Assembly: GCF_900103215.1 (NCBI RefSeq) | Contig: NZ_FNGV01000018.1 | Span: forward strand, 1 to 64,000 | Reading direction: 5' to 3' | Length of the DNA: 64,000 bases | Source of the DNA: Kriegella aquimaris | Lineage (GTDB): Bacteria > Bacteroidota > Bacteroidia > Flavobacteriales > Flavobacteriaceae | In this document: one piece after another, positions 1-64,000 of the stretch | How positions within the stretch are numbered: the stretch's first letter is position 1 | Layout of the letters: every line of letters starts with the position of its first letter | The notes under the pieces: model-generated | Told to the model about the DNA's origin: nothing | Seen by the model: only the letters and a program-made list of their open reading frames with translations | The model's database searches: none | Program-made: the position numbers and the translations under genes

Positions 1-118
1 GCGTAGTTGCTCTGGCGTTTTTTTTGGTGTAGAATTAGTTTGATATAAAAGTAGGGAACCAAATTCAATTAACCCTTTGAAAGCAATTACTTATAGCCAT
101 TGTGGGCGGTTCGTTTTT
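1..118 (-). repeat. Cassette-type boundary sequence, cut by window edge
   Basis: On the minus strand this follows the VOC gene: an accgccc...caatgg core (about 92-108), then a stretch ending in an A-run at the window edge. From general memory it resembles the conserved 3' boundary of single-gene modules dispersed in flavobacterial genomes; I could not search to confirm. It is cut off at base 1, so its outer end is unknown. No gene is seen in it. Confidence 0.4.
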
Positions 119-133
119 ATTCCTTTTTTCACT

Positions 134-490
134 TCAAATATTTTGTCCAAATGTCAATAAATTACTGTCTGGGTCAAGTATCGAAAATTCCTTTTGTCCC
201 CAAGGTTTGATTTCCAATTTTCCATTTGGGTGAATTTCAGTCTGTTTGTCCAATAATGATTTATAGAATTCGTCAATATTGTTGGTCCGAATATAAACTT
301 GTCCATAATTTTCTTTCGGGTCGATTTCTTTGAATTCAAAGAAATGAATTTGGATTTGGTCTTTTTCCATCATCAAATAACCGTCAAAATCGGCACTTCC
401 AAATTCCTTAAAACCTAATCGGTTTGAGTAAAATTCCCGAGTCACTTTTTTGTCACGCATCGGTAATTTCGGATTGATGTCCGTTAGCAT
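134..490 (-). CDS. VOC (glyoxalase/bleomycin-resistance-like) family protein
   Basis: A 118-residue single-domain protein of the vicinal oxygen chelate fold. The family pattern is visible: FYSNRLGF near residues 20-27 (first helix), a metal-ligand-bearing strand around QIQIHFFEF (45-53), and the C-terminal DPDSNLLTFGQ strand (106-116). Length fits bleomycin-binding-type proteins, which act as dimers. Such proteins bind or modify small toxic molecules, but the substrate cannot be told here. It starts at an ATG and stands alone, flanked by structured repeats on both sides, an arrangement that suggests a mobile single-gene cassette. It could equally be a catalytically inactive VOC homologue. Confidence 0.8.
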   Translation of the reverse strand: MLTDINPKLPMRDKKVTREFYSNRLGFKEFGSADFDGYLMMEKDQIQIHFFEFKEIDPKENYGQVYIRTNNIDEFYKSLLDKQTEIHPNGKLEIKPWGQKEFSILDPDSNLLTFGQNI

Positions 491-540
491 ATTATTATCT
501 TAAATTTTAAATCTAATATTTAATTAGCCCAAGTCAGTTC

Positions 541-720
541 AATATCCACAATTTTTTATTGGGTATTCTTAAATGACCGCCAACGTCGCGGCTCGTTCGT
601 TGCTGTGATTCGTCCGCAGGACAATCCAGCCGAACTCAAAGTTAACTTTTTGCGCAGGATTTCCGTTAGGAAATCCGCAAGCGATGAACTTTAGGTATTG
701 TTAGCGAACGGTTTTTCATT
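541..720 (-). repeat. Structured intergenic repeat upstream of the VOC gene
   Basis: A non-coding stretch rich in nested inverted repeats: GTCC-GCA-GGAC at 612-622, GGATTTCC-GTTA-GGAAATCC at 657-676 with flanking ttgc/gcaa pairing, aaagtt/aacttt arms outside, and CGTTCG (left) against CGAACG (right, near 708-713) as outer arms. One strand could fold into a long hairpin. The accgccaac core at about 573-581 resembles the inverted accgccc core at the other side of the VOC gene. This recalls integron attC sites in architecture but does not match the canonical GTTRRRY/RYYYAAC boxes. The following stretch, 721-940, holds no gene I can support. Confidence 0.5.
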
Positions 721-940
721 TTTTTGTCAGGCAGTGCAAGTTCCGCTTACTCCAAAATCGCAGGCCTATCTACAATCGTCAATAGACTTAGACCGGTTTT
801 TGTGGATAGGGAGAAGAAATTAGAATCTAACCCTGAACGTGGGTTAGGATGGTACAATCCCTTCTGTCAGCGCTTATTATTTTCTCCAAAAATCCGCGGT
901 TTTGGTAATCGTGGATGTTAAAAAAAGCACGCTGACCAAA

Positions 941-971
941 TAAAAAAGCAGTTACAAAATTTTGTAACTGC
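941..971 (-). terminator. Rho-independent terminator of tRNA-Arg
   Basis: The dyad gcagttacaaaat/tttgtaactgc (948-971), read on the minus strand, is followed by a T-run (941-947). It lies 12 nt beyond the tRNA 3' end. Confidence 0.8.
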
Positions 972-983
972 TTGATTTTTAAG

Positions 984-1057
984 TGATCCTGACAAGATTC
1001 GAACTTGTAACCTTCTGATTCGTAGTCAGATGCGCTATCCAGTTGCGCCACAGGACC
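984..1057 (-). tRNA. tRNA-Arg (anticodon ACG)
   Basis: A 74-nt cloverleaf read on the minus strand. The acceptor stem GGTCCTG pairs with CAGGATC (one G-U) and is followed by discriminator A. The anticodon stem TCTGA/TCAGA encloses the loop CTACGAA, giving anticodon ACG (read as ICG after A34 deamination). The T loop TTCGAAT is canonical. No CCA is encoded. A consensus promoter lies about 120 nt upstream and a hairpin terminator just downstream, so it is a single-gene unit. Confidence 0.96.
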
Positions 1058-1176
1058 AATATGTCATTCTTTTACTTCTCAAATGCCGCCCCGATTCAAA
1101 ATCAAATCCGCTATTTTTTCAACAGTCGTTGTAGCGTTAAGAGGTCATTTTGGCCCGCTTTTTATATAGCGGGGTG

Positions 1177-1208
1177 CAAATATATTTCTTTTTAAATTTA
1201 CGGCAAAA
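1177..1208 (-). promoter_or_regulatory. Bacteroidota-type promoter for tRNA-Arg
   Basis: On the minus strand TTTTG (1208-1204) and TATATTTG (1184-1177) are separated by exactly 19 nt from the TTG, matching the TTTG-N19-TAnnTTTG consensus of the phylum's primary sigma factor. The leader carries a small hairpin, CCCGCT/AGCGGG at 1154-1173, before the tRNA. Confidence 0.75.
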
Positions 1209-1225
1209 TATACTTACCTTATTAA

Positions 1226-1738
1226 ATGGATTTGAAAAGCTTTATTCGAGATATTGACGACTTTCCGCAACAAGGAGTCACATTTAAAGATATTATCCCC
1301 TTGTTATTAGATGCCAATGCGATGCGTAAAACATCGAAAATGCTTTTCGATATGATCGGCGAAACGAAAATTGACAAGGTCATAGGAATGGAGAGTCGCG
1401 GCTTTTTCTTTGCTCCCTTACTCGCTGATAAACTCAATGCAGGTTTTGTACCCGTTCGTAAACCCGGAAAACTACCTTTCGAAAAAATAAGTCATGCTTA
1501 TGGACTGGAATATGGCACCGATATTCTAGAGATGCATACCGACAGTATTTTAAGAGGGGAAAAAGTGCTGATTCACGATGATGTTCTGGCTACTGGTGGT
1601 ACCGCTGCGGCCGTTTGTAAATTGGTTGAACAATTGGGAGGCGAGATCGTGCAGTGTAATTTTTTAATCGAACTTGAGTTTTTAAAGGGTAGGGAAAAGC
1701 TCAGTGACTATAACGTAAGATCGTTACTGAAGTATTAG
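1226..1738 (+). CDS. apt: Adenine phosphoribosyltransferase
   Basis: A 170-residue cytosolic enzyme of purine salvage: adenine + PRPP gives AMP + PPi. The type I PRT fold is clear: the N-terminal IRDIDDFPQQGVTFKDI signature (7-23), GMESRGF (54-60) and the PRPP loop VLIHDDVLATGGTA (114-127). Length is normal for Apt. The ATG at 1226 matches the family N-terminus. Its last 4 nt overlap the stop of a convergent small gene on the other strand. It diverges from tRNA-Arg upstream, with no clear own promoter visible. Confidence 0.96.
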   Translation: MDLKSFIRDIDDFPQQGVTFKDIIPLLLDANAMRKTSKMLFDMIGETKIDKVIGMESRGFFFAPLLADKLNAGFVPVRKPGKLPFEKISHAYGLEYGTDILEMHTDSILRGEKVLIHDDVLATGGTAAAVCKLVEQLGGEIVQCNFLIELEFLKGREKLSDYNVRSLLKY

Positions 1739-1887
1739 TCCAAGGCACGGGTGGTCACAAAATAGCGCCATGCTGTTAGGGCCAATTGAAATTTAGAAGC
1801 CTTGGCCAAATCCAGTTTCTTTTTAGAATAGGAGGGAAGTAAGGCTTTGTTCACCTTGGCTAAAAATTTAAAAAATGCTTTTTTCAT
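1735..1887 (-). CDS. Small basic conserved protein (50 aa), function unknown
   Basis: An open frame of 50 codons starting at ATG (1887-1885), beginning MKKAFFKFLAKVNKALLPSY and ending WRYFVTTRALD. It is strongly basic and amphipathic with no predicted membrane span. From memory it resembles a short conserved flavobacterial protein that typically sits alone, but I could not check this. The stop overlaps the apt stop by 4 nt on the opposite strand. Conserved-looking composition and a downstream-facing compact arrangement argue for a real gene. No function can be assigned; a ribosome- or nucleic-acid-associated role would fit its charge but is guesswork. Confidence 0.65.
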   Translation of the reverse strand: MKKAFFKFLAKVNKALLPSYSKKKLDLAKASKFQLALTAWRYFVTTRALD

Positions 1888-1910
1888 TGGTATAAAGATA
1901 GTTAGAAAGA

Positions 1911-1939
1911 TAAAGCCCTGAGGATGTCCTCTGGGCTTT
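1911..1939. terminator. Hairpin terminator
   Basis: AAAGCCC (1912-1918) pairs with GGGCTTT (1933-1939), with inner AGGA/TCCT pairing. Flanking A and T runs are short. It lies between two minus-strand small frames and best fits termination of the tiny 1970-2032 frame. Confidence 0.55.
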
Positions 1940-1969
1940 TAATTTATATAGGCCTATATATGATACTAC

Positions 1970-2032
1970 TTATGCCAATAGTATGATCAGCGATAATAGC
2001 AGGGTCAACAAGAATTTGGCAAGTGTCATCAT
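1970..2032 (-). CDS. Possible 20-aa hydrophobic micro-protein
   Basis: A 20-codon frame (MMTLAKFLLTLLLSLIILLA) from ATG at 2032 to TAA at 1970. After one lysine it is almost entirely Leu/Ile, so it would form a single membrane span. It is followed by a hairpin terminator 31 nt beyond the stop. No promoter match is evident. It lacks the Asn15 pattern of the four micro-proteins elsewhere in this window, so I do not group it with them. Its size makes chance occurrence quite possible. Confidence 0.3.
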   Translation of the reverse strand: MMTLAKFLLTLLLSLIILLA

Positions 2033-2040
2033 AATATGTT

Positions 2041-2366
2041 GTTTTTAGGTTAATCCCCCATTGAAGAGGAGTGAGCAACTATTGCTCGATAATCGATTAT
2101 CCAATCAAGATATCAAATTAAATCAATCATTTCCAAATAATTGGTGTGAAATCAATACAAGTGAATACAGTATTGTGACTTAAAAAATGAATAATGTTTC
2201 AATATTTTTTATAATGCCTTGGTTAATGTTTTTAAATGAAATATAATTTTGATTTTATACTTCTAAATTGAAATATATGTAGGGGGTTTTTTGGACAGAT
2301 TTGAATTTGTAAGGTAGTTTTCATTTAAAAAATAATCAAATTCTACACTTTCGTTAATTGATGAAA
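2041..2366. other. AT-rich gap without a supported gene
   Basis: About 330 nt of AT-rich sequence between the tiny hydrophobic frame and the blaR terminator. I see no tRNA, no convincing short frame and no consensus promoter in it. Confidence 0.5.
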
Positions 2367-2395
2367 AAAACCGATTCATTTTTGGAATCGGTTTT
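2367..2395 (-). terminator. Terminator of the blaI-blaR-like operon
   Basis: AAAACCGATTC (2367-2377) and GAATCGGTTTT (2385-2395) form an 11-bp perfect stem with a 7-nt loop. The minus strand continues into a T-run (2364-2370 on the complement). It lies 20 nt after the sensor gene's stop. Confidence 0.85.
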
Positions 2396-2415
2396 ATGTT
2401 TGAGCAGATAATTAT

Positions 2416-4833
2416 CTACAAAGATGATGAGACCGTAGGTTTACCCTTAAGCCTTCCCACCACAATGTTGGGTATCGTCGTTGAATTATCTCTTCCATCG
2501 GAGAAATACGCACTTCCCTCACTAGAAGTTAACTTGTCCTTTAATGTCAGTTCAATTTTAATTAGCTCACCTTTATTGTTTCGCTCAATTAATGCATAAG
2601 TGAACGTCATGCCCTTCTCTAATAACTTTTGTTGGATTTTCTTTAAATCCTTTTGGCTAGTGTTCTTATCAATTGTGATTACATAATCTTGAATTGCCAT
2701 AGGATTGTTTATAGACGAAGTTTCCAGAGTTTTGCTGGTAATCAATAGCACACCATATTTCCCCTTTTTACCATATTTTTCAAGGGCTTTTTCTCCCTTT
2801 AAAACCCGAATTTCTTTTATGTTGGTATTATCCAGTTTTTCAAATACTGATTTGGGGGCCTCTTTCCCATTAATAATATAAAGGGGAGGATTAGGTTTTG
2901 TGTAAATATTCGAACGAATAGTAAGGCCATGGGGAAAGTCTCCGGAACGCTCTTTGTCGTAAACGATGGGGTTATATTTACTGTTTTTGGTACGTATTTC
3001 TATGACGCCGTCTTTGGCTTTTTCGCCATACATCGATATCGCCGTTTGGCCCTTCCAGACGTTCATACTTTCGATTTGGTTTGGAGATATGAGGTTGGTT
3101 GTAGCATGCGGCACTTCCTTTCCATCTAAAATTATCAAAGGATTTTTATCTTGAATACCTAATTTTATACCAGAGGCGACTCCGGTGGCAATGGGGTTTC
3201 CTGTGATAGAATCGTGAATGATTAAAGTAGATTGGGGCTTTTTAGCCGTTTTTGCAATATCGTTTTGAAATGTTTGGATATTTCTCGTCGAAGCGTTTAA
3301 GTCATACCCTAATACCGTTTGTTTGTCGTTCCAAGCGTTGTTCATACTTTTGACATGGTCAGGGGCTGCATAGTTAAGCCCAGCGCCAGGTGCTTCCTTT
3401 CCATATCGAACTTCTACAGGTTTCTTCCCTGGGACATTAATTGTATAGCCCGAAGTCTTTCCCGTAACCGAATCTTTATAAAGCTTTTGAGAAATTTCAT
3501 CCTTTTTGGCACCAGATTCCATACTTGAAGTAACATTTGTTGCAATAGGCTTGCCTGATATCGAATCGTGAATAACGAGTTTCGAAAATTCCTCTTTCGC
3601 GGCTTCTTTACTTTCCGAATTCTCCGATGTTTTCAATATCTTGGAATTTGAGGTTTTTTTCGTGCGTGAACCGATATAAATTCCACCATCATTGCCTATG
3701 CCGAAATCAATTGGACTAATTCCTTCTTTATCGTTGTAATTTCCGGTTACTTCCCCACTTCCGTCTACTTTATATTGTACTGCTATTTCTATGATGAGAC
3801 CATTTTTATCCCGTTTCAGATTGGTGATTTCGAGTGTTGCGTTCTTGTGGTTTATTTCTTTTTCAAATGCTTTCAGTTCGATATCCGAAGTTTTGCTCGT
3901 GATAAGATATGATTGCTCGACTTCTTGTGTTAACGTGGTATTTTGAGTAACTATTTTATGCCTTGCTTCAGTCTTGATATTGAATAGAAGTACAAATACG
4001 ACAAGAATCGGAAGAACAGTTCCGAATTTGACATAATTCCTTTTTCTTGATTTTCTTTTGTTTAACATGACAATTCGTTTTTTGATTGATGAGATCGATG
4101 AATTAAAAAATGGATTTACAAGGGAAAAAAGATGGTCCCCGACATGTGATTTGAGCAATACATATTGATAGTCTTTGGTAGTGTCTTCTGTTTGCTGTGC
4201 ATGGGAATCGGCCAAATATTCTAAATTTTGCTGTATCGCAGATCGATACAACCACGCGAATGGATTAAACCATTGAAAGATTAGAAAGAGGTTTGCCAAC
4301 AACACGTCGATTGAATGTAGTTGCTGGGCGTGGCACTTTTCATGGGCGAAAATGGCAGGTAGTGAAGTTGCTTCTATTTTTCTGGGATTGTAAATAATAC
4401 GATTAAAAAATGAACAGGGCGAAATATCGGCTTCGATCTCTACTATTTTAAGACTACCTTTTTTAAAGCTTCGCCCTCTTATTAACATGTTCACAAGCGA
4501 AAATGATTGTACCATTAAACGAAGGACCATAACAGCTACCCCAATTAAATAAATAATCAAAAGTGCCTGCCACCAATTAAAGGACTCTTCGACCATGGTA
4601 TGTTGTACAGGGAGTAGGTCTGTGTTTGTAATAGTACGCTGAGGCACGACATCGATCCATACGGTGTGCACGATACTTACCATTGGTAGACAGACCGATA
4701 ATAAAATGCCGGATAACAAGAATATACGATTAGCGCTAAAGAAAGTCTCTTGTTTGAGCAAGAGTTGATAGCACACAAAAAAAAGAGCTAGAATTCCCAA
4801 TGATTTTACAAGATATAGAAAGAAGACTTCCAT
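2416..4833 (-). CDS. BlaR1/MecR1-type M56 peptidase sensor with TonB-plug-like repeats
   Basis: An 805-residue membrane protein. Membrane segments lie near residues 5-25, 36-57, 88-108 and 268-288. The cytosolic M56 zinc-protease loop has HEKCH (164-168) with a likely third ligand in NLEYLAD (E205). In the family, signal sensing activates this protease, which inactivates the partner BlaI-type repressor. The exported half (about 290-805) lacks a penicillin-binding-protein domain. It carries degenerate repeats instead: IHDSISGKPIAT / IHDSITGNPIAT, and PLIILDGKEVP...GVIEIRTK / PLYIINGKEAP...GVLLITSK, the latter like plug domains of SusC/TonB-dependent receptors. The ATG directly abuts the stop of the repressor gene (TAAATG). 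The ligand is unknown; beta-lactam sensing is not supported. Confidence 0.88.
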   Translation of the reverse strand: MEVFFLYLVKSLGILALFFVCYQLLLKQETFFSANRIFLLSGILLSVCLPMVSIVHTVWIDVVPQRTITNTDLLPVQHTMVEESFNWWQALLIIYLIGVAVMVLRLMVQSFSLVNMLIRGRSFKKGSLKIVEIEADISPCSFFNRIIYNPRKIEATSLPAIFAHEKCHAQQLHSIDVLLANLFLIFQWFNPFAWLYRSAIQQNLEYLADSHAQQTEDTTKDYQYVLLKSHVGDHLFSLVNPFFNSSISSIKKRIVMLNKRKSRKRNYVKFGTVLPILVVFVLLFNIKTEARHKIVTQNTTLTQEVEQSYLITSKTSDIELKAFEKEINHKNATLEITNLKRDKNGLIIEIAVQYKVDGSGEVTGNYNDKEGISPIDFGIGNDGGIYIGSRTKKTSNSKILKTSENSESKEAAKEEFSKLVIHDSISGKPIATNVTSSMESGAKKDEISQKLYKDSVTGKTSGYTINVPGKKPVEVRYGKEAPGAGLNYAAPDHVKSMNNAWNDKQTVLGYDLNASTRNIQTFQNDIAKTAKKPQSTLIIHDSITGNPIATGVASGIKLGIQDKNPLIILDGKEVPHATTNLISPNQIESMNVWKGQTAISMYGEKAKDGVIEIRTKNSKYNPIVYDKERSGDFPHGLTIRSNIYTKPNPPLYIINGKEAPKSVFEKLDNTNIKEIRVLKGEKALEKYGKKGKYGVLLITSKTLETSSINNPMAIQDYVITIDKNTSQKDLKKIQQKLLEKGMTFTYALIERNNKGELIKIELTLKDKLTSSEGSAYFSDGRDNSTTIPNIVVGRLKGKPTVSSSL

Positions 4834-5193
4834 TTAATCGTTCTTTTCGATGAGTGCAATAATTTCTTTAAGTTCGGCGACCGAAATTTTATCTTCTTTT
4901 GCGAAAAAGGAAACCAAGCTTTTATAAGAGTTGTCGTAAAATTCGCTAATGGTAGAATCAATGAATTTTTTACGGTAAGCGTCTTTTGATATCAGGGGGT
5001 GATATCTGTGCGTATTCCCAAAAGCTTCATGACCCACATAGTTTTTGTCCTCAAGATTGCGCACAATAGTAGAAAGCGTATTGTAATGTGGTTTATCACC
5101 TTTTAATTCGGCCCTAATTTCTTTTACAAAGGCTTTTTTCAAATGCCAGAGTATTTTCATGATCTCTTCCTCTTTATTGGTCAGTTTTTGCAT
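4834..5193 (-). CDS. BlaI/MecI/CopY-family transcriptional repressor
   Basis: 119 residues from the ATG at 5193 (MQKLTNKEEEIMKILW). A TTG 21 nt upstream would add seven residues, but it lies inside the -7 promoter box, so I prefer the ATG. The family winged helix spans about residues 1-75, including YNTLSTIVRNLEDKNYV (recognition helix), and a C-terminal dimerisation helix region follows. BlaI-type dimers bind ACTA/TAGT-like dyads and are cleaved by the partner M56 sensor. Two such dyads lie across its own promoter, so the operon should be autorepressed. It is translationally coupled to the sensor gene. Confidence 0.9.
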   Translation of the reverse strand: MQKLTNKEEEIMKILWHLKKAFVKEIRAELKGDKPHYNTLSTIVRNLEDKNYVGHEAFGNTHRYHPLISKDAYRKKFIDSTISEFYDNSYKSLVSFFAKEDKISVAELKEIIALIEKND

Positions 5194-5211
5194 GGGGCTT
5201 TTGTTTGAATC

Positions 5212-5242
5212 CAAATCTATTACTATTTTTTTAGTTGAACAA
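5212..5242 (-). promoter_or_regulatory. Promoter of the blaI-blaR-like operon
   Basis: On the minus strand TTG (5242-5240), a 20-nt spacer and TAGATTTG (5219-5212) match the Bacteroidota promoter. Transcription would start about 10-15 nt before the ATG at 5193. Confidence 0.7.
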
Positions 5243-5256
5243 CTATTTTTTTAGTT
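5222..5256. promoter_or_regulatory. Tandem BlaI-type operators
   Basis: Two identical 15-bp copies of ACTATTTTTTTAGTT, at 5222-5236 and 5242-5256, spaced 20 bp start to start (about two helical turns). Each has the dyad ACTA-N6-TAGT seen in operators of BlaI/MecI-type repressors. The proximal copy lies between the -33 and -7 elements and the distal one overlaps the -33 TTG, so repressor binding would occlude RNA polymerase. Confidence 0.75.
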
Positions 5257-5364
5257 ATTAAACTGTATTGGTAGTTGATTTGTTCCGTAGGTTCCCATAA
5301 AGATAGGCCGATTAGTTAAAAATCTTGGTTTATATTTGCGACGAAACTTTCGATATCCCCATCA

Positions 5365-6303
5365 ATGCAAAATCTTCTTTTTATCGTTCTAGGTCTGGGC
5401 TTATTAATAGCCGGGGGAAATTGGTTGCTTAAAGCTGCCGTAGGGCTGTCTTTGCGCCTCAATATCCCAAAAATAGTTATCGGAATGACCGTGGTGTCTT
5501 TCGCAACGTCGGCTCCTGAACTAATCGTAAGTATTCAGGCTGCCTTAGATGGCTTTCCTGATTTGGCATTAGGAAATGTAGTTGGGTCAAATATTGCTAA
5601 TTTGGGATTGGTTTTAGCGGTTACCGTACTTTTGGGAAGTATCGATGTTAGAAAAAGTTTTTATACTACCGATTGGCCGGCAATGATGGTGGCTTCCTTT
5701 TTATTCTTCGGTTTTATTTATTTTGACGGGGAGCTTCAACAACATGAAGGGGTGATTATGGTTATCGTCCTCTTTTTATTCCTGGTTTATCTTTTGCGCT
5801 TTCAAAAACAGGCCGTTGTTGATGAGGCGCCTGAAGATGATGTGCTTTTACCTTTGTACAAGACGGTTTTATTCTTGGGCCTCGGAGGCGCTGCCCTTTG
5901 GGGTGGATCGGAGTTATTGATTAACGGAGCCGTAGGTATGGCAACAATTTATGGGGTCAGTGAACGCGTAATAGGAATAACCGTGGTGTCTATAGGTACC
6001 AGTATACCTGAATTGGCCGCGTCGGTGATTGCTGTAATCAAAAAGGAAAAAGCAATTTCTTTAGGAAATCTTATCGGTTCAAATATTTTTAATCTTCTTG
6101 CGGTATTGGGAATTACCTCTATAATAACGCCTGTTCGCGTAATGGATGAAGGGCTCTTAAGTAGTGATATTTTTTGGATGTTGGGCATTTCATTCTTGAT
6201 TCTTCCATTGGTGTTCATTCCCAAAGGGTTGCGTCTAGGCTGGCGCGATGGTATTATTCTTTTGCTTGTTTACGCCACATTCCTATATTTTACGATTTCT
6301 TAA
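5365..6303 (+). CDS. Calcium/sodium antiporter (CaCA family, YrbG-like)
   Basis: 312 residues with about ten hydrophobic spans in two inverted halves, separated by an acidic loop (VVDEAPEDDV, 151-160). Each half carries the family alpha repeat: ATSAPELIVS (47-56) with GNVVGSNIANL (70-80), and GTSIPELAAS (211-220) with GNLIGSNIFNL (234-244). The acidic residues in these repeats bind the cation. It exchanges inner-membrane Na+ or H+ for Ca2+. Length is normal for bacterial members. It is a single gene diverging from the BlaI-type operon. Confidence 0.93.
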   Translation: MQNLLFIVLGLGLLIAGGNWLLKAAVGLSLRLNIPKIVIGMTVVSFATSAPELIVSIQAALDGFPDLALGNVVGSNIANLGLVLAVTVLLGSIDVRKSFYTTDWPAMMVASFLFFGFIYFDGELQQHEGVIMVIVLFLFLVYLLRFQKQAVVDEAPEDDVLLPLYKTVLFLGLGGAALWGGSELLINGAVGMATIYGVSERVIGITVVSIGTSIPELAASVIAVIKKEKAISLGNLIGSNIFNLLAVLGITSIITPVRVMDEGLLSSDIFWMLGISFLILPLVFIPKGLRLGWRDGIILLLVYATFLYFTIS

Positions 6304-6308
6304 GGGGT

Positions 6309-6342
6309 AAAAAAAATCGCCGTTGACAAAGTCAACGGCGAT
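6309..6342 (-). terminator. Terminator of glnA
   Basis: A perfect 12-bp stem, ATCGCCGTTGAC (6316-6327) and GTCAACGGCGAT (6331-6342), with a 3-nt loop. On the minus strand it is followed by eight T. It lies between the convergent antiporter and glnA. Confidence 0.93.
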
Positions 6343-6380
6343 AGGTAAAATGTATAAATCAACAATTAATTCGTAACAGC

Positions 6381-7403
6381 TTAAACCTTTGCAGATTTAA
6401 CGGTCTTGATGATTCTGCCTGCAATCTTGTATGGGTCGGCGTTAGAAGCTGGTCTACGATCTTCTAACCAGCCTTTCCAACCTTTTTCTACAGTAATAAT
6501 CGGAATTCTGATAGATGCACCTCTATCGGAAACACCATAGCTGAAATCGGTTATTGACGCTGTCTCATGTAGGCCTGTCAAACGTTGGTCATTGAACTCA
6601 CCATATACTTCGATATGTTCTTTAACAACTGGTCGGAAAGCTTCACATATTTGTTCATAAATCTCTCGAGATCCACAAGTTCTTAAGGTAGTGTTAGAGA
6701 AGTTGGCATGCATACCAGAACCGTTCCAGTCCATATCTTTTCCAAGTGGTTTCGGGTGGTATTCGATGTAGTATCCATACTTTTCAGTAAGCCTATCAAG
6801 CAAATATCGCGCTATCCACAATTCATCACCTGCTATTTTGGCCCCTTTTGCAAATAATTGAAATTCCCATTGTCCGCAAGCTACTTCCTGGTTTATTCCT
6901 TCGAAGTTGAGTCCGGCTTCAATACAAAGATCGGCATGTTCTTCTACCAATTCCCTTCCGTGTGTGTTTTTTCCACCTACAGAGCAATAGTACATTCCCT
7001 GTGGTGCAGGATAACCTCCAACAGGAAACCCTAAAGGTAGTTGGGTGTGGGTATCCATGATAAAGTATTCCTGTTCAAAACCGAACCAGAAATCATTGTC
7101 ATCGTCATCGATAGTAGCTCTTCCGTTAGATTTATGTGCTGTTCCATCGGCATTCATAACTTCGGTCATTACCAACCATCCATTCGTGCGCTCTGGATCA
7201 GGATAAATGGCCACGGGGATCAATAAGCAATCAGAGGAACCACCTACTGCTTGTTGAGTCGAAGAACCATCAAAAGACCAATTTCCGATTTCTTCGAGGG
7301 TACCCTTGAAATCTTCATGTTCTTCTACCTTGGTTTTGCTTCTTAAATTTTGTGTTGGAAAATAACCATCCAACCAAATGTATTCTAATTTAATTTTGCT
7401 CAT
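6381..7403 (-). CDS. glnA: Glutamine synthetase, type II (eukaryotic-like)
   Basis: 340 residues from the ATG at 7403; an in-frame TTG nine bases further upstream is less likely. It makes glutamine from glutamate, ammonia and ATP in the cytosol. GSII marks are present: the short length, WFGFEQEYF (106-114), GINQEVACGQWEFQ (169-182, metal/glutamate site), NGSGMHANFS (227-236, ATP site) and EDRRPASNADPY near the C-terminus. The GSI adenylylation loop is absent, as expected for GSII, which forms decamers. It is divergent from type III glnN, with a shared control region holding a CCCT-N8-ATGGG element. Confidence 0.95.
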   Translation of the reverse strand: MSKIKLEYIWLDGYFPTQNLRSKTKVEEHEDFKGTLEEIGNWSFDGSSTQQAVGGSSDCLLIPVAIYPDPERTNGWLVMTEVMNADGTAHKSNGRATIDDDDNDFWFGFEQEYFIMDTHTQLPLGFPVGGYPAPQGMYYCSVGGKNTHGRELVEEHADLCIEAGLNFEGINQEVACGQWEFQLFAKGAKIAGDELWIARYLLDRLTEKYGYYIEYHPKPLGKDMDWNGSGMHANFSNTTLRTCGSREIYEQICEAFRPVVKEHIEVYGEFNDQRLTGLHETASITDFSYGVSDRGASIRIPIITVEKGWKGWLEDRRPASNADPYKIAGRIIKTVKSAKV

Positions 7404-7441
7404 AACTTTCAAAATTTTTAGGATTTTCTAAAATGGCGTAA

Positions 7442-7449
7442 CAAAAATA
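7442..7449 (-). promoter_or_regulatory. -7 box for glnA
   Basis: TATTTTTG on the minus strand, 39 nt before the glnA ATG, matches TAnnTTTG. No well-placed TTG -33 is visible, consistent with activator dependence. Confidence 0.5.
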
Positions 7450-7516
7450 ACTTTTCTGAGGAATGAGCTGTTATTTTAAGGGATAAATCTCAAAAAATTC
7501 TGTTTTATGGTGGTAT

Positions 7517-7538
7517 CCCCCTATTTTTTTATGGGTAT
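7517..7538 (+). promoter_or_regulatory. Nitrogen-locus element, site 1 (CCCT-N8-ATGGG)
   Basis: CCCCCT, then two bases, then TTTTTTATGGG, then TAT. The same element, differing at the two middle bases and one extra G, is found upstream of glnK (28725-28746), and a third copy lies at 28781-28801. It sits between the divergent glnA and glnN promoters. Proposed as a regulator binding site by inference. Confidence 0.55.
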
Positions 7539-7578
7539 TATAAATAGAACATTGTTTTTTTATAAAATGCATAATGAG

Positions 7579-7586
7579 TATTTTTG
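7579..7586 (+). promoter_or_regulatory. -7 box for glnN
   Basis: TATTTTTG, 21 nt before the glnN ATG. A TTG at 7552-7554 lies 24 nt upstream, slightly longer than the usual spacer. Confidence 0.55.
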
Positions 7587-7607
7587 CCGCTTTAAATTAT
7601 ATAGATT

Positions 7608-9794
7608 ATGCCCAAGTTGCGTTTTAGTGCTATTTCGGAGAGTTTGAAAAGGCAGAGAATTACGATTGAAGAGACGGGAAGACGGTCGGAAATATTCGCC
7701 CAAAACGTTTTCAATGAAGACCGAATGTTGCAATATCTGACCAAAGATGCACTAGAAAGCGTAAAGGGCGCTGTTTTTTCGAGTTCTAAAATCGATAGAA
7801 AAATAGCGGATCAAGTAGCTGAGGCTATGAAAGGATGGGCCATATCAAAAGGTGCCACTCACTATACACATTGGTTTCAACCTTTAACGGGTTCCACAGC
7901 TGAAAAACATGATGCTTTCTTTGATCTTTTGCCAGATGGCCGGGCCCTAGAAAAATTTGGTGGTGGGCAATTGGTGCAACAAGAACCTGACGCTTCAAGT
8001 TTTCCTAGCGGAGGAATTCGCAATACTTTTGAAGCCCGGGGCTATACCGCTTGGGATCCGACTTCCCCTGCTTTTATTTACGGTACGACACTTTGTATAC
8101 CTACTATTTTTGTTTCATACACAGGAGAAGCACTTGATAATAAAGCACCTTTGCTTCGGGCGTTGAATGCTGTAGATGAGGCTGCGACTGCCGTAGCTAA
8201 ATATTTTGATAAAAATGTTACCAAGGTAAATGCAACTTTGGGTTGGGAACAAGAATATTTCTTGATCGATAAGGCTTTGGCCCATTCGCGCCCAGATATT
8301 CTAATGACAGGAAGAACGTTGGTAGGTCATTCCGCTGCAAAGGGGCAACAACTCGATGATCATTACTTTGGTGTCATTCCGCAACGGGCATTGAGTTTTA
8401 TGAGTGATCTAGAACAACAATGTACTAAATTGGGTATTCCTGTTAAGACCCGCCATAACGAAGTAGCACCCAATCAGTTTGAACTCGCTCCAGTTTTTGA
8501 GGAAGCCAACTTGGCTGTTGACCATAACCTGCTGCTCATGGATGTTATGGAGAAAATTGCCGACAAACACCATTTTAAAGTGCTTTTTCATGAGAAACCT
8601 TTTGCGGGTATAAATGGATCGGGAAAACATAACAACTGGTCGTTGGCTACCAACACGGGGGTTAATCTATTGAGTCCTGGTTCGACACCCATGAAAAACC
8701 TGCAGTTCCTTACCTTTTTTGTAAACTCGATTAAGGCGGTAGATACGTATGAAGAATTACTTCGGTCATCGATAGCTTCGGCAAGCAATGACCACAGACT
8801 TGGTGCCAATGAAGCGCCCCCGGCAATTATCTCAATTTTTGTCGGTACTCAATTGAGTAGTGTACTTGATGAGTTGGAAGGCGTTTCACAGGGAAAGCTC
8901 TCCCCTGAAGAAAAAACGGAGTTGAAACTCAATGTGGTGGGTAAAATTCCTGAGATTTTGCTCGATAATACCGACCGTAACCGCACATCGCCCTTTGCTT
9001 TTACCGGAAATAAATTTGAGATTCGTGGCGTAGGTTCAAAAGCGAATTGTGCAAAGCCGATGACCGTAATGAATACGATTGTCGCAAAACAATTGATAGC
9101 TTTCAAAAAAGAGGTCGACACGCTTATTGACAAGAAAAACTTAAAGAAGGATGAGGCTATATTCAATGTGCTGCGTGAATATATAAAGACATCAAAAAGA
9201 ATTCGTTTCGATGGTGATGGGTATAGTATTGATTGGGAAAAGGAAGCCCAAAAACGAAAGCTGAGTAATAATAAGTCCACGCCAGGGGCATTGCAAGTAA
9301 TGACTTCGACCCAAAGTTTGGAGTTGTTCAAGTCGATGAACGTATTGAGCGAAGTAGAAGTGAGAGCTCGGCTAGAGGTAGAATTGGATGCCTATATCTT
9401 GCATATTCAGATTGAAGGCCGCGTTTTTAGTGAATTGGTCTATGGGTATATCATACCATCGGCGGTTGAATACCAGAATCTTTTGATTAAAAATGTCATG
9501 GGATTAAAAGAGGTTTACGGAGCCGCCCATAAAAAATTGTCTTATGGGCAATTGACTATAATCGAAGAAATTGCAGAACATATATCGGCACTAAAGAAAA
9601 AAACCGATGCGATGACCGATGCCAGAAAAAAGGCCAATGCCATTTCTGATACGAATAAAAAGGCTGCTGCCTACTGCGACAATGTAAAACCTTATTTTGA
9701 GGAAATGCGCTACCATTGCGATAAATTAGAGAGATTAGTGGCTGACAGTGGCTGGCCCTTGACTAAATATCAAGAGTTATTATTTATTAAATAA
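7608..9794 (+). CDS. glnN: Glutamine synthetase, type III
   Basis: 728 residues, the typical GSIII length and about twice that of GSII. Its cytosolic ATP-dependent ammonia fixation forms dodecamers. Catalytic motifs include LGWEQEYFLID (211-221), RHNEVAPNQFELAP (282-295), INGSGKHNNWSL (335-346) and NEAPPAIISIFVG, a GSIII hallmark. The start at 7608 gives the family N-terminus, RFSAISESLKRQRI. It is divergently arranged with GSII glnA. The pair probably responds to nitrogen supply through the shared intergenic element. Having both GSII and GSIII adjacent is known in this family. Confidence 0.96.
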   Translation: MPKLRFSAISESLKRQRITIEETGRRSEIFAQNVFNEDRMLQYLTKDALESVKGAVFSSSKIDRKIADQVAEAMKGWAISKGATHYTHWFQPLTGSTAEKHDAFFDLLPDGRALEKFGGGQLVQQEPDASSFPSGGIRNTFEARGYTAWDPTSPAFIYGTTLCIPTIFVSYTGEALDNKAPLLRALNAVDEAATAVAKYFDKNVTKVNATLGWEQEYFLIDKALAHSRPDILMTGRTLVGHSAAKGQQLDDHYFGVIPQRALSFMSDLEQQCTKLGIPVKTRHNEVAPNQFELAPVFEEANLAVDHNLLLMDVMEKIADKHHFKVLFHEKPFAGINGSGKHNNWSLATNTGVNLLSPGSTPMKNLQFLTFFVNSIKAVDTYEELLRSSIASASNDHRLGANEAPPAIISIFVGTQLSSVLDELEGVSQGKLSPEEKTELKLNVVGKIPEILLDNTDRNRTSPFAFTGNKFEIRGVGSKANCAKPMTVMNTIVAKQLIAFKKEVDTLIDKKNLKKDEAIFNVLREYIKTSKRIRFDGDGYSIDWEKEAQKRKLSNNKSTPGALQVMTSTQSLELFKSMNVLSEVEVRARLEVELDAYILHIQIEGRVFSELVYGYIIPSAVEYQNLLIKNVMGLKEVYGAAHKKLSYGQLTIIEEIAEHISALKKKTDAMTDARKKANAISDTNKKAAAYCDNVKPYFEEMRYHCDKLERLVADSGWPLTKYQELLFIK

Positions 9795-9961
9795 AATAGC
9801 CGGTCGAACTTGTTCTGGTTTTGAAAAAGTGAAATTTCCGTAAAACTTTAAGAGGGTGAATTTCTCGGACGCGAACGGAGTTTATAGTATGCGGATGTGG
9901 AATTGCAATAATCTAAAATCAATTAAAGGGTTTAAAATGCTATCTTTTTTATCTAATCTTC

Positions 9962-9969
9962 TATTTTTG
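9962..9969 (+). promoter_or_regulatory. -7 box for purM
   Basis: TATTTTTG, 17 nt before the purM ATG, matches TAnnTTTG. A short untranslated leader of about 12 nt is implied. Confidence 0.5.
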
Positions 9970-9986
9970 CCCAAAATAACAAAGAG

Positions 9987-11168
9987 ATGAGTACGTCAGC
10001 AAGCAAAAGATATGATCAAAGGGGGGTTTCGGCCTCAAAAGAAGACGTGCACAACGCTATAAAGAATATAGACAAGGGACTATTTCCTAAGGCATTTTGT
10101 AAAATAGTGCCTGATTACTTGACCAATGATGCTGACTATTGCCTGGTAATGCATGCCGATGGTGCTGGAACAAAATCTTCTTTGGCTTACATGTATTGGA
10201 AAGAAACGGGTGATATTTCCGTTTGGAAAGGGGTTGCCCAAGATGCTCTGATCATGAACATCGACGATTTGATTTGTGTGGGTGCCACTGATAATATCAT
10301 GCTCTCGTCGACCATCGGAAGAAACAAGAATTTGATTCCCGCAGAGGTTATTTCAGCCATCATCAATGGAACTGAGGAGCTGATTTCCGATTTACGCAAC
10401 CATGGTATAACGATTCATTCAACAGGAGGCGAAACAGCGGATGTTGGTGATTTGGTACGAACAATTATCGTAGATTCTACGGTAACGGCAAGAATGAAGC
10501 GTACCGATGTTATTGATAATGCCAACATAAAGGCTGGTGACGTTATTGTAGGCTTAGCCTCTTTTGGTCAGGCCACCTATGAAAAGGAATATAATGGTGG
10601 TATGGGCAGCAACGGATTAACTTCAGCGCGACACGATGTCTTTTCGAAATATTTGGCTGACAAATATCCCGAAAGTTTTGATGCATCCGTACCATCGGAA
10701 TTGGTGTATTCGGGTCAAATGAAATTGACCGATACTGTTGCCGATTCTCCTTTAGATGCCGGTAAATTGGTACTTTCCCCGACACGTACCTATGCGCCGA
10801 TTGTAAAGAAAATTCTTGAAAAGTATTCCTCTGAAAATATTCATGGTATGGTGCACTGCAGTGGAGGGGCACAAACCAAGATTTTGCATTTTATCGACCA
10901 TCTCCATATCATAAAAGATAATTTATTCCCCGTACCACCCTTGTTCCGATTGATTCAAGAACAATCGGGTACCGACTGGAAAGAGATGTATCAGGTTTTT
11001 AATTGTGGTCATCGACTTGAACTTTATGTTGACCAGTCGATAGCCTCTGACCTGATTCAGATTTCTAAAGGTTTTGGGGTAGATGCCCAAATCATCGGTA
11101 GGGCTGAAGCAAGCTCTGTAAAAAAACTTACAATCAATAGTTCCGAAGGAGTCTTTAGTTATTCCTAG
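9987..11168 (+). CDS. purM: Phosphoribosylformylglycinamidine cyclo-ligase (AIR synthetase)
   Basis: 393 residues, longer than the E. coli enzyme (about 345) as is usual in Bacteroidota. It closes the imidazole ring of FGAM to AIR using ATP in de novo purine synthesis. The PurM-type ATP-binding fold is seen in ADGAGTKSSLAYMYWK (about 56-71), NIDDLICVGA (92-101), STGGETADVGDLVRT (about 145-159) and VGLASFGQATYEK; the C-terminal half has MVHCSGGAQTKILHFI, corresponding to the GGG/TGGG region. It starts at ATG 9987. The gene stands alone, with its own -7 box. Confidence is high from several conserved blocks. Confidence 0.92.
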   Translation: MSTSASKRYDQRGVSASKEDVHNAIKNIDKGLFPKAFCKIVPDYLTNDADYCLVMHADGAGTKSSLAYMYWKETGDISVWKGVAQDALIMNIDDLICVGATDNIMLSSTIGRNKNLIPAEVISAIINGTEELISDLRNHGITIHSTGGETADVGDLVRTIIVDSTVTARMKRTDVIDNANIKAGDVIVGLASFGQATYEKEYNGGMGSNGLTSARHDVFSKYLADKYPESFDASVPSELVYSGQMKLTDTVADSPLDAGKLVLSPTRTYAPIVKKILEKYSSENIHGMVHCSGGAQTKILHFIDHLHIIKDNLFPVPPLFRLIQEQSGTDWKEMYQVFNCGHRLELYVDQSIASDLIQISKGFGVDAQIIGRAEASSVKKLTINSSEGVFSYS

Positions 11169-11309
11169 AAACTGGTATAAGTGCTGTTTATACACAGTGT
11201 TTATTCTTAATATATCTATATACTCTCTTAAGTATATATGTTAAATTATACAGCATTATTTTTATACGAATACATTGATTCGTGCGTTTTTATACTATAA
11301 AAGTATGGA

Positions 11310-11750
11310 ATGGAACGAAAGGAATTTCTCAGAAGTTTGGGGGCAGGAGCTGCTTTTGCCCTGACATTTCCCTGTTTACAAGGGTGTTCTAAAGATGACA
11401 CTAACGGCGCGATTAAACCGGTACCTTCAAATATCGATTTTACTATCGATTTGAATTCTGCCGAAGGTGCCAAATTGGCCGATAATGGCGATTTTATTTT
11501 GAAAAATGATGTTGTTGTGGCTAAAAATTTAGAAGGAGAATTCATTGCTGCCAGTCAAATATGCAGTCATGAGGCCTATGATCAAGTTCGTTTTGTTGCC
11601 ATTGATGGTGGTTTTTTTCATTGCGAAGTACATGGTTCTCGCTTTAGTCAGACGGGTAGCCCTTTGAACCAAGTGGATAGTAAAACGGCGAAGCCCTTGA
11701 AGATTTTTAAAGTTGAAGTGTCAAATAATACGCTTCGTGTATTTGAATAA
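11310..11750 (+). CDS. Exported Rieske [2Fe-2S] protein
   Basis: 146 residues. The N-terminus RKEFLRSLGAGAAFALTF followed by LQGC (C26) reads as a Tat-like lipoprotein signal. The Rieske cluster motif is C85-S-H87 and C105-E-V-H108, two Cys and two His as needed for a [2Fe-2S] centre. The extra disulfide cysteines of cytochrome bc complexes are missing, so a low-potential, ferredoxin-like Rieske is likely. It leads a tight run of five genes with thioredoxin, ApbE, DUF4266 and DUF3570, suggesting an electron-transfer role on the periplasmic side. The redox partner is not identifiable here. Confidence 0.85.
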   Translation: MERKEFLRSLGAGAAFALTFPCLQGCSKDDTNGAIKPVPSNIDFTIDLNSAEGAKLADNGDFILKNDVVVAKNLEGEFIAASQICSHEAYDQVRFVAIDGGFFHCEVHGSRFSQTGSPLNQVDSKTAKPLKIFKVEVSNNTLRVFE

Positions 11751-11779
11751 CTGGCACTGATTTTGCTATTTTAGTTTTC

Positions 11780-12214
11780 ATGAAATACAGCATATTTTTA
11801 CTCTTTCTTTTTTATTCCGTTATGGCTTCGAGTCAAGATTGGCAGGAAGACTATAACGTGGCGCTCGAACAAGCCGAGGAACAACACAAGCCATTAATTT
11901 TGGTTTTTTCGGGTTCCGATTGGTGTGCGCCTTGTATCAGGCTCGATAAGGAAATATGGCAGTCTGAAAACTTCAAAAAATTTTCAAAGGAAAATTATAT
12001 ACTATATAGGGCAGATTTTCCGAGAAAAAAAGCCAACAAACTGAGTCCCGAACTAACCGATCAGAATAACAAATTGGCGGCTAACTTTAACTCAAAAGGT
12101 TATTTTCCCTTGGTTGTAGTTTTAAATGAAAAAGAGCAGGTCTTAGGTGAGACAGGGTATAAAAAACTTTCTCCCGATGAGTACATATCACTTCTAAACT
12201 CATTCTTAAAATGA
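11780..12214 (+). CDS. Periplasmic thioredoxin-family protein
   Basis: 144 residues with an N-terminal signal peptide (about 1-18, cleaved near ASSQ). The thioredoxin-like fold has the active site DWCAPC (C49, C52), a WCxxC dithiol, and the cis-proline region GYFPLVVV. The length and the EEQHKPLILVFSGSDWC context match the thioredoxin-7/DUF255-like group. It starts 29 nt after the Rieske gene and ends in a 4-nt ATGA overlap with apbE, so it is translationally coupled. It likely reduces a periplasmic cysteine pair, perhaps in the Cys-rich DUF4266 protein encoded two genes later; that link is inference. Confidence 0.88.
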   Translation: MKYSIFLLFLFYSVMASSQDWQEDYNVALEQAEEQHKPLILVFSGSDWCAPCIRLDKEIWQSENFKKFSKENYILYRADFPRKKANKLSPELTDQNNKLAANFNSKGYFPLVVVLNEKEQVLGETGYKKLSPDEYISLLNSFLK

Positions 12215-13206
12215 GAGTAATTATTGTTTTGATCATTGGTTTTCTGACGGTTACGATACAAGCTCAAGATAAAAAGCTTGTGACGGTGCACAAGTCAATG
12301 GAGTTGATGGGAAGCCGTTTTGATATAACCGTTGTAACTGATAATGAAGAGGTTGGCTATATAAATATTGCCGAAGCCGAAGCTGAAATTTCTAGAATTG
12401 AGAAACTGATATCTGCTTGGGATTCAAACTCAGAAACTTCATTAATAAACAATAATGCGGGAATAAAGCCGGTAAAAGTGAGTTTAGAGCTTTTTATGTT
12501 GATAGAAAGAGCCATAAAAATTTCTGATTTAACCGACGGGGCCTTCGATATTTCCTATTCTTCGCTCGATAAGGTCTGGAAGTTCGACGGCAGTATGAAA
12601 GAGAGGCCGACTGATGAACAAATCCGTAATTCCATCGCCAAGGTCGGGTATCAAAAAATTATTTTAAATGCTGAGGAAAAAACCGTTTTTTTAAAACAAA
12701 AGGGAATGAAGATTTCGTTTGGCGCTATTGGTAAGGGTTACGCCGCCGATAAGGCCAAAGAACTTCTGGTTTCTAAGCAAGTTGAGGCCGGTATTATAAA
12801 TGCAGGGGGCGATCTTACCACGTGGGGTACCAAGGCTACGGGCGAAAAATGGTTGATAGGTATTGCACATCCATTGAGTAAAGAAAAGATTTTTTCATGG
12901 TTGCCTATCGTCGAATCTTCTGTTGCCACTTCTGGAAATTATGAAAAGTTTGTATTGTTCGATGGAAAAAAGTATACTCATATCATCGATCCCAGAACGG
13001 GTTGGCCTGCTTCTGGCGTAAACAGTGTGTCAATTTTTGCTATAAGTGCCGAGTATTGCGATGCATTGGCGACTGCCGTTTTTATTATGGGTAAAGAAGC
13101 CGGACTTTTTTTAATAGATCAGCTTGCGGGTATTGAAGCTATTTTGGTCGACGACAATAATAAAATCCATAAAAGTAAGGGCATCCATTTCGAAAGTAAT
13201 GAGTAA
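12211..13206 (+). CDS. apbE: FAD:protein FMN transferase
   Basis: 331 residues with a signal peptide (about 1-19, VTIQAQ). ApbE attaches FMN from FAD to a Ser/Thr of extracytoplasmic target proteins and needs Mg2+. Family marks: MELMGSRFDI near the start of the mature protein, TDGAFDISYSSLDKVWKF, GAIGKGYAADKA, NAGGDLTTWG and THIIDPRTGWPA (the flavin and metal site). The start overlaps the thioredoxin stop (ATGA). No protein in this window carries the usual FMN-binding DGxSGATxT target motif, so its substrate is either elsewhere in the genome or unconventional. Confidence 0.94.
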   Translation: MRVIIVLIIGFLTVTIQAQDKKLVTVHKSMELMGSRFDITVVTDNEEVGYINIAEAEAEISRIEKLISAWDSNSETSLINNNAGIKPVKVSLELFMLIERAIKISDLTDGAFDISYSSLDKVWKFDGSMKERPTDEQIRNSIAKVGYQKIILNAEEKTVFLKQKGMKISFGAIGKGYAADKAKELLVSKQVEAGIINAGGDLTTWGTKATGEKWLIGIAHPLSKEKIFSWLPIVESSVATSGNYEKFVLFDGKKYTHIIDPRTGWPASGVNSVSIFAISAEYCDALATAVFIMGKEAGLFLIDQLAGIEAILVDDNNKIHKSKGIHFESNE

Positions 13207-13232
13207 CTTTAATTTATATTAGATTCATACAC

Positions 13233-13442
13233 GTGAAAAGACTGTTCTTCTTTTTTTTTGTGCTTCTTTTTTCATCGTCTTGCGTGGCGGTAAAAGAATA
13301 TGAAAAAGTATTTGTCAACGATGCTGAGATGCAATTGTCGGCAAAGGGAGATGAACGTTTTGAGACCAATTTTCAAATTTATCGTGAGGCTGCCTCGGGT
13401 GCCAACGGCGGAAGATCTGGTGGTGGTTGTGGATGTAACTAG
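13233..13442 (+). CDS. DUF4266 lipoprotein with Gly/Cys tail
   Basis: 69 residues, with a GTG start (no ATG is available). A hydrophobic signal is followed by the lipobox SSSC (C17), so the mature protein would be about 53 residues anchored by lipid. The mature part has conserved-looking VKEYEKVFVNDAEM, then a glycine-rich end, GRSGGGCGCN. The terminal CGCN is a family hallmark as I recall it. The role is not established. Two cysteines at an exposed flexible C-terminus suggest metal binding, a disulfide handled by the neighbouring thioredoxin, or a modified peptide. It is followed at once by the DUF3570 barrel gene. Confidence 0.82.
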   Translation: MKRLFFFFFVLLFSSSCVAVKEYEKVFVNDAEMQLSAKGDERFETNFQIYREAASGANGGRSGGGCGCN

Positions 13443-13443
13443 T

Positions 13444-14766
13444 TTGGGAGGTCAATATACCAAGAACACGACTAATTTTTCCTTTTTGAAAGAAACCGCT
13501 TTACTCTTTGCACTGCTAACATGCTTTTGGGCCGTCGGTCAAGAAGAGGATACTTCGTATAAGAAAAGAGTTTTAGAAGCCAGCGAAGTAAACTTGGTGT
13601 TCAGCTATTATGGTCAAAAAGGGGATCATGCCGCAGTTTCAGGTGGTGAAGGCACCGAAAAATTAACCGATGCCGCTTCAAGTATTATTGTTCAGCTTCC
13701 TTTGAATCCCGATGATGTATTGACAGTTGATGTAGGAATTTCTGCTTATACATCGGCGTCATCTAGCAATGTGAATCCATTAGACGGTGACCCATCTCAA
13801 ATTGTAAGTCCTTTTAGTGCTTCTTCGGGTGCTTCACGTAGCGACCAACTTGTTCATTTTAATCCGTCATTGGAACATAGCTCGGAGGACAGAAACAAAA
13901 TTTGGAACATTAATGCATACATCGCCTCTGAATACGATTATTTCTCATTAGGTATTGGCGGGGGATATACGTATGCATTCAATGAGAAGAATACGGAATT
14001 ATCGCTGAACGGTAAATTGTATTTTGATAAATGGAATCCTCAATATCCAATTGAATTGAGAGCAGGATTTTTTGACAATCGTATTTTGGGAAGCGGAAAT
14101 TATGAACCATCATTTACAGCTTTCGATAAAGAGAACCGAAACTCTTATTCGCTCTCCTTGGCGATTTCCCAGATTCTAGGTAAAAGACTTCAGGGTTCCG
14201 TTTTTATGGATGTGGTTATGCAGAACGGACTGTTAAGTACCCCGTTCCAACGTGTCTATTTTAGAGATACGAACGATTTTTTTATTGATGATTTTCAATT
14301 GGCCGATGATGTGGAGCATTTACCTGATTCACGTTTTAAAATTCCTATTGGTGCCAGACTGAATTATTATTTGAACGACGCTGTGGTGCTTCGCAGCTAT
14401 TATCGATACTATGCCGACGATTGGGGTATCAGTGCCCATACCGCAAGTCTAGAGGTGCCCGTGAAATTGGGAGATTCATTTACTTTGTATCCCACCTATC
14501 GATTTTACAGTCAGACCAAAGCTGATTATTTTTATGAGAAAGAGACGGCACTTTCAACCTACGACTTCTACAGTTCCGATTATGACCTTTCAAAATATAC
14601 GGCGCATCAGTACGGTGTCGGTGTTCAGTACAAAGATATTTTCACGAAAACCAGAGTGTTCATGTTTGGTCTAAAAGCCATACAGCTCCGTTTTAGCAAA
14701 TATGATAGAAGTGACGGACTTGGAGCTTTTATAACGACTTTGGGAACCACTTTTATAGCCGATTAG
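13444..14766 (+). CDS. DUF3570 outer-membrane beta-barrel protein
   Basis: About 440 residues if started at TTG 13444, one base after the DUF4266 stop. This gives a positively charged N-region and a hydrophobic signal (ETALLFALLTCFWAVGQ). A longer frame from 13300 runs inside the DUF4266 gene and is unlikely to be the true start; GTG codons near 13420-13435 are alternatives. The body alternates polar and aromatic residues as in barrels, with many YYxYY-type girdle clusters (VLRSYYRYYADDWG). DUF3570 genes accompany DUF4266 and ApbE in several phyla. Its stop overlaps the convergent ABC gene by 4 nt. Function unknown; export or anchoring of the DUF4266 product is a guess. Confidence 0.85.
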   Translation: MGGQYTKNTTNFSFLKETALLFALLTCFWAVGQEEDTSYKKRVLEASEVNLVFSYYGQKGDHAAVSGGEGTEKLTDAASSIIVQLPLNPDDVLTVDVGISAYTSASSSNVNPLDGDPSQIVSPFSASSGASRSDQLVHFNPSLEHSSEDRNKIWNINAYIASEYDYFSLGIGGGYTYAFNEKNTELSLNGKLYFDKWNPQYPIELRAGFFDNRILGSGNYEPSFTAFDKENRNSYSLSLAISQILGKRLQGSVFMDVVMQNGLLSTPFQRVYFRDTNDFFIDDFQLADDVEHLPDSRFKIPIGARLNYYLNDAVVLRSYYRYYADDWGISAHTASLEVPVKLGDSFTLYPTYRFYSQTKADYFYEKETALSTYDFYSSDYDLSKYTAHQYGVGVQYKDIFTKTRVFMFGLKAIQLRFSKYDRSDGLGAFITTLGTTFIAD

Positions 14767-15425
14767 TCAGAGGGGTCTAAATTTATATAACCTTCTTCTT
14801 CCAAATCTTTCTTAGTCCTTATCTCTTTGGAATAGCCGTTTTTCAGAAAGTATATACAATCACTGATTTCTAAAATGTCGCGATAAAAATGGTCTGTAAC
14901 AATGATGACGCTATCCTTCTTCTTTTTATGAATGATGGTCTTGAATTTCTCAATGTATACGGGAGCAATAAATGAAAAAGGTTCATCGAGCAAGATGATT
15001 TTTTTATTGGATGTAAGTATGAGGTAAGTTTCTACAATGCGAAGTTCGCCTGAAGAAAGGGCATTAGGGTGCGCACTGGCGTAGCCTTTAAAAGCATCAA
15101 AAAGATTTAAGAATTCCGTCCAATTCGCGCCAAAAAGTTGAAATACCGATCCCAATTTGAGGGAGTTGGGCAGCAGTTGATGTTGAGGTAAATAGGCGAT
15201 GTCGCGACCGAGGTAAAGGTTTCTTTTCTGGTGTTTCCCGTCTTTTCGAATGCTTTTATATTTTGGGGTAAGGCTTCCGAAAATAATGCGTAGTAGACTG
15301 GTTTTTCCGCAACCGTTCCTGCCCAGAATTCCGGTGATTTTTCCTGTTTCCGCCCTAACATAGATTCCCCTAAGAATCGTCTTGCGATCAAAACTGAGCT
15401 CTATATTGTCGGCTTCGAGAATCAA
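14763..15425 (-). CDS. ABC transporter ATP-binding protein (short, atypical signature)
   Basis: 220 residues with Walker A GRNGCGKTS (about 35-43), signature LSSGELR in place of LSGGQ, Walker B KIILLDEP and switch His in IVTDH. It is a complete nucleotide-binding domain of the peripheral type, in the cytosol. The first codon overlaps the preceding gene's stop by 4 nt (ATGA), so it is coupled to a 100-residue membrane protein. No normal permease is nearby. The DNA repair and translation ABC-F class is excluded because only one domain is present. Substrate unknown. Confidence 0.88.
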   Translation of the reverse strand: MILEADNIELSFDRKTILRGIYVRAETGKITGILGRNGCGKTSLLRIIFGSLTPKYKSIRKDGKHQKRNLYLGRDIAYLPQHQLLPNSLKLGSVFQLFGANWTEFLNLFDAFKGYASAHPNALSSGELRIVETYLILTSNKKIILLDEPFSFIAPVYIEKFKTIIHKKKKDSVIIVTDHFYRDILEISDCIYFLKNGYSKEIRTKKDLEEEGYINLDPSD

Positions 15426-15724
15426 AATAATTCCATTATCAAAAATATTAGTGTGCTGAATAGTGAATCGATTACAAAGAAAATTATAAAAAGACTTGAT
15501 TTTGAGATACCAAAATTCTTATAAAATACAAGCTTTTGCGCCAAACTTGTTTCGTAATAGGCAAAGAACAAGAATTTGCTCAAAGCTAGTTTGACAAAGA
15601 GAAGTACTAAAAGCGTTGTATTGAAGAAGATTAGAAATGTGGTAATCAATAGACTGGCCCAGAGATACTTTTTGTAAAAGTTAAAACCGAGCTGGTACGT
15701 TTTTATTCTCAAGATAATATTCAT
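15422..15724 (-). CDS. Small two-span membrane protein, partner of an ABC ATPase
   Basis: 100 residues with hydrophobic segments at about 23-47 and 76-99 and a basic loop between them (YETSLAQKLVFYKNFGISKSS). I do not recognise a family. Four-base overlap with the downstream ABC ATPase gene indicates joint translation, and the aligned Lys/Phe-rich coupling-like loop might contact the ATPase. With only two spans it would need to oligomerise or be an accessory subunit. The C-terminus ends inside a hydrophobic stretch (IFLIMELF), which is odd but not clearly truncated. Confidence 0.65.
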   Translation of the reverse strand: MNIILRIKTYQLGFNFYKKYLWASLLITTFLIFFNTTLLVLLFVKLALSKFLFFAYYETSLAQKLVFYKNFGISKSSLFIIFFVIDSLFSTLIFLIMELF

Positions 15725-15791
15725 CTGATGAAGTGATTCTATCTAAATGTACAAATTTGTCGTAAATTCGCAATCCAAGTGATACTAGACG

Positions 15792-16868
15792 ATGATAGAT
15801 AAATTGAATATTGTAAAACAGCGTTTCGACGAGGTTGCCGACTTGATAATTCAGCCCGATGTGATTTCGGACCAAAAGCGGTATGTGCAATTGACCAAGG
15901 AATATAGTGACCTAAAAGACCTTGTTGAAAAAAGAAACCAGTATGTCGCCCTAATGGATAACATACAGGAAGCTGAGGAAATTATTAAGGACGGGAGCGA
16001 CCCCGAGATGGTTGAAATGGCCAAAATGCAAATGGACGAGGCGAAAGGGGCCTTACCGCAATTGGAAGAAGAAATAAAATTGATGCTCATACCCAAAGAT
16101 CCCGAAGATGCCAAAGATGTGGTCGTCGAGATACGTGCCGGAACTGGTGGGGATGAAGCGAGCATTTTTGCCGGGGACCTTTTTCGAATGTATACCAAAT
16201 ACTGCGAATCGAAAGGTTGGAAGACCAATGTTATCGATTTAAGTGAGGGTACTAGTGGGGGATATAAGGAAATACAGTTCGAAGTCATGGGAAAAGACGT
16301 TTACGGAACTTTGAAATTCGAGGCCGGCGTGCATCGTGTTCAACGGGTACCCCAAACAGAGACTCAAGGCAGGGTTCATACCAGCGCCGCCACGGTTATG
16401 GTATTGCCCGAAGCTGAAGAGTTCGACGTTCAAATAGACCCAAAAGACGTTCGTATTGATTTTTTCTGTTCTTCAGGTCCGGGTGGTCAATCTGTAAATA
16501 CGACCTATTCAGCGGTACGTTTGACGCACATTCCCACAGGATTGGTGGCACAATGCCAGGATCAAAAATCGCAGCATAAGAACAAAGACAAGGCTTTTCG
16601 TGTATTGCGTTCAAGGTTGTACGATATGGAACTGGCCAAAAAGCAAGAAGAAGATGCGGCGAAACGAAATTCGCAGGTAAGCAGTGGTGACCGTTCGGCC
16701 AAGATTCGAACCTATAATTATCCCCAAGGTAGGGTGACCGACCATAGAATCGGGCTTACCCTTTATGATTTACAGAATATCATCGATGGTGATATTCAAA
16801 AGATTATAGATGAATTGAGTTTGGTCGATAATACGGAAAAATTAAAAGAAGCTTCCGAAATTTTTTAA
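15792..16868 (+). CDS. prfA: Peptide chain release factor 1
   Basis: 358 residues. It reads UAA and UAG in the ribosomal A site and triggers peptide release. The anticodon-like PxT motif is P187-Q-T189 (RF2 would have SPF), and the catalytic GGQ is 231-233 in [36 protein letters not shown]-type C-terminal residues are present ([19 protein letters not shown]). [15 protein letters not shown] (117-131) is also RF1-like. No frameshift site is present, as expected for prfA. It is followed 103 nt later by pyrF. Confidence 0.97.
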
Positions 16869-16902
16869 CGAATTCCATTCTATAGGGCGAGAAGATCTTA
16901 AC

Positions 16903-16950
16903 GCAGTCGAGAACTCGTTCGCTCTTTTATTTCCTTACTTTCTCGATTGC
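16903..16950. repeat. Inverted repeat between prfA and pyrF
   Basis: GCAGTCGAGAA (16903-16913) and TTCTCGATTGC (16940-16950) pair over 11 positions with one G-T, separated by 26 nt, with ttaac/gttaa outside both arms. No T-run follows, so it is unlike a standard terminator. The TCGAGA core recalls short dispersed repeats of flavobacterial genomes. Confidence 0.4.
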
Positions 16951-16971
16951 GCTGAAGAAGTTAACAGTTTT

Positions 16972-17793
16972 ATGACGACCAAAGAACTAGTAGCCCAAAT
17001 TCGCAAAAAAAAATCTTTTCTCTGCATAGGATTGGATACCGATGTAGATAAAATTCCTCAGCATCTTTTAGAGGAAGAAGATCCCATTTTTTCTTTTAAC
17101 AAAGCTATTATAGATGCCACACATCATTTATGCGTCGCCTACAAACCGAATATTGCTTTTTATGAGGCATACGGAATAAAAGGATGGAAGGCTTTGGAGA
17201 AAACAATGAAGTATCTGAACGATAACCACCCGGAAATATTCACGATAGCCGATGCAAAACGTGGGGATATAGGAAATACTTCGACCAGGTATGCAAAGGC
17301 TTTCTTTGAGCATATGGGCTTCGATTCAATTACTATAGCTCCTTATATGGGAAAAGATTCCGTCGAGCCATTTTTGGCGTTTCACGACAAGCACACCATA
17401 CTTTTAGCTTTGACATCCAATGAAGGAGCTTATGATTTTCAAACAAAATTAGTTGAAGGAAAAGAGCTTTACAAACAGGTTTTGGCAACCTCTAAAACCT
17501 ACAAGAATTCAGAGAATTTGATGTATGTGGTAGGAGCAACAAAGGCAAGCTTTTTAACGGGAATTCGAGAAATTGTACCAGAGAGCTTTCTATTGGTGCC
17601 GGGGGTTGGGGCACAAGGAGGAAGTCTAGAAGAGGTCTGTCACTACGGAATGACAAAAAATATCGGTTTGCTGGTAAATTCTTCCCGAGGAATTATTTAT
17701 GCATCCAATAAAAAAGATTTTGCGGAGGCTGCCGCAGAAAAAGCGGAAGAACTACAAAATCAAATGGCGCAAGAGCTGCAAAAAACGAATTGA
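16972..17793 (+). CDS. pyrF: Orotidine 5'-phosphate decarboxylase
   Basis: 273 residues, the longer type 2 subfamily. It converts OMP to UMP, the last step of de novo pyrimidine synthesis. The catalytic Lys-Asp network is [12 protein letters not shown] (about 85-96), with FLCIGLDTD near the N-terminus (phosphate/pyrimidine contacts) and [10 protein letters not shown] and LVNSSRGI near the C-terminus (phosphate binding). The ATG at 16972 follows an inverted repeat. Length and all motifs fit, with no anomaly. Confidence 0.96.
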
Positions 17794-17813
17794 TCAAAGG
17801 AACTTCGATTCAA

Positions 17814-18014
17814 TTACGCCTGAAGCATGTTCTCTAATATTTTTTGGATTTTCTCCGCCTTTTGTTCAAAAAACTCAACAAGTTTAGCATCGGTATATTC
17901 CATGTTGCTGGCCTTGTCTAAAAAGTTCTGATACTGGTATTCTAACATCGTTACGGCGTTTCTATTTGCGGCGATCGGTGTTATTGTTCCTACTTTGCAA
18001 TATTGCTTTTCCAT
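17814..18014 (-). CDS. Small hypothetical protein (66 aa)
   Basis: 66 residues from the ATG at 18014 (MEKQYCKVGTITPIAANRN). A longer frame to 18050 starts at a non-ATG codon and looks less likely. It is soluble and mainly helical, with heptad-like content at the end (LVEFFEQKAEKIQKILENML). No family is recognised. It is convergent with pyrF, 20 nt apart. An A-rich divergent gap of 328 nt (18015-18342) follows, in which I see no gene or RNA. A protein-interaction helix is all that can be inferred. Confidence 0.6.
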   Translation of the reverse strand: MEKQYCKVGTITPIAANRNAVTMLEYQYQNFLDKASNMEYTDAKLVEFFEQKAEKIQKILENMLQA

Positions 18015-18342
18015 AGTCTTACAATTAGTTCTTTCAAATATACGGAGCAAAAAGAATTTTGGATCTTAGCATTCGTTGTATTTGACTAAAAATCGGTTCT
18101 TTTGATGATTTATTAACAAGGTGGTAATATCGTAGCTGATGATTTCGCTATTATAGTGTTAAAAGAAATGAGCATAGGTTAAGATCTCTGGTTAAAATAT
18201 TTTGTCAAAGACGTTGGGAAATTTCAATTATTAATTCATCACAAGCTTTTGTTTTAGCTATAAATACTCAAATCAACATTTTTAAGAGGACTTATCTTAC
18301 TTGATATGTTTTTTTATCCTATGTTGATGTGTATCTTCAAAA

Positions 18343-19218
18343 TTGTTTGCTTTTTTTGTTCTCAAAAGAGCTACTGGATCGAAAGATTTAATACATTGCA
18401 ATAACCCTTTTATCAGAGGGTTACGAGAGAACACTTTGCTTAATTACAACACATATCTTCATGAAAGTTCACGAACTTGGGTGACCTTCGTACATGGTGC
18501 GGGAGGCAGTTCTGCTATTTGGCACAAACAGATTCGCGAATTTAAGAATCATTTTAATGTTTTATTGTTAGACTTGCGGGGCCATGGTGATTCAAAACCA
18601 AGTTTTAAGGATGCTTTCAATGAAAGGTATGATTTCGATTCTATCACCAATGACATTGTCGAGGTCATCGACCATTTAGAAATTATCAAGTCACATTTTG
18701 TCGGTATTTCGTTGGGAACTGTCTTGATTAGAAACTTGGCCGAGAAGTATCCTGCCCGTGTAGAAAGTATGGTGCTGGGTGGGGCCATTTTGAAACTGGA
18801 TTTTAAATTTAGGATGCTCTTAGGCTTGAGCGCTATTTTTAAATCTGTAGTGCCCTATATTTGGTTGTACAAGTTGTTTACGTTTGCCATAATGCCTGAT
18901 AGTAATCATAAAGAGTCGCGCTTGTTACTTGTACGAGAGGCTAAAAAATTATATCAAAAAGAGTTTATACGTTGGTTTAAGCTAAGCGCCGATATTAATC
19001 CCTTACTGCGTTTATTTAGAGCTGCCGATATTGGTATACCTACACTATACGTTATGGGCGGGGAAGATCATCTTTTTCTTCCGTCAGTTAGAAGAATGGT
19101 AGAGCAACATAGCAAGTCTAGCTTGTTGCTGATTGAGCACTGTGGTCATGTGGTCAATGTTGAGCAATCACAACTATTCAACAATTTTGTTATTGGATAT
19201 GTTTCCGATTTGAATTAA
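18343..19218 (+). CDS. Alpha/beta hydrolase
   Basis: Up to 291 residues; the first in-frame start is TTG (18343) and another TTG at 18436 gives a more usual N-terminus (LNYNTYLHESSRTW). No in-frame ATG precedes the domain, so the start is uncertain. Fold marks: oxyanion loop FVHGAGGSSAIWH, nucleophile elbow VGISLGT (Ser), acid in MGGEDHLF and His in EHCGHVVNVEQ. The catalytic triad is complete. It is like cytosolic esterases or C-C hydrolases, with substrate unknown. An in-frame shift upstream cannot be excluded because a separate ATG frame (18306) runs into it and stops. Confidence 0.8.
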   Translation: MFAFFVLKRATGSKDLIHCNNPFIRGLRENTLLNYNTYLHESSRTWVTFVHGAGGSSAIWHKQIREFKNHFNVLLLDLRGHGDSKPSFKDAFNERYDFDSITNDIVEVIDHLEIIKSHFVGISLGTVLIRNLAEKYPARVESMVLGGAILKLDFKFRMLLGLSAIFKSVVPYIWLYKLFTFAIMPDSNHKESRLLLVREAKKLYQKEFIRWFKLSADINPLLRLFRAADIGIPTLYVMGGEDHLFLPSVRRMVEQHSKSSLLLIEHCGHVVNVEQSQLFNNFVIGYVSDLN

Positions 19219-19278
19219 AAGGATTGTCGCACCGAAATAGGTTGTGGAAATCTTAAAAAGGCAAAAAAATCCAATAAA

Positions 19279-19302
19279 AAAACCGGCGCTCCCACCGGTT
19301 TT
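19279..19302. terminator. Hairpin terminator after the hydrolase
   Basis: AAAACCGG (19279-19286) and CCGGTTTT (19295-19302) form an 8-bp stem with an 8-nt loop. A-run and T-run on the two sides allow use in both directions. Confidence 0.75.
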
Positions 19303-19461
19303 AAACTAACTAACTTAAAAAATTACTAACTCAAATAACTCGGTACAAAAGTCCATTAGAACTACGTAACAAAGGTTAACTAAAGATTAGCAATTTGTTA
19401 CTTTTGTATGTGTAAGATTAAACGACAGAAAGCACTTAATATTGTTGATTGACCAAGGTTT

Positions 19462-20169
19462 TTACATGCGGTCTTGCAGTGCAAAAACCTTTCTTAAAAG
19501 GTCTGTGGTTCTTGAAGAAGTCTTGGTGCGAATTTCATTTTCTTCGACTGCAATCATCGTGTAAACTCCTTGCAATGCTTCTTGGGTTACATAGTCGGTA
19601 AGGTCAGGGTTCACACTACTCGTCAAGGGTAAGTTGTTGTATTTGGTAATCAAGTTCGCCCATATTTTGTCAGCGCCCACTTTTTCAAAAGAGTTTTTGA
19701 TTACGGGGCTAAACTTATTATAAAGTTCGGCCTGTGTGGCTTTTGTCAGATATTGTGTAGCTGCATCGTTACTGCCTAAGAGAATATTTTTGGCGTCATC
19801 AAAGGTGATGCCTTTTACGGCATTGACAAAAATAGGGGTAGCTTCTCCCACAGCATCTTCGGCAGCACGGTTCAAAACTTTTAGTCCTTCATCTGCCAAT
19901 TTGCCTAAACCTATATTGCGAAGTGTATTATCTACCTTTTGAAGTTCCTCTGGCAACATTATTTTTACCAGTTCATTCTTAAAAAAACCATCGGGCTGGG
20001 TAAGTTTGCTGACCTGTTTATCTATTCCCTTATCCAGTGCTTCTCTCAATCCACTAGCAATTTCTGCATTGCCCAGTCCTTCTTGAGGTAATTGGTTTAT
20101 GACTTGTTGTAGTTCTCCGCAGGCCAAAAATTGAAACGCGGCAAATAGTAAAATGATTTTTTTCGACAT
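19462..20169 (-). CDS. DUF4197 lipoprotein
   Basis: 235 residues from the ATG at 20169; an upstream TTG in frame is less likely. The signal ends in a lipobox, FLAC (C17), so it should be a lipoprotein. The rest is a helical DUF4197 domain, recognised by GLGNAEIASGLREALDKGI, GFFKNELVKIMLPEEL and NDAATQYLTKATQAELYNKF. Family function is unknown, but its members are common periplasmic or outer-membrane-associated proteins in Gram-negatives. It lies upstream-adjacent, 45 nt, from purU on the same strand, though a functional link is not evident. Confidence 0.88.
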   Translation of the reverse strand: MSKKIILLFAAFQFLACGELQQVINQLPQEGLGNAEIASGLREALDKGIDKQVSKLTQPDGFFKNELVKIMLPEELQKVDNTLRNIGLGKLADEGLKVLNRAAEDAVGEATPIFVNAVKGITFDDAKNILLGSNDAATQYLTKATQAELYNKFSPVIKNSFEKVGADKIWANLITKYNNLPLTSSVNPDLTDYVTQEALQGVYTMIAVEENEIRTKTSSRTTDLLRKVFALQDRM

Positions 20170-20214
20170 GATGTTCAAGTATTTAATAGGCTTTGAAAGC
20201 CTTCTACTTTTACA

Positions 20215-21066
20215 TTACGAAAAAATAACTGTTTTATTGTTGTAGACCATAGTCTTACGTTGCACATGAAGCCGTACTGCTCTGGCGAGCACGATTTTTT
20301 CGAGATCTCTTCCTTTGTCCATGAGGTCTTTAATTGTGTGGGAGTGTGATACGGTGGTTACATCTTGTTCGATAATAGGGCCGGCATCAAGTTCTACAGT
20401 AACATAATGACTGGTTGCCCCGATAATTTTAACACCCCGCTCAAAAGCGGCATGGTAAGGTTTGGCCCCTGCGAAGGCAGGTAGAAAAGAATGATGTATG
20501 TTGATGATGTTGTTTGGATATCTGTTTATTATTTTATCGGTTACGATTTGCATATACCGGGCAAGAACGATAAAATCAACACCATGTTCTTCCATAAGTT
20601 CCAACTGCCTCGCCTCGGCAGTTTCTTTTGTTGCCTTGGAAACTGGAATATGATAAAAAGGAACATCGAATTGTACGGCAATAGGTTCTAAATCAATATG
20701 ATTGCTTATGATGAAAGGGATTTCTACTGCAAGCTCCCCCGAACGAAATCGACTCAATAAATCATATAGACAATGGTTGTATTTTGATACGAACAACGCC
20801 ATTTTTGGTTTCACATTTTGTAAATGGATCTCGTACTGCATTTGGTAAGGATTGGCCAGCGTTGAAATAAATTCGTTTTCGAACATTTCCATTATTGGTG
20901 AATTATCCTCAAAATCACATTCCAGACGCATAAAAAATACACCTGCCTGCTTGTCAACATGTTGGTCGAGGTATACGATATTCCCTCCTTTGGTGTGAAT
21001 AAAAGTAGTAACGGCACGTATAATTCCCGATTTATCGGGACAATTGATAAGAATAGTCGTTTTCAC
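20215..21066 (-). CDS. purU: Formyltetrahydrofolate deformylase
   Basis: 283 residues, read from a GTG start at 21066. It hydrolyses 10-formyl-THF to THF and formate in one-carbon balance. An N-terminal ACT domain (about 1-85, ILINCPDKSGIIRAVT) is followed by a formyltransferase-like domain: SNHIDLEP, the active-site region NIHHSFLPAF (HxSLLPxF type) and GATSHYVTVELDAGPIIEQD. The Asn/His/Asp catalytic set is intact. No ATG near the ACT start is present, so GTG is the likely real start. A purine-pathway link with apt and purM in this region may be chance. Confidence 0.94.
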   Translation of the reverse strand: MKTTILINCPDKSGIIRAVTTFIHTKGGNIVYLDQHVDKQAGVFFMRLECDFEDNSPIMEMFENEFISTLANPYQMQYEIHLQNVKPKMALFVSKYNHCLYDLLSRFRSGELAVEIPFIISNHIDLEPIAVQFDVPFYHIPVSKATKETAEARQLELMEEHGVDFIVLARYMQIVTDKIINRYPNNIINIHHSFLPAFAGAKPYHAAFERGVKIIGATSHYVTVELDAGPIIEQDVTTVSHSHTIKDLMDKGRDLEKIVLARAVRLHVQRKTMVYNNKTVIFS

Positions 21067-21511
21067 GGTGTTCGCTTTTGAGTAGATAAAAGTAGAATAT
21101 TTAAAATTTAGGTTTTCCTTTCAGGAAACTTTTTTAAAATTCTGATTGGAACCGATTGTTAGTTGCACTTTTTGCAAAGCATAGCAACAAAAGTGGTCTT
21201 TTCTTGAAGATGAAGCAAATTTAACATCATAGTCCCAGTTATAATGTTCGTTTTCAAGTGCAAATTTAATTTATAGCCGGCCATTATGACTTTACAATTA
21301 GGGCGAAACCCAATGTTTTTCATGACCTGAATTAAAATCAATTATATGGTTCAGAGGCGCAATACACCGGAAATAGATGATTGTGCTATTCGAGTAGGGA
21401 TGAATTTCATTTTATTAAGGTAGACACAATAAATTTTAAAGATATTTGTAGGATTTACTTCTATTAGCGGTTAGTGTCGACCTATCTTGTAGTAATGATT
21501 AATAGATGTAA
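21067..21511. other. Gap without a supported gene
   Basis: About 445 nt. A 60-codon minus frame (21159-21341) begins at TTG and has no recognisable family, so I leave it out. The stretch around 21340-21440 has no consensus promoter or hairpin I can support. Confidence 0.4.
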
Positions 21512-21916
21512 TTATAGATCTCCTCCGTTGCGAAGTGATTTTCGCCATTCCTTAAACGATTTTCGAAAACTTCTGACTTCTTGACGAAGCAGGTTTAGGT
21601 ATTCTTTTTCTTTAACGCCATCGTGTTCAAGTCCTCTGCAATACGAATTGATATTGCGAATCATGATATTAATAAAAGTGGCACTTTTCATTCTTTCGGC
21701 AGGACAATTGGAATATTCCGCCTGCGCAATTTTTTTGGGTATCAAAATAGCATCGGTGAGTAATGAATCGGCAATAATATCTCTAAGGCTGTTAGATTTG
21801 TAAAGCTTCAATAAATCCTTGTTAAAGGAAACATACGAAGCAATTTCCCTGCTTATGATACAGAGATCCAAAGCCTTCCGATAAACCGGAATCGAACGTA
21901 AAGAATTGTGGGACAT
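21512..21916 (-). CDS. Helical-bundle protein, S23/four-helix-like, function unknown
   Basis: 134 residues, soluble and almost all helical. The pattern of SIPVYRKALDLCIISREIASYV, then DSLLTDAILIPKKIAQAEY, then NIMIRNINSYCRGLEHDG and a final basic helix, resembles the four-helix-bundle S23/IVP family often encoded near rRNA insertions or alone in Bacteroidota. No rRNA is near here, so it is a free-standing copy. The C-terminus is strongly basic (RKSFKEWRKSLR). It diverges from the Lrp-type regulator with about 110 nt between starts. A DNA or RNA binding role is possible but not shown. Confidence 0.6.
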   Translation of the reverse strand: MSHNSLRSIPVYRKALDLCIISREIASYVSFNKDLLKLYKSNSLRDIIADSLLTDAILIPKKIAQAEYSNCPAERMKSATFINIMIRNINSYCRGLEHDGVKEKEYLNLLRQEVRSFRKSFKEWRKSLRNGGDL

Positions 21917-22026
21917 CTTGTTATAGCAATTTAATAGTATAAAGTTACGGCCGAATCATGGATTTTGTCTTTATAATCAAAAGCATTTTTGTAATTTTAC
22001 TTTATATTATAAAATATTTTGGGAGA

Positions 22027-22485
22027 ATGGCTTCGAATGTAAAGATAGATGATTTAAACTGGAAGATACTCAAATGTCTTCAGCAAAATGGTCGTGAATC
22101 TTTTGCAAATATTGGTCGTGAAATAGGTCTTACGCCCCCTGCCGTGGCAGAACGTGTAAAGAAGATGGAAGATGTGGGCATTTTGCAAGGGTATAATGCA
22201 AAAGTTTCTCATTCGTTGACAGGCCACCATCTGAAAGCAATCATTACCCTTCGTGCTTTCATGGGGAAATTAAAGCCTTTTTTGTCCATTGTCACAACCT
22301 ACAAAGAAGTAATCAATTGTTATCGAATAACGGGTAATGAAAACATTGTGATGGAAGTTGTGCTCAAGGATCAATTCCATTTAGAAAAGTTTATAGACAA
22401 GCTTATAAAGTATGGTGAGACCCGAACGCATATTATATTGTCGAACGTGATTTCAAATGCCCCCATCGAAAGGGGTGATTTTTGA
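22027..22485 (+). CDS. Lrp/AsnC-family transcriptional regulator
   Basis: 152 residues from ATG 22027 (MASNVKIDDLNWKIL). The frame is open 69 nt further upstream, but that part is a hydrophobic run encoded by AT-rich promoter-like DNA. The N-terminal winged HTH has SFANIGREIGLTPPAVAERV, and the C-terminal RAM domain has GYNAKVSHSLTG and CYRITGNENIVMEVVLKD, the effector-binding face. Members sense amino acids and form octamers or hexadecamers. The residues contacting ligand cannot be read reliably. It is followed by MscS, 155 nt later. Confidence 0.92.
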   Translation: MASNVKIDDLNWKILKCLQQNGRESFANIGREIGLTPPAVAERVKKMEDVGILQGYNAKVSHSLTGHHLKAIITLRAFMGKLKPFLSIVTTYKEVINCYRITGNENIVMEVVLKDQFHLEKFIDKLIKYGETRTHIILSNVISNAPIERGDF

Positions 22486-22639
22486 ATTCAATTTCATTAG
22501 TTGTAAGGTATGTAGGCTTGCGCGATGTCAATAATGACCATCTCTACTGTTTGTAAGATTTATGTTGGCTCGAAAATGCGCGGCATATAAAAACCTCTAA
22601 ATGTTTGTCGGTAAACAATTTAATCATTTATTTTAGTCC

Positions 22640-23464
22640 ATGGATTGGAACAGAATGGACGAATACCTCCAAATAGCCGTAGATAAGGCTGTATTCTTTT
22701 TGCCAAGAATTGTTGCTGCAGGCGTTATACTTTGGATAGGATTTAAGATAGTAAGGAAAATTGTCGATTTGACTAAACTGGCGTTGACCAAGGCTGGGTT
22801 CTCAGAAACTATACGTCCTTTTCTTTCGTCTACTGTAGGAATAATTCTCAAGGGTGCCGTGCTTTTTATCATTGCTTCGGTTATTGGTGCAGATCTTACA
22901 GGCTTGTTCGCTATTCTTGCAGCCGCGGCTTTTGCCATAGGTATGGCATTGCAAGGCAGCTTGGGCAACTTTGCGTCGGGTATATTGTTATTGACCTTGA
23001 AACCTTACAAGGTCGGGGATTGGATCCAACTTGAAGATAAGTTCGGAAGGGTTCAAGAAATTGGTATTTTTAGTACAGACGTATTGACGCCTGGGAATAA
23101 AATATTGATTATTCCCAATTCTAAAATAACCGATACGGTGGTAACCAACTATTCAGAAAAAGGGATGATACGTCTCGAGCTAATGGTCTCTATGCCTTAT
23201 GCCGAAAGTTTTCCGAAAGTTAAATCGATTATTGAAGAAGCACTCTTTCCAATTTCCAAAATACTGAATGACCCCCAAGTTGAAATAGGAATCAATACGT
23301 TTGACTCCCATAGTATTGAACTATTGGTTCGACCATATGTTTTGCCCGATGATTTTTGGGAAGTCACATTCGATGCTTACGCCGCGATTAAAAAAGCATT
23401 CAATAATAATAACATTAGTGTTGCCTACTCTGAAGGTATTGAAATTGGCGCGATAGGGGAGTAG
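22640..23464 (+). CDS. Small-conductance mechanosensitive channel (MscS family)
   Basis: 274 residues, close to E. coli MscS (286). Three N-terminal spans (about 17-38, 68-88, 92-112) end in the pore helix AAAAFAIGMALQGSLGNFASG (TM3, Ala/Gly packing). The beta domain then begins with PYKVGDWIQLEDKFGRVQEIGIF and continues with IPNSKITDTVVTNYSEKG, both MscS signatures. It is a heptameric tension-gated inner-membrane channel that releases osmolytes on hypo-osmotic shock. A second, longer MscS is encoded at 38930-39835. Confidence 0.93.
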   Translation: MDWNRMDEYLQIAVDKAVFFLPRIVAAGVILWIGFKIVRKIVDLTKLALTKAGFSETIRPFLSSTVGIILKGAVLFIIASVIGADLTGLFAILAAAAFAIGMALQGSLGNFASGILLLTLKPYKVGDWIQLEDKFGRVQEIGIFSTDVLTPGNKILIIPNSKITDTVVTNYSEKGMIRLELMVSMPYAESFPKVKSIIEEALFPISKILNDPQVEIGINTFDSHSIELLVRPYVLPDDFWEVTFDAYAAIKKAFNNNNISVAYSEGIEIGAIGE

Positions 23465-23636
23465 TTGTCCGATGTAAATATTCTGCCAAAAAATGCGCTT
23501 CGCACAAATAGGTAAGTATTTGTTGATGCGCAGAGAACAACAATACAATATGGTACATCTGTTTCTGAAAATATCGATGGTTATCTGTAACTTTGTTTTA
23601 TTGGCCTTTGGCTAGATTTTTGATGACTCCTTTTAT

Positions 23637-25049
23637 ATGAAGCGAATCTTAGTATTGTTAGTCCTCGGTATAACCTTTTCTTCTTCCGCGCAGCAAATGG
23701 CATTAAAGAAGGGGGTGGTCATTGACGGAATCAAGGTTAACGATTCCTTGCCTGAAAGTTATGCCCTTTTTCTTCCTTCTAATTTTGACACCTCCAAGAA
23801 GTGGCCCGTGGTCTTCATCTTTGATATGGATGGAAGGGGTAAACAGGTCACAGGTATGTTTAGTCGTGCCGGTGAGCAGCAAGGGTATATTTTGGCTGCG
23901 TCGAATAATCTTCGTGACAGCCTGTCGATTTCCCAGAATGTCTTGATTGCCAATCGTATGTTCCGTTCTTTGTTATCGTTGTTGCCAATAGCCGAAAAAA
24001 GAATATATATGGCCGGGTTTTCTAGCGGGGCCCAATTGGCTTCTTTGATACCAACATTTATAAAAGGTGTGGGCGGCGTGATTTCCTGTGGTGCTACAAT
24101 TGCCAATATGGATGTTTTGAGTAGCAAGAACCCCTTTCATTATATCGGTATCGTCGGTGATGAAGATTACAACTATCAGAATATGCTCAATGCCGCACAA
24201 TTTTTGGATAAATTGAAGTTTCCGAACCAACTTTTGATATTTGAAGGAGGCCATGAGTGGCCAACCACTGATTATTTATCGAAGGCCATGGAGTATCTTA
24301 CGGTGTCTGCCATGGGTAAGGGTTCTGTACCAAAAGACAAGACCTTTATCGATGAAAGTTTTGATAGAAATCTGGGCGATGTCAGTGCGCTGATTACTTC
24401 GAACAAGCCATTGCGGGCGAACCATGCACTCGAAGAATTGATGGAGTTGTATAAACCCCATAAAAGTATTGATTCTTTAAAAGATAGTGGCAAAACACTT
24501 AGAAAAAGTAAGTTGTTCAAAACCCAGAACCGCAATCAAAATACCATTTTCTTTAAGGAGAATCTTATTAAGGACGATTACTCTTATTATTTGGAAGAAG
24601 ATATTCTTACCTATAATTATAACAATCTGGGTTGGTGGAACTATCAGATGGAAGAATTGAAAAAATATGATAGAAGTTCCAATTTATTCGAGCGAAAAAT
24701 GGGAAAACGGCTTAAAGGGTATTTGAACGCTCTTATCGCTGATAATATAGATATGTTGAGGGCTGAAGAAGTTATAGATGAAGAGGCCCTGAACTTTTTG
24801 TGGATGTTAAAAACCATAACGGACCCAGCGGATTATTCGTTCTACCTTAAGATTATTTCATACAGTGCCAAAAATGAAGATTATGGTACATCGCTATTTT
24901 ATCTCGAGGAATTGTTCAAAAACGGGTATACCGATAAAAATGAGTTATATGCGTTGGAAGGTACGGCCCTATTGCGTATAACTCCTGAATTTAATACTAT
25001 TGTGGAAAAATATCTAAAATCGGCACGATACGATATCCTTGAAGAATAA
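23637..25049 (+). CDS. Exported alpha/beta-hydrolase-fold esterase with helical C-terminal half
   Basis: 470 residues with a signal peptide (SSSAQQ, about 1-18). The first half is an alpha/beta hydrolase of the phospholipase/carboxylesterase type: PVVFIFDMDGRG, nucleophile elbow MAGFSSGAQLAS, GIVGDEDYNY (acid region) and FEGGHEWP (His). The second half (about 270-470) is helical, like TPR-type repeats, and is not needed by the catalytic fold. The enzyme is likely periplasmic or surface exposed. Substrate unknown. A hydrolase plus repeat domain is common in Bacteroidota envelope proteins. Confidence 0.85.
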   Translation: MKRILVLLVLGITFSSSAQQMALKKGVVIDGIKVNDSLPESYALFLPSNFDTSKKWPVVFIFDMDGRGKQVTGMFSRAGEQQGYILAASNNLRDSLSISQNVLIANRMFRSLLSLLPIAEKRIYMAGFSSGAQLASLIPTFIKGVGGVISCGATIANMDVLSSKNPFHYIGIVGDEDYNYQNMLNAAQFLDKLKFPNQLLIFEGGHEWPTTDYLSKAMEYLTVSAMGKGSVPKDKTFIDESFDRNLGDVSALITSNKPLRANHALEELMELYKPHKSIDSLKDSGKTLRKSKLFKTQNRNQNTIFFKENLIKDDYSYYLEEDILTYNYNNLGWWNYQMEELKKYDRSSNLFERKMGKRLKGYLNALIADNIDMLRAEEVIDEEALNFLWMLKTITDPADYSFYLKIISYSAKNEDYGTSLFYLEELFKNGYTDKNELYALEGTALLRITPEFNTIVEKYLKSARYDILEE

Positions 25050-25150
25050 CGAGAACTTAAGGTTGATTGCAGTCCAAAAGAGCTACGGAAATATATTCCT
25101 GATAATGTTCATTTAGAATATTATTGATTAATTAGCGAAAAAAATAAGGT

Positions 25151-25801
25151 TTGAAACATTACGTACTCCCTCTTCTTTTAATACTCTTTCTATCCTGTCG
25201 ACAAGAGAAGAAATACCATGACTTGAAAGAAAAGAACGAAGCTGTCGGCCAGAGCAATACCGTTCAGCTGATTTTTGAATTTCAAAAAGGACTTGATGAA
25301 GAATTCAAAGATCCCGAAGCCTCTCCCTTGCCAGATCGTTATCGAAAAAATTTTGAGGGATTGGATTTTTTTGCGCCTGACACCAATTATGTAGTCAAGG
25401 CTAAATTTGAAAGAACTCCTGAAGCACTGCCCTTTTTAATGCCGACCACGACCGGCGAAAACTCGGAAGAATCTGTTTATGGTATTGCGCATTTTGATTT
25501 GAATGGGAAATCGCACCAGCTTGAGATTTATCAAAATAAAGAATTAATGTTGCAAGACAGGTATAAAGAGTATTTATTCTTGCCATTTACAGATCAAACA
25601 AATGGAGAGGAGACTTATACGGGTGGTCGGTATATTGATTTGTCAATACCCGCAGGTGATACCATTATCATTGATTTCAACAGGGCTTACAACCCCTATT
25701 GCGCCTATAACAAAAAATACTCTTGCCCGATAGTACCCAGTGTAAATGCTTTGGATACCAAGATTCTGGCAGGTGTAAAGGCATTCAAACAAAAACCCTG
25801 A
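25151..25801 (+). CDS. DUF1684 lipoprotein
   Basis: 216 residues, TTG start (no alternative ATG close by), with a signal ending in LSC (C16), so a lipoprotein. The DUF1684 signature is complete: SESVYGIAHFDLNGKSHQLEIY-type strands, FLPFTDQTNGEETYTGGRY, then DFNRAYNPYCAYNKKYSCP and AGVKAF. The conserved cysteines (PYCAY..YSCP) probably pair or bind a cofactor. The family's biochemical role is not established. The stop codon lies inside the stem of its own terminator. Confidence 0.93.
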   Translation: MKHYVLPLLLILFLSCRQEKKYHDLKEKNEAVGQSNTVQLIFEFQKGLDEEFKDPEASPLPDRYRKNFEGLDFFAPDTNYVVKAKFERTPEALPFLMPTTTGENSEESVYGIAHFDLNGKSHQLEIYQNKELMLQDRYKEYLFLPFTDQTNGEETYTGGRYIDLSIPAGDTIIIDFNRAYNPYCAYNKKYSCPIVPSVNALDTKILAGVKAFKQKP

Positions 25802-25822
25802 CACGGGTTGTGTCAGGGTTTT
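25792..25822 (+). terminator. Terminator of the DUF1684 gene
   Basis: AAAACCCTGACAC (25792-25804) and GTGTCAGGGTTTT (25810-25822) form a 13-bp perfect stem with a 5-nt loop. It contains the gene's TGA stop (25799-25801). It may also serve the convergent porin. Confidence 0.9.
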
Positions 25823-25871
25823 GCTACTTAAACTTAATATATATTCAACTAACAATCAATTAATGGTTGTC

Positions 25872-26945
25872 TTAGAAAGAGTAAACGGCAGCCAATACAA
25901 AAGATGATAGGCTCTTTTGAGGATTTAAATCACTATCTAAAAAGAGAGCAGAATCATCAGAAGCGTTATCTAATCGTAATTCAGGCTTGATCATCAAATT
26001 TCCAATGGTAGCACTTCCAGTAAGTGTTACAGCAAAGACGCTAGAGTCTTCGACACTTGTTCCGATGGCACCGAAAGCACCTGTCTCAACAAAATACTCA
26101 CCTCTAAGTCCTAATGTGAACGTTTCCGAGGTTTTTAATTGTGGGTAAAGTGCGGCACCTGCGAAACCAGTATCATCCGCTCCATCGAAATAAGCAGCAT
26201 TAATACCTAAAAAGAAATCATCCGATAAATCAAAACCGCCGGTATAATCTACTTCGTACGAACCGTTATCGATTAGCAGGTTCAAATATTGGCCACTGTA
26301 CCCAAGCTGTGCACCGTAGGCGTATTTTCCTGTAATGTTCAACTCGGTAACATCAGTTTGGTTCATAAAGGCCAACATCAAGCTAAAATCATCTGACAAG
26401 GCAAAATCAGCTTTAATCCCAGTATGTGAGAAGGGGCCGTATGAGAATAAATACGAGGTGCTGTAATTGAAATTAGCAACCGGAGAAATAACCTCATATC
26501 CTAAAAAGGTGTTAAAGTTACCCACAGTTAATGTAACAGCGTCACTTACATTCCAGTAGGCATATAATTGATTGACAATATTTCCTGTTGCGGAGTAAAT
26601 TGGAGATGCAAAAATAGCATCTGTACCTCTTGGTCCAAAGACTAAGTCAGCAACGAAACCGGCCTTTTCTCCTTCATATGAAGCAATAATGTTGGCCATA
26701 CCCAAGGCAAAACCGGGTAGATTGGCAAATGATGATCCTGGTGCGGCATAAGGTGCGCCTGCCTCTTCATCAAAGCTGTTGTTCGCATTAAGATTCGCTC
26801 TGTAGTAAGCATCGATAGAGCCACTAAGAGAGAACTTTTTAGCATCTTCACTTTCGTCGTCTTGGGCAAAAACTGTAGTTCCTAAAAGTATAATGGCTAG
26901 AAAACCTAAATTTTTTATGTACTTTGTATTTGTAATCGCTTTCAT
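25872..26945 (-). CDS. Outer-membrane beta-barrel porin (OmpL-like, bbp2)
   Basis: 357 residues with signal peptide (about 1-27, TTVFAQ). The mature part alternates short Gly/Asp turns and strands and ends in VLAAVYSF, with the terminal aromatic Phe required for barrel assembly. SLSGSIDAYYRANLN starts the barrel, a frequent opening of the OmpL-like beta-barrel porin-2 group. It is next to glnK-amtB on the same strand. In other Bacteroidota loci similar porins accompany amtB, and I infer it supplies ammonium or other small nitrogen solutes across the outer membrane. Length is normal. Confidence 0.82.
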   Translation of the reverse strand: MKAITNTKYIKNLGFLAIILLGTTVFAQDDESEDAKKFSLSGSIDAYYRANLNANNSFDEEAGAPYAAPGSSFANLPGFALGMANIIASYEGEKAGFVADLVFGPRGTDAIFASPIYSATGNIVNQLYAYWNVSDAVTLTVGNFNTFLGYEVISPVANFNYSTSYLFSYGPFSHTGIKADFALSDDFSLMLAFMNQTDVTELNITGKYAYGAQLGYSGQYLNLLIDNGSYEVDYTGGFDLSDDFFLGINAAYFDGADDTGFAGAALYPQLKTSETFTLGLRGEYFVETGAFGAIGTSVEDSSVFAVTLTGSATIGNLMIKPELRLDNASDDSALFLDSDLNPQKSLSSFVLAAVYSF

Positions 26946-27035
26946 ATTTCAATGATTTAGATATCCTTGGTTTAAGGATGTTTTATTAGTTTGTTTGAAA
27001 TTTTGATATTGATTTATCGAAAAGAGGATTATGTA

Positions 27036-27072
27036 ACGGAGCGTTCTGCCAAACGCTCCGTTTTTTTTTTTT
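27036..27072 (+). terminator. Hairpin with T-run facing the + direction
   Basis: ACGGAGCGTT (27036-27045) and AACGCTCCGT (27052-27061) form a 10-bp stem followed by a run of 12 T on the + strand. Both neighbours are on the minus strand, so as a terminator it would only stop + strand (antisense) transcription. In minus-strand transcripts the hairpin follows an A-run and could act as a processing or stability element between amtB and the porin. Confidence 0.65.
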
Positions 27073-28315
27073 ATCTATCGTTCATTCTGAAATCGGCATA
27101 AGAGTCCATGCCGTGTTCGTGAATGTCTAGTCCTTCAAGTTCTTCTTCTTTGGAAACCCTGATTCCCATAGTCGCTTTCAAGGTGTAGATAATAATAAAT
27201 GCTGTGATCATGCAGAAAACGCCTGTTGCACCAATACCAGCTAATTGATAAAGAATCTGGTCGATACCGGCCTTGTCGCCGAAGATACCCACGGCCAACG
27301 TACCCCATATACCACAAATAAGGTGTACGGTTACTGCGCCCACAGGGTCATCTAACTTAACTTTGTCTATTAAAGCGACACCAAAGACGATTACAGCTCC
27401 TGCAATAACCCCAATGGCTATTGCCTCTAGAGGCGACATAAGGTCGGCACCTGCCGTTATACCTACAAGTCCGCCTAAGATTCCGTTGAGCATCATGGTC
27501 AAATCAAAGTTTTTGTACATAAAGGTCGAAATAGCAAATGCTGATACCCCACCTGCAGCTGCAGCCAATGATGTAGTTACGAGTACCAAGGAAGTTAATC
27601 CTGGATCAGCTGAAAGTACAGAGCCACCGTTAAATCCAAACCAACCCAACCAAAGTATCAATACCCCGGCCGCGGCCAAAGGAATATTGTGGCCAGGAAT
27701 GGCTTTCGCTTTTCCGTCGCTTCCAAACTTGCCTATACGAGCACCTAGTAGATAAATGGCGACTAAAGCGCCCCAGCCCCCTACGGAGTGCACAAGTGTT
27801 GAACCGGCAAAGTCATGAAATCCACCGTTCTCACCACCAATGGTAGAAAGGAAGCCTCCGCCCCACTGCCAAGACCCTACGATGGGGTAGACGAGACCGA
27901 CATAAATAAGTACGAATATCATAAAAGCACCTAATTTGATACGTTCTGCGACGGCGCCTGAAACAATTGTAGCTGCCGTGGCGGCAAACATGGCCTGAAA
28001 CAGAAAATCTGTCCAATACGTATAACCTCCATCGGCATAATCAGGTGTCAAGCCCCCCTCGGGAAGTGCAATGCCAAAGCCTGCGAAACCAAGAAAGCCA
28101 TTGAATTCACCTGGGTACATTAAATTAAAGCCCCCGATATAGTAAAGTAATATGCCGACGCATATTATAAAGACATTTTTAAAAAGTATATTGATTGTAT
28201 TTTTTTGTCTGGTCAATCCGATTTCTAGAAAAGCAAAGCCGGTATGCATAAAGAAAACCAAGGCTGTGCACACCATCATCCAAACATTATTTGCGGTAAA
28301 TAGTCCTGCATCCAT
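27071..28315 (-). CDS. amtB: Ammonium transporter
   Basis: 414 residues with about eleven membrane spans and no signal peptide. The Amt/Rh signatures are visible: FAFLEIGLTRQKNTINIL near the N-terminus, FHDFAGSTLVHSVGGWGAL (conserved Asp and the first of the twin pore histidines), VTVHLICGIWGTL (second pore His), and PGHNIPLAAAGVLILWLGWFGFNGGS. The C-terminus carries the helix that PII contacts (MGIRVSKEEELEGLDIHEHG). It imports ammonium as a trimer. It follows glnK by 28 nt, the classic arrangement in which GlnK blocks AmtB when nitrogen is plentiful. Confidence 0.97.
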   Translation of the reverse strand: MDAGLFTANNVWMMVCTALVFFMHTGFAFLEIGLTRQKNTINILFKNVFIICVGILLYYIGGFNLMYPGEFNGFLGFAGFGIALPEGGLTPDYADGGYTYWTDFLFQAMFAATAATIVSGAVAERIKLGAFMIFVLIYVGLVYPIVGSWQWGGGFLSTIGGENGGFHDFAGSTLVHSVGGWGALVAIYLLGARIGKFGSDGKAKAIPGHNIPLAAAGVLILWLGWFGFNGGSVLSADPGLTSLVLVTTSLAAAAGGVSAFAISTFMYKNFDLTMMLNGILGGLVGITAGADLMSPLEAIAIGVIAGAVIVFGVALIDKVKLDDPVGAVTVHLICGIWGTLAVGIFGDKAGIDQILYQLAGIGATGVFCMITAFIIIYTLKATMGIRVSKEEELEGLDIHEHGMDSYADFRMNDR

Positions 28316-28343
28316 AATTATAAAAGTTTTGTTAAGTTTTAGA

Positions 28344-28682
28344 TTAGTTTATTCCAGAATGGCCACTTTCTTTCGTTCTGATTCGGTAAGCTTCCAGAAC
28401 GTCGGAAACAAATATTTTGCCATCGCCAACATTTCCGGTATAGGCTGACTCTAAAATGGCGCTTACAGCTCTGTCTAAAAATTCGTCAGAGACTACTATA
28501 GAAAGATACCGTCTCTGAATGTCGGTAGTACTATAGGAGATGCCTCTGTAGACATGGCCTTGTTTTTCATTTCCTACTCCGGTTACATCCCAGTAACTAA
28601 AGAAGTTCACCTCGATTGAATGCAATGCCTCTTTGACATCGTCAAATTTGGATTTTCTGATAATTGCTTCGATTTGCTTCAT
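28344..28682 (-). CDS. glnK: PII-family nitrogen signal protein
   Basis: 112 residues. PII proteins are trimers that bind ATP/ADP and 2-oxoglutarate and report nitrogen status. KQIEAIIRKSKFDDVKEAL is the conserved N-terminus. The T loop GNEKQGHVYRGISYS keeps the YRGxxY arrangement, so the tyrosine used for uridylylation in proteobacteria is present, although a GlnD is not visible here. The B loop is TGNVGDGKIFVSDV, and the C loop is RIRTKESG. It lies first in the glnK-amtB-porin run, below a CCCT-N8-ATGGG element. Confidence 0.96.
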   Translation of the reverse strand: MKQIEAIIRKSKFDDVKEALHSIEVNFFSYWDVTGVGNEKQGHVYRGISYSTTDIQRRYLSIVVSDEFLDRAVSAILESAYTGNVGDGKIFVSDVLEAYRIRTKESGHSGIN

Positions 28683-28703
28683 AATTGTTTGTTATTTACT
28701 CGG

Positions 28704-28711
28704 CAAATATA
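28704..28711 (-). promoter_or_regulatory. -7 box for glnK
   Basis: TATATTTG on the minus strand, 21 nt before the glnK ATG. The region where a -33 element should be is occupied by the CCCT-N8-ATGGG element, whose near edge is about 13 nt upstream of the box. This suggests an activator acting at the promoter. Confidence 0.6.
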
Positions 28712-28724
28712 AATTAAAACACAA

Positions 28725-28746
28725 TACCCCATAAAAAATGAGGGGG
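28725..28746 (-). promoter_or_regulatory. Nitrogen-locus element, site 2 (CCCT-N8-ATGGG)
   Basis: On the minus strand it reads CCCCCT-CA-TTTTTTATGGGG-TAT. Compared with site 1 at glnA/glnN only the two central bases differ, plus one additional G. It lies directly upstream of the glnK -7 box. Confidence 0.55.
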
Positions 28747-28778
28747 TGCATCGTAGATTTTTATTCATATTTCAAAGT

Positions 28779-28801
28779 ATACCCTAAAATTTTATGGGTA
28801 T
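28779..28801. promoter_or_regulatory. Nitrogen-locus element, site 3 (CCCT-N8-ATGGG)
   Basis: ATACCCT-AAAATTTT-ATGGGTAT. It has the same spacing as sites 1 and 2 and is almost a dyad (ATACCC/GGGTAT). It lies about 33 nt further from glnK than site 2. The remaining stretch up to 28965 shows no gene. Confidence 0.5.
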
Positions 28802-28965
28802 GACATTTTAAATGATGAAAATCGGTTATTTTATGATTGACCTATGAAAGATGTGCTATAAAAACTTTAAAACGTAGGAATACCCATCGGGTTTCTGCAA
28901 AACTCTTGAGAATTTCGCATTTGAACCCGCGAATTATTAAAAAGTGATAAAAAATAAAGTATGGT

Positions 28966-29337
28966 TTATAGGACTTTTGAAAGCCAAAGGCCAAAAGCGA
29001 CCGCGGCTATGCCCACGATTATGCTCGATAACATATATATCGAAAAATGCAAAAGTTCGCCTGCAGTCAATAATGAATGCTTCTCAAATGCAAATGTAGA
29101 AAATGTTGTAAATCCACCGCAGAACCCGGTAGATAGTAATAAAGTTTGGTTCTGGCTGAGTAAATTGCCCTTAAAGGAAAGTCCTAAGATAATTCCTATC
29201 AATACGCAGCCTATAATATTGACTAAGAATGTTCCTAAAAAAAAGTATTGAAAATACGGATTGAGCGTTTTGGAGATTACATATCTCAAAAGGCTTCCCA
29301 GACCACCACCGAGAAAAACGAGTAATAATTGTTTCAC
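28966..29337 (-). CDS. crcB: Fluoride channel (Fluc)
   Basis: 123 residues with four membrane spans. CrcB/Fluc forms dual-topology dimers that expel F-. Signatures: GGGLGSLLRY (10-19), LGTFLVNIIGC with the pore Asn (about 34-44) and GFCGGFTTFSTF (71-82), which holds the central Na+ site and the phenylalanine box. No fluoride riboswitch is recognisable upstream. A 59-residue micro-protein gene (29355-29534) precedes it by 17 nt on the same strand, so the two are probably cotranscribed. Confidence 0.95.
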   Translation of the reverse strand: MKQLLLVFLGGGLGSLLRYVISKTLNPYFQYFFLGTFLVNIIGCVLIGIILGLSFKGNLLSQNQTLLLSTGFCGGFTTFSTFAFEKHSLLTAGELLHFSIYMLSSIIVGIAAVAFGLWLSKVL

Positions 29338-29354
29338 ACCCTAAAGGTATAAAA

Positions 29355-29534
29355 CTATACGGCTTTCTTGTATTCGGAAGAAATTAAATCTAGAGGATAG
29401 ATTTTTGATTCTGATGCCGTTGAGACGTTAGAAGTTGTTTTCTTAGTCACTTGGTTTGTTCCCTTAAGACTGAAAACCATCATTATGGCATTTAAACCTA
29501 TTAATATGAAAAGTATAGTAAAAAAAGTTATCAT
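29355..29534 (-). CDS. Single-span micro-protein (59 aa), N15 family member a
   Basis: ATG at 29534, 59 codons, beginning MITFFTILFILIGLNAIMM and ending in SEYKKAV. One N-terminal span of about 21 residues has no cleavage site; a polar Thr/Ser/Lys-rich tail follows, so it would be an N-in or N-out membrane micro-protein. F4, L8, L11 and N15 are shared with three other micro-proteins in this window. A TAATTTTG -7 box lies 26 nt upstream and crcB follows 17 nt downstream. No function is known to me. Confidence 0.7.
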   Translation of the reverse strand: MITFFTILFILIGLNAIMMVFSLKGTNQVTKKTTSNVSTASESKIYPLDLISSEYKKAV

Positions 29535-29890
29535 TTTATTGCCCCTTTGAATGAATAACGCAAAATTATGTTATTTGTTATGTTATACGTTGAAAATCGA
29601 TTTTATGTTGTCAATAATCAAATTTTTGTGGGAAAATCAATTTTTTTGTTATTTTGTAATTGATTACGCAATACAGAAAAGGATTATTAAAGGATTAAGA
29701 AGAAATACACGATCTTTTATGAGAACATCTAACTTTTGAGAGGTTAAAAATCACTTTTATTTGAAGGAAATAGAAGTCTCTATCAAAAAAAAGCCGCTGT
29801 CGCGACGAATAACCCCCTAGCTTTTTTAATATACCTAAGGTAATAGAACTCTATTGTGGGGTGAAAGTAAGGGTGTTAAGAGAAATTAAA
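29535..29890. other. Intergenic gap between two micro-protein genes
   Basis: 356 nt. It holds a -7 box for the 29355-29534 gene. A 62-codon + strand frame (29551-29739) covers that promoter and looks spurious. Several C/G runs stand out in the AT-rich background (aaccccctag near 29808, gtggggtg near 29855). No RNA gene is recognised. Confidence 0.4.
29561..29568 (-). promoter_or_regulatory. -7 box for the 59-aa micro-protein/crcB unit
   Basis: TAATTTTG on the minus strand, 26 nt before the ATG at 29534. A -33 TTG is not evident. Confidence 0.45.
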
Positions 29891-30061
29891 TTACTTTTTC
29901 TTCTTAGAGGAAGTGAAGCGTTTTCTATATATTTCTGACAATGCCGTATTCAATTTTTGGTTTTCGTTTTGGTCTACACCTTGAACTTGATTATGATTTA
30001 AAATGAATAGTACGCTGTTGATAATTGCCAAGAATAACAAAATAATTAAAAAAATAGCCAT
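29891..30061 (-). CDS. Single-span micro-protein (56 aa), N15 family member b
   Basis: ATG at 30061, 56 codons, beginning MAIFLIILLFLAIINSVLF and ending in FTSSKKKK. A single N-terminal membrane span is followed by a polar, Asn/Gln-rich tail with a basic end that should stay in the cytosol, so the N-terminus would face the periplasm. F4, L8, L11 and N15 match the three other micro-proteins. A TATATTTG -7 box lies 16 nt upstream, which supports expression. Unknown function. Confidence 0.7.
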   Translation of the reverse strand: MAIFLIILLFLAIINSVLFILNHNQVQGVDQNENQKLNTALSEIYRKRFTSSKKKK

Positions 30062-30077
30062 TTGTTTAAATTTTATT

Positions 30078-30085
30078 CAAATATA
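30078..30085 (-). promoter_or_regulatory. -7 box for the 56-aa micro-protein
   Basis: TATATTTG on the minus strand, 16 nt before the ATG at 30061. Upstream, 30150-30215 carries two G/C runs, including the dyad ACCCCTGATACATAGGGTG, which has a 7-nt centre and is not the CCCT-N8-ATGGG element. Confidence 0.5.
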
Positions 30086-30277
30086 TGACTATATATTGTT
30101 TTTTTCTAATGTTAAAGTAAAAATTGTTGTGAATTAATCAATTTCGGCATAAATACTTATAGGGGTAGTAGCTAAAATCTTTATTAATAAAGTAAAGTAA
30201 CCCCTGATACATAGGGTGGGCTAAGAAATTTTTTTATTCCGAGTTCTCTTGGAAAAATAACGAGTCTTAACTTAGTT

Positions 30278-30466
30278 TTAATTCTTCAGTGCATATTTTA
30301 TAAAAAACAGAATACCAATAAAAATAAAGAAAGCAACAGCGACCCACACAGCTCCCTTGTAGTTTTTGGCATGTAACTTTTTATCTTTCCGGTATGTGAA
30401 AAAAATTGCCACAGCGAAGACAATTACGAAAAGCCCGGCGAAAATCATTTGTCCTTTACTGAACAT
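30278..30466 (-). CDS. Small two-span membrane protein (62 aa)
   Basis: 62 residues with two hydrophobic segments (about 7-24 and 39-58) around a basic loop (TYRKDKKLHAKNYKG). The ATG at 30466 is likely. The loop should be cytosolic, so both ends face outward. I know of no named family, though similar short proteins are common in flavobacteria. It stands before the micro-protein genes on the same strand and diverges from the MazG-like gene 41 nt away. Function unknown. Confidence 0.7.
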   Translation of the reverse strand: MFSKGQMIFAGLFVIVFAVAIFFTYRKDKKLHAKNYKGAVWVAVAFFIFIGILFFIKYALKN

Positions 30467-30507
30467 ATTGTTTACTTTTACGCAAAGCTAAACTAAAAGC
30501 ATAAAAG

Positions 30508-30894
30508 ATGAAGCAAAAGATTGCAGCTGTTGAGGTTTTTCATAAATCGTTCGGATTGGGAGTATCAGAAAATATGAAAGCCAATTTGGGGGCCGATAAA
30601 AATTTGTTGCGGTTTAACCTAATGGACGAGGAGAACAAGGAATATTTTGAAGCAGCGAACAATAATGATTTAATTGAAGTGGCCGATGCTCTTGGTGATA
30701 TGCTCTACATTCTTTGCGGAACCATTTTGGAACACGGTATGCAGCATAAGATAGAAGAAGTATTTGAAGAAATACAGCGAAGTAATATGAGTAAATTGGG
30801 TGCTGACGGCAAACCTATATATAGAGAAGATGGTAAGGTGCTAAAGGGCCCTAATTATTTTAAACCTAATATTCAAGATGTCTTGGATAAATAA
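30508..30894 (+). CDS. MazG-like nucleotide pyrophosphohydrolase (PRA-PH type)
   Basis: 128 residues, all-alpha NTP-PPase fold. The metal ligands are visible as an EE-x2-E-type cluster, LMDEENKEYFEA (about 38-49), followed by LIEVADALGDMLYILCG (about 55-71), where E and D complete the Mg2+ site. In the family, NTPs or dNTPs are cut to monophosphates plus PPi, often to clear damaged nucleotides. Substrate cannot be named. It is not HisE itself, as no his genes are near. The gene ends in a strong bidirectional terminator shared with the convergent ilvE. Confidence 0.83.
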   Translation: MKQKIAAVEVFHKSFGLGVSENMKANLGADKNLLRFNLMDEENKEYFEAANNNDLIEVADALGDMLYILCGTILEHGMQHKIEEVFEEIQRSNMSKLGADGKPIYREDGKVLKGPNYFKPNIQDVLDK

Positions 30895-30900
30895 TCTTAA

Positions 30901-30932
30901 AAAAAAGAGCACCCGAAAGGGTGCTCTTTTTT
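30901..30932. terminator. Bidirectional terminator
   Basis: AAAAAAGAGCACCC (30901-30914), loop gaaa, GGGTGCTCTTTTTT (30919-30932): a 14-bp perfect stem with A and T runs built in. It lies between convergent genes and can serve both. Confidence 0.92.
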
Positions 30933-30989
30933 ACTCATAAAGTTCACTACAGAAATTTTAGAAACAATAATAGTTTCCTTGAACTTAAT

Positions 30990-32054
30990 TTAAACCTTGT
31001 AGCGCCATCCGAATTTATCTTCCGCTTTGTTATATTGAATGTCCGTAATACGTTTTTTCAACCTACTTGCGTAGCTATTCTCTAGTTCTGGAAGGTCATA
31101 GTCGGCATCTCTATAACCAAAACTGGATATTGGTGAGACAACTGCGGCGGTACCTGCCCCGAACATTTCTTTAAGTGTTCCGTTTTTCGAAGCTTCAACA
31201 ACTTCACTTACCGTAATTTTTCGAACTTCTACAGGTATGCCCTCGTCTTTTGCAATTTCCAATATGCTCTTGCGGGTAATGCCATCTAATATGCGGTCAC
31301 TGGTGGGCCCGGTTATCAAGGTGTCATTAATTCGAATAAAAATATTCATGGCGCCAGCTTCCTCGATGTACTCGTGGTTGTTATCATCTGTCCAAATAAC
31401 CTGCTGGTATCCTTTTTCATTCGCCAATTGGGTAGGATAAAATTGTCCTGCATAATTACCACCCGCTTTGGCATAGCCAACGCCGCCATTAGCTGAACGT
31501 GAGTATTTTTCTTCTATCAAGACCTTTACCTTACCTGAAAAATAGGATCCCGAAGGTGCACAGGCAATAATGAATTTGAATTCATTGGCGGGAGAGGCAT
31601 GGAAACCTGTTCCAGAAGCCAACATGAATGGTCTAATATAAAGTGAACTACCTTCAGAAGTCGGAATCCATTGCTCGTCGGTTCGCAATAGGGCTTTTAA
31701 GCCTTCCATAAAATATTCTTCCGGCAATTCTGGTATGGCCATTCGATGTGCCGAAATATTCAATCTCTTCTGATTTTCCAAAGGCCTAAAAAGCCAAGTA
31801 GCACCGTCTGCATCTTTATAGGCTTTCATTCCTTCGAATATCGACTGGCCATAATGAAAAATCTTCGCTGAAGGTTCTAGGCTAATAGGTTGGTAAGGCA
31901 TTACTTTAGGAGTTTCCCACACACCATTTCGGTAATCACAGACCAACATATGATCAGTAAATACGTTTCCGAAAGATAGATTATTAAAATCAACTTGCCC
32001 GATTTTCGATTTCTCGGCGCGCTCAACTAGAACTTTTAGTGTGGTAGTATCCAT
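30990..32054 (-). CDS. ilvE: Branched-chain amino acid aminotransferase
   Basis: 354 residues, the longer BCAT type II group. A PLP enzyme exchanging amino groups between Leu/Ile/Val and 2-oxoglutarate. FHYGQSIFEGMKAYKD and FRPLENQKRLNISAHRMAIP match the N-terminal domain, GGVGYAKAGGNYAGQF holds the PLP-binding lysine, and YIEEAGAMNIF and GITRKSILEIAKDEGI are in the C-terminal domain with the cofactor phosphate site. Normal start at ATG 32054 and normal length. It stands alone on the minus strand. Confidence 0.96.
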   Translation of the reverse strand: MDTTTLKVLVERAEKSKIGQVDFNNLSFGNVFTDHMLVCDYRNGVWETPKVMPYQPISLEPSAKIFHYGQSIFEGMKAYKDADGATWLFRPLENQKRLNISAHRMAIPELPEEYFMEGLKALLRTDEQWIPTSEGSSLYIRPFMLASGTGFHASPANEFKFIIACAPSGSYFSGKVKVLIEEKYSRSANGGVGYAKAGGNYAGQFYPTQLANEKGYQQVIWTDDNNHEYIEEAGAMNIFIRINDTLITGPTSDRILDGITRKSILEIAKDEGIPVEVRKITVSEVVEASKNGTLKEMFGAGTAAVVSPISSFGYRDADYDLPELENSYASRLKKRITDIQYNKAEDKFGWRYKV

Positions 32055-32160
32055 TGTAATTAAATTTAAAAGATTAAAATTAATTAATTATGACAACTAG
32101 TTCTTCTTTTTTAGTGCAAAATTGCCCAGTTTTGTGGTAGTTGCATTAATTTCACGGTAT

Positions 32161-32664
32161 ATGAGAGATTTTACTATTTTCCTGCTTGTTTTGCTAATCT
32201 TTTTCTCTTGTGTTGGACAAGAAACCAAGAAAGCCCTAAACAGTGTATCGAACATAACCGGTAATTTTTCTTCTTTTGGTGAGAAAATACAGGCAGATGC
32301 CTATGTTTCAAGCGTTGTGATGTCAGAGAAATATGCGTCCTTGGCTATAAATGATACCGTAGCAAGTAAATTTTATGGACAAGTAATCGATGTTTGTCAG
32401 GCCAAAGGTTGCTGGATGCGATTGCAGCTGAACGATTCTTCGACAACTATGGTGCGTTTTAAAGACTATGGATTTTTCATGCCAAAAGATATTGCCGGGA
32501 AAACGGTTATTGTGAATGGATTGGCCTTTGTGGAAGAAATGACGGTAGCCGATCAGCAACATTATGCGACCGACGCAGGAAAGTCTAAAGAGGAAATTGC
32601 CCAAATTACCGAATCAAAAAAAATGTACGGTTTTGAGGCAAATGGAGTACTTCTAAAAAAGTAA
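32161..32664 (+). CDS. DUF4920 lipoprotein
   Basis: 167 residues from ATG 32161 (MRDFTIFLLVLLIFF). The signal ends in a lipobox FFSC (C17). The DUF4920 domain is an OB-like fold, seen in VYGQVIDVCQAKGCWMRL-type sequence (here FYGQVIDVCQAKGCWMRL), then MVRFKDYGFFMPKDIAGKTVIVNG. Conserved Cys in DVCQAKGCW are likely metal ligands or a disulfide. Similar proteins are found across Bacteroidota; their role is not settled. The stop is directly followed by the mnmD-like gene (GTG), suggesting cotranscription. Confidence 0.9.
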   Translation: MRDFTIFLLVLLIFFSCVGQETKKALNSVSNITGNFSSFGEKIQADAYVSSVVMSEKYASLAINDTVASKFYGQVIDVCQAKGCWMRLQLNDSSTTMVRFKDYGFFMPKDIAGKTVIVNGLAFVEEMTVADQQHYATDAGKSKEEIAQITESKKMYGFEANGVLLKK

Positions 32665-32665
32665 T

Positions 32666-33325
32666 GTGGAGCGCGAAATAATTACTACTGGAGATGGTTC
32701 TAAAACCATACATATTAAAGAATGGAACGAGCAATATCATTCTAAACATGGGGCTATACAAGAAGCTTATCATGTATTTGTCAAACACGGACTTTCCCTT
32801 TTTGAAAATCGTGACCTATCTGTTCTAGAGGTTGGTTTTGGAACAGGGCTCAATGCGTTCATCACTTTCTTAGAAGCGAGAAACAATGGTTTGAAAGTGC
32901 GGTACACGGGGGTCGAGCTCTATCCTATTGAAGAAGCCGAAATTCAGGCACTCAATTATACGGCTCAATTGAAGGTTGATAATTTTGCCGACGTTTTTTT
33001 GAAAATGCATAGTTCTGATTGGGAACGGGAAATAAAGATTAGCGATGATTTTTTTCTGCGTAAAGAACAAAAAGATTTCAAGGAAATCAATGCCGAAAAT
33101 GAATTTGACCTTGTATACTTCGACGCTTTTGGGGCAAGGGTGCAACCGGAAATGTGGAGCGAAGCTATTTTTTTAAAAATGTATCAAGCCATGCGCAAAA
33201 ACGGTGTTTTGGTCACATATGCGGCAAAAGGAAGTGTGCGCCGTGCGATGCAAGCCGTTGGGTTTGTCGTTGAAAGACTACCGGGCCCACCTGGCAAACG
33301 AGAAATGCTTAGGGCAAAAAAATAA
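32666..33325 (+). CDS. mnmD: tRNA U34 methyltransferase MnmD-like
   Basis: 219 residues, GTG start one base after the DUF4920 stop. It matches the methyltransferase half of bifunctional MnmC: SAM-binding VLEVGFGTGLNAF (about 54-66), YTGVELYPI acidic strand 2, and the motif IV region DLVYFDAFGARVQPEMWS. Stand-alone forms named MnmD methylate aminomethyl-uridine at tRNA position 34 to mnm5U. The FAD-oxidase half of MnmC is absent, as usual for MnmD. The C-terminal GFVVERLPGPPGKREM motif also fits the family. Confidence 0.9.
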   Translation: MEREIITTGDGSKTIHIKEWNEQYHSKHGAIQEAYHVFVKHGLSLFENRDLSVLEVGFGTGLNAFITFLEARNNGLKVRYTGVELYPIEEAEIQALNYTAQLKVDNFADVFLKMHSSDWEREIKISDDFFLRKEQKDFKEINAENEFDLVYFDAFGARVQPEMWSEAIFLKMYQAMRKNGVLVTYAAKGSVRRAMQAVGFVVERLPGPPGKREMLRAKK

Positions 33326-33452
33326 AATTTTCACATCGATAAAAGTTAAATACCAGCCTTAAACCTTTGGAAATTAACACAAGTTTAAAGAACACTGTTA
33401 AATCGAAATTAAACCTGAAGCTTTCCGTTACTAAAACCCCTATTTTTGATGT

Positions 33453-34412
33453 ATGAGGGTATTGATTACAGGAGCAACAGGGTTAGTTGGTAGCGAAATA
33501 GTACGCTTGTGTCATGAGCGTAATATTTTTGTAAACTACTTGACGACCAATTCCAAAAAAGTGGTCTCGAGAGAAAATTATCAAGGATTTCTCTGGAACC
33601 CAAGTCGCGGTGAAATCGATTTGGAATGCTTTAAAGATGTAACTGCTATTATCAACTTGGCAGGTTCTACTATTTCAAAAAGGTGGACACCCCGAAATCG
33701 AAAGGCAATCATCAAGAGTAGGGTCAATTCGTTACGAACGTTATATCAGGCCCTTGAAAAAATTGATAAGAGCCGAATTGTTTCGTTGGTGTCAGCCTCT
33801 GCCATTGGCGTGTATCCCCATTCATTTGACAGGTATTATGTGGAGGATGAAAAGCAGGTAGATGATAGTTTTTTAGGTGAGGTTGTACAAATTTGGGAAA
33901 AAGAAGTGGATGCCTTTAAGAAGCTTGACTTGAAGGTTTCGAAAGTACGCATAGGTTTGGTAATGTCTCTGAAAGGTGGCGCGCTACCTGAAATGGCAAA
34001 ACCAATAAAGAACTACGTTGGGGCACCTATAGGTAGTGGTGAGCAATGGCAATCGTGGATACATATTTCCGATTTGGCCCGAATTTTTTTATACGTAGTT
34101 GATAATGAGCTTAAAGGAGTGTACAATGGGGTGGGTCCCAACCCTGTTTCTAATACAAAATTGGTAAAAGAGATTGCGAAAGTATTGGATAAGCCTCTTC
34201 TTTTGCCGAAAATCCCAAAGTTTGTTTTGCAACTATTACTCGGTAAAATGTCTTATTTATTATTAGCCAGTCAACGAGTAAGCAGTAAGAAAATTGAAGA
34301 AGAAGGTTTTGTTTTTGAATACCAGAATATTTGTCGTGCTCTTGATGAAATTTATGAAGGTGGCGAGGGCATGCTATCGAATTCGGTAAGTACCAAGCAA
34401 TATGTGCCTTAA
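33453..34412 (+). CDS. TIGR01777-family NAD(P)-dependent epimerase
   Basis: 319 residues, atypical SDR (SDR39U1/YfcH-like). Rossmann GATGLVGSEIV (7-17), INLAGSTISKRWT (about 68-80), active-site Ser/Tyr region LVSASAIGVYPHS, and SWIHISDLARIF and a C-terminal DUF1731-like part (VLDKPLLLPKIPKFVLQLLLGKM). A possible -7 box TATTTTTG (33441-33448) ends only 4 nt before the ATG, which would make a leaderless mRNA. Physiological role unknown. In cyanobacteria the family is linked to cell division, but this is not evident here. Confidence 0.9.
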   Translation: MRVLITGATGLVGSEIVRLCHERNIFVNYLTTNSKKVVSRENYQGFLWNPSRGEIDLECFKDVTAIINLAGSTISKRWTPRNRKAIIKSRVNSLRTLYQALEKIDKSRIVSLVSASAIGVYPHSFDRYYVEDEKQVDDSFLGEVVQIWEKEVDAFKKLDLKVSKVRIGLVMSLKGGALPEMAKPIKNYVGAPIGSGEQWQSWIHISDLARIFLYVVDNELKGVYNGVGPNPVSNTKLVKEIAKVLDKPLLLPKIPKFVLQLLLGKMSYLLLASQRVSSKKIEEEGFVFEYQNICRALDEIYEGGEGMLSNSVSTKQYVP

Positions 34413-34444
34413 AAGGGTATTTTGATTTCAGTTTTAGTTATTAT

Positions 34445-34469
34445 ATCCGCCACTGGCGGATTTTTTTTT
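34445..34469 (+). terminator. Terminator of the epimerase gene
   Basis: ATCCGCC (34445-34451), loop act, GGCGGAT (34455-34461), followed by eight more T. Canonical rho-independent form. Confidence 0.9.
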
Positions 34470-34509
34470 AAAGTTTGGTGACATTATGACATTTTTGAAG
34501 AATTGGCAG

Positions 34510-34517
34510 TACTTTTG
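34510..34517 (+). promoter_or_regulatory. -7 box for grpE-dnaJ
   Basis: TACTTTTG, 34 nt before the grpE ATG. No TTG at the normal distance; no CIRCE-like repeat is visible in this region. Confidence 0.5.
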
Positions 34518-34551
34518 CCGTCTGAAAATTGTGTATTTAAACTTGTATTAA

Positions 34552-35115
34552 ATGAGCAAAGAAAGCAAAGCAGAAGATATAGAAGACGTGTTATCACAAA
34601 AGGAATCTACAGAAGAGACGTCCTCTGATAATACTGAAAATCGAATGGAAGAACAAGACGAAAGATCTGAAGAGGAGAAACTTCGGGAAGAGCTCGGAAA
34701 AGAGAAAGATAAGTTTTTAAGGCTTTTTGCTGAATTCGAGAATTATAAAAGACGCACCTCCAAAGAACGTATGGACTTGTTTAAGACTGCAGGCCAAGAA
34801 GTTATTGTAAGTTTGTTGCCTGTGTTAGATGATTTTGATCGTGCTCTTAATGAGCTTGCGAAGTCAGAGGATAAGGAAATGTTCAAAGGTGTTGAACTTA
34901 TAAGGGTGAAATTCCGTGAAACGCTGAAATCAAAAGGTTTGGAAGAACTGGAAGTGGAGCAGGGCGATACCTTTGATGCAGAGGTTCATGATGCCATTAC
35001 GCAAATACCTGCACCTAACAAAAACCTTAAAGGAAAGATAATAGACGTCGTTGAGAAGGGCTTTAAATTGGGCGACAGAATCATTCGTCACCCAAAAGTG
35101 GTCGTCGGAAACTAA
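34552..35115 (+). CDS. grpE: Nucleotide exchange factor GrpE
   Basis: 187 residues. An acidic, disordered N-terminus (about 1-45) precedes a long coiled coil (LREELGKEKDKFLRLFAEFENYKRRTSKER) and the four-helix and beta-wing domain with LLPVLDDFDRAL, GVELI and GDTFDAEVHDAI. It forms dimers that release ADP from DnaK. It is nine bases upstream of dnaJ, a common grpE-dnaJ pair, while dnaK is not within this window. Length is typical for Bacteroidota. Confidence 0.96.
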   Translation: MSKESKAEDIEDVLSQKESTEETSSDNTENRMEEQDERSEEEKLREELGKEKDKFLRLFAEFENYKRRTSKERMDLFKTAGQEVIVSLLPVLDDFDRALNELAKSEDKEMFKGVELIRVKFRETLKSKGLEELEVEQGDTFDAEVHDAITQIPAPNKNLKGKIIDVVEKGFKLGDRIIRHPKVVVGN

Positions 35116-35124
35116 AATAGCGGG

Positions 35125-36249
35125 ATGAAGGAAGACTATTATGACATATTGGGCATAAGTAAAAATGCCACTGCGGCCGAAATAAAAAAGGCGTATCGAA
35201 AAAAGGCATTGGAGCACCACCCTGATAAGAATCCAGGGAATACCAAGTCTGAAGAGATGTTCAAAAAATCTGCTGAAGCCTATGAGGTTTTGAGCAATGC
35301 CGATAAAAAGGCTCGTTATGATCAGTTCGGTCATGCAGCCTTTGAAGGAGCTGGTGGTTTTGGCGGCGGCGGCATGAACATGGATGACATTTTCAGCCAG
35401 TTTGGTGATATTTTTGGAAGTGCTTTTGGTGGTGGAGGTGGATTTAGTGGCTTTGGAGGCTTCAGCGGCGGTGGTCAACGAAGGGTCAAAGGGAGCAACC
35501 TAAGAATTCGCGTAAAACTGACCTTGGAAGAGGTAGCTAACGGTGTTGAAAAGAAAGTTAAGGTTCGCAGAAAAGTACAGGCGGAAGGTGTTACATATAA
35601 AACATGTAGTACATGTGCTGGTAGAGGCCAAGTAACGAAAATCACCAATACGATTTTAGGTCGCATGCAAACAGCTACTACATGTAATGTTTGTGGAGGT
35701 AGTGGAGAGATTTTAGATAAACGTCCCAGTGATGCAGATGCCCAAGGGCTTCGTATCGAAGAAGAAACGGTGTCTATAAAGATACCTGCAGGTGTTGAAG
35801 AAGGCATGCAGCTGAAAGTGCCTGGGAAAGGTAATGAAGCGCCGGGCAATAGTGTTCCAGGTGATTTATTGGTGGCCATCGAAACCAAAGATCACGATAC
35901 CTTGAAAAGGGAAGGTGATAATCTCCATTACGACTTGTACGTCAGCATTTCTGAAGCCGTTTTAGGTACTTCGAAAGAAATTGATGCCGTAGGGGGTAAA
36001 GTCAGAATAAAATTGGAACCGGGCATTCAGTCGGGTAAAATTTTACGTTTACGCGGAAAAGGTATTTCTAGTATCAATGGCTACGGAAGTGGCGATTTGT
36101 TGGTGCATGTAAATGTGTGGACACCAAAGGAGCTGAACAAAGAACAAAAAGAGTTTTTTGAGCGGATGAGCGGAAATGATAATTTTGAACCTAAACCCGA
36201 GAAATCTGACAAGTCTTTCTTTGAAAAAGTGAAGGATATGTTCTCCTAG
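35125..36249 (+). CDS. dnaJ: Chaperone DnaJ with reduced zinc domain
   Basis: 374 residues. J domain (1-70) with HHPDKN; Gly/Phe linker about 75-120; then the zinc domain and two C-terminal beta domains. The zinc domain has only two Cys motifs, CSTCAGRG and CNVCGGSG, separated by 18 residues, instead of the usual four CxxCxGxG. By alignment to the usual order these are motifs 2 and 3 (zinc centre II); motifs 1 and 4 (centre I) are missing. It stimulates DnaK ATPase. The C-terminus [11 protein letters not shown] is usual in flavobacteria. Confidence 0.95.
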
Positions 36250-36340
36250 GGAATATTAATTTTGATTTTAAATAAAAAACGTATATTTGATTTAATATTG
36301 GGAAACCAGTATTAATTTTCTTTTTCATAGCAATTTTTTT

Positions 36341-36376
36341 CCCATCCTTAAATTTTTAAGGGTGGGTTTTGTTTTT
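36341..36376. terminator. Terminator after dnaJ
   Basis: CCCATCCTTAA (36341-36351) and TTAAGGGTGGG (36356-36366) form an 11-bp stem with one G-T pair, followed by ttttgttttt. About 90 nt after dnaJ. The following stretch to 36640 is AT-rich and shows no gene I can support. Confidence 0.82.
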
Positions 36377-36640
36377 ATGATAATTTCTCTTTGTAGTGAA
36401 AAAGGTTGAAAATTAAATCGACTAGAGTAGTCTTGCTTGATATTTTTTGGAATTCGCTGATGCCGTTTCATACTTTCCAATTATCGATATTTTGTTTCGG
36501 AATTGAATCCATTACGCATATAAGTCGTCGTCAATCCTTTTAAATTATTCTAAAAATGGAAGGGTTTTGAGCTATCTATTATAACACGGTTCGCTTACAA
36601 CATATATTCGAAAAGCGAAAGGCTTTTTAAAGCATTTACA

Positions 36641-36648
36641 TATCTTTG
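36641..36648 (+). promoter_or_regulatory. -7 box for the ABC-MscS-regulator run
   Basis: TATCTTTG, 14 nt before the ATG at 36663. A -33 TTG is not clear. It probably drives the 36663-41874 gene run, which has only small gaps or overlaps. Confidence 0.5.
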
Positions 36649-36662
36649 GCAAAATTGCTTAC

Positions 36663-37598
36663 ATGAACAACATTTTGGTCACGGAAGAGGTTACCAAACG
36701 ATTTGGCAAGCATATCGCTCTCAATAAGGTTTCCTTAGAAATCCCCAAAAACAGTATTTACGGACTTTTAGGTCCCAATGGAGCTGGCAAAACGACTCTC
36801 ATACGTATAATCAATCAAATTACCTTTCCCGATAGCGGCAAGGTTTTTTTTGATGGAGAACTATTAAAGCCCCAGCATATTGCCATGATCGGGTATTTGC
36901 CCGAAGAAAGAGGGTTGTATAAAAGTATGAAGGTCGGGGAGCAGGCTTTGTATTTGGCCCAACTAAAGGGATTGAGTAAAGCGGAAGCGAAGAAAAGATT
37001 GAAGTTTTGGTTTGAACGCTTGGAAATCGGGGATTGGTGGAACAAAAAGGTACAGGAACTCTCGAAAGGGATGGCCCAAAAAATTCAGTTCATAGTTACC
37101 GTACTTCATGAACCAAAACTGCTTATTTTTGATGAGCCTTTTAGTGGTTTTGATCCCATAAATGCCAATATTATTAAGGATGAAATCCTCAGACTTAAAG
37201 AAAATGGCACTTCCATAATATTTTCCACACATCGAATGGAATCGGTAGAAGAGTTATGCGAGTATATTGCTTTGCTACATGAATCTGAAAAAATATTGGA
37301 CGGAAGGTTATCTGATATTAAAAAGGCCTACAAAAGAAATATCTTTAAAGTGGGTTTAGAAGTTGAAAACGGTGATGAACTTTTGAAGGAGCTTATGGAG
37401 AAATTCGATATCGCCACATCAACATATGATTTAAAAGAAAGACAATTAGACTTTACGGTTCAATTGCCCTCTAACGATTCTGGTGAAATGTTGTCATATT
37501 TATCGAATAGGGCGAATGTCAACTTATATTTAGAAACTATACCTTCGGCAAACGAGATATTTATTCAAACGGTTAAAAATAAAGGTATTCATGAATAA
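36663..37598 (+). CDS. ABC transporter ATPase (NatA-like)
   Basis: 311 residues. Walker A GPNGAGKTT (37-45), signature LSKGMAQKIQF, Walker B LLIFDEPFSGFDP and switch His in FSTHRM. A C-terminal extension (about 225-311, with HESEKILDGRLSDIKKAYKRN) is typical of NatA/DrrA-type ATPases. With the next gene, overlapping by 8 nt, it forms an ABC-2-type exporter. The NatAB type extrudes Na+, but homologues move many substrates, so the substrate is open. Confidence 0.93.
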   Translation: MNNILVTEEVTKRFGKHIALNKVSLEIPKNSIYGLLGPNGAGKTTLIRIINQITFPDSGKVFFDGELLKPQHIAMIGYLPEERGLYKSMKVGEQALYLAQLKGLSKAEAKKRLKFWFERLEIGDWWNKKVQELSKGMAQKIQFIVTVLHEPKLLIFDEPFSGFDPINANIIKDEILRLKENGTSIIFSTHRMESVEELCEYIALLHESEKILDGRLSDIKKAYKRNIFKVGLEVENGDELLKELMEKFDIATSTYDLKERQLDFTVQLPSNDSGEMLSYLSNRANVNLYLETIPSANEIFIQTVKNKGIHE

Positions 37599-38928
37599 GC
37601 TGCCTTTAATAATTAAAAGGGAATATTTGGCGAAAGTCAGAAACAAGTCCTTTGTTGTCATGACGTTCCTTAGTCCGATTTTAATGGTCGGCATGGTAGT
37701 ACTTATAGCCTATCTGACTAAAATTAACGATAATGAAAAAAGGGTTATTGGGCTGCTAAATGAAAGTGATTACTTTTCAACAGATTTTAACCCAACCGAA
37801 AGCGTATCTTTTGTCCGTTTCGATGATATTTCGTTACAGGCGGCTAAAGACTCTACGGAACGTATGGGTTTTTACGGACTGCTCCATATTCCCAATGAAA
37901 ACAACTTGAAGATGGTGACAGAAAATTCCTTTTTCTACACCAAAGACGCGCCGAGCACTTCGGTGCTTGATCGTATAGAAAATATATTTCAAGATAGGTT
38001 GCGTAAAAGAAGGCTTCAAGAACTCGGGGTATCAACAGAAGAATTTGCCACTATGGACAGTGCTTTTGAGCTCAGAACCGCCACCTTTGCAGGGCAAACA
38101 AACTTAAAAGGCATCAACGAGATCAAAGCATTTATTGGCGGTGGTTTCGGGTACCTTATTATGATGTTTATTATTATTTACGGTGGGTTTGTCATGCGCA
38201 GCGTTATTGAAGAGAAAACAAGCAGGATTATTGAAGTGATTATTTCTTCGGTCAAGCCTTTTCAATTGATGTTGGGCAAAATTATAGGTACTTCTTTAGC
38301 GGGTATCACACAGTTCGTTATTTGGATTATTTCCGGCGTCTTACTGCTATTTGTGGCCTTTTCGATTTTCGATATTGATCCGTCAGCATTGAGTAATGGC
38401 CCAAATACGGCTAATATGGTTGTCGGTATGACACCGCCTGTTCCGACTGCAGATCAAACCATGAAACTCTACGCACAGGAGCTGTTTCAAATTCCTTGGG
38501 TTATGCTGATCAGCTTTTTTATAATATATTTTATTTTGGGGTATTTGATTTACAGTTCGATTTATGCCGCTATCGGAGCTGCAGTTGACAATGAGACCGA
38601 TACCCAACAATTTATATTTCCTATAATTCTGCCATTGATGCTGGCAATTTATGTAGGGTTCTTTTCCGTTTTTAGCAATCCACACGGGCCTATTGCCGTA
38701 GGTTTTTCGCTTTTTCCGTTGACTTCGCCTATTGTCATGCTTATGCGGTTGCCAGGAGGCATTGGTGAAGGCGGCGTTCCCATTTGGCAAGTGGTTACCT
38801 CTATACTTTTGTTGATAGGTACTTTCATTGGCATCGTTTGGTTAGCGGCCAAAATATACAGGGTAGGTATTCTTATGTATGGAAAGAAACCGACTTATAA
38901 AGAACTACTTAGGTGGCTAAAATATTGA
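37591..38928 (+). CDS. ABC-2-type permease (NatB-like)
   Basis: 445 residues. One span near the N-terminus (about 24-43), a large external domain (45-180) and five more spans after 185 (GYLIMMFIIIYGGFVMRSVIEEK, ...). EEKTSRIIEVIISSVKPFQLMLGKIIG is the conserved coupling region of ABC-2 permeases. The order (N-terminal span, large outer domain, cluster of spans) equals NatB/YhaP-type proteins. It starts inside the ATPase gene, so is translationally coupled. The MscS gene follows one base after its stop. Confidence 0.92.
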   Translation: MNKLPLIIKREYLAKVRNKSFVVMTFLSPILMVGMVVLIAYLTKINDNEKRVIGLLNESDYFSTDFNPTESVSFVRFDDISLQAAKDSTERMGFYGLLHIPNENNLKMVTENSFFYTKDAPSTSVLDRIENIFQDRLRKRRLQELGVSTEEFATMDSAFELRTATFAGQTNLKGINEIKAFIGGGFGYLIMMFIIIYGGFVMRSVIEEKTSRIIEVIISSVKPFQLMLGKIIGTSLAGITQFVIWIISGVLLLFVAFSIFDIDPSALSNGPNTANMVVGMTPPVPTADQTMKLYAQELFQIPWVMLISFFIIYFILGYLIYSSIYAAIGAAVDNETDTQQFIFPIILPLMLAIYVGFFSVFSNPHGPIAVGFSLFPLTSPIVMLMRLPGGIGEGGVPIWQVVTSILLLIGTFIGIVWLAAKIYRVGILMYGKKPTYKELLRWLKY

Positions 38929-38929
38929 T

Positions 38930-39835
38930 ATGGAGTATTTTAAAGACATAATGTCTACAATAAATAGGTTCCTTTCCCGTAGAATTATCGATACGGATAA
39001 TATCGACATTACCATTGGCACATTGCTGACGATAATTATTGTATTGGTCGTAGTAACGTATGTACTCCGTTTGGTTCATAAATTTGTTACGGCAAAATTA
39101 CCCGAAGCGGATAAGAATAAGTTCGTTAGCATTTTCAATTTCCTAAAGTATTTGCTCTATATCCTTATTGTAATTACCGTCCTTCATGCCTCCGGTGTTA
39201 ATCTCACCGTATTGTTAACGGCATCGGCGGCCTTGTTTGTAGGTTTAGGTTTTGCCTTACAATATCTATTTCAAGATATTATTTCGGGTGTCCTTATAAT
39301 TTTAGATCAATCGCTTCATGTGGGCGATGTAATTGAAATTGATAATAAAGTCAGCCGAGTATTTGAAATCCGGTTGCGTACTACCAGAACTTTGACTCGT
39401 GATGACAAGGTCATAATAATTCCCAACCATGTATTTTTGACCGATAGTATTTATAACTACACGCAAAACCATAACATTACACGAGAGTCTTTGAAAATTG
39501 GTGTGGCATATGGTAGTGATGTTTCAAAAGTCACCCAAATTCTTGAAGCGGTTGCTGAAGGTAATGAAGATGTTCTTAAAACCCCGAAAGCATTCGTACA
39601 ATTCGATGATTTTGGAGATTCGGCACTTATGTTCTCGCTTAATTTTTATATAACGAATAGCTTTGGGGCTCCCGGAATAAAAAGTCAAATGAGATACAAA
39701 ATTGACACTGAGTTCAGAGATAATAACATTAGTATACCGTTCCCTCAAAGAGATGTGCATGTTTATCAGCATAGTCCTTTTCAACACAGTAGGGTCGAAA
39801 ACTCAACAAAGGAATGGGGATTAGGAGACGATTGA
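38930..39835 (+). CDS. MscS-family mechanosensitive channel
   Basis: 301 residues. Spans at about 24-47, 62-80 and 90-115; the pore helix includes LTASAALFVGLGFALQYLFQDIISG, and the beta domain has LHVGDVIEIDNKVSRVFEIRLRTTRT and IIPNHVFLTDSIYNYTQN. Compared with the 22640 channel it has an altered pore helix and a longer tail, so it is another subfamily. It is inside an exporter-regulator run, with the following DUF6268 gene starting 22 nt before its stop, which implies coupling and a shared role, perhaps in ion or osmotic stress. Confidence 0.92.
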   Translation: MEYFKDIMSTINRFLSRRIIDTDNIDITIGTLLTIIIVLVVVTYVLRLVHKFVTAKLPEADKNKFVSIFNFLKYLLYILIVITVLHASGVNLTVLLTASAALFVGLGFALQYLFQDIISGVLIILDQSLHVGDVIEIDNKVSRVFEIRLRTTRTLTRDDKVIIIPNHVFLTDSIYNYTQNHNITRESLKIGVAYGSDVSKVTQILEAVAEGNEDVLKTPKAFVQFDDFGDSALMFSLNFYITNSFGAPGIKSQMRYKIDTEFRDNNISIPFPQRDVHVYQHSPFQHSRVENSTKEWGLGDD

Positions 39836-40701
39836 GTTACGGCTGTTTTTTGTGGTTACTCTTCACTGGTGCCTTTTGCCTGGCCCAGACACCGGATGTT
39901 TTTAGATTGGAGTATATGTTGATGCCTAGAAATGATTCAGATGTTGAATTATCACGAATAAAATTGGTGGCGAATATGCCCATAAAGGTTAAAGATTCTA
40001 ATGCCATTATAATCGGTGGCGAGTATAACCGTTTAGCTTATGACCTGCAGCGAAATGATATAACGATTGGTGAACAAGAGGGCCCCAATCATTTTTACAT
40101 AGTAGATTTTAATTTGGCCTATGTAATGAAATATAATAAAGACTGGCGTTTCATTGGGGTCATAACACCGCGGTTATCGTCAACTTTGACCAATAGGCTT
40201 GAAAATGGCGATGTATCTATAAATGCTACGGTCGGAGCTTTCAGGGATAGACAAGACATTGAGAAACCGACGCGATTGGTACTTGGCTTGGCCTATAATT
40301 CGACAGTTGCTTTGCGCATTCCGTTACCGGTCGTTTATTTCGAAAAGCGGTTTCATCCGAATTGGACGTATGTTGTCGGTGCCCCAAAAACGGGTATGAA
40401 ATATCACTACAAACAAAAACATATTATTCAAACGGAGTTTATTTTAGATGGATATTATGTTAACCTGCAGAATACGTATACCTTGCCCGATGCCGGTTTT
40501 GCATCGTCAATTTCTTCTTCTGCCGCGTTGGTTACGCTTGGGTATTCTTATAACTTTACAAAAGTGATGTCGATATATGCATTTATGGGGCATACCTTAT
40601 TTCAATATGGCGTTTTGAGGGATACCGATAGAAATGATATTTTTACATTGAACGATGATCCGGCCTTTTATTTCAGGACAGGATTTAGAATAGGACTTTA
40701 A
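39814..40701 (+). CDS. DUF6268 outer-membrane barrel protein
   Basis: 295 residues with a basic N-region and signal peptide (about 1-24, FCLAQ). The rest is amphipathic strands with turn residues and ends with YFRTGFRIGL. It matches DUF6268-type proteins of Bacteroidota in YIVDFNLAYVMKYNKDWRF and ALVTLGYSYNFTKVMSIYAF. The ATG lies inside the mscS gene in another frame; a later start would remove the signal, so the overlap is likely real. Function unknown; its position suggests it supports the envelope function of the MscS or the exporter. Confidence 0.78.
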   Translation: MGIRRRLSYGCFLWLLFTGAFCLAQTPDVFRLEYMLMPRNDSDVELSRIKLVANMPIKVKDSNAIIIGGEYNRLAYDLQRNDITIGEQEGPNHFYIVDFNLAYVMKYNKDWRFIGVITPRLSSTLTNRLENGDVSINATVGAFRDRQDIEKPTRLVLGLAYNSTVALRIPLPVVYFEKRFHPNWTYVVGAPKTGMKYHYKQKHIIQTEFILDGYYVNLQNTYTLPDAGFASSISSSAALVTLGYSYNFTKVMSIYAFMGHTLFQYGVLRDTDRNDIFTLNDDPAFYFRTGFRIGL

Positions 40702-40710
40702 AATAGAATT

Positions 40711-41874
40711 ATGTCAAAAATTTTGGTAATAGAAGATGAGGCGGCCATTAGAAGGGTGTTGGTGAAAATTCTTTCGGAAGAGAACGATGTCTATTCGGTA
40801 GAAGAGGCAGAAGATGGTTTAAAAGGATTGGAAACTATAAAAAACAATGATTTCGATCTTGTGCTATGTGACATTAAGATGCCCAAAATGGATGGGGTCG
40901 AAGTTCTTGAAGCAGCACGAAAAATCAAACCCGAGATTCCGTTTATAATGATTTCTGGTCATGGCGACCTTGATACGGCCGTAAATACCATGCGCTTGGG
41001 TGCCTTTGATTATATTTCAAAACCGCCTGATCTTAATCGACTTTTGACAACTGTTCGAAATGCCCTTGATAGAAAAGAGCTTGTAGTCGAAAACAAGATT
41101 TTAAAGAAGAAGGTCAGTAAAAATTATGAAATGATCGGTGACAGTCCCGAGATAACGGTCATCAAAGAAATGATCGAGAAGGTGGCACCCACCGATGCCA
41201 GGGTTTTGATAACAGGATCTAACGGTACCGGAAAGGAATTGGTAGCACATTGGCTTCATGAAAAAAGCCAACGTAGTGGTGGTCCGTTCGTAGAGGTCAA
41301 TTGTGCGGCTATACCGTCAGAACTTATAGAGAGTGAGTTGTTCGGGCATGTTAAAGGAGCCTTTACTTCTGCGGTAAAAGATAGAGCCGGAAAGTTTGAA
41401 ACAGCAAATAAAGGCACCATCTTTCTAGATGAAATAGGTGATATGAGCCTGTCGGCACAGGCAAAAGTGCTTCGGGCCTTGCAAGAGAACAAGATTTCAA
41501 GGGTCGGCTCCGATAAAGATATCAAGGTAGATGTTCGCGTGATAGCGGCGACCAATAAAGATTTAAAAAAGGAAATAGGGGAAGGTCGCTTTCGTGAAGA
41601 CCTTTATCACAGGTTGGCGGTTATCTTGATAAAGGTTCCTGCATTGAACGACCGCCGTGATGATATTCCTTTGCTAATAGCCCACTTCACAAAAAAAATT
41701 ATATCTGAACAGGGTATGCCTTCTAAAACATTTTCCGACAAGGCAATAACACTCTTAAAAGGGTATGATTGGACGGGAAATATACGTGAATTAAGAAACG
41801 TGGTCGAACGTCTGATTATTTTGGGAGGTAATGAAGTTAGTGAAGAAGACGTTAAACTATTTGCCAGTAAATAA
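40711..41874 (+). CDS. NtrC-type response regulator without DNA-binding domain
   Basis: 387 residues. REC domain (1-120) with phosphorylation site D54 (LVLCDIKMP) and K104 in YISKPPD. AAA+ domain (141-375): Walker A GSNGTGKE (169-176), Walker B GTIFLDE (235-241). The sigma54 contact loop reads GAFTSA (216-221) instead of GAFTGA. The chain ends soon after NIRELRNVVERLIILGG, without the C-terminal Fis-type HTH normally about 60 residues long. DNA looping may therefore be dispensed with, or it may act from solution. It closes the exporter-MscS run, and no histidine kinase is adjacent. Confidence 0.92.
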   Translation: MSKILVIEDEAAIRRVLVKILSEENDVYSVEEAEDGLKGLETIKNNDFDLVLCDIKMPKMDGVEVLEAARKIKPEIPFIMISGHGDLDTAVNTMRLGAFDYISKPPDLNRLLTTVRNALDRKELVVENKILKKKVSKNYEMIGDSPEITVIKEMIEKVAPTDARVLITGSNGTGKELVAHWLHEKSQRSGGPFVEVNCAAIPSELIESELFGHVKGAFTSAVKDRAGKFETANKGTIFLDEIGDMSLSAQAKVLRALQENKISRVGSDKDIKVDVRVIAATNKDLKKEIGEGRFREDLYHRLAVILIKVPALNDRRDDIPLLIAHFTKKIISEQGMPSKTFSDKAITLLKGYDWTGNIRELRNVVERLIILGGNEVSEEDVKLFASK

Positions 41875-41914
41875 TTCCGTCAACAGATGCCAAGGCGATT
41901 TTTTTAAATGAATT

Positions 41915-42622
41915 TCATCTCCAAGATTCCGTACAATCCTTTAACTGATTCAAGGCATTCTCAGTGATTTCCTTTGTTTTTAGATTGTAGTATTTCTTTT
42001 CTTCGGAGAGATTTTCAAGGAGTAATTTTTGTTCACAGTTTTCATAAATACGCTGTGCAAAGGCACGTGCTTTTTTGCAATCGACGGTTGCGATGACATT
42101 GTTCATCGAAATTTCGTATTTCCTCAGAGATTCGTCTATTCTTTCTTGAAAAGAGCGAGGGTCCAATGGTTCGTTCAAATCATTGTGCCTTTCTTCTTCC
42201 GGTACTGTATTCATGACAAGAGTATCATTCTCATACTCCCCTTCATGAAGGTCATGTCTTTTAAGTTCTTTTAGGCTGTCCTTTGTTTTTTGTAGCGCTT
42301 TAGTCAAAAGTATACGAGTACTATCTAAAGTGCTTGCCCTTGTGGCCATGATAAGATTTTCGAGGCTTTCTTCAATTAATTTGGTGGCCGGCGTGCAACC
42401 ACAATTATCTAATTGTTTTCTAGACTTCTCAATGGCCTTTAAGGCCCTGTAGGCATAAAAGTGCGCTTGATTTATATCTTCCTTATCTATTGCTTTTTCG
42501 GTCTGGTCTCTCACAAATCCCATGTTCGAGCCTAGGTAGTCGCATGCAGTACTTGGTCTAAAAGAAGAAAATAAAACCATAGCAATGACCAACGAGAAAG
42601 ACCTAACGAAATATTTCATCAT
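41915..42622 (-). CDS. Exported hypothetical helical protein
   Basis: 235 residues with a signal peptide (about 1-25, SSFRPSTACD). The mature chain is helical with paired cysteines: C27, NCGC (about 73-75) and later C183, C195 and C228. Central acidic loop HEGEYENDTLVMNTVPEEE is likely disordered. I do not recognise a named family. It faces the response regulator convergently and has about 160 nt before the divergent ppk2 gene. No function is assigned. Confidence 0.7.
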   Translation of the reverse strand: MMKYFVRSFSLVIAMVLFSSFRPSTACDYLGSNMGFVRDQTEKAIDKEDINQAHFYAYRALKAIEKSRKQLDNCGCTPATKLIEESLENLIMATRASTLDSTRILLTKALQKTKDSLKELKRHDLHEGEYENDTLVMNTVPEEERHNDLNEPLDPRSFQERIDESLRKYEISMNNVIATVDCKKARAFAQRIYENCEQKLLLENLSEEKKYYNLKTKEITENALNQLKDCTESWR

Positions 42623-42782
42623 AGCACTGTATTTAACATGTAAAATCTGGGACGATTTACCTTACAAAGGTAGGTATTCATTGACTTTGTGCCTTATTTT
42701 TTCGATGGAACGCCTATGGAATCCAATAACTTGGACAAACTGAATATTAGATAGGATGAATGGTTCTTTTTTTTAGACATTG

Positions 42783-43703
42783 ATGTATTTCAACGGTAAA
42801 AAATTTTATCTTCAACCTATGAAGAATATAGATTTAAAGGATTTTAAGGTCGAAAAAGTAATAAAGTTGGACGATTATCCTACATCGGGAACGTTGAAGG
42901 CATCTGAGAAGAAGCTTAAAAAAGAACTCGAAGATATCAGGGAAAAGCTGGGTGATTTTCAAGATACCCTTTATGCCCATGCTAAATATAGTGTGCTTGT
43001 ATGTCTTCAAGGAATGGATACTGCAGGTAAAGACAGTCTTATTCGTGAGGTTTTCAAAGATTTTAATGTCCGCGGTGTAGTGGTGCATAGTTTTAAGGTG
43101 CCCACCGAGCTTGAGCGTAAACATGATTATTTATGGCGTCATTATATTGCCTTACCAGCCAAAGGCAAGTTTGGTGTTTTTAATCGCACGCATTATGAAA
43201 ATGTTTTGGTGACTAGGGTGCACCCTGAATATATTATGGGTGAGAATATTCCCGGTATTCATAGTGTAGCTGATATTGATGAAAATTTTTGGGAGAAACG
43301 CTTTGTGCAAATCAATAATTTCGAACGGCACTTAGCCCAAAATGGAACTATCATCTTCAAGTTTTTTCTACACATTTCCAAAGAAGAACAACGGCAGAGA
43401 TTGCTCAGAAGATTAGATTTAAAGAGAAAAAATTGGAAATTTTCCCCCGGTGACCTAAAAGAGCGCAAATTATGGGACGACTATCAAAACTGCTATGAAG
43501 ATGCTATAAACCACACTTCAAAACCCCATGCCCCGTGGTTCGTAATTCCTTCAGACAATAAAGAAGAAGCCAGAGTCATTGTGGCTTCCATTTTGCTAGA
43601 AGCGTTAAAAAAATACAAAGATATAGCTGAACCTGAACTTGATGAAAAAATAAAGGCTAATTTGGAGACCTATAAACAACAATTGGAAACCAAAGAACTA
43701 TGA
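42783..43703 (+). CDS. Polyphosphate kinase 2 family protein
   Basis: 306 residues from ATG 42783; an internal ATG at 42819 (MKNIDLKDFKVEK) is a fully plausible alternative. PPK2 enzymes move phosphate between polyphosphate and nucleotides. Walker A-like CLQGMDTAGKDSL, Walker B-like VFNRTHYENVL and lid-module RLLRRLDLKRKNWKF are visible. The compact single domain is class I/III-like, so ADP, AMP or GDP may be acceptors; sequence reading does not decide this. Its stop overlaps the start of the peptidase gene by 4 nt. Confidence 0.92.
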   Translation: MYFNGKKFYLQPMKNIDLKDFKVEKVIKLDDYPTSGTLKASEKKLKKELEDIREKLGDFQDTLYAHAKYSVLVCLQGMDTAGKDSLIREVFKDFNVRGVVVHSFKVPTELERKHDYLWRHYIALPAKGKFGVFNRTHYENVLVTRVHPEYIMGENIPGIHSVADIDENFWEKRFVQINNFERHLAQNGTIIFKFFLHISKEEQRQRLLRRLDLKRKNWKFSPGDLKERKLWDDYQNCYEDAINHTSKPHAPWFVIPSDNKEEARVIVASILLEALKKYKDIAEPELDEKIKANLETYKQQLETKEL

Positions 43704-45097
43704 TCAAGAAGTTATTTCTTTTATTTCTTTTGACCTGTTGGTCCGGTATTGCGCAGAGCGAAGATCAAAAACAGATAAAGGCACTTTATGAAGCTGCGTT
43801 GACCGAAGGCAAGGCCCATGATTGGTTGAATCATCTATCAAATCAAATAGGAGGTAGGCTTTCTGGATCAATACAGGCCCAACGCGCGGTCGATTATACG
43901 AAGGCGCAATTAGATTTACTAGGTTTAGATCGGGTCTGGCTCCAGCCCGTCATGGTTCCTAAATGGGTACGCGGAACACCTGAGTTTGCTTATTTGGAAA
44001 CTGTACCTGGCATGTCTACCAATGTTCCTATTTGTGCTTTAGGAGGTTCTGTTGCGACGCCTTTGGGCGGATTGAAGGCCGAAGTAATCGAAGTGAAAGG
44101 TGTCGAAGAATTAAAAGCATTGGGCAACGCTAAAATATCGGGAAAAATTGTTTTCTATAATAGACCTATGGACCCCACCTTGATCAATACCTATGCTGCA
44201 TACTCTGGTTGCGTTGATCAAAGATATTCAGGTGCCGAGGAAGCAGCTAAATATGGCGCGGTAGGCGTTATAGTCCGATCTATGAGTCTAAGGCTTGATG
44301 ATTATCCACATACGGGGGCTATGAGTTATGGTGATACTCCGGTGAACCAACGTATTCCTGCTGCGGCAATTAGCACCAAAGGAGCGAACTTATTGAGCGC
44401 AACGCTTGAATTGAGTCCCAATACCCAATTTTATTTCAAACAAAATTGTCGACAGCTAGAAGATGTTCAATCTTACAATGTGGTTGGTGAGATACGCGGC
44501 AGTACTTATCCTGAGGAAATTATGATGGTGGGCGGACATTTAGATTCTTGGGATCTTGGCGACGGTTCCCATGACGATGGGGCCGGCTGTGTGCAGAGCA
44601 TGGATGTATTGCGTTTGTTAAAAAAGACGGGTTATAAGCCCCAACGAACATTGCGAGTGGTTTTGTTCATGAACGAGGAAAACGGACTTCGAGGAGGTAA
44701 CAAATACGCCCAATTGGCAAAAGAAAAAGGTGAGAAACATATATTTGCCTTGGAAAGTGACGCTGGTGGTTTTACCCCAAGGGGATTCTCATTCGATTGT
44801 TCAGATGCTAATTTTGAAAAAGTACAAAGTTGGAAAGAACTTTTTGAGCCATATTTGATTCATCTATTTGTAAAAGGGGGAAGTGGTGCCGATATTGGTC
44901 CATTGAAAAACGATGACATGGTCTTGGCAGGTCTTCGGCCAGATTCGCAACGTTATTTTGACCATCACCATGCCGAGAACGATACCTTCGAACATGTAAA
45001 TAAACGTGAATTGGAATTAGGGGCGGCCACTATGGCAAGCTTGGTTTACTTATTTGATAAGTACGGTATTGTTCCTCCGAAAAAAATTAAGGGATAA
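43700..45097 (+). CDS. Exported M28-family metallopeptidase (carboxypeptidase Q-like)
   Basis: 465 residues with a signal peptide (about 1-18). A PA insert (about 120-230, [12 protein letters not shown] ... [10 protein letters not shown]) interrupts the peptidase. Zinc ligands are in [20 protein letters not shown] (His, Asp), NEENGLRGG (Glu pair), ESDAGG (Asp) and [10 protein letters not shown] (His). The co-catalytic di-zinc site looks intact. It likely trims peptides in the periplasm. The start overlaps ppk2 (ATGA), though the two jobs have no obvious relation. Confidence 0.93.
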
Positions 45098-45228
45098 TAT
45101 ATTTTCTTTTTTTCAAGGTTTGTAAGAATTTCAAGGCGCCAAATAATTGGTACCATGGTGCTATTTTGGTCCGTGTCAGCATTTTTCAAAACCTGCTGCG
45201 GTCAACTCACAAACTCCGAACAAAATTG

Positions 45229-45236
45229 TATATTTG
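45229..45236 (+). promoter_or_regulatory. -7 box for the PPIase fusion gene
   Basis: TATATTTG, 13 nt before the ATG at 45250. It falls inside the longer reading frame that begins at 45166, which argues for the downstream ATG. Confidence 0.55.
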
Positions 45237-45249
45237 CAGCTCACAAAAA

Positions 45250-46191
45250 ATGAGTAAAATGCAAGACGGAATCTACGCAAAATTCAATACCTCGAAAGGG
45301 GAAATCTTGGTCAAATTAACCCATGACAAAACTCCGGGAACGGTAGGTAACTTTGTGGCACTTGCCGAGGGGAACCAAGAAAATACTGCAAAATCGAAAG
45401 GAGAGCCTTATTACGATGGTTTAAAATTTCATAGGGTGATACCTGATTTTATGGTTCAGGGAGGATGTCCTCAAGGAACGGGAACGGGAGATGCCGGTTA
45501 TAAATTCGATGATGAGTTTCATCCTGATTTAAAGCATGACGTACCAGGCGTACTTTCAATGGCCAATGCCGGACCGGGGACCAACGGAAGCCAGTTTTTT
45601 ATCACGCACGTACCTACACCGTGGTTAGACAATAAACATAGTGTTTTTGGACGGGTAGAAAATGGGCAGGAAATAGTTGATGCCATTGCTCAAGGCGATG
45701 CCATTGAGTCTCTTGAGATTATACGCGTAGGCGAGGAAGCTGAAAATTGGGATGCTAAAAAGGCGTTCGAGACATTTAAGAATTCGGGAAAAGAGCGATT
45801 GGCCGAAGAAAAAGCGAAACAAGCTGCCGAACTTGATAAGGTTGCTGCTGGGTTTGATGAAACCGAAAGCGGACTTCGTTATAAAATCATTCAGAAGGGC
45901 GCGGGTGCCAAAGCTGAAAAAGGACAAAAGGTTTCTGTACATTATGAAGGATCTTTGTTAAACGGACAAGTGTTCGATTCTTCTTATAAAAGAAATCAGC
46001 CCATTGATTTTCAATTGGGTGTTGGACAAGTAATACGAGGTTGGGACGAGGGAATCTCCCTTCTTGAAGTAGGTGATAAGGCACGTTTTGTTATTCCTTC
46101 CGACTTAGCTTATGGCAGTGCAGGAGCTGGAGGGGTTATTCCTCCGGATGCAACATTGATTTTCGATGTAGAATTAATGAACGTCGGCTAG
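45250..46191 (+). CDS. Cyclophilin-FKBP fusion peptidyl-prolyl isomerase
   Basis: 313 residues from ATG 45250; the upstream extension encodes a promoter and no signal. Cyclophilin domain (about 1-165): [37 protein letters not shown] (catalytic loop) and [13 protein letters not shown] charged helix linker (165-205, [18 protein letters not shown]) leads to an FKBP domain (about 208-313): [38 protein letters not shown] and [16 protein letters not shown]. No signal peptide, so cytosolic. Dual-family immunophilins of this order are known in some bacteria. Confidence 0.95.
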
Positions 46192-46214
46192 ATTTATATG
46201 CGTTTGAAATAAAC

Positions 46215-46246
46215 AACCGTTTTGATATATCAAAGCGGTTTTTTTG
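46215..46246 (+). terminator. Terminator of the PPIase fusion gene
   Basis: AACCGTTTTGA (46215-46225) and TCAAAGCGGTT (46230-46240 region) pair with one G-T, followed by a T-run. About 25 nt after the stop. Confidence 0.85.
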
Positions 46247-46343
46247 TGCCTTAGTTTTAAACGGTTTGCAATTGACCTATGTCTTTTAGAGTAAGATATT
46301 TGTAAGAATATTAGTTAAGTAACCTAGAATCGGGGGGTGTGTA

Positions 46344-46427
46344 CTATCGTGGAGTGTTGATGCTGAAAATCAAGAGGAGAATATTGACGATTACTAAGAA
46401 TAGTAAAATTCCAAAAAAAGGAAGCAT
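46344..46427 (-). CDS. Single-span micro-protein (27 aa), N15 family member c
   Basis: ATG at 46427, 27 codons, reading MLPFFGILLFLVIVNILL and ending FSINTPR. Almost the whole chain is one membrane span, with a short basic end. It shares 15 or more of its first 20 positions in type, and F4, F5, G6, L8, L9, L11 and N15 exactly, with the 30-residue micro-protein encoded 99 nt upstream on the same strand. No family in the databases I remember. The paralogous pair argues against chance. Confidence 0.65.
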   Translation of the reverse strand: MLPFFGILLFLVIVNILLLIFSINTPR

Positions 46428-46453
46428 AGAAAAAAAATTATATGGTTTCAAAG

Positions 46454-46468
46454 GGATGGTATCCATCC
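46454..46468. promoter_or_regulatory. Perfect dyad between two micro-protein genes
   Basis: GGATGG-TAT-CCATCC, a 6-bp perfect dyad with a 3-nt centre, lying 26 nt upstream of the 27-aa micro-protein ATG. It could be an operator, or a small hairpin without a T-run. No known site matched. Confidence 0.35.
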
Positions 46469-46517
46469 ACCTATAAAACAACCGACATATAATAAACCCT
46501 ACCTTTTATCGATAAAG

Positions 46518-46535
46518 CCCCGAAAATTAACGGGG
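46518..46535 (-). terminator. Hairpin at the end of the 30-aa micro-protein gene
   Basis: CCCCG (46518-46522) and CGGGG (46531-46535) form a 5-bp stem that overlaps the gene's stop. On the minus strand it is followed by ctttatcg, a weak T-run, so termination may be partial and both micro-protein genes may be transcribed together. Confidence 0.45.
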
Positions 46536-46619
46536 ATTCTTGCGGGCCGGCACACTGACGACCAATAAGACTATATTGATAACAAGTAAAACTAAAAGTA
46601 CTCCAAAGAAAGTTAGCAT
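46527..46619 (-). CDS. Single-span micro-protein (30 aa), N15 family member d
   Basis: ATG at 46619, 30 codons, beginning MLTFFGVLLVLLVINIVLL and ending PARKNPR. A single span runs from residue 2 to about 22; the short basic tail should remain in the cytosol. F4, F5, G6, L8, L9, L11 and N15 agree with the 27-aa neighbour, and F4, L8, L11, N15 also with members near 29.4 and 30.0 kb. A TAATTTTG box is found about 95 nt upstream. Function unknown. Confidence 0.68.
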   Translation of the reverse strand: MLTFFGVLLVLLVINIVLLVVSVPARKNPR

Positions 46620-46714
46620 GGCTATAATGGTTAATCAACTGGTTAACGTGGGGAAAACGTTTTTGTTTTACTTGTAGATGTTTTTTTTATATAATGGTTG
46701 CGTTGAAAGTTGAA

Positions 46715-46722
46715 CAAAATTA
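46715..46722 (-). promoter_or_regulatory. -7 box for the micro-protein pair
   Basis: TAATTTTG on the minus strand, 95 nt before the ATG at 46619. The box sequence equals that of the 59-aa micro-protein at 29561-29568. Confidence 0.4.
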
Positions 46723-46764
46723 CAAAAAAGTATCTTATTTCCTACATTTAGGTAAAATAAGTGC

Positions 46765-46796
46765 AAAAAAAACCCCGACTTAGAAGTCAGGGTTTT
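46765..46796 (-). terminator. Terminator of the cold-shock gene
   Basis: AAAACCC-C-GACTT (46769-46781) and AAGTC-A-GGGTTTT (46784-46796) pair with one mismatch; on the minus strand a T-run (46772-46765) follows. It lies 24 nt after the csp stop. Confidence 0.85.
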
Positions 46797-46819
46797 ACTA
46801 TAAAAAAGTTTATGCGTAC

Positions 46820-47014
46820 CTAGTCAATTACCTTCACATTTACGGCGTTTAATCCTTTTTTACCTTGTTGTAGTTCAAATTCTACAACATCACCTTCACG
46901 AATTTCATCGATCAAACCAGAAATGTGTACAAAGTGATCTTCGCTTGAACCATCTTCAGTAATAAAACCATAACCTTTGGAATCATTGAAGAATTTTACT
47001 GTTCCTTTACTCAT
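46820..47014 (-). CDS. Cold-shock domain protein
   Basis: 64 residues, one OB-fold cold-shock domain. RNP1 is KGYGFIT (about 13-19) and RNP2 is HFVHISGL (27-34, VFVHxS type). It binds single-stranded RNA or DNA and acts as an RNA chaperone. EFELQQGKKGLNAVNVKVI completes the fold. A -7 box TATATTTG lies 31 nt upstream. The 5' region is not long enough to judge a cold-shock leader. Csp paralogues are many in this group, so I give no gene letter. Confidence 0.96.
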   Translation of the reverse strand: MSKGTVKFFNDSKGYGFITEDGSSEDHFVHISGLIDEIREGDVVEFELQQGKKGLNAVNVKVID

Positions 47015-47045
47015 AATAGAAAATTAAATATTAAAAATTAAAGCG

Positions 47046-47053
47046 CAAATATA
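47046..47053 (-). promoter_or_regulatory. -7 box for the cold-shock gene
   Basis: TATATTTG on the minus strand, 31 nt before the csp ATG at 47014. No well-placed TTG is visible. Confidence 0.5.
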
Positions 47054-47201
47054 GTGTTAAAATTTTTAATTGCATGATTTTTTGGAAGTTATATTTCTGT
47101 AAAGATGATGTTAAGTGCAAATATTCTTAAATTTTGGTTTACTCCATTAGGTGCTTACATCATCGGTAAAAGGTGATTTTTTAGGGTTAAGGTGCTTAAA
47201 T

Positions 47202-47591
47202 TTAACTATCGGGAGCCAGTAATTTTTTTACCGAATTGGTAATTCCTTTTGCATCTAGAGTTATTATGGCAGTCGCTAGGGTTAAAACTGAAGTGGCCCT
47301 GTCCAGTACTTTTTGAACCCCTACCAATTTTTTATAGAGCTTTTTGGTTTCTAATGTTATGGTGTTAATTTGGGCCAATGACGTGGCAGCATCATCTAAG
47401 ACCAAAATGGCAGATTGGGTATAGAGCTCCGTCGTATGTGATAATGTCTGGGCGTGTAGTTCCTTGAGCCTTAGATTTTCTTCATTGGTAAGGTTTTCAA
47501 AGTTCTCGTAGCGATAATCGCCCAGAGCATTGGCCATATGTGCAAAATCATCGGCTAGGCGCTTTACTTGTTCGGCAGTCAATTTTCCCAT
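47202..47591 (-). CDS. Hypothetical helical protein paired with a lipoprotein
   Basis: 129 residues, no signal peptide, almost all helical with heptad-like spacing (LKELHAQTLSHTTELYTQSAILVL, TLETKKLYKKLVGVQKVL). A later segment, ATSVLTLATAIITLDAKGI, is mildly hydrophobic and might be membrane associated. The ATG (47591) starts 2 nt after the lipoprotein gene's stop, so the two form an operon. The family is not known to me. A helical partner of the lipoprotein's coiled coils is the simplest reading. Confidence 0.65.
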   Translation of the reverse strand: MGKLTAEQVKRLADDFAHMANALGDYRYENFENLTNEENLRLKELHAQTLSHTTELYTQSAILVLDDAATSLAQINTITLETKKLYKKLVGVQKVLDRATSVLTLATAIITLDAKGITNSVKKLLAPDS

Positions 47592-47593
47592 GG

Positions 47594-48445
47594 CTATTGA
47601 TTTTTATTGTTCAAGGAGCGTGACAAGTTTTTGAGTTGGGTGCCCTGTATAGCCAATTGCCCCTTTATCTCATCTTCGGTTAATTTGCTTATGCTGTTGT
47701 AAAGAATAGTATGACCCTCTGCAATGGTCTTTATTACTTTAGAATATGTTTCAAGTTCTTCTTGCTTTGCAGTTAATTCCGATATACGTCTGAAGTAGTC
47801 TTCGGTGAACTTCGTGCGTTCATAGATTGACAGCTCAGTATTCGATATCAGGTCAAAATAGAAGCTTTTGATACTGTTTTTTTGCACTTCCATTTTTCCT
47901 ATTAAATTGCCAGAGAGATTAAGGTCTAGAAAATGGAGCAAAGTTTGTAACGGTTCATTCGCCCGTGTCACATATTCTTTTATTTTTTTTCTTCGGTAAC
48001 CATCGGTAAACGCTCTAAGAATAATGGTAGAAATACTTGAATAGGCTTTTACATCTGTCTCTTTCAGCGATAGAGAACCATAATCTCCAGTTGCCAAGGT
48101 CTGCGTAAGTTCTTCTGTTTTGTAATTGGTAAGCTGATTTTTAGAAATATCGGTAAGGCCGTAGAAATAATCTCGGGTACTACTGTAAATCAATGTGGTA
48201 ATACTATCGGCCTTTTTATCGGCAGTACATACACAAGTCTGACCATGTATTTTTAGTTTCTCAATACCTTTTTGAAGGCATTCATCTGTGCAGTTTCTTT
48301 CAAAGTTATAGGAAAGAGCTTCGAATTTTTCAATGCCTTCGATTGAAGACTCCGAGAATTCACCAACGTGCTTTAAATTTACACAGCTCGTTGAGGTGAT
48401 GGCGGCTAGAATTAAAACAAGAATATTCGATAGTAGTTTTTGCAT
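47594..48445 (-). CDS. Hypothetical helical lipoprotein
   Basis: 283 residues with a signal ending in lipobox STSC (C21). The mature part is helical, with four cysteines clustered as NCTDEC (about 51-56) and TCVC (about 70-73), perhaps two disulfides. The C-terminal half (RRISELTAKQEELETYSKVIKTIAEGH) resembles coiled coils. No family is recognised. It leads the two-gene unit with the 129-residue protein, and the promoter is not clear. The pair may form an envelope-located structural unit. Confidence 0.68.
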   Translation of the reverse strand: MQKLLSNILVLILAAITSTSCVNLKHVGEFSESSIEGIEKFEALSYNFERNCTDECLQKGIEKLKIHGQTCVCTADKKADSITTLIYSSTRDYFYGLTDISKNQLTNYKTEELTQTLATGDYGSLSLKETDVKAYSSISTIILRAFTDGYRRKKIKEYVTRANEPLQTLLHFLDLNLSGNLIGKMEVQKNSIKSFYFDLISNTELSIYERTKFTEDYFRRISELTAKQEELETYSKVIKTIAEGHTILYNSISKLTEDEIKGQLAIQGTQLKNLSRSLNNKNQ

Positions 48446-48570
48446 GAAAGTGCTTGTATAGAAGTTGGCAACATCAATTGTTACAATTTAAAAATAAAGC
48501 TGCACTTTTCTTACATAACATCTAAAAAATTAGGGTGCGTTGTTTGTGCGTTGATGAAAAAAAGGCAAAA

Positions 48571-48600
48571 AAAAACCTCCCATATTCAAGGGAGGTTTTT
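48571..48600 (-). terminator. Terminator of the peroxiredoxin gene
   Basis: AAAAACCTCCC (48571-48581) and GGGAGGTTTTT (48590-48600) form an 11-bp stem with 8-nt loop; on the minus strand a T-run follows. 22 nt after the stop. Confidence 0.9.
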
Positions 48601-48621
48601 AATAAATTATTTTCCGTACGA

Positions 48622-49260
48622 CTATGCGGTCGGATCCGGAGTCATTCGCAAGTAAGGTTTAATTTCTTTAACGCCTTTTGAGAACATTTGTTTCGCATCT
48701 TCGGTTGAAATCGCTGGGCTAACTACGACATCTTCACCATTTTTCCAATTAGCTGGTGTCGCCACTTTATGGTTTGCCGTTAATTGCAACGAGTCGATTA
48801 CGCGTAAAAGTTCGTAAAAATTACGACCTGTCGAGGCAGGGTATGTAATCATCAATTTTACCGTTTTGTCAGGTGCAATAATAAATACCGAACGTACCGT
48901 AAGACTATTGTCCGCTTTTGGGTGAATCATGTCATAGAGGTCAGAAACCTTTTTATCCTCATCGGCAATAATCGGAAAGTTTACCTTGGTATGCTCAACT
49001 TCATTAATGTCTTTTATCCACTCGTTATGTGATGCGGCCCCATCAACACTTAACGCCAACATTTTTACATTGCGTTTGTCAAAATCATCCTTAAATTTTG
49101 CCGCAGTACCTAATTCGGTAGTACATACCGGTGTGAAATCAGCAGGATGCGAAAATAAAATACCCCAGCTGTCACCGAGATAGTCATATAAATTTATCAT
49201 TCCTACGGAACTGTCAGCCGTGAAATCAGGGGCTTTGTCGCCCAATCGTATTGTTGCCAT
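48622..49260 (-). CDS. Peroxiredoxin (1-Cys, Prx6 type)
   Basis: 212 residues. It reduces H2O2 and organic hydroperoxides in the cytosol. The peroxidatic Cys is C46 in FTPVCTTELG, with catalytic Arg in LTVRSVFIIAPD. The C-terminal half (LRVIDSLQLTANHKVATPANW and GEDVVV) is the Prx6 extension. No resolving cysteine is present, so a 1-Cys cycle needing an external thiol is likely. A TAATTTTG box is found 35 nt upstream; no OxyR site was recognised. Confidence 0.95.
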   Translation of the reverse strand: MATIRLGDKAPDFTADSSVGMINLYDYLGDSWGILFSHPADFTPVCTTELGTAAKFKDDFDKRNVKMLALSVDGAASHNEWIKDINEVEHTKVNFPIIADEDKKVSDLYDMIHPKADNSLTVRSVFIIAPDKTVKLMITYPASTGRNFYELLRVIDSLQLTANHKVATPANWKNGEDVVVSPAISTEDAKQMFSKGVKEIKPYLRMTPDPTA

Positions 49261-49295
49261 AGTCGTATTGTTTAAATGGATTAATTGTTATCCTA

Positions 49296-49303
49296 CAAAA
49301 TTA
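49296..49303 (-). promoter_or_regulatory. -7 box for the peroxiredoxin gene
   Basis: TAATTTTG on the minus strand, 35 nt upstream of the ATG at 49260. No clear -33. Confidence 0.4.
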
Positions 49304-49442
49304 GTAGATTAAGTGGAAAATACTTCATTTTAAGGTTAAAAATGTATTAAAATTTACTTCTCCCTATTTTCATATTTGTGTGCCATAGCGATAGATTGGA
49401 GATTTTTTAAATATGTTGGTAGAACTTCATTAATTTTAGGTC

Positions 49443-49988
49443 ATGAGAAACAATACCTTAGAAGAACTTCGCTATCCTATCGGTCATTTTGCTATGCCCG
49501 ATGACATCACAGACCTAGAAGTGAAAGATTGGTTAGCACAATTGGAAGCATTGCCCATAGTGTTGGAAGATTTGGTCAAAAACCTTTCCGAAACACAGTT
49601 GGATACACCGTATCGACCTGGTGGGTGGACGGTTCGCCAGGTAGTGCACCACATAGCAGATAGCCACCACCATAGTTACATTCGTTTCAAGTGGGCGCTT
49701 ACTGAAAACAAACCTATTATTAAGGCGTATGACGAAAAGGTATGGGCCAGTTTAGAAGATGCCGTTTCTGCCCCGATAGAACTGTCGATTGCCCATATAA
49801 AAAGCATTCATGCAAAACTGGTTTATCTGCTAGGGAGTCTGCGGGATGACGATTTAGAAAAAGTGTATATTCACCCCGATGGAAATGTGAAAGTTTCGGT
49901 GAAAGAGAATATTGGAAGATATGCATGGCACGGCAATCACCATTGTGCACATATTGAAAGACTGATACGCAGGGAAGGTTGGGTTTAA
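49443..49988 (+). CDS. DinB/YfiT-family putative metal-dependent thiol transferase
   Basis: 181 residues. DinB four-helix bundle. Metal-site histidines are in RQVVHHIADSHHHSY (about 65-79) and RYAWHGNHHCAHIERL (about 158-173). RYPIGHFAMPDDIT and RPGGWTVRQVVHH are typical of the YfiT subfamily, which includes bacillithiol S-transferase-like enzymes. Whether this organism makes bacillithiol cannot be told. Convergent with the thioredoxin-like gene, 41 nt apart. Confidence 0.87.
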   Translation: MRNNTLEELRYPIGHFAMPDDITDLEVKDWLAQLEALPIVLEDLVKNLSETQLDTPYRPGGWTVRQVVHHIADSHHHSYIRFKWALTENKPIIKAYDEKVWASLEDAVSAPIELSIAHIKSIHAKLVYLLGSLRDDDLEKVYIHPDGNVKVSVKENIGRYAWHGNHHCAHIERLIRREGWV

Positions 49989-50029
49989 CACCCGATAGGC
50001 CCAAAATTCAGCACTTCCTATCCCTTGGC

Positions 50030-50587
50030 TTATTTTATCCATTTGATATTACATCCGATACTTGGCTTTTGATCTGGGTTTATTTCAAGCCCTGCCAATA
50101 GGGCATCCATAGCGTTGCGTAGGTCGTATCCGTTCAGGGGAATACCATTTCCGGGTCTCGAATCGTCCAATTGTCCCCGGTATACCAGTTTTAAATCCTT
50201 ATCGAATAAATAAAAATCAGGGGTGCATGCCGCATCGTACGATCGGGCTACTTCTTGGCTTTTGTCATACAAATAAGGAAATGTATAGCCCTCCTCTTGG
50301 GCAGTTCGCGCCATAAGCTCAGGAGCATCTTCCGGATAATTTTCAGCGTCATTACTGGAAATAGCAATAAAACCAATTCCCTTTGCCTGATATTTCCGTC
50401 CCAATTGAGAAATTTCTGGGTTCACATGTTTTACGAAAGGGCAGTGGTTGCAGATAAACATAACTAGCGTTCCCCTGTCTCCTTTTAAATCATGAAGGGC
50501 TTGTGTTTTTTTAGAAACGGTATCAAACAAATGAAATGATGGGGCTTGCGTTCCCAAAGGTAACATGTTGCTGGGTGTTCGTGCCAT
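50030..50587 (-). CDS. Thioredoxin-like (AhpC/TSA) family protein
   Basis: 185 residues with no signal peptide. Thioredoxin fold with motif FICNHCPF (C46, C49), a CxxC active site of an unusual NH middle that is common in this subfamily. DAACTPDFYLFD has the cis-Pro region, and later RGQLDDSRPGN follows the family pattern. C179 near the end (SIGCNIKW) may be the resolving or metal-binding Cys. A cytosolic redox protein of unproven substrate. Faces the YfiT-like gene. Confidence 0.88.
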   Translation of the reverse strand: MARTPSNMLPLGTQAPSFHLFDTVSKKTQALHDLKGDRGTLVMFICNHCPFVKHVNPEISQLGRKYQAKGIGFIAISSNDAENYPEDAPELMARTAQEEGYTFPYLYDKSQEVARSYDAACTPDFYLFDKDLKLVYRGQLDDSRPGNGIPLNGYDLRNAMDALLAGLEINPDQKPSIGCNIKWIK

Positions 50588-50806
50588 ATTTTTAATTTTA
50601 GTAACTGCTACATATGACCATCACCAATGATGGTTTTTACTAACATACGAACAAAGCGTCAGAATTAAAAGTAATTTAAAACACTTGTTTTTTTATTGCA
50701 CATTGGTTAACTTAAAGAACCCGTTTCAACGCTCCGTCCGTGACGGAATTTCTGTTTCCGAATCGGTAGAAAATGCACGCACGTATAACCTTAAATTACG
50801 CATATC

Positions 50807-51112
50807 ATGGATAATTCATACACATCATTAGCGGAGGCAATTACCAATTTACAATTAGAAGGTTTTACCGCAGATTTTAATTTATGCGATGCGGGTGTAG
50901 AAAACAAACATAAAAAAGAAGTGCACTCCGGCGATGATCTCAATGTGGTCAAGTACTATCGATTCGAGGGGATGAGTGACCCAGATGATAATACGGTATT
51001 GTACGTGATAGAGACGAACTCCGGAGAAAAAGGGCTGCTTATGGATGCTTACGGAGCTTATTCTGGCAATGTGTCAAAAGAACTAATGGACAAGCTTAAA
51101 ATGTCGAGATGA
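50807..51112 (+). CDS. Hypothetical small protein (101 aa)
   Basis: 101 residues, soluble, with alpha/beta content: an N-terminal helix (YTSLAEAITNLQLEGF), an acidic middle (DGDD-like and DPDDNTVLYVIET) and GEKGLLMDAYGAY. In flavobacterial genomes similar proteins are sometimes labelled phosphoribosylpyrophosphate synthetase, but no PRPP motif is seen here, so I do not use that name. The next 257 nt hold no gene I support. Function unknown. Confidence 0.7.
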   Translation: MDNSYTSLAEAITNLQLEGFTADFNLCDAGVENKHKKEVHSGDDLNVVKYYRFEGMSDPDDNTVLYVIETNSGEKGLLMDAYGAYSGNVSKELMDKLKMSR

Positions 51113-51369
51113 TGAAGCCTTGAGACGAATTGGATTTTTAGAAGGCCGAAATGCGCAACTTGAAAATTATTCTGATTCTTACAAATAAAACATATGAAGT
51201 GAAAAGCTACTACAAGCTGTAAAAACCTATCTAAAAAATGCACTTTCTGATCCGCAGTTAACGATTACTTCTTACTTTTCGAAAACTCAAACAATCGATT
51301 TTATGCCCGAATGTCTTATCTTGGGAGCAGCGTAAAAAAATGGGACTATCCTGTTTTAATTGTGAATAG

Positions 51370-52323
51370 GTGTTCTTAGTACGCTCAAAATCTCCAATTT
51401 TTTTGACAGAAACAACTTTAGATAACGTACAAATCAACTTTGATGATCAAACGCTATGGATACTGAACTTGGCCTTGGCCTTGGTCATGTTCGGTATTGC
51501 CTTAGATATTTCAGTAACGGACTTTAAACACTTACTGAAAAGGCCTAAACCTGTTTTTACCGGGGTTTTTAGTCAGTTTGTATTGTTGCCGGCGGTAACC
51601 TTTATATTGGTTTGGGCGATTGAACCCTTGCCGAGCATAGCGCTCGGAATGTTTATGGTCGCCGCATGTCCGGGTGGTAATATCTCGAATTTTATTACGC
51701 ATTTAGCAAAGGGCAATACCGCCTTGTCGGTCAGCCTGACTGCGGTGGCTACGTTGCTCGCCGTTTTCATGACCCCATTGAACCTGCAATTGTGGGGTTC
51801 GTTGTATGCCCCGACATCGGCATTGTTGCAAGAGGTGGCCATAGCACCTTTCGAAATGGTAAAACTCGTGTCTTTGCTATTGGGTGTACCATTACTTCTG
51901 GGAATGGGTCTACATCATATCAGACCGGTGATGGCAAAGAAGATGGCGAAGATATTAAAAGCGGTTTCTTTACTCTTTTTTGTTGTTTTGATATTTTTGG
52001 CGCTTTACAACAACCGCGATATATTTATGGATTATATCTTTTACGTCTTTTGGATAGTGGTACTTCATAATGTCATAGCCTTTGCTACAGGTTTTTCCTT
52101 AGCAAATTTTATGGGGCTGTCGCAAAGAGATATCAGAAGTATAACGATTGAGACGGGAATACAAAACTCGGGTTTGGGACTTTTGCTGATTTTTACTTTT
52201 TTCGATGGCCTTGGCGGAATGGCGTTACTTGCTGCATTTTGGGGTATTTGGCATTTGGTTTCAGGTTTGTTGTTGGCGTTTTTCTGGGGCTTTAAACCTG
52301 TTGAAAAAGAAAAGTTGGCTTGA
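51370..52323 (+). CDS. Bile acid:sodium symporter (SBF) family transporter
   Basis: 317 residues from GTG 51370; TTG at 51403 gives a more typical N-terminus, so the start is uncertain. About nine to ten membrane spans. BASS/SBF signatures: LALALVMFGIALDIS, MVAACPGGNISNFITHLAKGNTALSVSLTAVATLLAVFMTP (core helix crossing with PGGN) and IETGIQNSGLGLLL in the second repeat. It would bring an organic acid in with Na+. Bile acids are not expected as natural substrates. The stop overlaps the next gene by 4 nt (TTGA). Confidence 0.92.
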   Translation: MFLVRSKSPIFLTETTLDNVQINFDDQTLWILNLALALVMFGIALDISVTDFKHLLKRPKPVFTGVFSQFVLLPAVTFILVWAIEPLPSIALGMFMVAACPGGNISNFITHLAKGNTALSVSLTAVATLLAVFMTPLNLQLWGSLYAPTSALLQEVAIAPFEMVKLVSLLLGVPLLLGMGLHHIRPVMAKKMAKILKAVSLLFFVVLIFLALYNNRDIFMDYIFYVFWIVVLHNVIAFATGFSLANFMGLSQRDIRSITIETGIQNSGLGLLLIFTFFDGLGGMALLAAFWGIWHLVSGLLLAFFWGFKPVEKEKLA

Positions 52324-53363
52324 AGGAGATAGGATATAATTTAACAAGATTTTGGATCAAGTGCGGACTGTATTTGTATTTCGGGAGGATAAAAATTTCA
52401 GGTCTGGCCCATGTGCCGAGTGACAAGCCGTTACTATTTTTACCCAATCATCAAAGTGCCTTGCTCGATGTATTATTGATTGGCATGAAATGCAACAGGA
52501 AACCTTATTTTCTAACTAGATCTGACGTATTTAAAAGTAATCTTCTAAAAACTGTTTTCAATTTCTTTCAAATGATTCCGGTTTACCGCATTCGCGACGG
52601 ACGGGAATCGTTAAAAAACAATCAAGAGGTCTTCGAATATTGTGCTCGATTGTTGCAAGAAAATAATGCTATTGTGATGTTCCCGGAGGCCAACCATAAT
52701 CTGCAGCGCCGCGTTCGTCCCTTGAGCAAGGGTTTTACAAGAATTTTATTTAATGCACTTGAAAGGCGGCCTGAATTGGATATTCGACTGGTGCCTGTCG
52801 GATTAAATTATAGGGATGCTAAAAGATTCCCCGATCGGGTAGCGGTATGCTACGGGGAAGCTATTGCAGTTCAAAAATTATATGACCCTGAAGATCTTGG
52901 TAGATCGGTGGATCGAATTAAAAGCGAAGTTTCCAATGGTCTAAAGACCCTGACCACCCATATTGAAGATAAAAGTAAGTATCACCATACTGAGGAAAAG
53001 CTGAACGCATTAGATGTCGATTATTTAAATCCGCAACAAGCGAATGCGATCTTGGCATCTTTGGAAAGTTCAAATTCGGAACACATACGGAAACCAAAAC
53101 CGATATCAGAGCCCAAAATTTTAAAGGTACTTTTCGTGCTATTAAATTTCCCGGTGTGGTTGTTATGGATCTTGACTTTAAAACCGAAAGTACCCGAAAT
53201 GGAGTTTATGGGCACCTTTCGGTTCGCTTTTGCCATGCTGGTTTATCCAGTTTATTATCTTTTGCTATTCTTGGCCGTAGCACTTATTTGGGGCGGATCA
53301 ATCGGTTTATTGGTAGTTGCTGCACTGTTTTTGTTTAATGTGGTGTATGTTCGAGTAGGTTGA
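52320..53363 (+). CDS. 1-acylglycerol-3-phosphate O-acyltransferase family protein
   Basis: 347 residues, starting at TTG 52320 in a TTGA overlap with the SBF gene. The PlsC fold is visible: LFLPNHQSALLD (acyltransferase block with His and Asp, spacing HX5D), GGREGS-like block 2 replaced by RIRDGRESLKNNQE, and block 3 IVMFPEANHN. LVPVGLNYRDAKRFPDRV is block 4. Two hydrophobic spans at the C-terminus (about 265-345) anchor it. It probably acylates a lysophospholipid or related lipid. Length exceeds PlsC (about 245) owing to the tail. Confidence 0.85.
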   Translation: MKEIGYNLTRFWIKCGLYLYFGRIKISGLAHVPSDKPLLFLPNHQSALLDVLLIGMKCNRKPYFLTRSDVFKSNLLKTVFNFFQMIPVYRIRDGRESLKNNQEVFEYCARLLQENNAIVMFPEANHNLQRRVRPLSKGFTRILFNALERRPELDIRLVPVGLNYRDAKRFPDRVAVCYGEAIAVQKLYDPEDLGRSVDRIKSEVSNGLKTLTTHIEDKSKYHHTEEKLNALDVDYLNPQQANAILASLESSNSEHIRKPKPISEPKILKVLFVLLNFPVWLLWILTLKPKVPEMEFMGTFRFAFAMLVYPVYYLLLFLAVALIWGGSIGLLVVAALFLFNVVYVRVG

Positions 53364-53532
53364 TTTTCATATCTTCAATAGCGGTATAGCCTTTATAAAG
53401 CATGGAAAATTAGCTTTCCATTTCTGACTTGACACCGAAAAAGTCTTTAAAAGAAGGGGGAATAAAATTCTTCTTTGCTGAATTAACGGCTTGTGCAATG
53501 GTTATTTTGTTCGTAGTCGAAATTGTTAAACC

Positions 53533-55878
53533 TTAAAATATTTTCATAAACCCAATATTATCAATAGCGACTACCCCGCTTTCATTTTTATCAAAAATAA
53601 ATTTAATGTTTTCTATGTTGGAGAGATTAAAGTTTGGATTGATTTTTTGAAAGTCATTAACTGGAAAATAGAATGTTTGAAATACCATTTCTGACTGTTT
53701 GTCGTCTTTGATGAATCCAGTTTTCGTAATAATCACTTCAATTTCTCTTTGTAAAGGAGAAAATTTACTCAAGGGAAAAGAGACTTCTTGCCCAGAAGAG
53801 TCACTTAGTTGAATGGTGAAATCTATAGGCTTTTCGGCCTTCATTTTGTCTTCTTTATCTTCTTTTTTTTCATCATCGTTTTTATTAGTATCCTCATTTT
53901 TCTTGTTACTATTGTTTTTTACCCATTTCCCTTCTGATTTGGGGTTGGCGGATTCCTTAGATTCTGCCATTGAGAAAACCAAAACTGAAGAAGAATCTAA
54001 AGATGTTGAAGAAAGACTCATAGTGTAGCTAGCAATAAGAGAGTCCGGAACTGATTCAATCGATTTCTTTTTGTTTTCAATATCATAATACCAACCCGCG
54101 ATAAGGGCTCTACTTCCTTTTTTCTCCCATTTGAGTTTTATTTCTTGCTCACGCCAAACGGATAGGTTCTTGGTATTAACTTTTCCACCATCACATGTCA
54201 TTGTAGAAACATCAAAGTCTTCATCAAAATTGGCAACAGTCTTTAAATTAGAATCCTCGAATTGGTTCAAGTAGATAGTTTCGGGAAGCCAGGCTTTACC
54301 TACTCTAGAATCTACAAATAGAGGTAGGTACTCGTTTTTATTTCTTAATGTTATATCTAAGAAAGAACTAATATAGACCTGTGCAATTTTTATTTGATTT
54401 TCAGCAGAAATCAGTTGTTTGAGATTAAGAAGGCCCAAAAAAGGATTATAGGTATCGTTGTTGCCCCAGACTGTATTAAATTGGCCATGATTAGCCCCAT
54501 AAATATAAAGTCCCGATTTAAAATGATAAAGACTGTCCTTAAAAGTTATTCTTTCATACTGTTGAGAGCCCATATAAGAGCTAACATCTGCGTCTTGTGA
54601 TCCATGAATTACAAAATAGTCAATATCCTCTATTTCTGTTCTACTTCCTGCTGGTTCATATTGCCCGTCCATCGGAGCTATTGCTACAATCGATTTTATA
54701 TTAAAATTGTAATCAAATTTAATTGAAGCATCATCTGGATAAAACGGTAGTTTATTAAACATCGCGGCATGAGCAACGGCTTCGCCACCTCTTGAGTGGC
54801 CAATAAGTGCCAATTTGGAAGTATCAATTTTTTCATAAAACAGGTTGTCTTCTTTCTTATTCCATTCATGCCAAACCTTTAGATGCTCGAGTAATAACCA
54901 TCCCCGTGCATCATTTTCCTTAGCTAATGCTCCAAAATGTGAACCATTTATAAAATTCTGATCTACCGATGCGAGAATTATTCCTTTGGAAGCCAGTAAT
55001 TCTCCAAGATATTCATATCCAGCATCTGAATAATAATGCATATCCACAGCTCCGTGGACAATAAGAGCCAAAGGAAAAGGACCTTCTCCATCAGGATACC
55101 AAACACGAGCATTTAAAGGCAGAGATCTGGAATCGAATCCGAAGTATTTTTCACTATACCAACCGCCTAAGCCTTTCCAATTATCAATAAAGGCAAGGCC
55201 GTTAACAGAATCAGTTTTAATATTGACTTCTGCCCCATATTCTGGTCGGTGTAAGTCCTTCCCACTTCCATACGTTAATGTCCTTACTGTGTAAAAACCT
55301 TTTTCGGAAGGAGAAATCGCCCTTATTTGTTGAATGTTTGAATCAGAGGATAGTGCTGCATTTGTAATTGGATCAACATCAAAACCATCTTGATAATATA
55401 AAACCCCAAGCGCAATGAATCCGCCAAAACCTATAATTGTTCCCAAACCTGTAATAATCTTTTTCGACTTTGATAAATTTTGATATTTGGTTCTTTTCAA
55501 AACTAATATAACAGCTCCACAAAGTGACGCCAAAACTATAATTAAAGCAGAGATAATCGATTTAGAGCTCATAAAAATCAGCAATGGCCACGTGATAAAA
55601 AGTGCCAATTTGTAAAAAGCTGGCACATTATTTAAAAGTTTGAGAACCCATCTAATCACAAAGGCAAACAATATGACAGCTAGAACAACGACCAAGCTTA
55701 ATAAGAGTATCCATGGATCATTAAGCTTGTTATAAATTCTAATAGAGTATACTAGCCAAAAAAATGCTGTTGTCGTCAGCAAACCTAATGAAGCCCCTTT
55801 TACCGCATTCTTTCCGGGTGTGATAGCTTTGATTTGAATATTTATCCATTGGATAATCTGTTTGTGTTTCTGCTTCAT
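53533..55878 (-). CDS. Membrane-anchored alpha/beta hydrolase with disordered linker
   Basis: 781 residues. Four N-terminal membrane spans (about 28-48, 57-78, 88-110, 112-130) and a fifth near 145-165 precede an exported hydrolase: NARVWYPDGEGPFPLALIVHG, nucleophile elbow LIGHSRGGEAV, a region with HGSQDADVS (acid) and YGANHGQFN (His). It resembles chlorophyllase/PAF-acetylhydrolase-like enzymes. After about 540 lies a C-terminal beta region split by a highly charged linker (KKNEDTNKNDDEKKEDKED). The gene is more AT-rich than its neighbours. Substrate unknown; transfer from another lineage is possible. Confidence 0.78.
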   Translation of the reverse strand: MKQKHKQIIQWINIQIKAITPGKNAVKGASLGLLTTTAFFWLVYSIRIYNKLNDPWILLLSLVVVLAVILFAFVIRWVLKLLNNVPAFYKLALFITWPLLIFMSSKSIISALIIVLASLCGAVILVLKRTKYQNLSKSKKIITGLGTIIGFGGFIALGVLYYQDGFDVDPITNAALSSDSNIQQIRAISPSEKGFYTVRTLTYGSGKDLHRPEYGAEVNIKTDSVNGLAFIDNWKGLGGWYSEKYFGFDSRSLPLNARVWYPDGEGPFPLALIVHGAVDMHYYSDAGYEYLGELLASKGIILASVDQNFINGSHFGALAKENDARGWLLLEHLKVWHEWNKKEDNLFYEKIDTSKLALIGHSRGGEAVAHAAMFNKLPFYPDDASIKFDYNFNIKSIVAIAPMDGQYEPAGSRTEIEDIDYFVIHGSQDADVSSYMGSQQYERITFKDSLYHFKSGLYIYGANHGQFNTVWGNNDTYNPFLGLLNLKQLISAENQIKIAQVYISSFLDITLRNKNEYLPLFVDSRVGKAWLPETIYLNQFEDSNLKTVANFDEDFDVSTMTCDGGKVNTKNLSVWREQEIKLKWEKKGSRALIAGWYYDIENKKKSIESVPDSLIASYTMSLSSTSLDSSSVLVFSMAESKESANPKSEGKWVKNNSNKKNEDTNKNDDEKKEDKEDKMKAEKPIDFTIQLSDSSGQEVSFPLSKFSPLQREIEVIITKTGFIKDDKQSEMVFQTFYFPVNDFQKINPNFNLSNIENIKFIFDKNESGVVAIDNIGFMKIF

Positions 55879-55923
55879 ATTTGAGGAAGGGTCAGTTTGA
55901 TTGCTAACGAATAAATAGAACTA

Positions 55924-58443
55924 TTACATCATCTTCCCAAAGAAAATTGCATTCATCAACAGTTTGTTTGTTCCGTACCAAAACGCCCTAAAGTTTGTAT
56001 TGTCGGTAAAAACTATGATTCTTCCTTTGCCAATGTATTGTACTTGAAAAGGAACACTGTTCTTTAATAGCGCCAGATTCTCTTCCGAAATATAACCACT
56101 CAATAACGGGTTGTTGGTATATTGAATAGGGTTGTTATAGCTGTTTTTATCGGGTTCGATATAAATGTTGGTATTCCTGAAAAAGGGTAATCTGTCATCT
56201 TTATAACCAAAATTAATGGGATGGGAAAGATCGAGCTTGGCCTCAAAAATGGCACCTCCAGTGTTTTGGGCACCTTTAAAATCGTTTTTTTGACCAAACG
56301 ATATATGTTTACCGACCAAGGTATCTTTTCTTAATTGTAATTTGATCAATTCGTTCTTGTTCAGCCAATTGATGGTTTTTTGATAGCCGATCAGTGTGCC
56401 ACCTGCTTCGACCCATTCCTTCAGTTTTTTTGACTGATCTTTTGAGAGACTGCTCCCCATATTCGGAATAATTAAATCGGTATACTTGCTCAAATCCACG
56501 GAATTGAAGTAGGCGATATCGATTTTGGTAATCTTCATATCATAGCGCGTATCGAACAAGTGCCAAATCTCGCCAGCTCCGTGTGCATCGATTCCACTGC
56601 CGACCAACATGGCAACCCTTTGTTTGCCAAGAGGACTAAAACTATTGCTGCCTAAATCTATTCCTTTGGTAAGTCCGGAGTTTGCCGCCGTTATTTCAAT
56701 TTTACTTTCTTGGGCAACTTTATTTAAAAAGTCGTACAATTCACTTGCTGCTAGTACTTGGTTTTGAACGGGGACCATAATCGTACCATAGCCGTAGTTT
56801 TTTCCATCTAGGCTAAAAGGTTGTTTTGCCACCTTGGCACGTATACCTTTGTTCAAAATCTTATTTAGGGCTTTTGGCGTGTAGTACTCGTTCCACTCAA
56901 AAAGGTATGCATAATTGCTTTGCGAATCGATTTTACCGCTTAAGGGTGTAAGACTTACGACTTCTTTTCCTGCAATCTTCAAAGAGCGGGATTCCGAATA
57001 GTCTAAATTAAAGGCGAGCGGAAAGGTCCAAGCTGAAATATCATAAAACAGGCTATCACTGAAGGTGGTTCTTTTTTCGAACATGGCCTTTATCAGGTTT
57101 TGGTTCTTTTGATTCATGGGAACGACATAGCTATAGCCTTTTTTATACGATTTACCGTCAAAGGAGATATCGTTCGAGAGTTCGTGAAACTTTATTTTAT
57201 GTCGCTGTAATATTTCGGCTAGATGCCATGTTTTGGCGGCATCTTTGTTATCTCCAAAAACTAGGGCCTTGGTTCTGCTTATCGCCGACATTAGACCTAC
57301 GTTTTTGAAAAAGTCTTGTTGGTACCTTAGAATTTTTACCCGCATCTCTTTGGCGGCTTCGATGGTAGAAAGGGCCGTTGTGAACTGATTGCGAATAGTA
57401 AAGGGGAATGTTAGTATTCCGTTTTGTGATTCCTGAATATGGCCTCTAGAGCTGGCTTGTTCAAAGAGAATTCCTATGCCCCCGTTCACATCGGGGAAAG
57501 TCGAACCCTTGCCATAAAAATAATCATCGTACTGTTCTTCGGAATAATATAAAGAACCGATTTTATCCAAAGCTTTGGCGTGGTATGTCGCAATTTCCGT
57601 AGTTAGTTCTTGATTCAGTTTTGGTGTCAGCGGATGTACCCGGTCTGGTTCTCCAGGTTGAAAGAAGAAGGTAGAGGAGGTGCCCATCTCGTGATGATCG
57701 GTAAGAATATTGGGCATCCAATTATGATACGTTTCGATACGTGCACGACTTTCGGGCAATTGTACCGGAAGCCAATCTCGGTTCATATCGAACCAATAGT
57801 GGTTGGTACGGCCACCAGGCCAGACTTCATGGTACTCGCGCTCATTGTTGTCGGCATTCAGATTGATGCTTTTATTGGTATTGGCCCAATATGCAAAGCG
57901 CTGCAATCCGTCGGGATTAAAGGCTGGGTCAACCAATAATATAATGTTTTCTAAAATACGTTCAATTTCAGGCCCCTGTGCAGCCGCCAAATAATAGGCG
58001 TAGGCCAGAGCTGCATTCGAACCACTTGGTTCGTTACCATGTATTGAAAAACCTTGGTAAACAACGATGGGCATGGTCTCGATATTCAGCGAACTGGTAT
58101 TGACCTCGGTCAAGGCCAAATGGTCTTCACGAATCTTCTCAATGTTTTTATGGTTTTGCGGTGTGGTCACCGTAAGTAAAAGAAGCGGTCTCCCCTCAAA
58201 AGTCTGCCCCCTGTTTTCAATTGTTATGCGGTCGCTCGCCTTGGCCAACTCATGCATGTAAAATACAAGTTTGTCGTGGGTAACATGCCATTCGCCCACT
58301 TCGTGGCCGATTACTTCTTGTGGCTTGGGAATGCTTTGGTCGTAAGTGATATTATCTGGAAGGTAATAATCCAAGTCTACCGACTCTTGTGCATTTATAT
58401 TTTGAAAGAGTATCAAAAGTAATGCGAATAGAATGTTTCTCAT
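55924..58443 (-). CDS. Exported M14-family zinc carboxypeptidase
   Basis: 839 residues with a signal peptide (about 1-18, QNINAQ). The M14 domain (about 40-360) has the zinc motif SIHGNEPSGS (HxxE), substrate-binding NPDGLQRFAYW and DMNRDWL, and the third His in LTDHHEMG. The C-terminal half (about 390-839) has beta-rich and GATase1-like stretches (VAMLVGSGIDAHGAGEIWHLFD, KYTDLIIPNMGSSLS), usual for this Bacteroidota subfamily. It cleaves C-terminal residues from peptides outside the cell or in the periplasm. Confidence 0.92.
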   Translation of the reverse strand: MRNILFALLLILFQNINAQESVDLDYYLPDNITYDQSIPKPQEVIGHEVGEWHVTHDKLVFYMHELAKASDRITIENRGQTFEGRPLLLLTVTTPQNHKNIEKIREDHLALTEVNTSSLNIETMPIVVYQGFSIHGNEPSGSNAALAYAYYLAAAQGPEIERILENIILLVDPAFNPDGLQRFAYWANTNKSINLNADNNEREYHEVWPGGRTNHYWFDMNRDWLPVQLPESRARIETYHNWMPNILTDHHEMGTSSTFFFQPGEPDRVHPLTPKLNQELTTEIATYHAKALDKIGSLYYSEEQYDDYFYGKGSTFPDVNGGIGILFEQASSRGHIQESQNGILTFPFTIRNQFTTALSTIEAAKEMRVKILRYQQDFFKNVGLMSAISRTKALVFGDNKDAAKTWHLAEILQRHKIKFHELSNDISFDGKSYKKGYSYVVPMNQKNQNLIKAMFEKRTTFSDSLFYDISAWTFPLAFNLDYSESRSLKIAGKEVVSLTPLSGKIDSQSNYAYLFEWNEYYTPKALNKILNKGIRAKVAKQPFSLDGKNYGYGTIMVPVQNQVLAASELYDFLNKVAQESKIEITAANSGLTKGIDLGSNSFSPLGKQRVAMLVGSGIDAHGAGEIWHLFDTRYDMKITKIDIAYFNSVDLSKYTDLIIPNMGSSLSKDQSKKLKEWVEAGGTLIGYQKTINWLNKNELIKLQLRKDTLVGKHISFGQKNDFKGAQNTGGAIFEAKLDLSHPINFGYKDDRLPFFRNTNIYIEPDKNSYNNPIQYTNNPLLSGYISEENLALLKNSVPFQVQYIGKGRIIVFTDNTNFRAFWYGTNKLLMNAIFFGKMM

Positions 58444-58548
58444 GCCACTTTGAATTTAGTCAGGTTATAAATGTAACCAATACTAGATGTTGTGTCAAGA
58501 CTATTCGAGCAATATAATCAAATGGATTTACTACAAATAAATCAAACA

Positions 58549-58580
58549 AAAAACGGCCCTCATATTGAAGGGCCGTTTTT
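58549..58580. terminator. Terminator of the DUF3276 gene
   Basis: AAAAACGGCCCT (58549-58560), loop catattga, AGGGCCGTTTTT (58569-58580): 12-bp perfect stem with A and T runs on each side. 18 nt after the stop of the minus-strand gene. Confidence 0.92.
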
Positions 58581-58598
58581 ATTCAAGAATTTTTAATA

Positions 58599-58970
58599 TT
58601 AAATATCGTCGAAACTGACATCGGTAAAGCTTTCCGTAGTCTTTACTTCGCCATTTTGAATGGGCTCTTCTTTTTTGAAATCTGACTGATGCCGCTCTGA
58701 TATAACTTCGGTTCCTTTTTCATCGATGATAAAATCCATCATTTCCTCAACATTTTCCTTAAAGGCCGCAAAGTCTTCCTTGTAAAGGTATATTTTGTGC
58801 TTTTTGTAATGAAACGATCCATCGTCGTGCGTAAATTTCTTGCTTTCGGTAATCGTCAAATAATAATCATTTGCCTTCGTACTCCTGACATCGAAAAAAT
58901 ATGTCCTTCTTCCTGCCCTTAAAACTTTGGAGTGAATCTCTTCCTGGTCCATTAAATCTTTTTCGCTCAT
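58599..58970 (-). CDS. PUR/DUF3276 nucleic-acid-binding protein
   Basis: 123 residues. The PUR repeat fold is seen in KVLRAGRRTYFFDVRSTKANDYYLTITES (about 15-43) and KHKIYLYKEDFAAFKENVEEMM (about 58-79). PUR-alpha-like proteins bind single-stranded DNA or RNA; bacterial one-repeat forms dimerise. The C-terminal 35 residues are acidic and flexible. It is highly conserved in Bacteroidota but its role remains unclear. Gene ends in a strong hairpin and starts 76 nt after the stop of the MsbA-like exporter. Confidence 0.92.
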   Translation of the reverse strand: MSEKDLMDQEEIHSKVLRAGRRTYFFDVRSTKANDYYLTITESKKFTHDDGSFHYKKHKIYLYKEDFAAFKENVEEMMDFIIDEKGTEVISERHQSDFKKEEPIQNGEVKTTESFTDVSFDDI

Positions 58971-59046
58971 TTGATGTGGTGTCTATTGTTCATACTTCAT
59001 TATCATATCAAAAATGTAAAAAAAAACTTGATTCAACAACAAATTT

Positions 59047-60801
59047 TCAGTTTTCTTTCTCAGATAGTTGGTTTAAATAAAGTGATTTATAATAACCCTC
59101 GACAGCAATTAAATCATCATGCGTTCCTTCTTGAAGCAACGTTCCGTCTTCAAGCACTAGAATTCTATCGGCATTTTTTGCCGATGACACCCGGTGGCTC
59201 ACGATAAGTGTGGTTCTATTTCGGGAGGCTTTTTTTAGATTTCCTAGAATTTCTTCTTCCGTTTCAGTGTCTACCGCAGACAGACAATCGTCGAACAAAT
59301 ATATTTCCGGGTCTTTCAGCAAGGCACGTGCTATAGAAACACGTTGTTTCTGACCTCCACTTAAAGTGATACCTCGTTCTCCAAGAACGGTTTCGTATTT
59401 CTTGGCAAAGCCCATAATATTTTCATGAACCGCTGCATTTTTGGCTACTTTGACCACATCTTCGTCGGAAGCGGTATGATCTCCGAATTTTATATTATTT
59501 TTAATCGAATCTGAAAATAAAAAGGCATCTTGAGGTACTGCGCCTATAGCTTCCCTTAAACTATTTAGGTTCACTTTTTTAATGGGTATATCGTCGATAC
59601 GGATTTCTCCTTCGGTAACGTCGTACAATCGGGCTATTAAATCTAAAATTGTCGATTTTCCAGAACCTGTTTTTCCGAGAATCGCCACTGTTTCTCCTGC
59701 CTTAATGGTAAACGAAATATTTTTTAGTGCGGTAATATTGGTGTCTTCGTAAGTGAAAGAGACATTTTTAAACTCAATTTTACCGGTAATGGGGGTAGCC
59801 TCAATTTCTTCATTTTTGATAGCTGGTTCTGACTTTAGAAACTCGTTGATACGTTTTTGAGAAGCTTCGGCGCGTTGAACTATAGAGGTCAACCAACCTA
59901 CTATGGCAACGGGCCAGGTCAACATATTTACATAAATGATGAATTCGGCAATGACCCCGACAGACTCGATTTCACCGTTAATATACTGTTTGCCCCCTAC
60001 ATAAATGACAAGAATATTACTGATTCCTATTAATAGTACCATGAGTGGGAAAAACCAGGCATTTACTTTGGCAAGGTCCATACTTTTTTCCTTTCCCTCG
60101 ACCGCCAAAAGCTGCAGTTCACCATTTATCTGTGGTTCTAGGGCGTAGGCCTTTATCACAGAAACTCCTGAAAAAACCTCTTGTGTAAATGTAGACAAGG
60201 TGGAAAGATATTCTTGAACAATGGTACTGCGCTTATGAATGACCTTGCTAATATTATAGATTAAGACCGATAATATGGGCAGGGGAATCAAGGCGTAGGC
60301 CGCTAGGGTGGGAGCGGTGATGAACATCAATGGAATGATACATACAAAAAGAGTGACCGTATTAATACCATACATCAAGGCGGGGCCGGCATACATTCGA
60401 ACCTGTCCCACATCTTCACTAATTCGGTTCATAAGGTCGCCCGTTCTGTTTTTTTTGTAAAAATTTAAACTTAGCGACTGGTAGTGGTCAAAAACTTCAT
60501 TTTTTAAATCATATTCGATATATCGTGACACATTTATTATGGTCTGTCGCATCAAAAAGGTAAAAAAACCAGATAACAGAGCAGCCCCAACAATGATGAG
60601 AATAAACTCCATGAGCAGATTCTCCGCAGAAGCATCCGTTATTTTTCCGCTTAAGGCATCTTCAACTACATTGATCGATTTTTTGACATAGGTGGGCATT
60701 ACCAATTGAAAAACCCGGGCGATGATGGTGATGATAATACCGATCAGTAGTTTTGACCAATATTTTTTGAAGTATTTGTTAACGTGTTTAAGTTCCTTCA
60801 T
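59047..60801 (-). CDS. ABC exporter, fused permease-ATPase (MsbA/LmrA-like)
   Basis: 584 residues. Six membrane spans in the first 320 residues, then the ATPase: Walker A GKTGSGKST (about 372-380), signature LSGGQKQR, Walker B IYLFDDCLSAVD (note Asp-Asp-Cys in place of DEA) and switch His IVSHR. The catalytic Glu after the Walker B Asp is replaced by Asp (FDD), which often means an asymmetric heterodimer partner or lower ATPase activity. The homodimer or heterodimer state is not known, and no partner is adjacent. Lipid, peptide or drug export is possible. Confidence 0.93.
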   Translation of the reverse strand: MKELKHVNKYFKKYWSKLLIGIIITIIARVFQLVMPTYVKKSINVVEDALSGKITDASAENLLMEFILIIVGAALLSGFFTFLMRQTIINVSRYIEYDLKNEVFDHYQSLSLNFYKKNRTGDLMNRISEDVGQVRMYAGPALMYGINTVTLFVCIIPLMFITAPTLAAYALIPLPILSVLIYNISKVIHKRSTIVQEYLSTLSTFTQEVFSGVSVIKAYALEPQINGELQLLAVEGKEKSMDLAKVNAWFFPLMVLLIGISNILVIYVGGKQYINGEIESVGVIAEFIIYVNMLTWPVAIVGWLTSIVQRAEASQKRINEFLKSEPAIKNEEIEATPITGKIEFKNVSFTYEDTNITALKNISFTIKAGETVAILGKTGSGKSTILDLIARLYDVTEGEIRIDDIPIKKVNLNSLREAIGAVPQDAFLFSDSIKNNIKFGDHTASDEDVVKVAKNAAVHENIMGFAKKYETVLGERGITLSGGQKQRVSIARALLKDPEIYLFDDCLSAVDTETEEEILGNLKKASRNRTTLIVSHRVSSAKNADRILVLEDGTLLQEGTHDDLIAVEGYYKSLYLNQLSEKEN

Positions 60802-60844
60802 GTAATGTGTTGGCTATCGGAATAGGTTTTAATCTTCAATTTGC

Positions 60845-60872
60845 CAAAGATAGGGGTTTGCAGTAAAAACAA
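60845..60872 (-). promoter_or_regulatory. Promoter of the ABC exporter gene
   Basis: On the minus strand TTG (60872-60870), a 17-nt spacer and TATCTTTG (60852-60845) match the Bacteroidota promoter. 43 nt before the ATG. Confidence 0.65.
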
Positions 60873-60933
60873 ATGTTATAAAATACATAAGATAAAGACG
60901 CTTTCTTATGGTAGGTATTAGAAAAAGGATTGT

Positions 60934-60941
60934 TATTTTTG
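60934..60941 (+). promoter_or_regulatory. -7 box for nusB
   Basis: TATTTTTG, 44 nt before the nusB ATG. No clear -33 TTG. Confidence 0.5.
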
Positions 60942-60985
60942 CGCCCTAGTAGTGAAACCAAACTCAATCTAAAAGTTCTTTCTAA

Positions 60986-61933
60986 ATGCTTACAAGAAGG
61001 CATATTCGGGTAAAGGTGATGCAATGCATTTATGCCTTGACACAATCTAAAGACGATTCCCTTGAAAAACAGGAAAAGTTTTTAAAGGTAAGTATTGAAA
61101 ATATGTACACTTTATATCTGCTGAATCTCAGTCTTTTGATTGAAGTACAGCAAATGGCCGCCAAGCAGGTAAAGCTTTCTTCGAAGAAGTATATGGCCAG
61201 TGCTACGGATGCTTATCCTAATAAAGAAAAATTCGTTCAGAATAGGGTGTTGGCGCAAATTGTGGGCAATACGCGTTTAAAGAATGAGTTTGACAACAGA
61301 AAATTAAAAAACTGGTATCTCAACGATGAATATGTAAAACTCATTTATAAGGAGATCGTTGAAAGCGATATTTACGCCAAGTACATGACGAGTGCATCGA
61401 GCACCTATGAATTGGATAAACAATTTATGTTGCAACTTTTCAAAGAGATTATTGCGCCGAACGAGAAAATTTATGAATATCTGGAAGATGATAAGCTGAC
61501 TTGGGTCGACGATATTCCGATTGTGAACACTTATATCGTGAAGCAGCTTAAAAAGGTAAAAGAAGACCAAGATGATGGCTTTTTTCTGCCTAGGTTACTG
61601 AAAGATGATGCTGATATGGATTTTGCCAAAAAACTCTTGACCAAAACATTGCTGAACGATGCGAAATTGGAAAAAGAGATTGAGGGTAAAACTCCGAATT
61701 GGGACAAAGATCGTATTGCTGATATCGATTCTATTCTTTTGAAAATGGCAATATGTGAGGTTCTTAATTTTCCTTCAATTCCAGAAAAGGTCACAATGAA
61801 CGAGTTTCTTGAGATAGCCAAAGAATATTCAACGCCCAAGAGCAGTATTTTTATTAATGGAATTCTTGATAAATTACTCAAGGAATACAAGGCCGACGGC
61901 AAACTAAATAAAACAGGTCGAGGGCTGTTATAA
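60986..61933 (+). CDS. nusB: Transcription antitermination factor NusB
   Basis: 315 residues, far longer than E. coli NusB (139), but usual for Bacteroidota. MLTRRHIRVKVMQCIYAL is the conserved N-terminus. The NusB helical core maps to the C-terminal half (DRIADIDSILLKMAICEVLNFPSIPEKVTMNEFLEIAKEYS, with typical LLRMAIYEL-like helix). NusB with NusE (S10) binds boxA RNA in rRNA transcripts. The N-terminal extra part (about 20-180) is specific to this lineage. It heads a run with DUF1573 and yajC. Confidence 0.92.
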   Translation: MLTRRHIRVKVMQCIYALTQSKDDSLEKQEKFLKVSIENMYTLYLLNLSLLIEVQQMAAKQVKLSSKKYMASATDAYPNKEKFVQNRVLAQIVGNTRLKNEFDNRKLKNWYLNDEYVKLIYKEIVESDIYAKYMTSASSTYELDKQFMLQLFKEIIAPNEKIYEYLEDDKLTWVDDIPIVNTYIVKQLKKVKEDQDDGFFLPRLLKDDADMDFAKKLLTKTLLNDAKLEKEIEGKTPNWDKDRIADIDSILLKMAICEVLNFPSIPEKVTMNEFLEIAKEYSTPKSSIFINGILDKLLKEYKADGKLNKTGRGLL

Positions 61934-61943
61934 AATATTTCTT

Positions 61944-61951
61944 TAATTTTG
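61944..61951 (+). promoter_or_regulatory. -7 box for the DUF1573-yajC pair
   Basis: TAATTTTG, 58 nt before the DUF1573 ATG and just after the nusB stop. Suggests the pair can be transcribed on its own. Confidence 0.45.
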
Positions 61952-62009
61952 CAGTTTAAATAAATTGAATAGGTATCTCTCAATTAATTAATATTAAAAA
62001 TCCTGAGTT

Positions 62010-62483
62010 ATGAAAAGAATAATTTTGGCATTTGGTTTAGTAGGTCTGTTTATTACAGCATCTTGTAAAGACAATGCATCAAGCAAAATAAAAAGCGACA
62101 ATGTGGCCGTGGCCGCAGAGCGTGACGAAGCTGGAAAACAAGTTCCTGTGATGGAGTTCGAGAAAGCGGAGCACGATTTCGGTACTATCGATCAAAATAC
62201 ACCACAAGAAACCGTTTTTAAATTTACCAATACCGGTAATGCACCGTTGATTATCACCGATGCCAAGAGTAGCTGTGGGTGTACGGTACCAGATCCACCG
62301 AAAGACCCAATTGCTCCTGGTGAAACAGGTGAGTTAAAGGTGAAATTTAACGGATCAGGGCAAAATCAAGTGACTAAAACAATAACTGTAACCGCGAACA
62401 CTGAAAAAGGTCAAGAGCTTTTGCGTATTAAAGCTTTTGTTACCCCTAAAGATGCCGCACCAAAGGGTCCTGTTGCCCAATAA
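62010..62483 (+). CDS. DUF1573 lipoprotein
   Basis: 157 residues with a signal ending in TASC (C19). The DUF1573 domain is an Ig-like beta sandwich: FEKAEHDFGTIDQNTPQETVF, then FTNTGNAPLIITDAKSSCGCTVP with the conserved CGC pair, then PGETGELKVKFN. In the family the domain is a periplasmic or surface adhesin-like module, and the CGC motif may bind metal. The mature N-terminus is acidic and flexible. It stands between nusB and yajC, a typical flavobacterial neighbourhood. Confidence 0.93.
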   Translation: MKRIILAFGLVGLFITASCKDNASSKIKSDNVAVAAERDEAGKQVPVMEFEKAEHDFGTIDQNTPQETVFKFTNTGNAPLIITDAKSSCGCTVPDPPKDPIAPGETGELKVKFNGSGQNQVTKTITVTANTEKGQELLRIKAFVTPKDAAPKGPVAQ

Positions 62484-62508
62484 TTAATTAACTAAAAAGA
62501 ACACATAC

Positions 62509-62796
62509 ATGGGTGACATTGGACAATTTCTTCCGATGATTTTGATTTTTGTCGTAGCTTATTTTTTTATGATACGACCTCAAATGAAACGTCAAAAAGA
62601 TGAAAAGAAGTTTGCCGCAGAATTAAAGCGAGGTGATCGCGTTATCACCAAAAGTGGTTTACATGGCAAAGTGGTCGAACTGAACGACAAGGATTCTTCT
62701 TGTGTTTTAGAGACCATGGCCGGAAAGCTAAAATTTGATCGTTCGGCCATTTCTCTAGAGATGAGCAAAAAACTAAGTGCACCCGAGAAAAAATAA
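62509..62796 (+). CDS. yajC: Preprotein translocase subunit YajC
   Basis: 95 residues with one membrane span (about 9-25, LILIFVVAYFFMIRP-like) directly followed by the conserved cytosolic QMKRQKDEKKFAAELKRGDRVIT. VVELNDKDSSCVLE completes the small beta domain. YajC joins SecDF and YidC at the Sec channel. No secDF lies within the window. The gene ends 24 nt before a strong terminator. Confidence 0.95.
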   Translation: MGDIGQFLPMILIFVVAYFFMIRPQMKRQKDEKKFAAELKRGDRVITKSGLHGKVVELNDKDSSCVLETMAGKLKFDRSAISLEMSKKLSAPEKK

Positions 62797-62814
62797 GGGC
62801 ACGATAATATTTTT

Positions 62815-62850
62815 AAAAAAGCACCAATTTTGAAATTGGTGCTTTTTTTT
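62815..62850 (+). terminator. Terminator after yajC
   Basis: GCACCAATTT (62821-62830), loop tg, AAATTGGTGC (62833-62842), then eight T. A-run on the left makes it bidirectional. Confidence 0.93.
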
Positions 62851-63010
62851 GCCAAAATTTGAAGGTTACACGATTTTTTTATGTTCATTGAACATCTGCG
62901 TGTAACTTATTTCTGGTCTTAAGGGAAGTGAATTTAAAAGGTTTCCCTCGTTGTTTATTGTAGTTGTTTAGCGCTAAAATTGCTATATTCATAGCCGTAA
63001 ATACTGTAAT

Positions 63011-64000
63011 ATGCAAAGCAATCGACGCAACTTTATCAAAAAGAGCACCTTGGCAATCGCTGGTACCAGCGCCTCTGTTCTCTTTCCTATGGAATTATTG
63101 GCCACTATACGAAAAAGAGTAGGTCCTAATGATCGAATCAATGTAGGTTTGATTGGGTGCAATGGTATGGGTTTTAGTGACCTGACCTCCATGTTGAAGA
63201 TTAGTGAAGTAAACGTAATCGCCCTATGTGATGTAGATAAGAGTGTTCTTGAGGCACGTACGGCCGACTTGGAAAAAGCAGGTCTTAAAAAACCGATGTG
63301 GTATCGAGATTATAGAAAGTTGCTGGAGAACCCTGATATCGACGTGGTCCTTATCGGTACGCCGGACCATTGGCACTGTCTGCAATTGACCGATGCTTTA
63401 ATGGCGGGCAAGGATGTTTATTGTGAAAAGCCAATTGCAAATTCAGTTCAAGAAGCCAACATCATGCTTAATTATGTGGGCTCTAGCGATCGAATGGTTC
63501 AAATTGGTCAATGGCAACGAAGCCAGCCTCATTTTGTCGATGCCATTAATTTTGTACATTCAGGTAAATTGGGTGAAATACGGTTGTCTAAAGCTTGGGC
63601 CTACCAAGGTTGGATGAAACCTGTGCCTATACTTCCCGATAGTGCACCACCTGAGGGGGTAGATTATCAAATGTGGCTTGGTCCCGCGCCAGAACGTTCC
63701 TTTAATCCCAATCGGTTCCATTTTAATTTTAGATGGTTTTGGGATTATGCTGGGGGACTTATGACCGATTGGGGTGTACATCTTATCGATTATGCGCTTT
63801 ATGGTATGAAGGCCGGTACCCCGAAATCTGTAATGGCCCTTGGGGGAAAATTCGCCTATAAAGATGATGCCTCTGAAACACCTGATACCCTGCAAACCGT
63901 TTACGAATATGACGGCTTCTCGATACTTTGGGAGCATGCCACTGGAATAAGTAACGGTAATTACGGCCGAGACCACGGAATTTCTTTTATTGGCAACAAT
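63011..64000 (+). CDS. Gfo/Idh/MocA-family oxidoreductase, Tat-exported (cut by window end)
   Basis: 330 codons from ATG 63011, still open at base 64000. The N-terminus SNRRNFIKKSTLAIAGTSAS has a twin-arginine motif (RRNFIK) and a following hydrophobic stretch, so it is exported folded with its cofactor. Rossmann INVGLIGCNGMG (about 41-52), then IGTPDHWHCLQLTD and the catalytic EKP in VYCEKPIANS. TDWGVHLIDYAL holds the conserved substrate-contact residues. Such proteins act on sugars or inositols with NAD(P). The C-terminal part lies outside, so length and neighbours are unknown. Confidence 0.9.
   Translation, partial: MQSNRRNFIKKSTLAIAGTSASVLFPMELLATIRKRVGPNDRINVGLIGCNGMGFSDLTSMLKISEVNVIALCDVDKSVLEARTADLEKAGLKKPMWYRDYRKLLENPDIDVVLIGTPDHWHCLQLTDALMAGKDVYCEKPIANSVQEANIMLNYVGSSDRMVQIGQWQRSQPHFVDAINFVHSGKLGEIRLSKAWAYQGWMKPVPILPDSAPPEGVDYQMWLGPAPERSFNPNRFHFNFRWFWDYAGGLMTDWGVHLIDYALYGMKAGTPKSVMALGGKFAYKDDASETPDTLQTVYEYDGFSILWEHATGISNGNYGRDHGISFIGNN

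Follow-up and report, generated by a model that had tools for sequence, protein, structure and literature searches.

A five-gene operon of the marine flavobacterium Kriegella aquimaris raises the question of which protein receives the flavin attached by its FMN transferase, and of where the electrons carried by that flavin would go. The operon lies in a window of 64,000 nucleotides (the whole stretch of DNA analysed; contig NZ_FNGV01000018.1), in which five open reading frames on the + strand, from 11310 to 14766, encode in this order a Rieske lipoprotein, a thioredoxin, an ApbE protein, a DUF4266 lipoprotein and a DUF3570 protein. The original prediction was of an exported redox operon that might move electrons outwards, or modify and display a Cys-tailed peptide, with flavin placed by ApbE at an unconventional site. 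The analysis supports an exported redox operon. Electron flow outwards is plausible, and the operon probably helps to pass electrons towards the cell surface; the probable flavin acceptor is DUF3570.

Gene content and relation to a published flavinylation system

Pfam matches were obtained for all five families, in the order originally proposed: the Rieske [2Fe-2S] lipoprotein (11310..11750; PF00355, 1.5e-8), a periplasmic thioredoxin-like protein (Thioredoxin_7; 11780..12214; PF13899, 2.1e-17) with the active site CAPC at 11924..11935, the FAD:protein FMN transferase ApbE (12211..13206; PF02424, 3.2e-84; signal peptide read by eye), DUF4266 (13233..13442; GTG start, 69 aa; PF14086, 2.6e-18) and the DUF3570 outer-membrane barrel (13486..14766; PF12094, 4.1e-44; mature part modelled from 13540). 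The claimed tight packing holds for the first four genes, which are spaced by 29, -4 and 26 nt, and is less certain for the last, the start of which is ambiguous: an ATG at 13300 would give a 143-nt overlap with DUF4266, a TTG at 13486, which aligns with the Met of several homologues (e.g. L036, L047, L048), leaves a 43-nt gap, and a TTG at 13444 is an alternative.

A cluster of ApbE, DUF3570, thioredoxin and DUF4266 was described by Méheust et al. 2021 (eLife; PMC8238504), and both the gene identities with their family membership and the assignment of the operon to that system, as a Bacteroidota representative of a Rieske-bearing sub-type, are near certain. The operon resembles the published clusters in having the four families together, in DUF3570 flavinylation motifs, of which one is exact here, in the CxC tail of DUF4266 and in the PF13899 thioredoxin; it differs in the added Rieske lipoprotein, in a first DUF3570 site that reads TSAS instead of [S/T]GA[S/T], and in lacking within the operon the DsbD of the published DsbD branch, beside which 316 clusters without DsbD were also listed (PMC8238504). 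Elsewhere in the genome DsbD_TM is matched twice, once strongly and once marginally. TatC is also present in the genome, and a Tat-like signal reads Arg-Lys, not Arg-Arg. The function of the DUF3570 flavinylation system was called uncertain by its discoverers, and the main text of PMC8238504 makes no mention of Rieske, barrel or porin. Such gene sets have thus been described before but have received little study, and the copy here carries an extra Rieske lipoprotein and the TSAS site.

The association of these families is widespread. In 296 genomes of the phylum, DUF3570 occurs in 86 and accompanies DUF4266 in all 83 genomes that bear the latter. ApbE and Thioredoxin_7 were found in 56 and 55, respectively, of 61 phylum-wide loci, which were selected by the presence of DUF4266 and in which a DUF4266 count is meaningless, and in 79 and 75 of the 80 DUF3570 loci nearest to this one, with the gene order conserved across loci. 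The rarity of such co-occurrence, which had been set as an observation that would speak against the original prediction, was thus not seen.

Probable flavin acceptor sites and the predicted DUF3570 barrel

ApbE contains the stretches TSGNY, YTHIIDP and CDALAT, which by our own mapping appear to hold the conserved Ser, His and Asp residues named in PMC12052999; among 78 ApbE proteins of near loci, 68 have SGNY, 70 have the His stretch and 75 have DALAT. As in Nqr, Rnf and other FMN_bind proteins, such an enzyme attaches FMN by a phosphoester to Ser or Thr, but none of the five translated proteins has an FMN_bind domain by Pfam. The sole other ApbE of the genome adjoins a flavin/NAD reductase judged by eye to be NqrF, so that the operon ApbE would be free for DUF3570.

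The usual flavinylation target motif, claimed to be missing among the neighbours, is in fact present in DUF3570, which carries one exact and one variant copy where the published protein has two [S/T]GA[S/T] motifs. The exact copy, SGAS at 13825..13836, is a probable site with its Gly and acceptor Ser invariant in 81/81 proteins. The variant, TSAS at 13750..13761, is a probable site with S-A-S likewise invariant in 81/81; it aligns with the canonical [ST]GAS of other Bacteroidota, has Ser in place of the motif glycine, and also lacks the motif aspartate. At both sites the acceptor serine is invariant in the 80 nearest relatives despite variation of the motif itself, and that of site 1 is kept in 60 of 62 phylum-wide DUF3570 proteins, in an alignment that is poor at site 2 for a few rows (L085, L076, L093, L072, L058). 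The SGAS-type motif is the one flavinylated in Chlorobium luteolum DUF3570, where flavinylation at the two [S/T]GA[S/T] motifs is lost only with both sites mutated (PMC8238504), and the description of the families as uncharacterised is out of date for DUF3570. This experiment on a relative, together with the conserved acceptor serines, indicates that DUF3570 is the probable FMN target of ApbE here; the TSAS variant would be modified in the same way.

The mature DUF4266 peptide was confirmed to have 53 residues, with the lipobox Cys read by eye at 13281-13283, and to end in GGGCGCN, a tail kept in 133 of 140 DUF4266 proteins. Its CGC, at 13428..13436, lies within the final seven residues in all 140 and corresponds to the C-terminal CXC of the published system. 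It is highly improbable that DUF4266 or another unconventional site receives flavin from ApbE, or that the operon serves to modify and display the Cys-tailed peptide. The DUF4266 tail does hold an SGAN or AGAN stretch that resembles the motif with Asn in the acceptor place, but [ST][GS]A[ST] is found within the last 55 residues in 0/140 DUF4266 proteins, the strict lipoprotein export signal (LES) for surface exposure occurs in 0/79, and DUF3570 is the protein with conserved acceptors and with flavinylation shown in the relative. What stands of the unconventional-site claim is that site 1 is not an exact motif.

The prediction of an outer-membrane barrel is supported by an AF2 model of DUF3570 (pLDDT 87.5, pTM 0.82), the structural matches of which are outer-membrane barrels. 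The protein has a signal peptide (read by eye) and a predicted 16 strands, a hand count on the model's DSSP string. The strands are joined by short turns on one side of the barrel and by long loops on the opposite side. Both flavinylation sites fall in one flexible loop of 31 residues (71-101) on the long-loop side, which is presumably extracellular in this model. The two motif segments are its least confident region (pLDDT < 50), so that a position of the FMN loop in the lumen and one outside look alike. With the 50 most conserved residues taken over 142 rows, the outer-half strands hold 28/108 and the inner-half strands 6/103 (p = 6e-5), strand residue counts that pool lumen-facing with all other residues; the same comparison over 81 close relatives is not significant (19/108 vs 11/103, p = 0.17). 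Extracellular loops overall are less conserved than strands over the 142 rows (0.422 vs 0.499). Strand and loop borders for this test were set by hand from DSSP, with 314-316 and 319-325 merged as one strand and the short strands 247-249 and 264-267 assigned to loop. The DUF3570 patterns tried gave no match in viral contigs.

The Rieske lipoprotein and its distribution

The Rieske protein carries the cluster ligands CSH...CEVH (C85-x-H87...C105-x-x-H108) at 11562..11633, identified from the sequence and its alignment. Its nearest solved structures by sequence include the Rieske subunits of b6f and bc1 complexes and of arsenite oxidase, with which it shares the CxH...CxxH fold family. The Rieske proteins of bc1 and b6f carry extra disulfide cysteines, whereas the present protein is a stand-alone lipoprotein without this second pair, and its operon lacks a partner cytochrome b or oxidase subunit.

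Its lipid-anchored Cys is followed by S-K-D-D (11385..11399), which agrees with C-X-K-(D/E)2-X, given in PMC5080379 as the Bacteroidota lipoprotein export signal for surface exposure; the Rieske protein is accordingly predicted to be exposed on the surface. C-x-K-[DE]-[DE] is present in 19 of the 38 clade Rieske proteins scored, and the strict LES set in 20/38 against 4/52 other lipoprotein-like ORFs, a background that is small and contains near-copies. Charge downstream of the lipid Cys was rejected as a sign of surface export, since the background ORFs are mostly net negative too (36/52); the strict motif alone separates the two sets. In an earlier count the lipid Cys had been misassigned automatically in a few rows (e.g. 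L057), and its figures of 22 LES-like and 41 net negative among 48 parsed proteins (49 in total) are rough.

A Rieske gene lies upstream of the thioredoxin in 39 of the 80 nearest DUF3570 loci, with CxH..CxxH intact in all 39, and in 10 of the 61 phylum-wide loci, L055 being included in the Rieske count despite loss of the second Cys ligand. None was found in the remaining 41/80 near loci (6 with < 2.7 kb upstream) and 51/61 phylum-wide loci (3 with < 2.7 kb upstream), and when the 61 loci were scanned with a broader pattern for overlooked Rieske proteins, the only frames returned were judged by eye to be chance. Matches in L078 and L090 were excluded from the phylum count because they are Rieske proteins of the bc type and lie at a distance of about 7 kb. 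As many loci yielded no Rieske gene, it is regarded as accessory. On the DUF3570 tree, which was built by a quick method and carries a long-branch warning, the 43-row Rieske clade contains two rows without it, L118, cut by the contig end, and L124, with a different lipoprotein in the Rieske position. At least seven gain or loss changes are needed, six of them forced by well-supported branches, and therefore no single origin is claimed.

Proposed electron path and rival explanations

The overall reading is given about an even chance of being correct: thiols in the periplasm would reduce FMN carried by a barrel in the outer membrane, and the barrel would pass electrons one by one to a Rieske protein at the surface. 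We infer the path, the partner contacts, the direction and the final acceptor. Periplasmic ApbE would move FMN from FAD onto the Ser of TSAS and SGAS, probably before DUF3570 folds, after which BAM would insert the barrel with its FMN loop extracellular or folded into the lumen. DsbD encoded elsewhere in the genome would reduce the CAPC thioredoxin, which in turn would reduce the CGC of DUF4266, a putative outer-membrane lipoprotein facing the periplasm, the Gly-rich tail of which may reach the FMNs. These could accept two electrons from the dithiol and release them one at a time to the [2Fe-2S] cluster of the Rieske lipoprotein on the surface, and from there to an acceptor beyond the cell, perhaps Fe(III). 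An outer-membrane barrel is about 35 A high, and periplasmic thiols would therefore reach an extracellular FMN only if the tail threads through or the loop dips in. A more specific form is tentative and on balance doubtful: a loop of the 16-strand barrel, in its outer half, would bear two covalent FMNs, with use of the Gly-to-Ser motif variant, and these would accept electron pairs from the Gly-tailed CGC lipoprotein, extended inwards from the periplasm, and give them up singly to the surface Rieske protein as a cytochrome-free conduit.

Metal uptake offers a possible but unlikely alternative, in which barrel FMN reduces Fe(III) or Cu(II) at the surface or in the lumen for import, the Rieske protein being a storage or tuning site without an outward conduit. 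VIT1 transporters near 9/61 loci, and in 25 clusters of PMC8238504, are consistent with it, as are CusA-type RND pumps near 13/61 and sensor kinases near 19/61, both recognised by eye rather than by Pfam and given as raw counts. Around the Rieske sub-type itself, however, no metal transporter was seen among the genes that recur at a distance of up to about 6 kb, and the ones that hold their position in 36 to 38 of the 39 Rieske loci look by eye like housekeeping genes. Neighbour cluster counts depend on the single-linkage threshold, and the Pfam check covered the VIT1, b561 and DsbD representatives only. An inward flow, from an outside reductant oxidised by the surface Rieske protein or FMN to periplasmic disulfides, is improbable: all carriers are reversible in principle and PMC8238504 itself notes a possible reversal, but many genomes have DsbD-type thioredoxin donors clustered with the system (PMC8238504) and a DsbD-like cluster, its representative a DsbD-thioredoxin fusion, lies near 16/61 loci, which fits reduction from the cytosol. 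Only slightly less improbable is that DUF4266 serves as a metal-binding or sensing peptide or a folding partner of DUF3570, with its CGC carrying no electrons to FMN. The CxC arrangement can also bind metal, and a DUF3570 frame follows within 300 nt in 60/61 loci, even where ApbE or thioredoxin was not found (in the sole exception, L085, DUF3570 lies upstream), but the presence of the thioredoxin in most loci, with its CxxC intact (WCxxC in 75/77 Thioredoxin_7 matches of near loci), favours thiol exchange.

The preferred reading of thiol-fed FMN and a surface Rieske protein adds to the published work the barrel and loop model, the invariance of the acceptor serines and the Rieske sub-type, all of them predicted or inferred. 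If confirmed, it would broaden the substrate rule of ApbE to admit Ser for Gly in the motif, and Glu for Ala in one clade. In porin-cytochrome conduits of the MtrCAB type, redox cofactors run through a barrel in the outer membrane and lead to a lipoprotein at the surface, and the present system would be alike if the model holds, with flavin, thiols and [2Fe-2S] in place of the multihaem cytochrome, for which no CxxCH exists in the five proteins. The cytochrome-free conduit, if true, would be their flavin and iron-sulphur counterpart and bears on how electrons cross the outer membrane in bacteria without suitable surface cytochromes. A widespread system would thereby gain a concrete geometry, with FMN sites at the outer end of the barrel, and a likely surface partner in the Rieske protein with its export signal.

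Operon organisation and the published DUF3570 system

The five open reading frames of the operon (11310-14766, plus strand) were assigned to the Pfam families Rieske, Thioredoxin_7, ApbE, DUF4266 and DUF3570 and are flanked by an AIR-synthase-like gene and an opposite-strand ABC ATPase. The first four genes are spaced by 29, -4 and 26 nt, and the DUF3570 frame opens within DUF4266 at ATG 13300. The Met of several DUF3570 homologues (e.g. those of loci L036, L047 and L048 from other genomes) aligns with TTG 13486, directly 5' of the hydrophobic signal stretch; TTG 13444 is an alternative start. The ABC ATPase lies tail to tail with the operon (14763-15724, minus strand) and is followed by a small frame that resembles a membrane protein and has no family matches; similar frames occur next to some relatives.

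In the literature searched, Méheust et al. 2021 (PMC8238504) was the sole paper naming DUF4266 or DUF3570. Its authors list 285 DsbD-containing clusters, DUF3570 being present in 227, along with 316 DsbD-free clusters of ApbE, DUF3570, a thioredoxin-like protein and DUF4266. The window operon comprises the same four families, to which it adds one gene, the Rieske lipoprotein, and is a DsbD-free member of this known system. No description of a Rieske-bearing variant was met in the literature searched; 'Rieske', 'barrel' and 'porin' are absent from the main text of PMC8238504, where 'outer membrane' occurs once, concerning siderophore transporters, and a Rieske link may sit unremarked in its supplementary tables.

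DUF4266 was detected in 83 and DUF3570 in 86 of 296 genomes of the phylum, all 83 carrying both. Sixty DUF4266 loci were fetched (all 40 listed outside family f17 besides that of the window, plus 20 from f17), giving 61 with the window. The association of these families with apbE and thioredoxin genes, for which the original prediction proposed a neighbourhood survey, was borne out, with ApbE in 56 and Thioredoxin_7 in 55 of the 61 loci; a DUF3570 frame lies at most 300 nt 3' of DUF4266 in 60 and upstream in the remaining one (L085). Among the phylum genomes scanned, many of family f17 (e.g. G201:C45:38098-40488) have several DUF3570 matches each, some in tandem, and a single 832-aa open frame contains two such matches.

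Candidate flavinylation sites and the predicted barrel

The original prediction saw no usual target motif and suggested that FMN might be loaded onto an unconventional site. However, the window DUF3570 contains TSAS (site 1, 13750-13761) and SGAS (site 2, 13825-13836), 25 residues apart, both motif types occurring together in 22 of 5000 shuffles of the protein; given these motifs, and none in the DUF4266 tails of 140 proteins, an unconventional site is superfluous. Pfam found no FMN_bind domain in the five operon proteins. In PMC8238504, the C. luteolum DUF3570 is reported to be flavinylated by its own ApbE at two [S/T]GA[S/T] motifs. The motif is given as D-x-x-[S/T]-G-A-[S/T] in a 2025 ApbE review (PMC12052999), which states that Gly to Ala leaves about 50% flavinylation and that Asp to Ala has minor effects; the candidate Gly-to-Ser form is therefore plausible as a flavinylation site.

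A one-genome-per-species scan confirmed at least 582 relatives, the best 80 of which were retained. None of the 81 close DUF3570 sequences departs from S-A-S at site 1 or from Gly and Ser at site 2; the site-2 Ala is replaced by Glu in 21 and by Gln in one. Most of the Allomuricauda/Flagellimonas clade (L096 to L107 and others) has DASSGES at site 2, with the canonical Asp retained and Glu in place of the motif Ala. In the phylum-wide set of 62 proteins, 60 have Ser as the site-1 acceptor, 21 have Gly and 36 have Ser at the motif Gly position, and 50 retain the Asp three residues upstream; this upstream position is Ser in all of the best 80 of at least 582 relatives. At these sites, the DUF3570 proteins of family f9 (L055, L056, L060) read ASAS and S[ST]PS, respectively.

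The stretches TSGNY, YTHIIDP and DALAT of the window ApbE, whose counterparts were checked in relatives, are taken here, from sequence, to hold the conserved Ser, His and Asp described in PMC12052999. The genome encodes only one other ApbE, adjoining a reductase that appears NqrF-like by eye. In 83 of 140 proteins, the DUF4266 tail (13395-13406 in the window) includes SGAN or AGAN, a flavinylation motif with Asn at the acceptor position; it might dock on ApbE without becoming modified.

An AlphaFold2 model of DUF3570 built from 81 sequences (pLDDT 87.5, pTM 0.82) has 16 strands, counted by hand. On one side these are joined by turns of 2 to 8 residues; the loops on the other side span 2 to 39 residues and include all the long ones (11, 31, 33, 39, 27). 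It matches outer-membrane barrels nearly end to end (Foldseek, VIA-align 2; BamA barrel Z 21.3, OmpG Z 17.1). Loop 71-101, which joins strands 3 and 4 on the long-loop side, contains both sites; this side would be the extracellular end if both termini are periplasmic, as they are in barrels of this kind. The pLDDT of the motif segments is below 50, and the loop may thus point outwards or dip into the lumen. Over 142 rows, the 50 most conserved residues favour outer-half over inner-half strands (28/108 vs 6/103, p = 6e-5); the excess is not significant in the 81 close rows (19/108 vs 11/103, p = 0.17), and extracellular loops overall are not more conserved than strands in the 142 rows (0.422 vs 0.499). 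PMC8238504 also reports that DUF3570 expressed without its signal peptide was mostly in the pellet, yet flavinylated, consistent with flavin attachment ahead of folding.

The Rieske sub-type

The order Rieske-thioredoxin-ApbE-DUF4266-DUF3570 was found in 39 of the best 80 of at least 582 relatives, with CxH..CxxH in 39/39; six of the 41 Rieske-less loci have less than 2.7 kb of upstream sequence and are little informative. Phylum-wide, a Rieske gene precedes thioredoxin in 10 of 61 loci, three of the other 51 having less than 2.7 kb upstream. The DUF3570 tree (142 rows) places the window inside a group of 43 rows with good support. Rieske is present in 41 of these; one of the remaining two is truncated by the end of its contig, and in the other another lipoprotein occupies the Rieske position. 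The Rieske label requires at least seven changes on this tree, against a shuffled mean of 40.8. The chromosomal place of the sub-type is conserved: in the same best 80 of at least 582, an AIR-synthase-like gene lies upstream in 36/39 Rieske loci vs 1/41 others, while the downstream side has a gene judged release-factor-like by eye (GGQ motif) in 38/39 vs 2/41. [Muricauda] yonaguniensis 334s03 holds both sub-types (L099, L147). In an Allomuricauda MAG (L124:1373-1963), another lipoprotein with an export-like CSDDN start occupies the Rieske place ahead of thioredoxin, as if surface partners were exchangeable. A Rieske-position protein of family f9 (L055:5487-6008) lacks the second Cys ligand and has SPNH in place of CxxH.

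The closest solved chains to the window Rieske by sequence are b6f-type Rieske subunits, followed by arsenite-oxidase and dioxygenase ones. It is without the extra disulfide cysteines of bc1/b6f Rieske proteins, a lack that suggests a lower potential of the cluster. Its N-terminus is Tat-signal-like, but with Arg-Lys, and TatC is encoded in the genome. The lipobox is followed by S-K-D-D; the Bacteroidetes export signal is given as C-X-K-(D/E)2-X in PMC5080379. Of the 39 clade Rieske proteins, 38 could be scored, and 20 of these have a strict export signal (C-x-K-[DE]-[DE] in 19), compared with 4 of 52 other lipoprotein-like ORFs of the same loci and 0 of 79 DUF4266 proteins; because the Rieske sequences are related, the p-value of 2e-6 is too favourable.

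Proposed electron path

PMC8238504 suggests that electrons pass from DsbD via thioredoxin, and the K. aquimaris genome has one strong and one marginal match to a DsbD-type reductase. The operon parts make a chemically sensible chain, in which electrons would pass from the DsbD-type reductase to the CAPC thioredoxin, the CGC of DUF4266, FMN, the [2Fe-2S] cluster and an outside acceptor, FMN acting as the switch from two-electron to one-electron transfer. The weak link is how a thiol in the periplasm would reach an FMN located at the outer end; either the Gly-rich DUF4266 tail passing through the lumen or a dipping FMN loop would close this gap. VIT1, present near 9 of 61 loci (a raw count) and reported in 25 clusters in PMC8238504, may point to an iron connection. 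The predicted placement of flavins at the outer membrane and the putative surface Rieske partner are the points worth testing.
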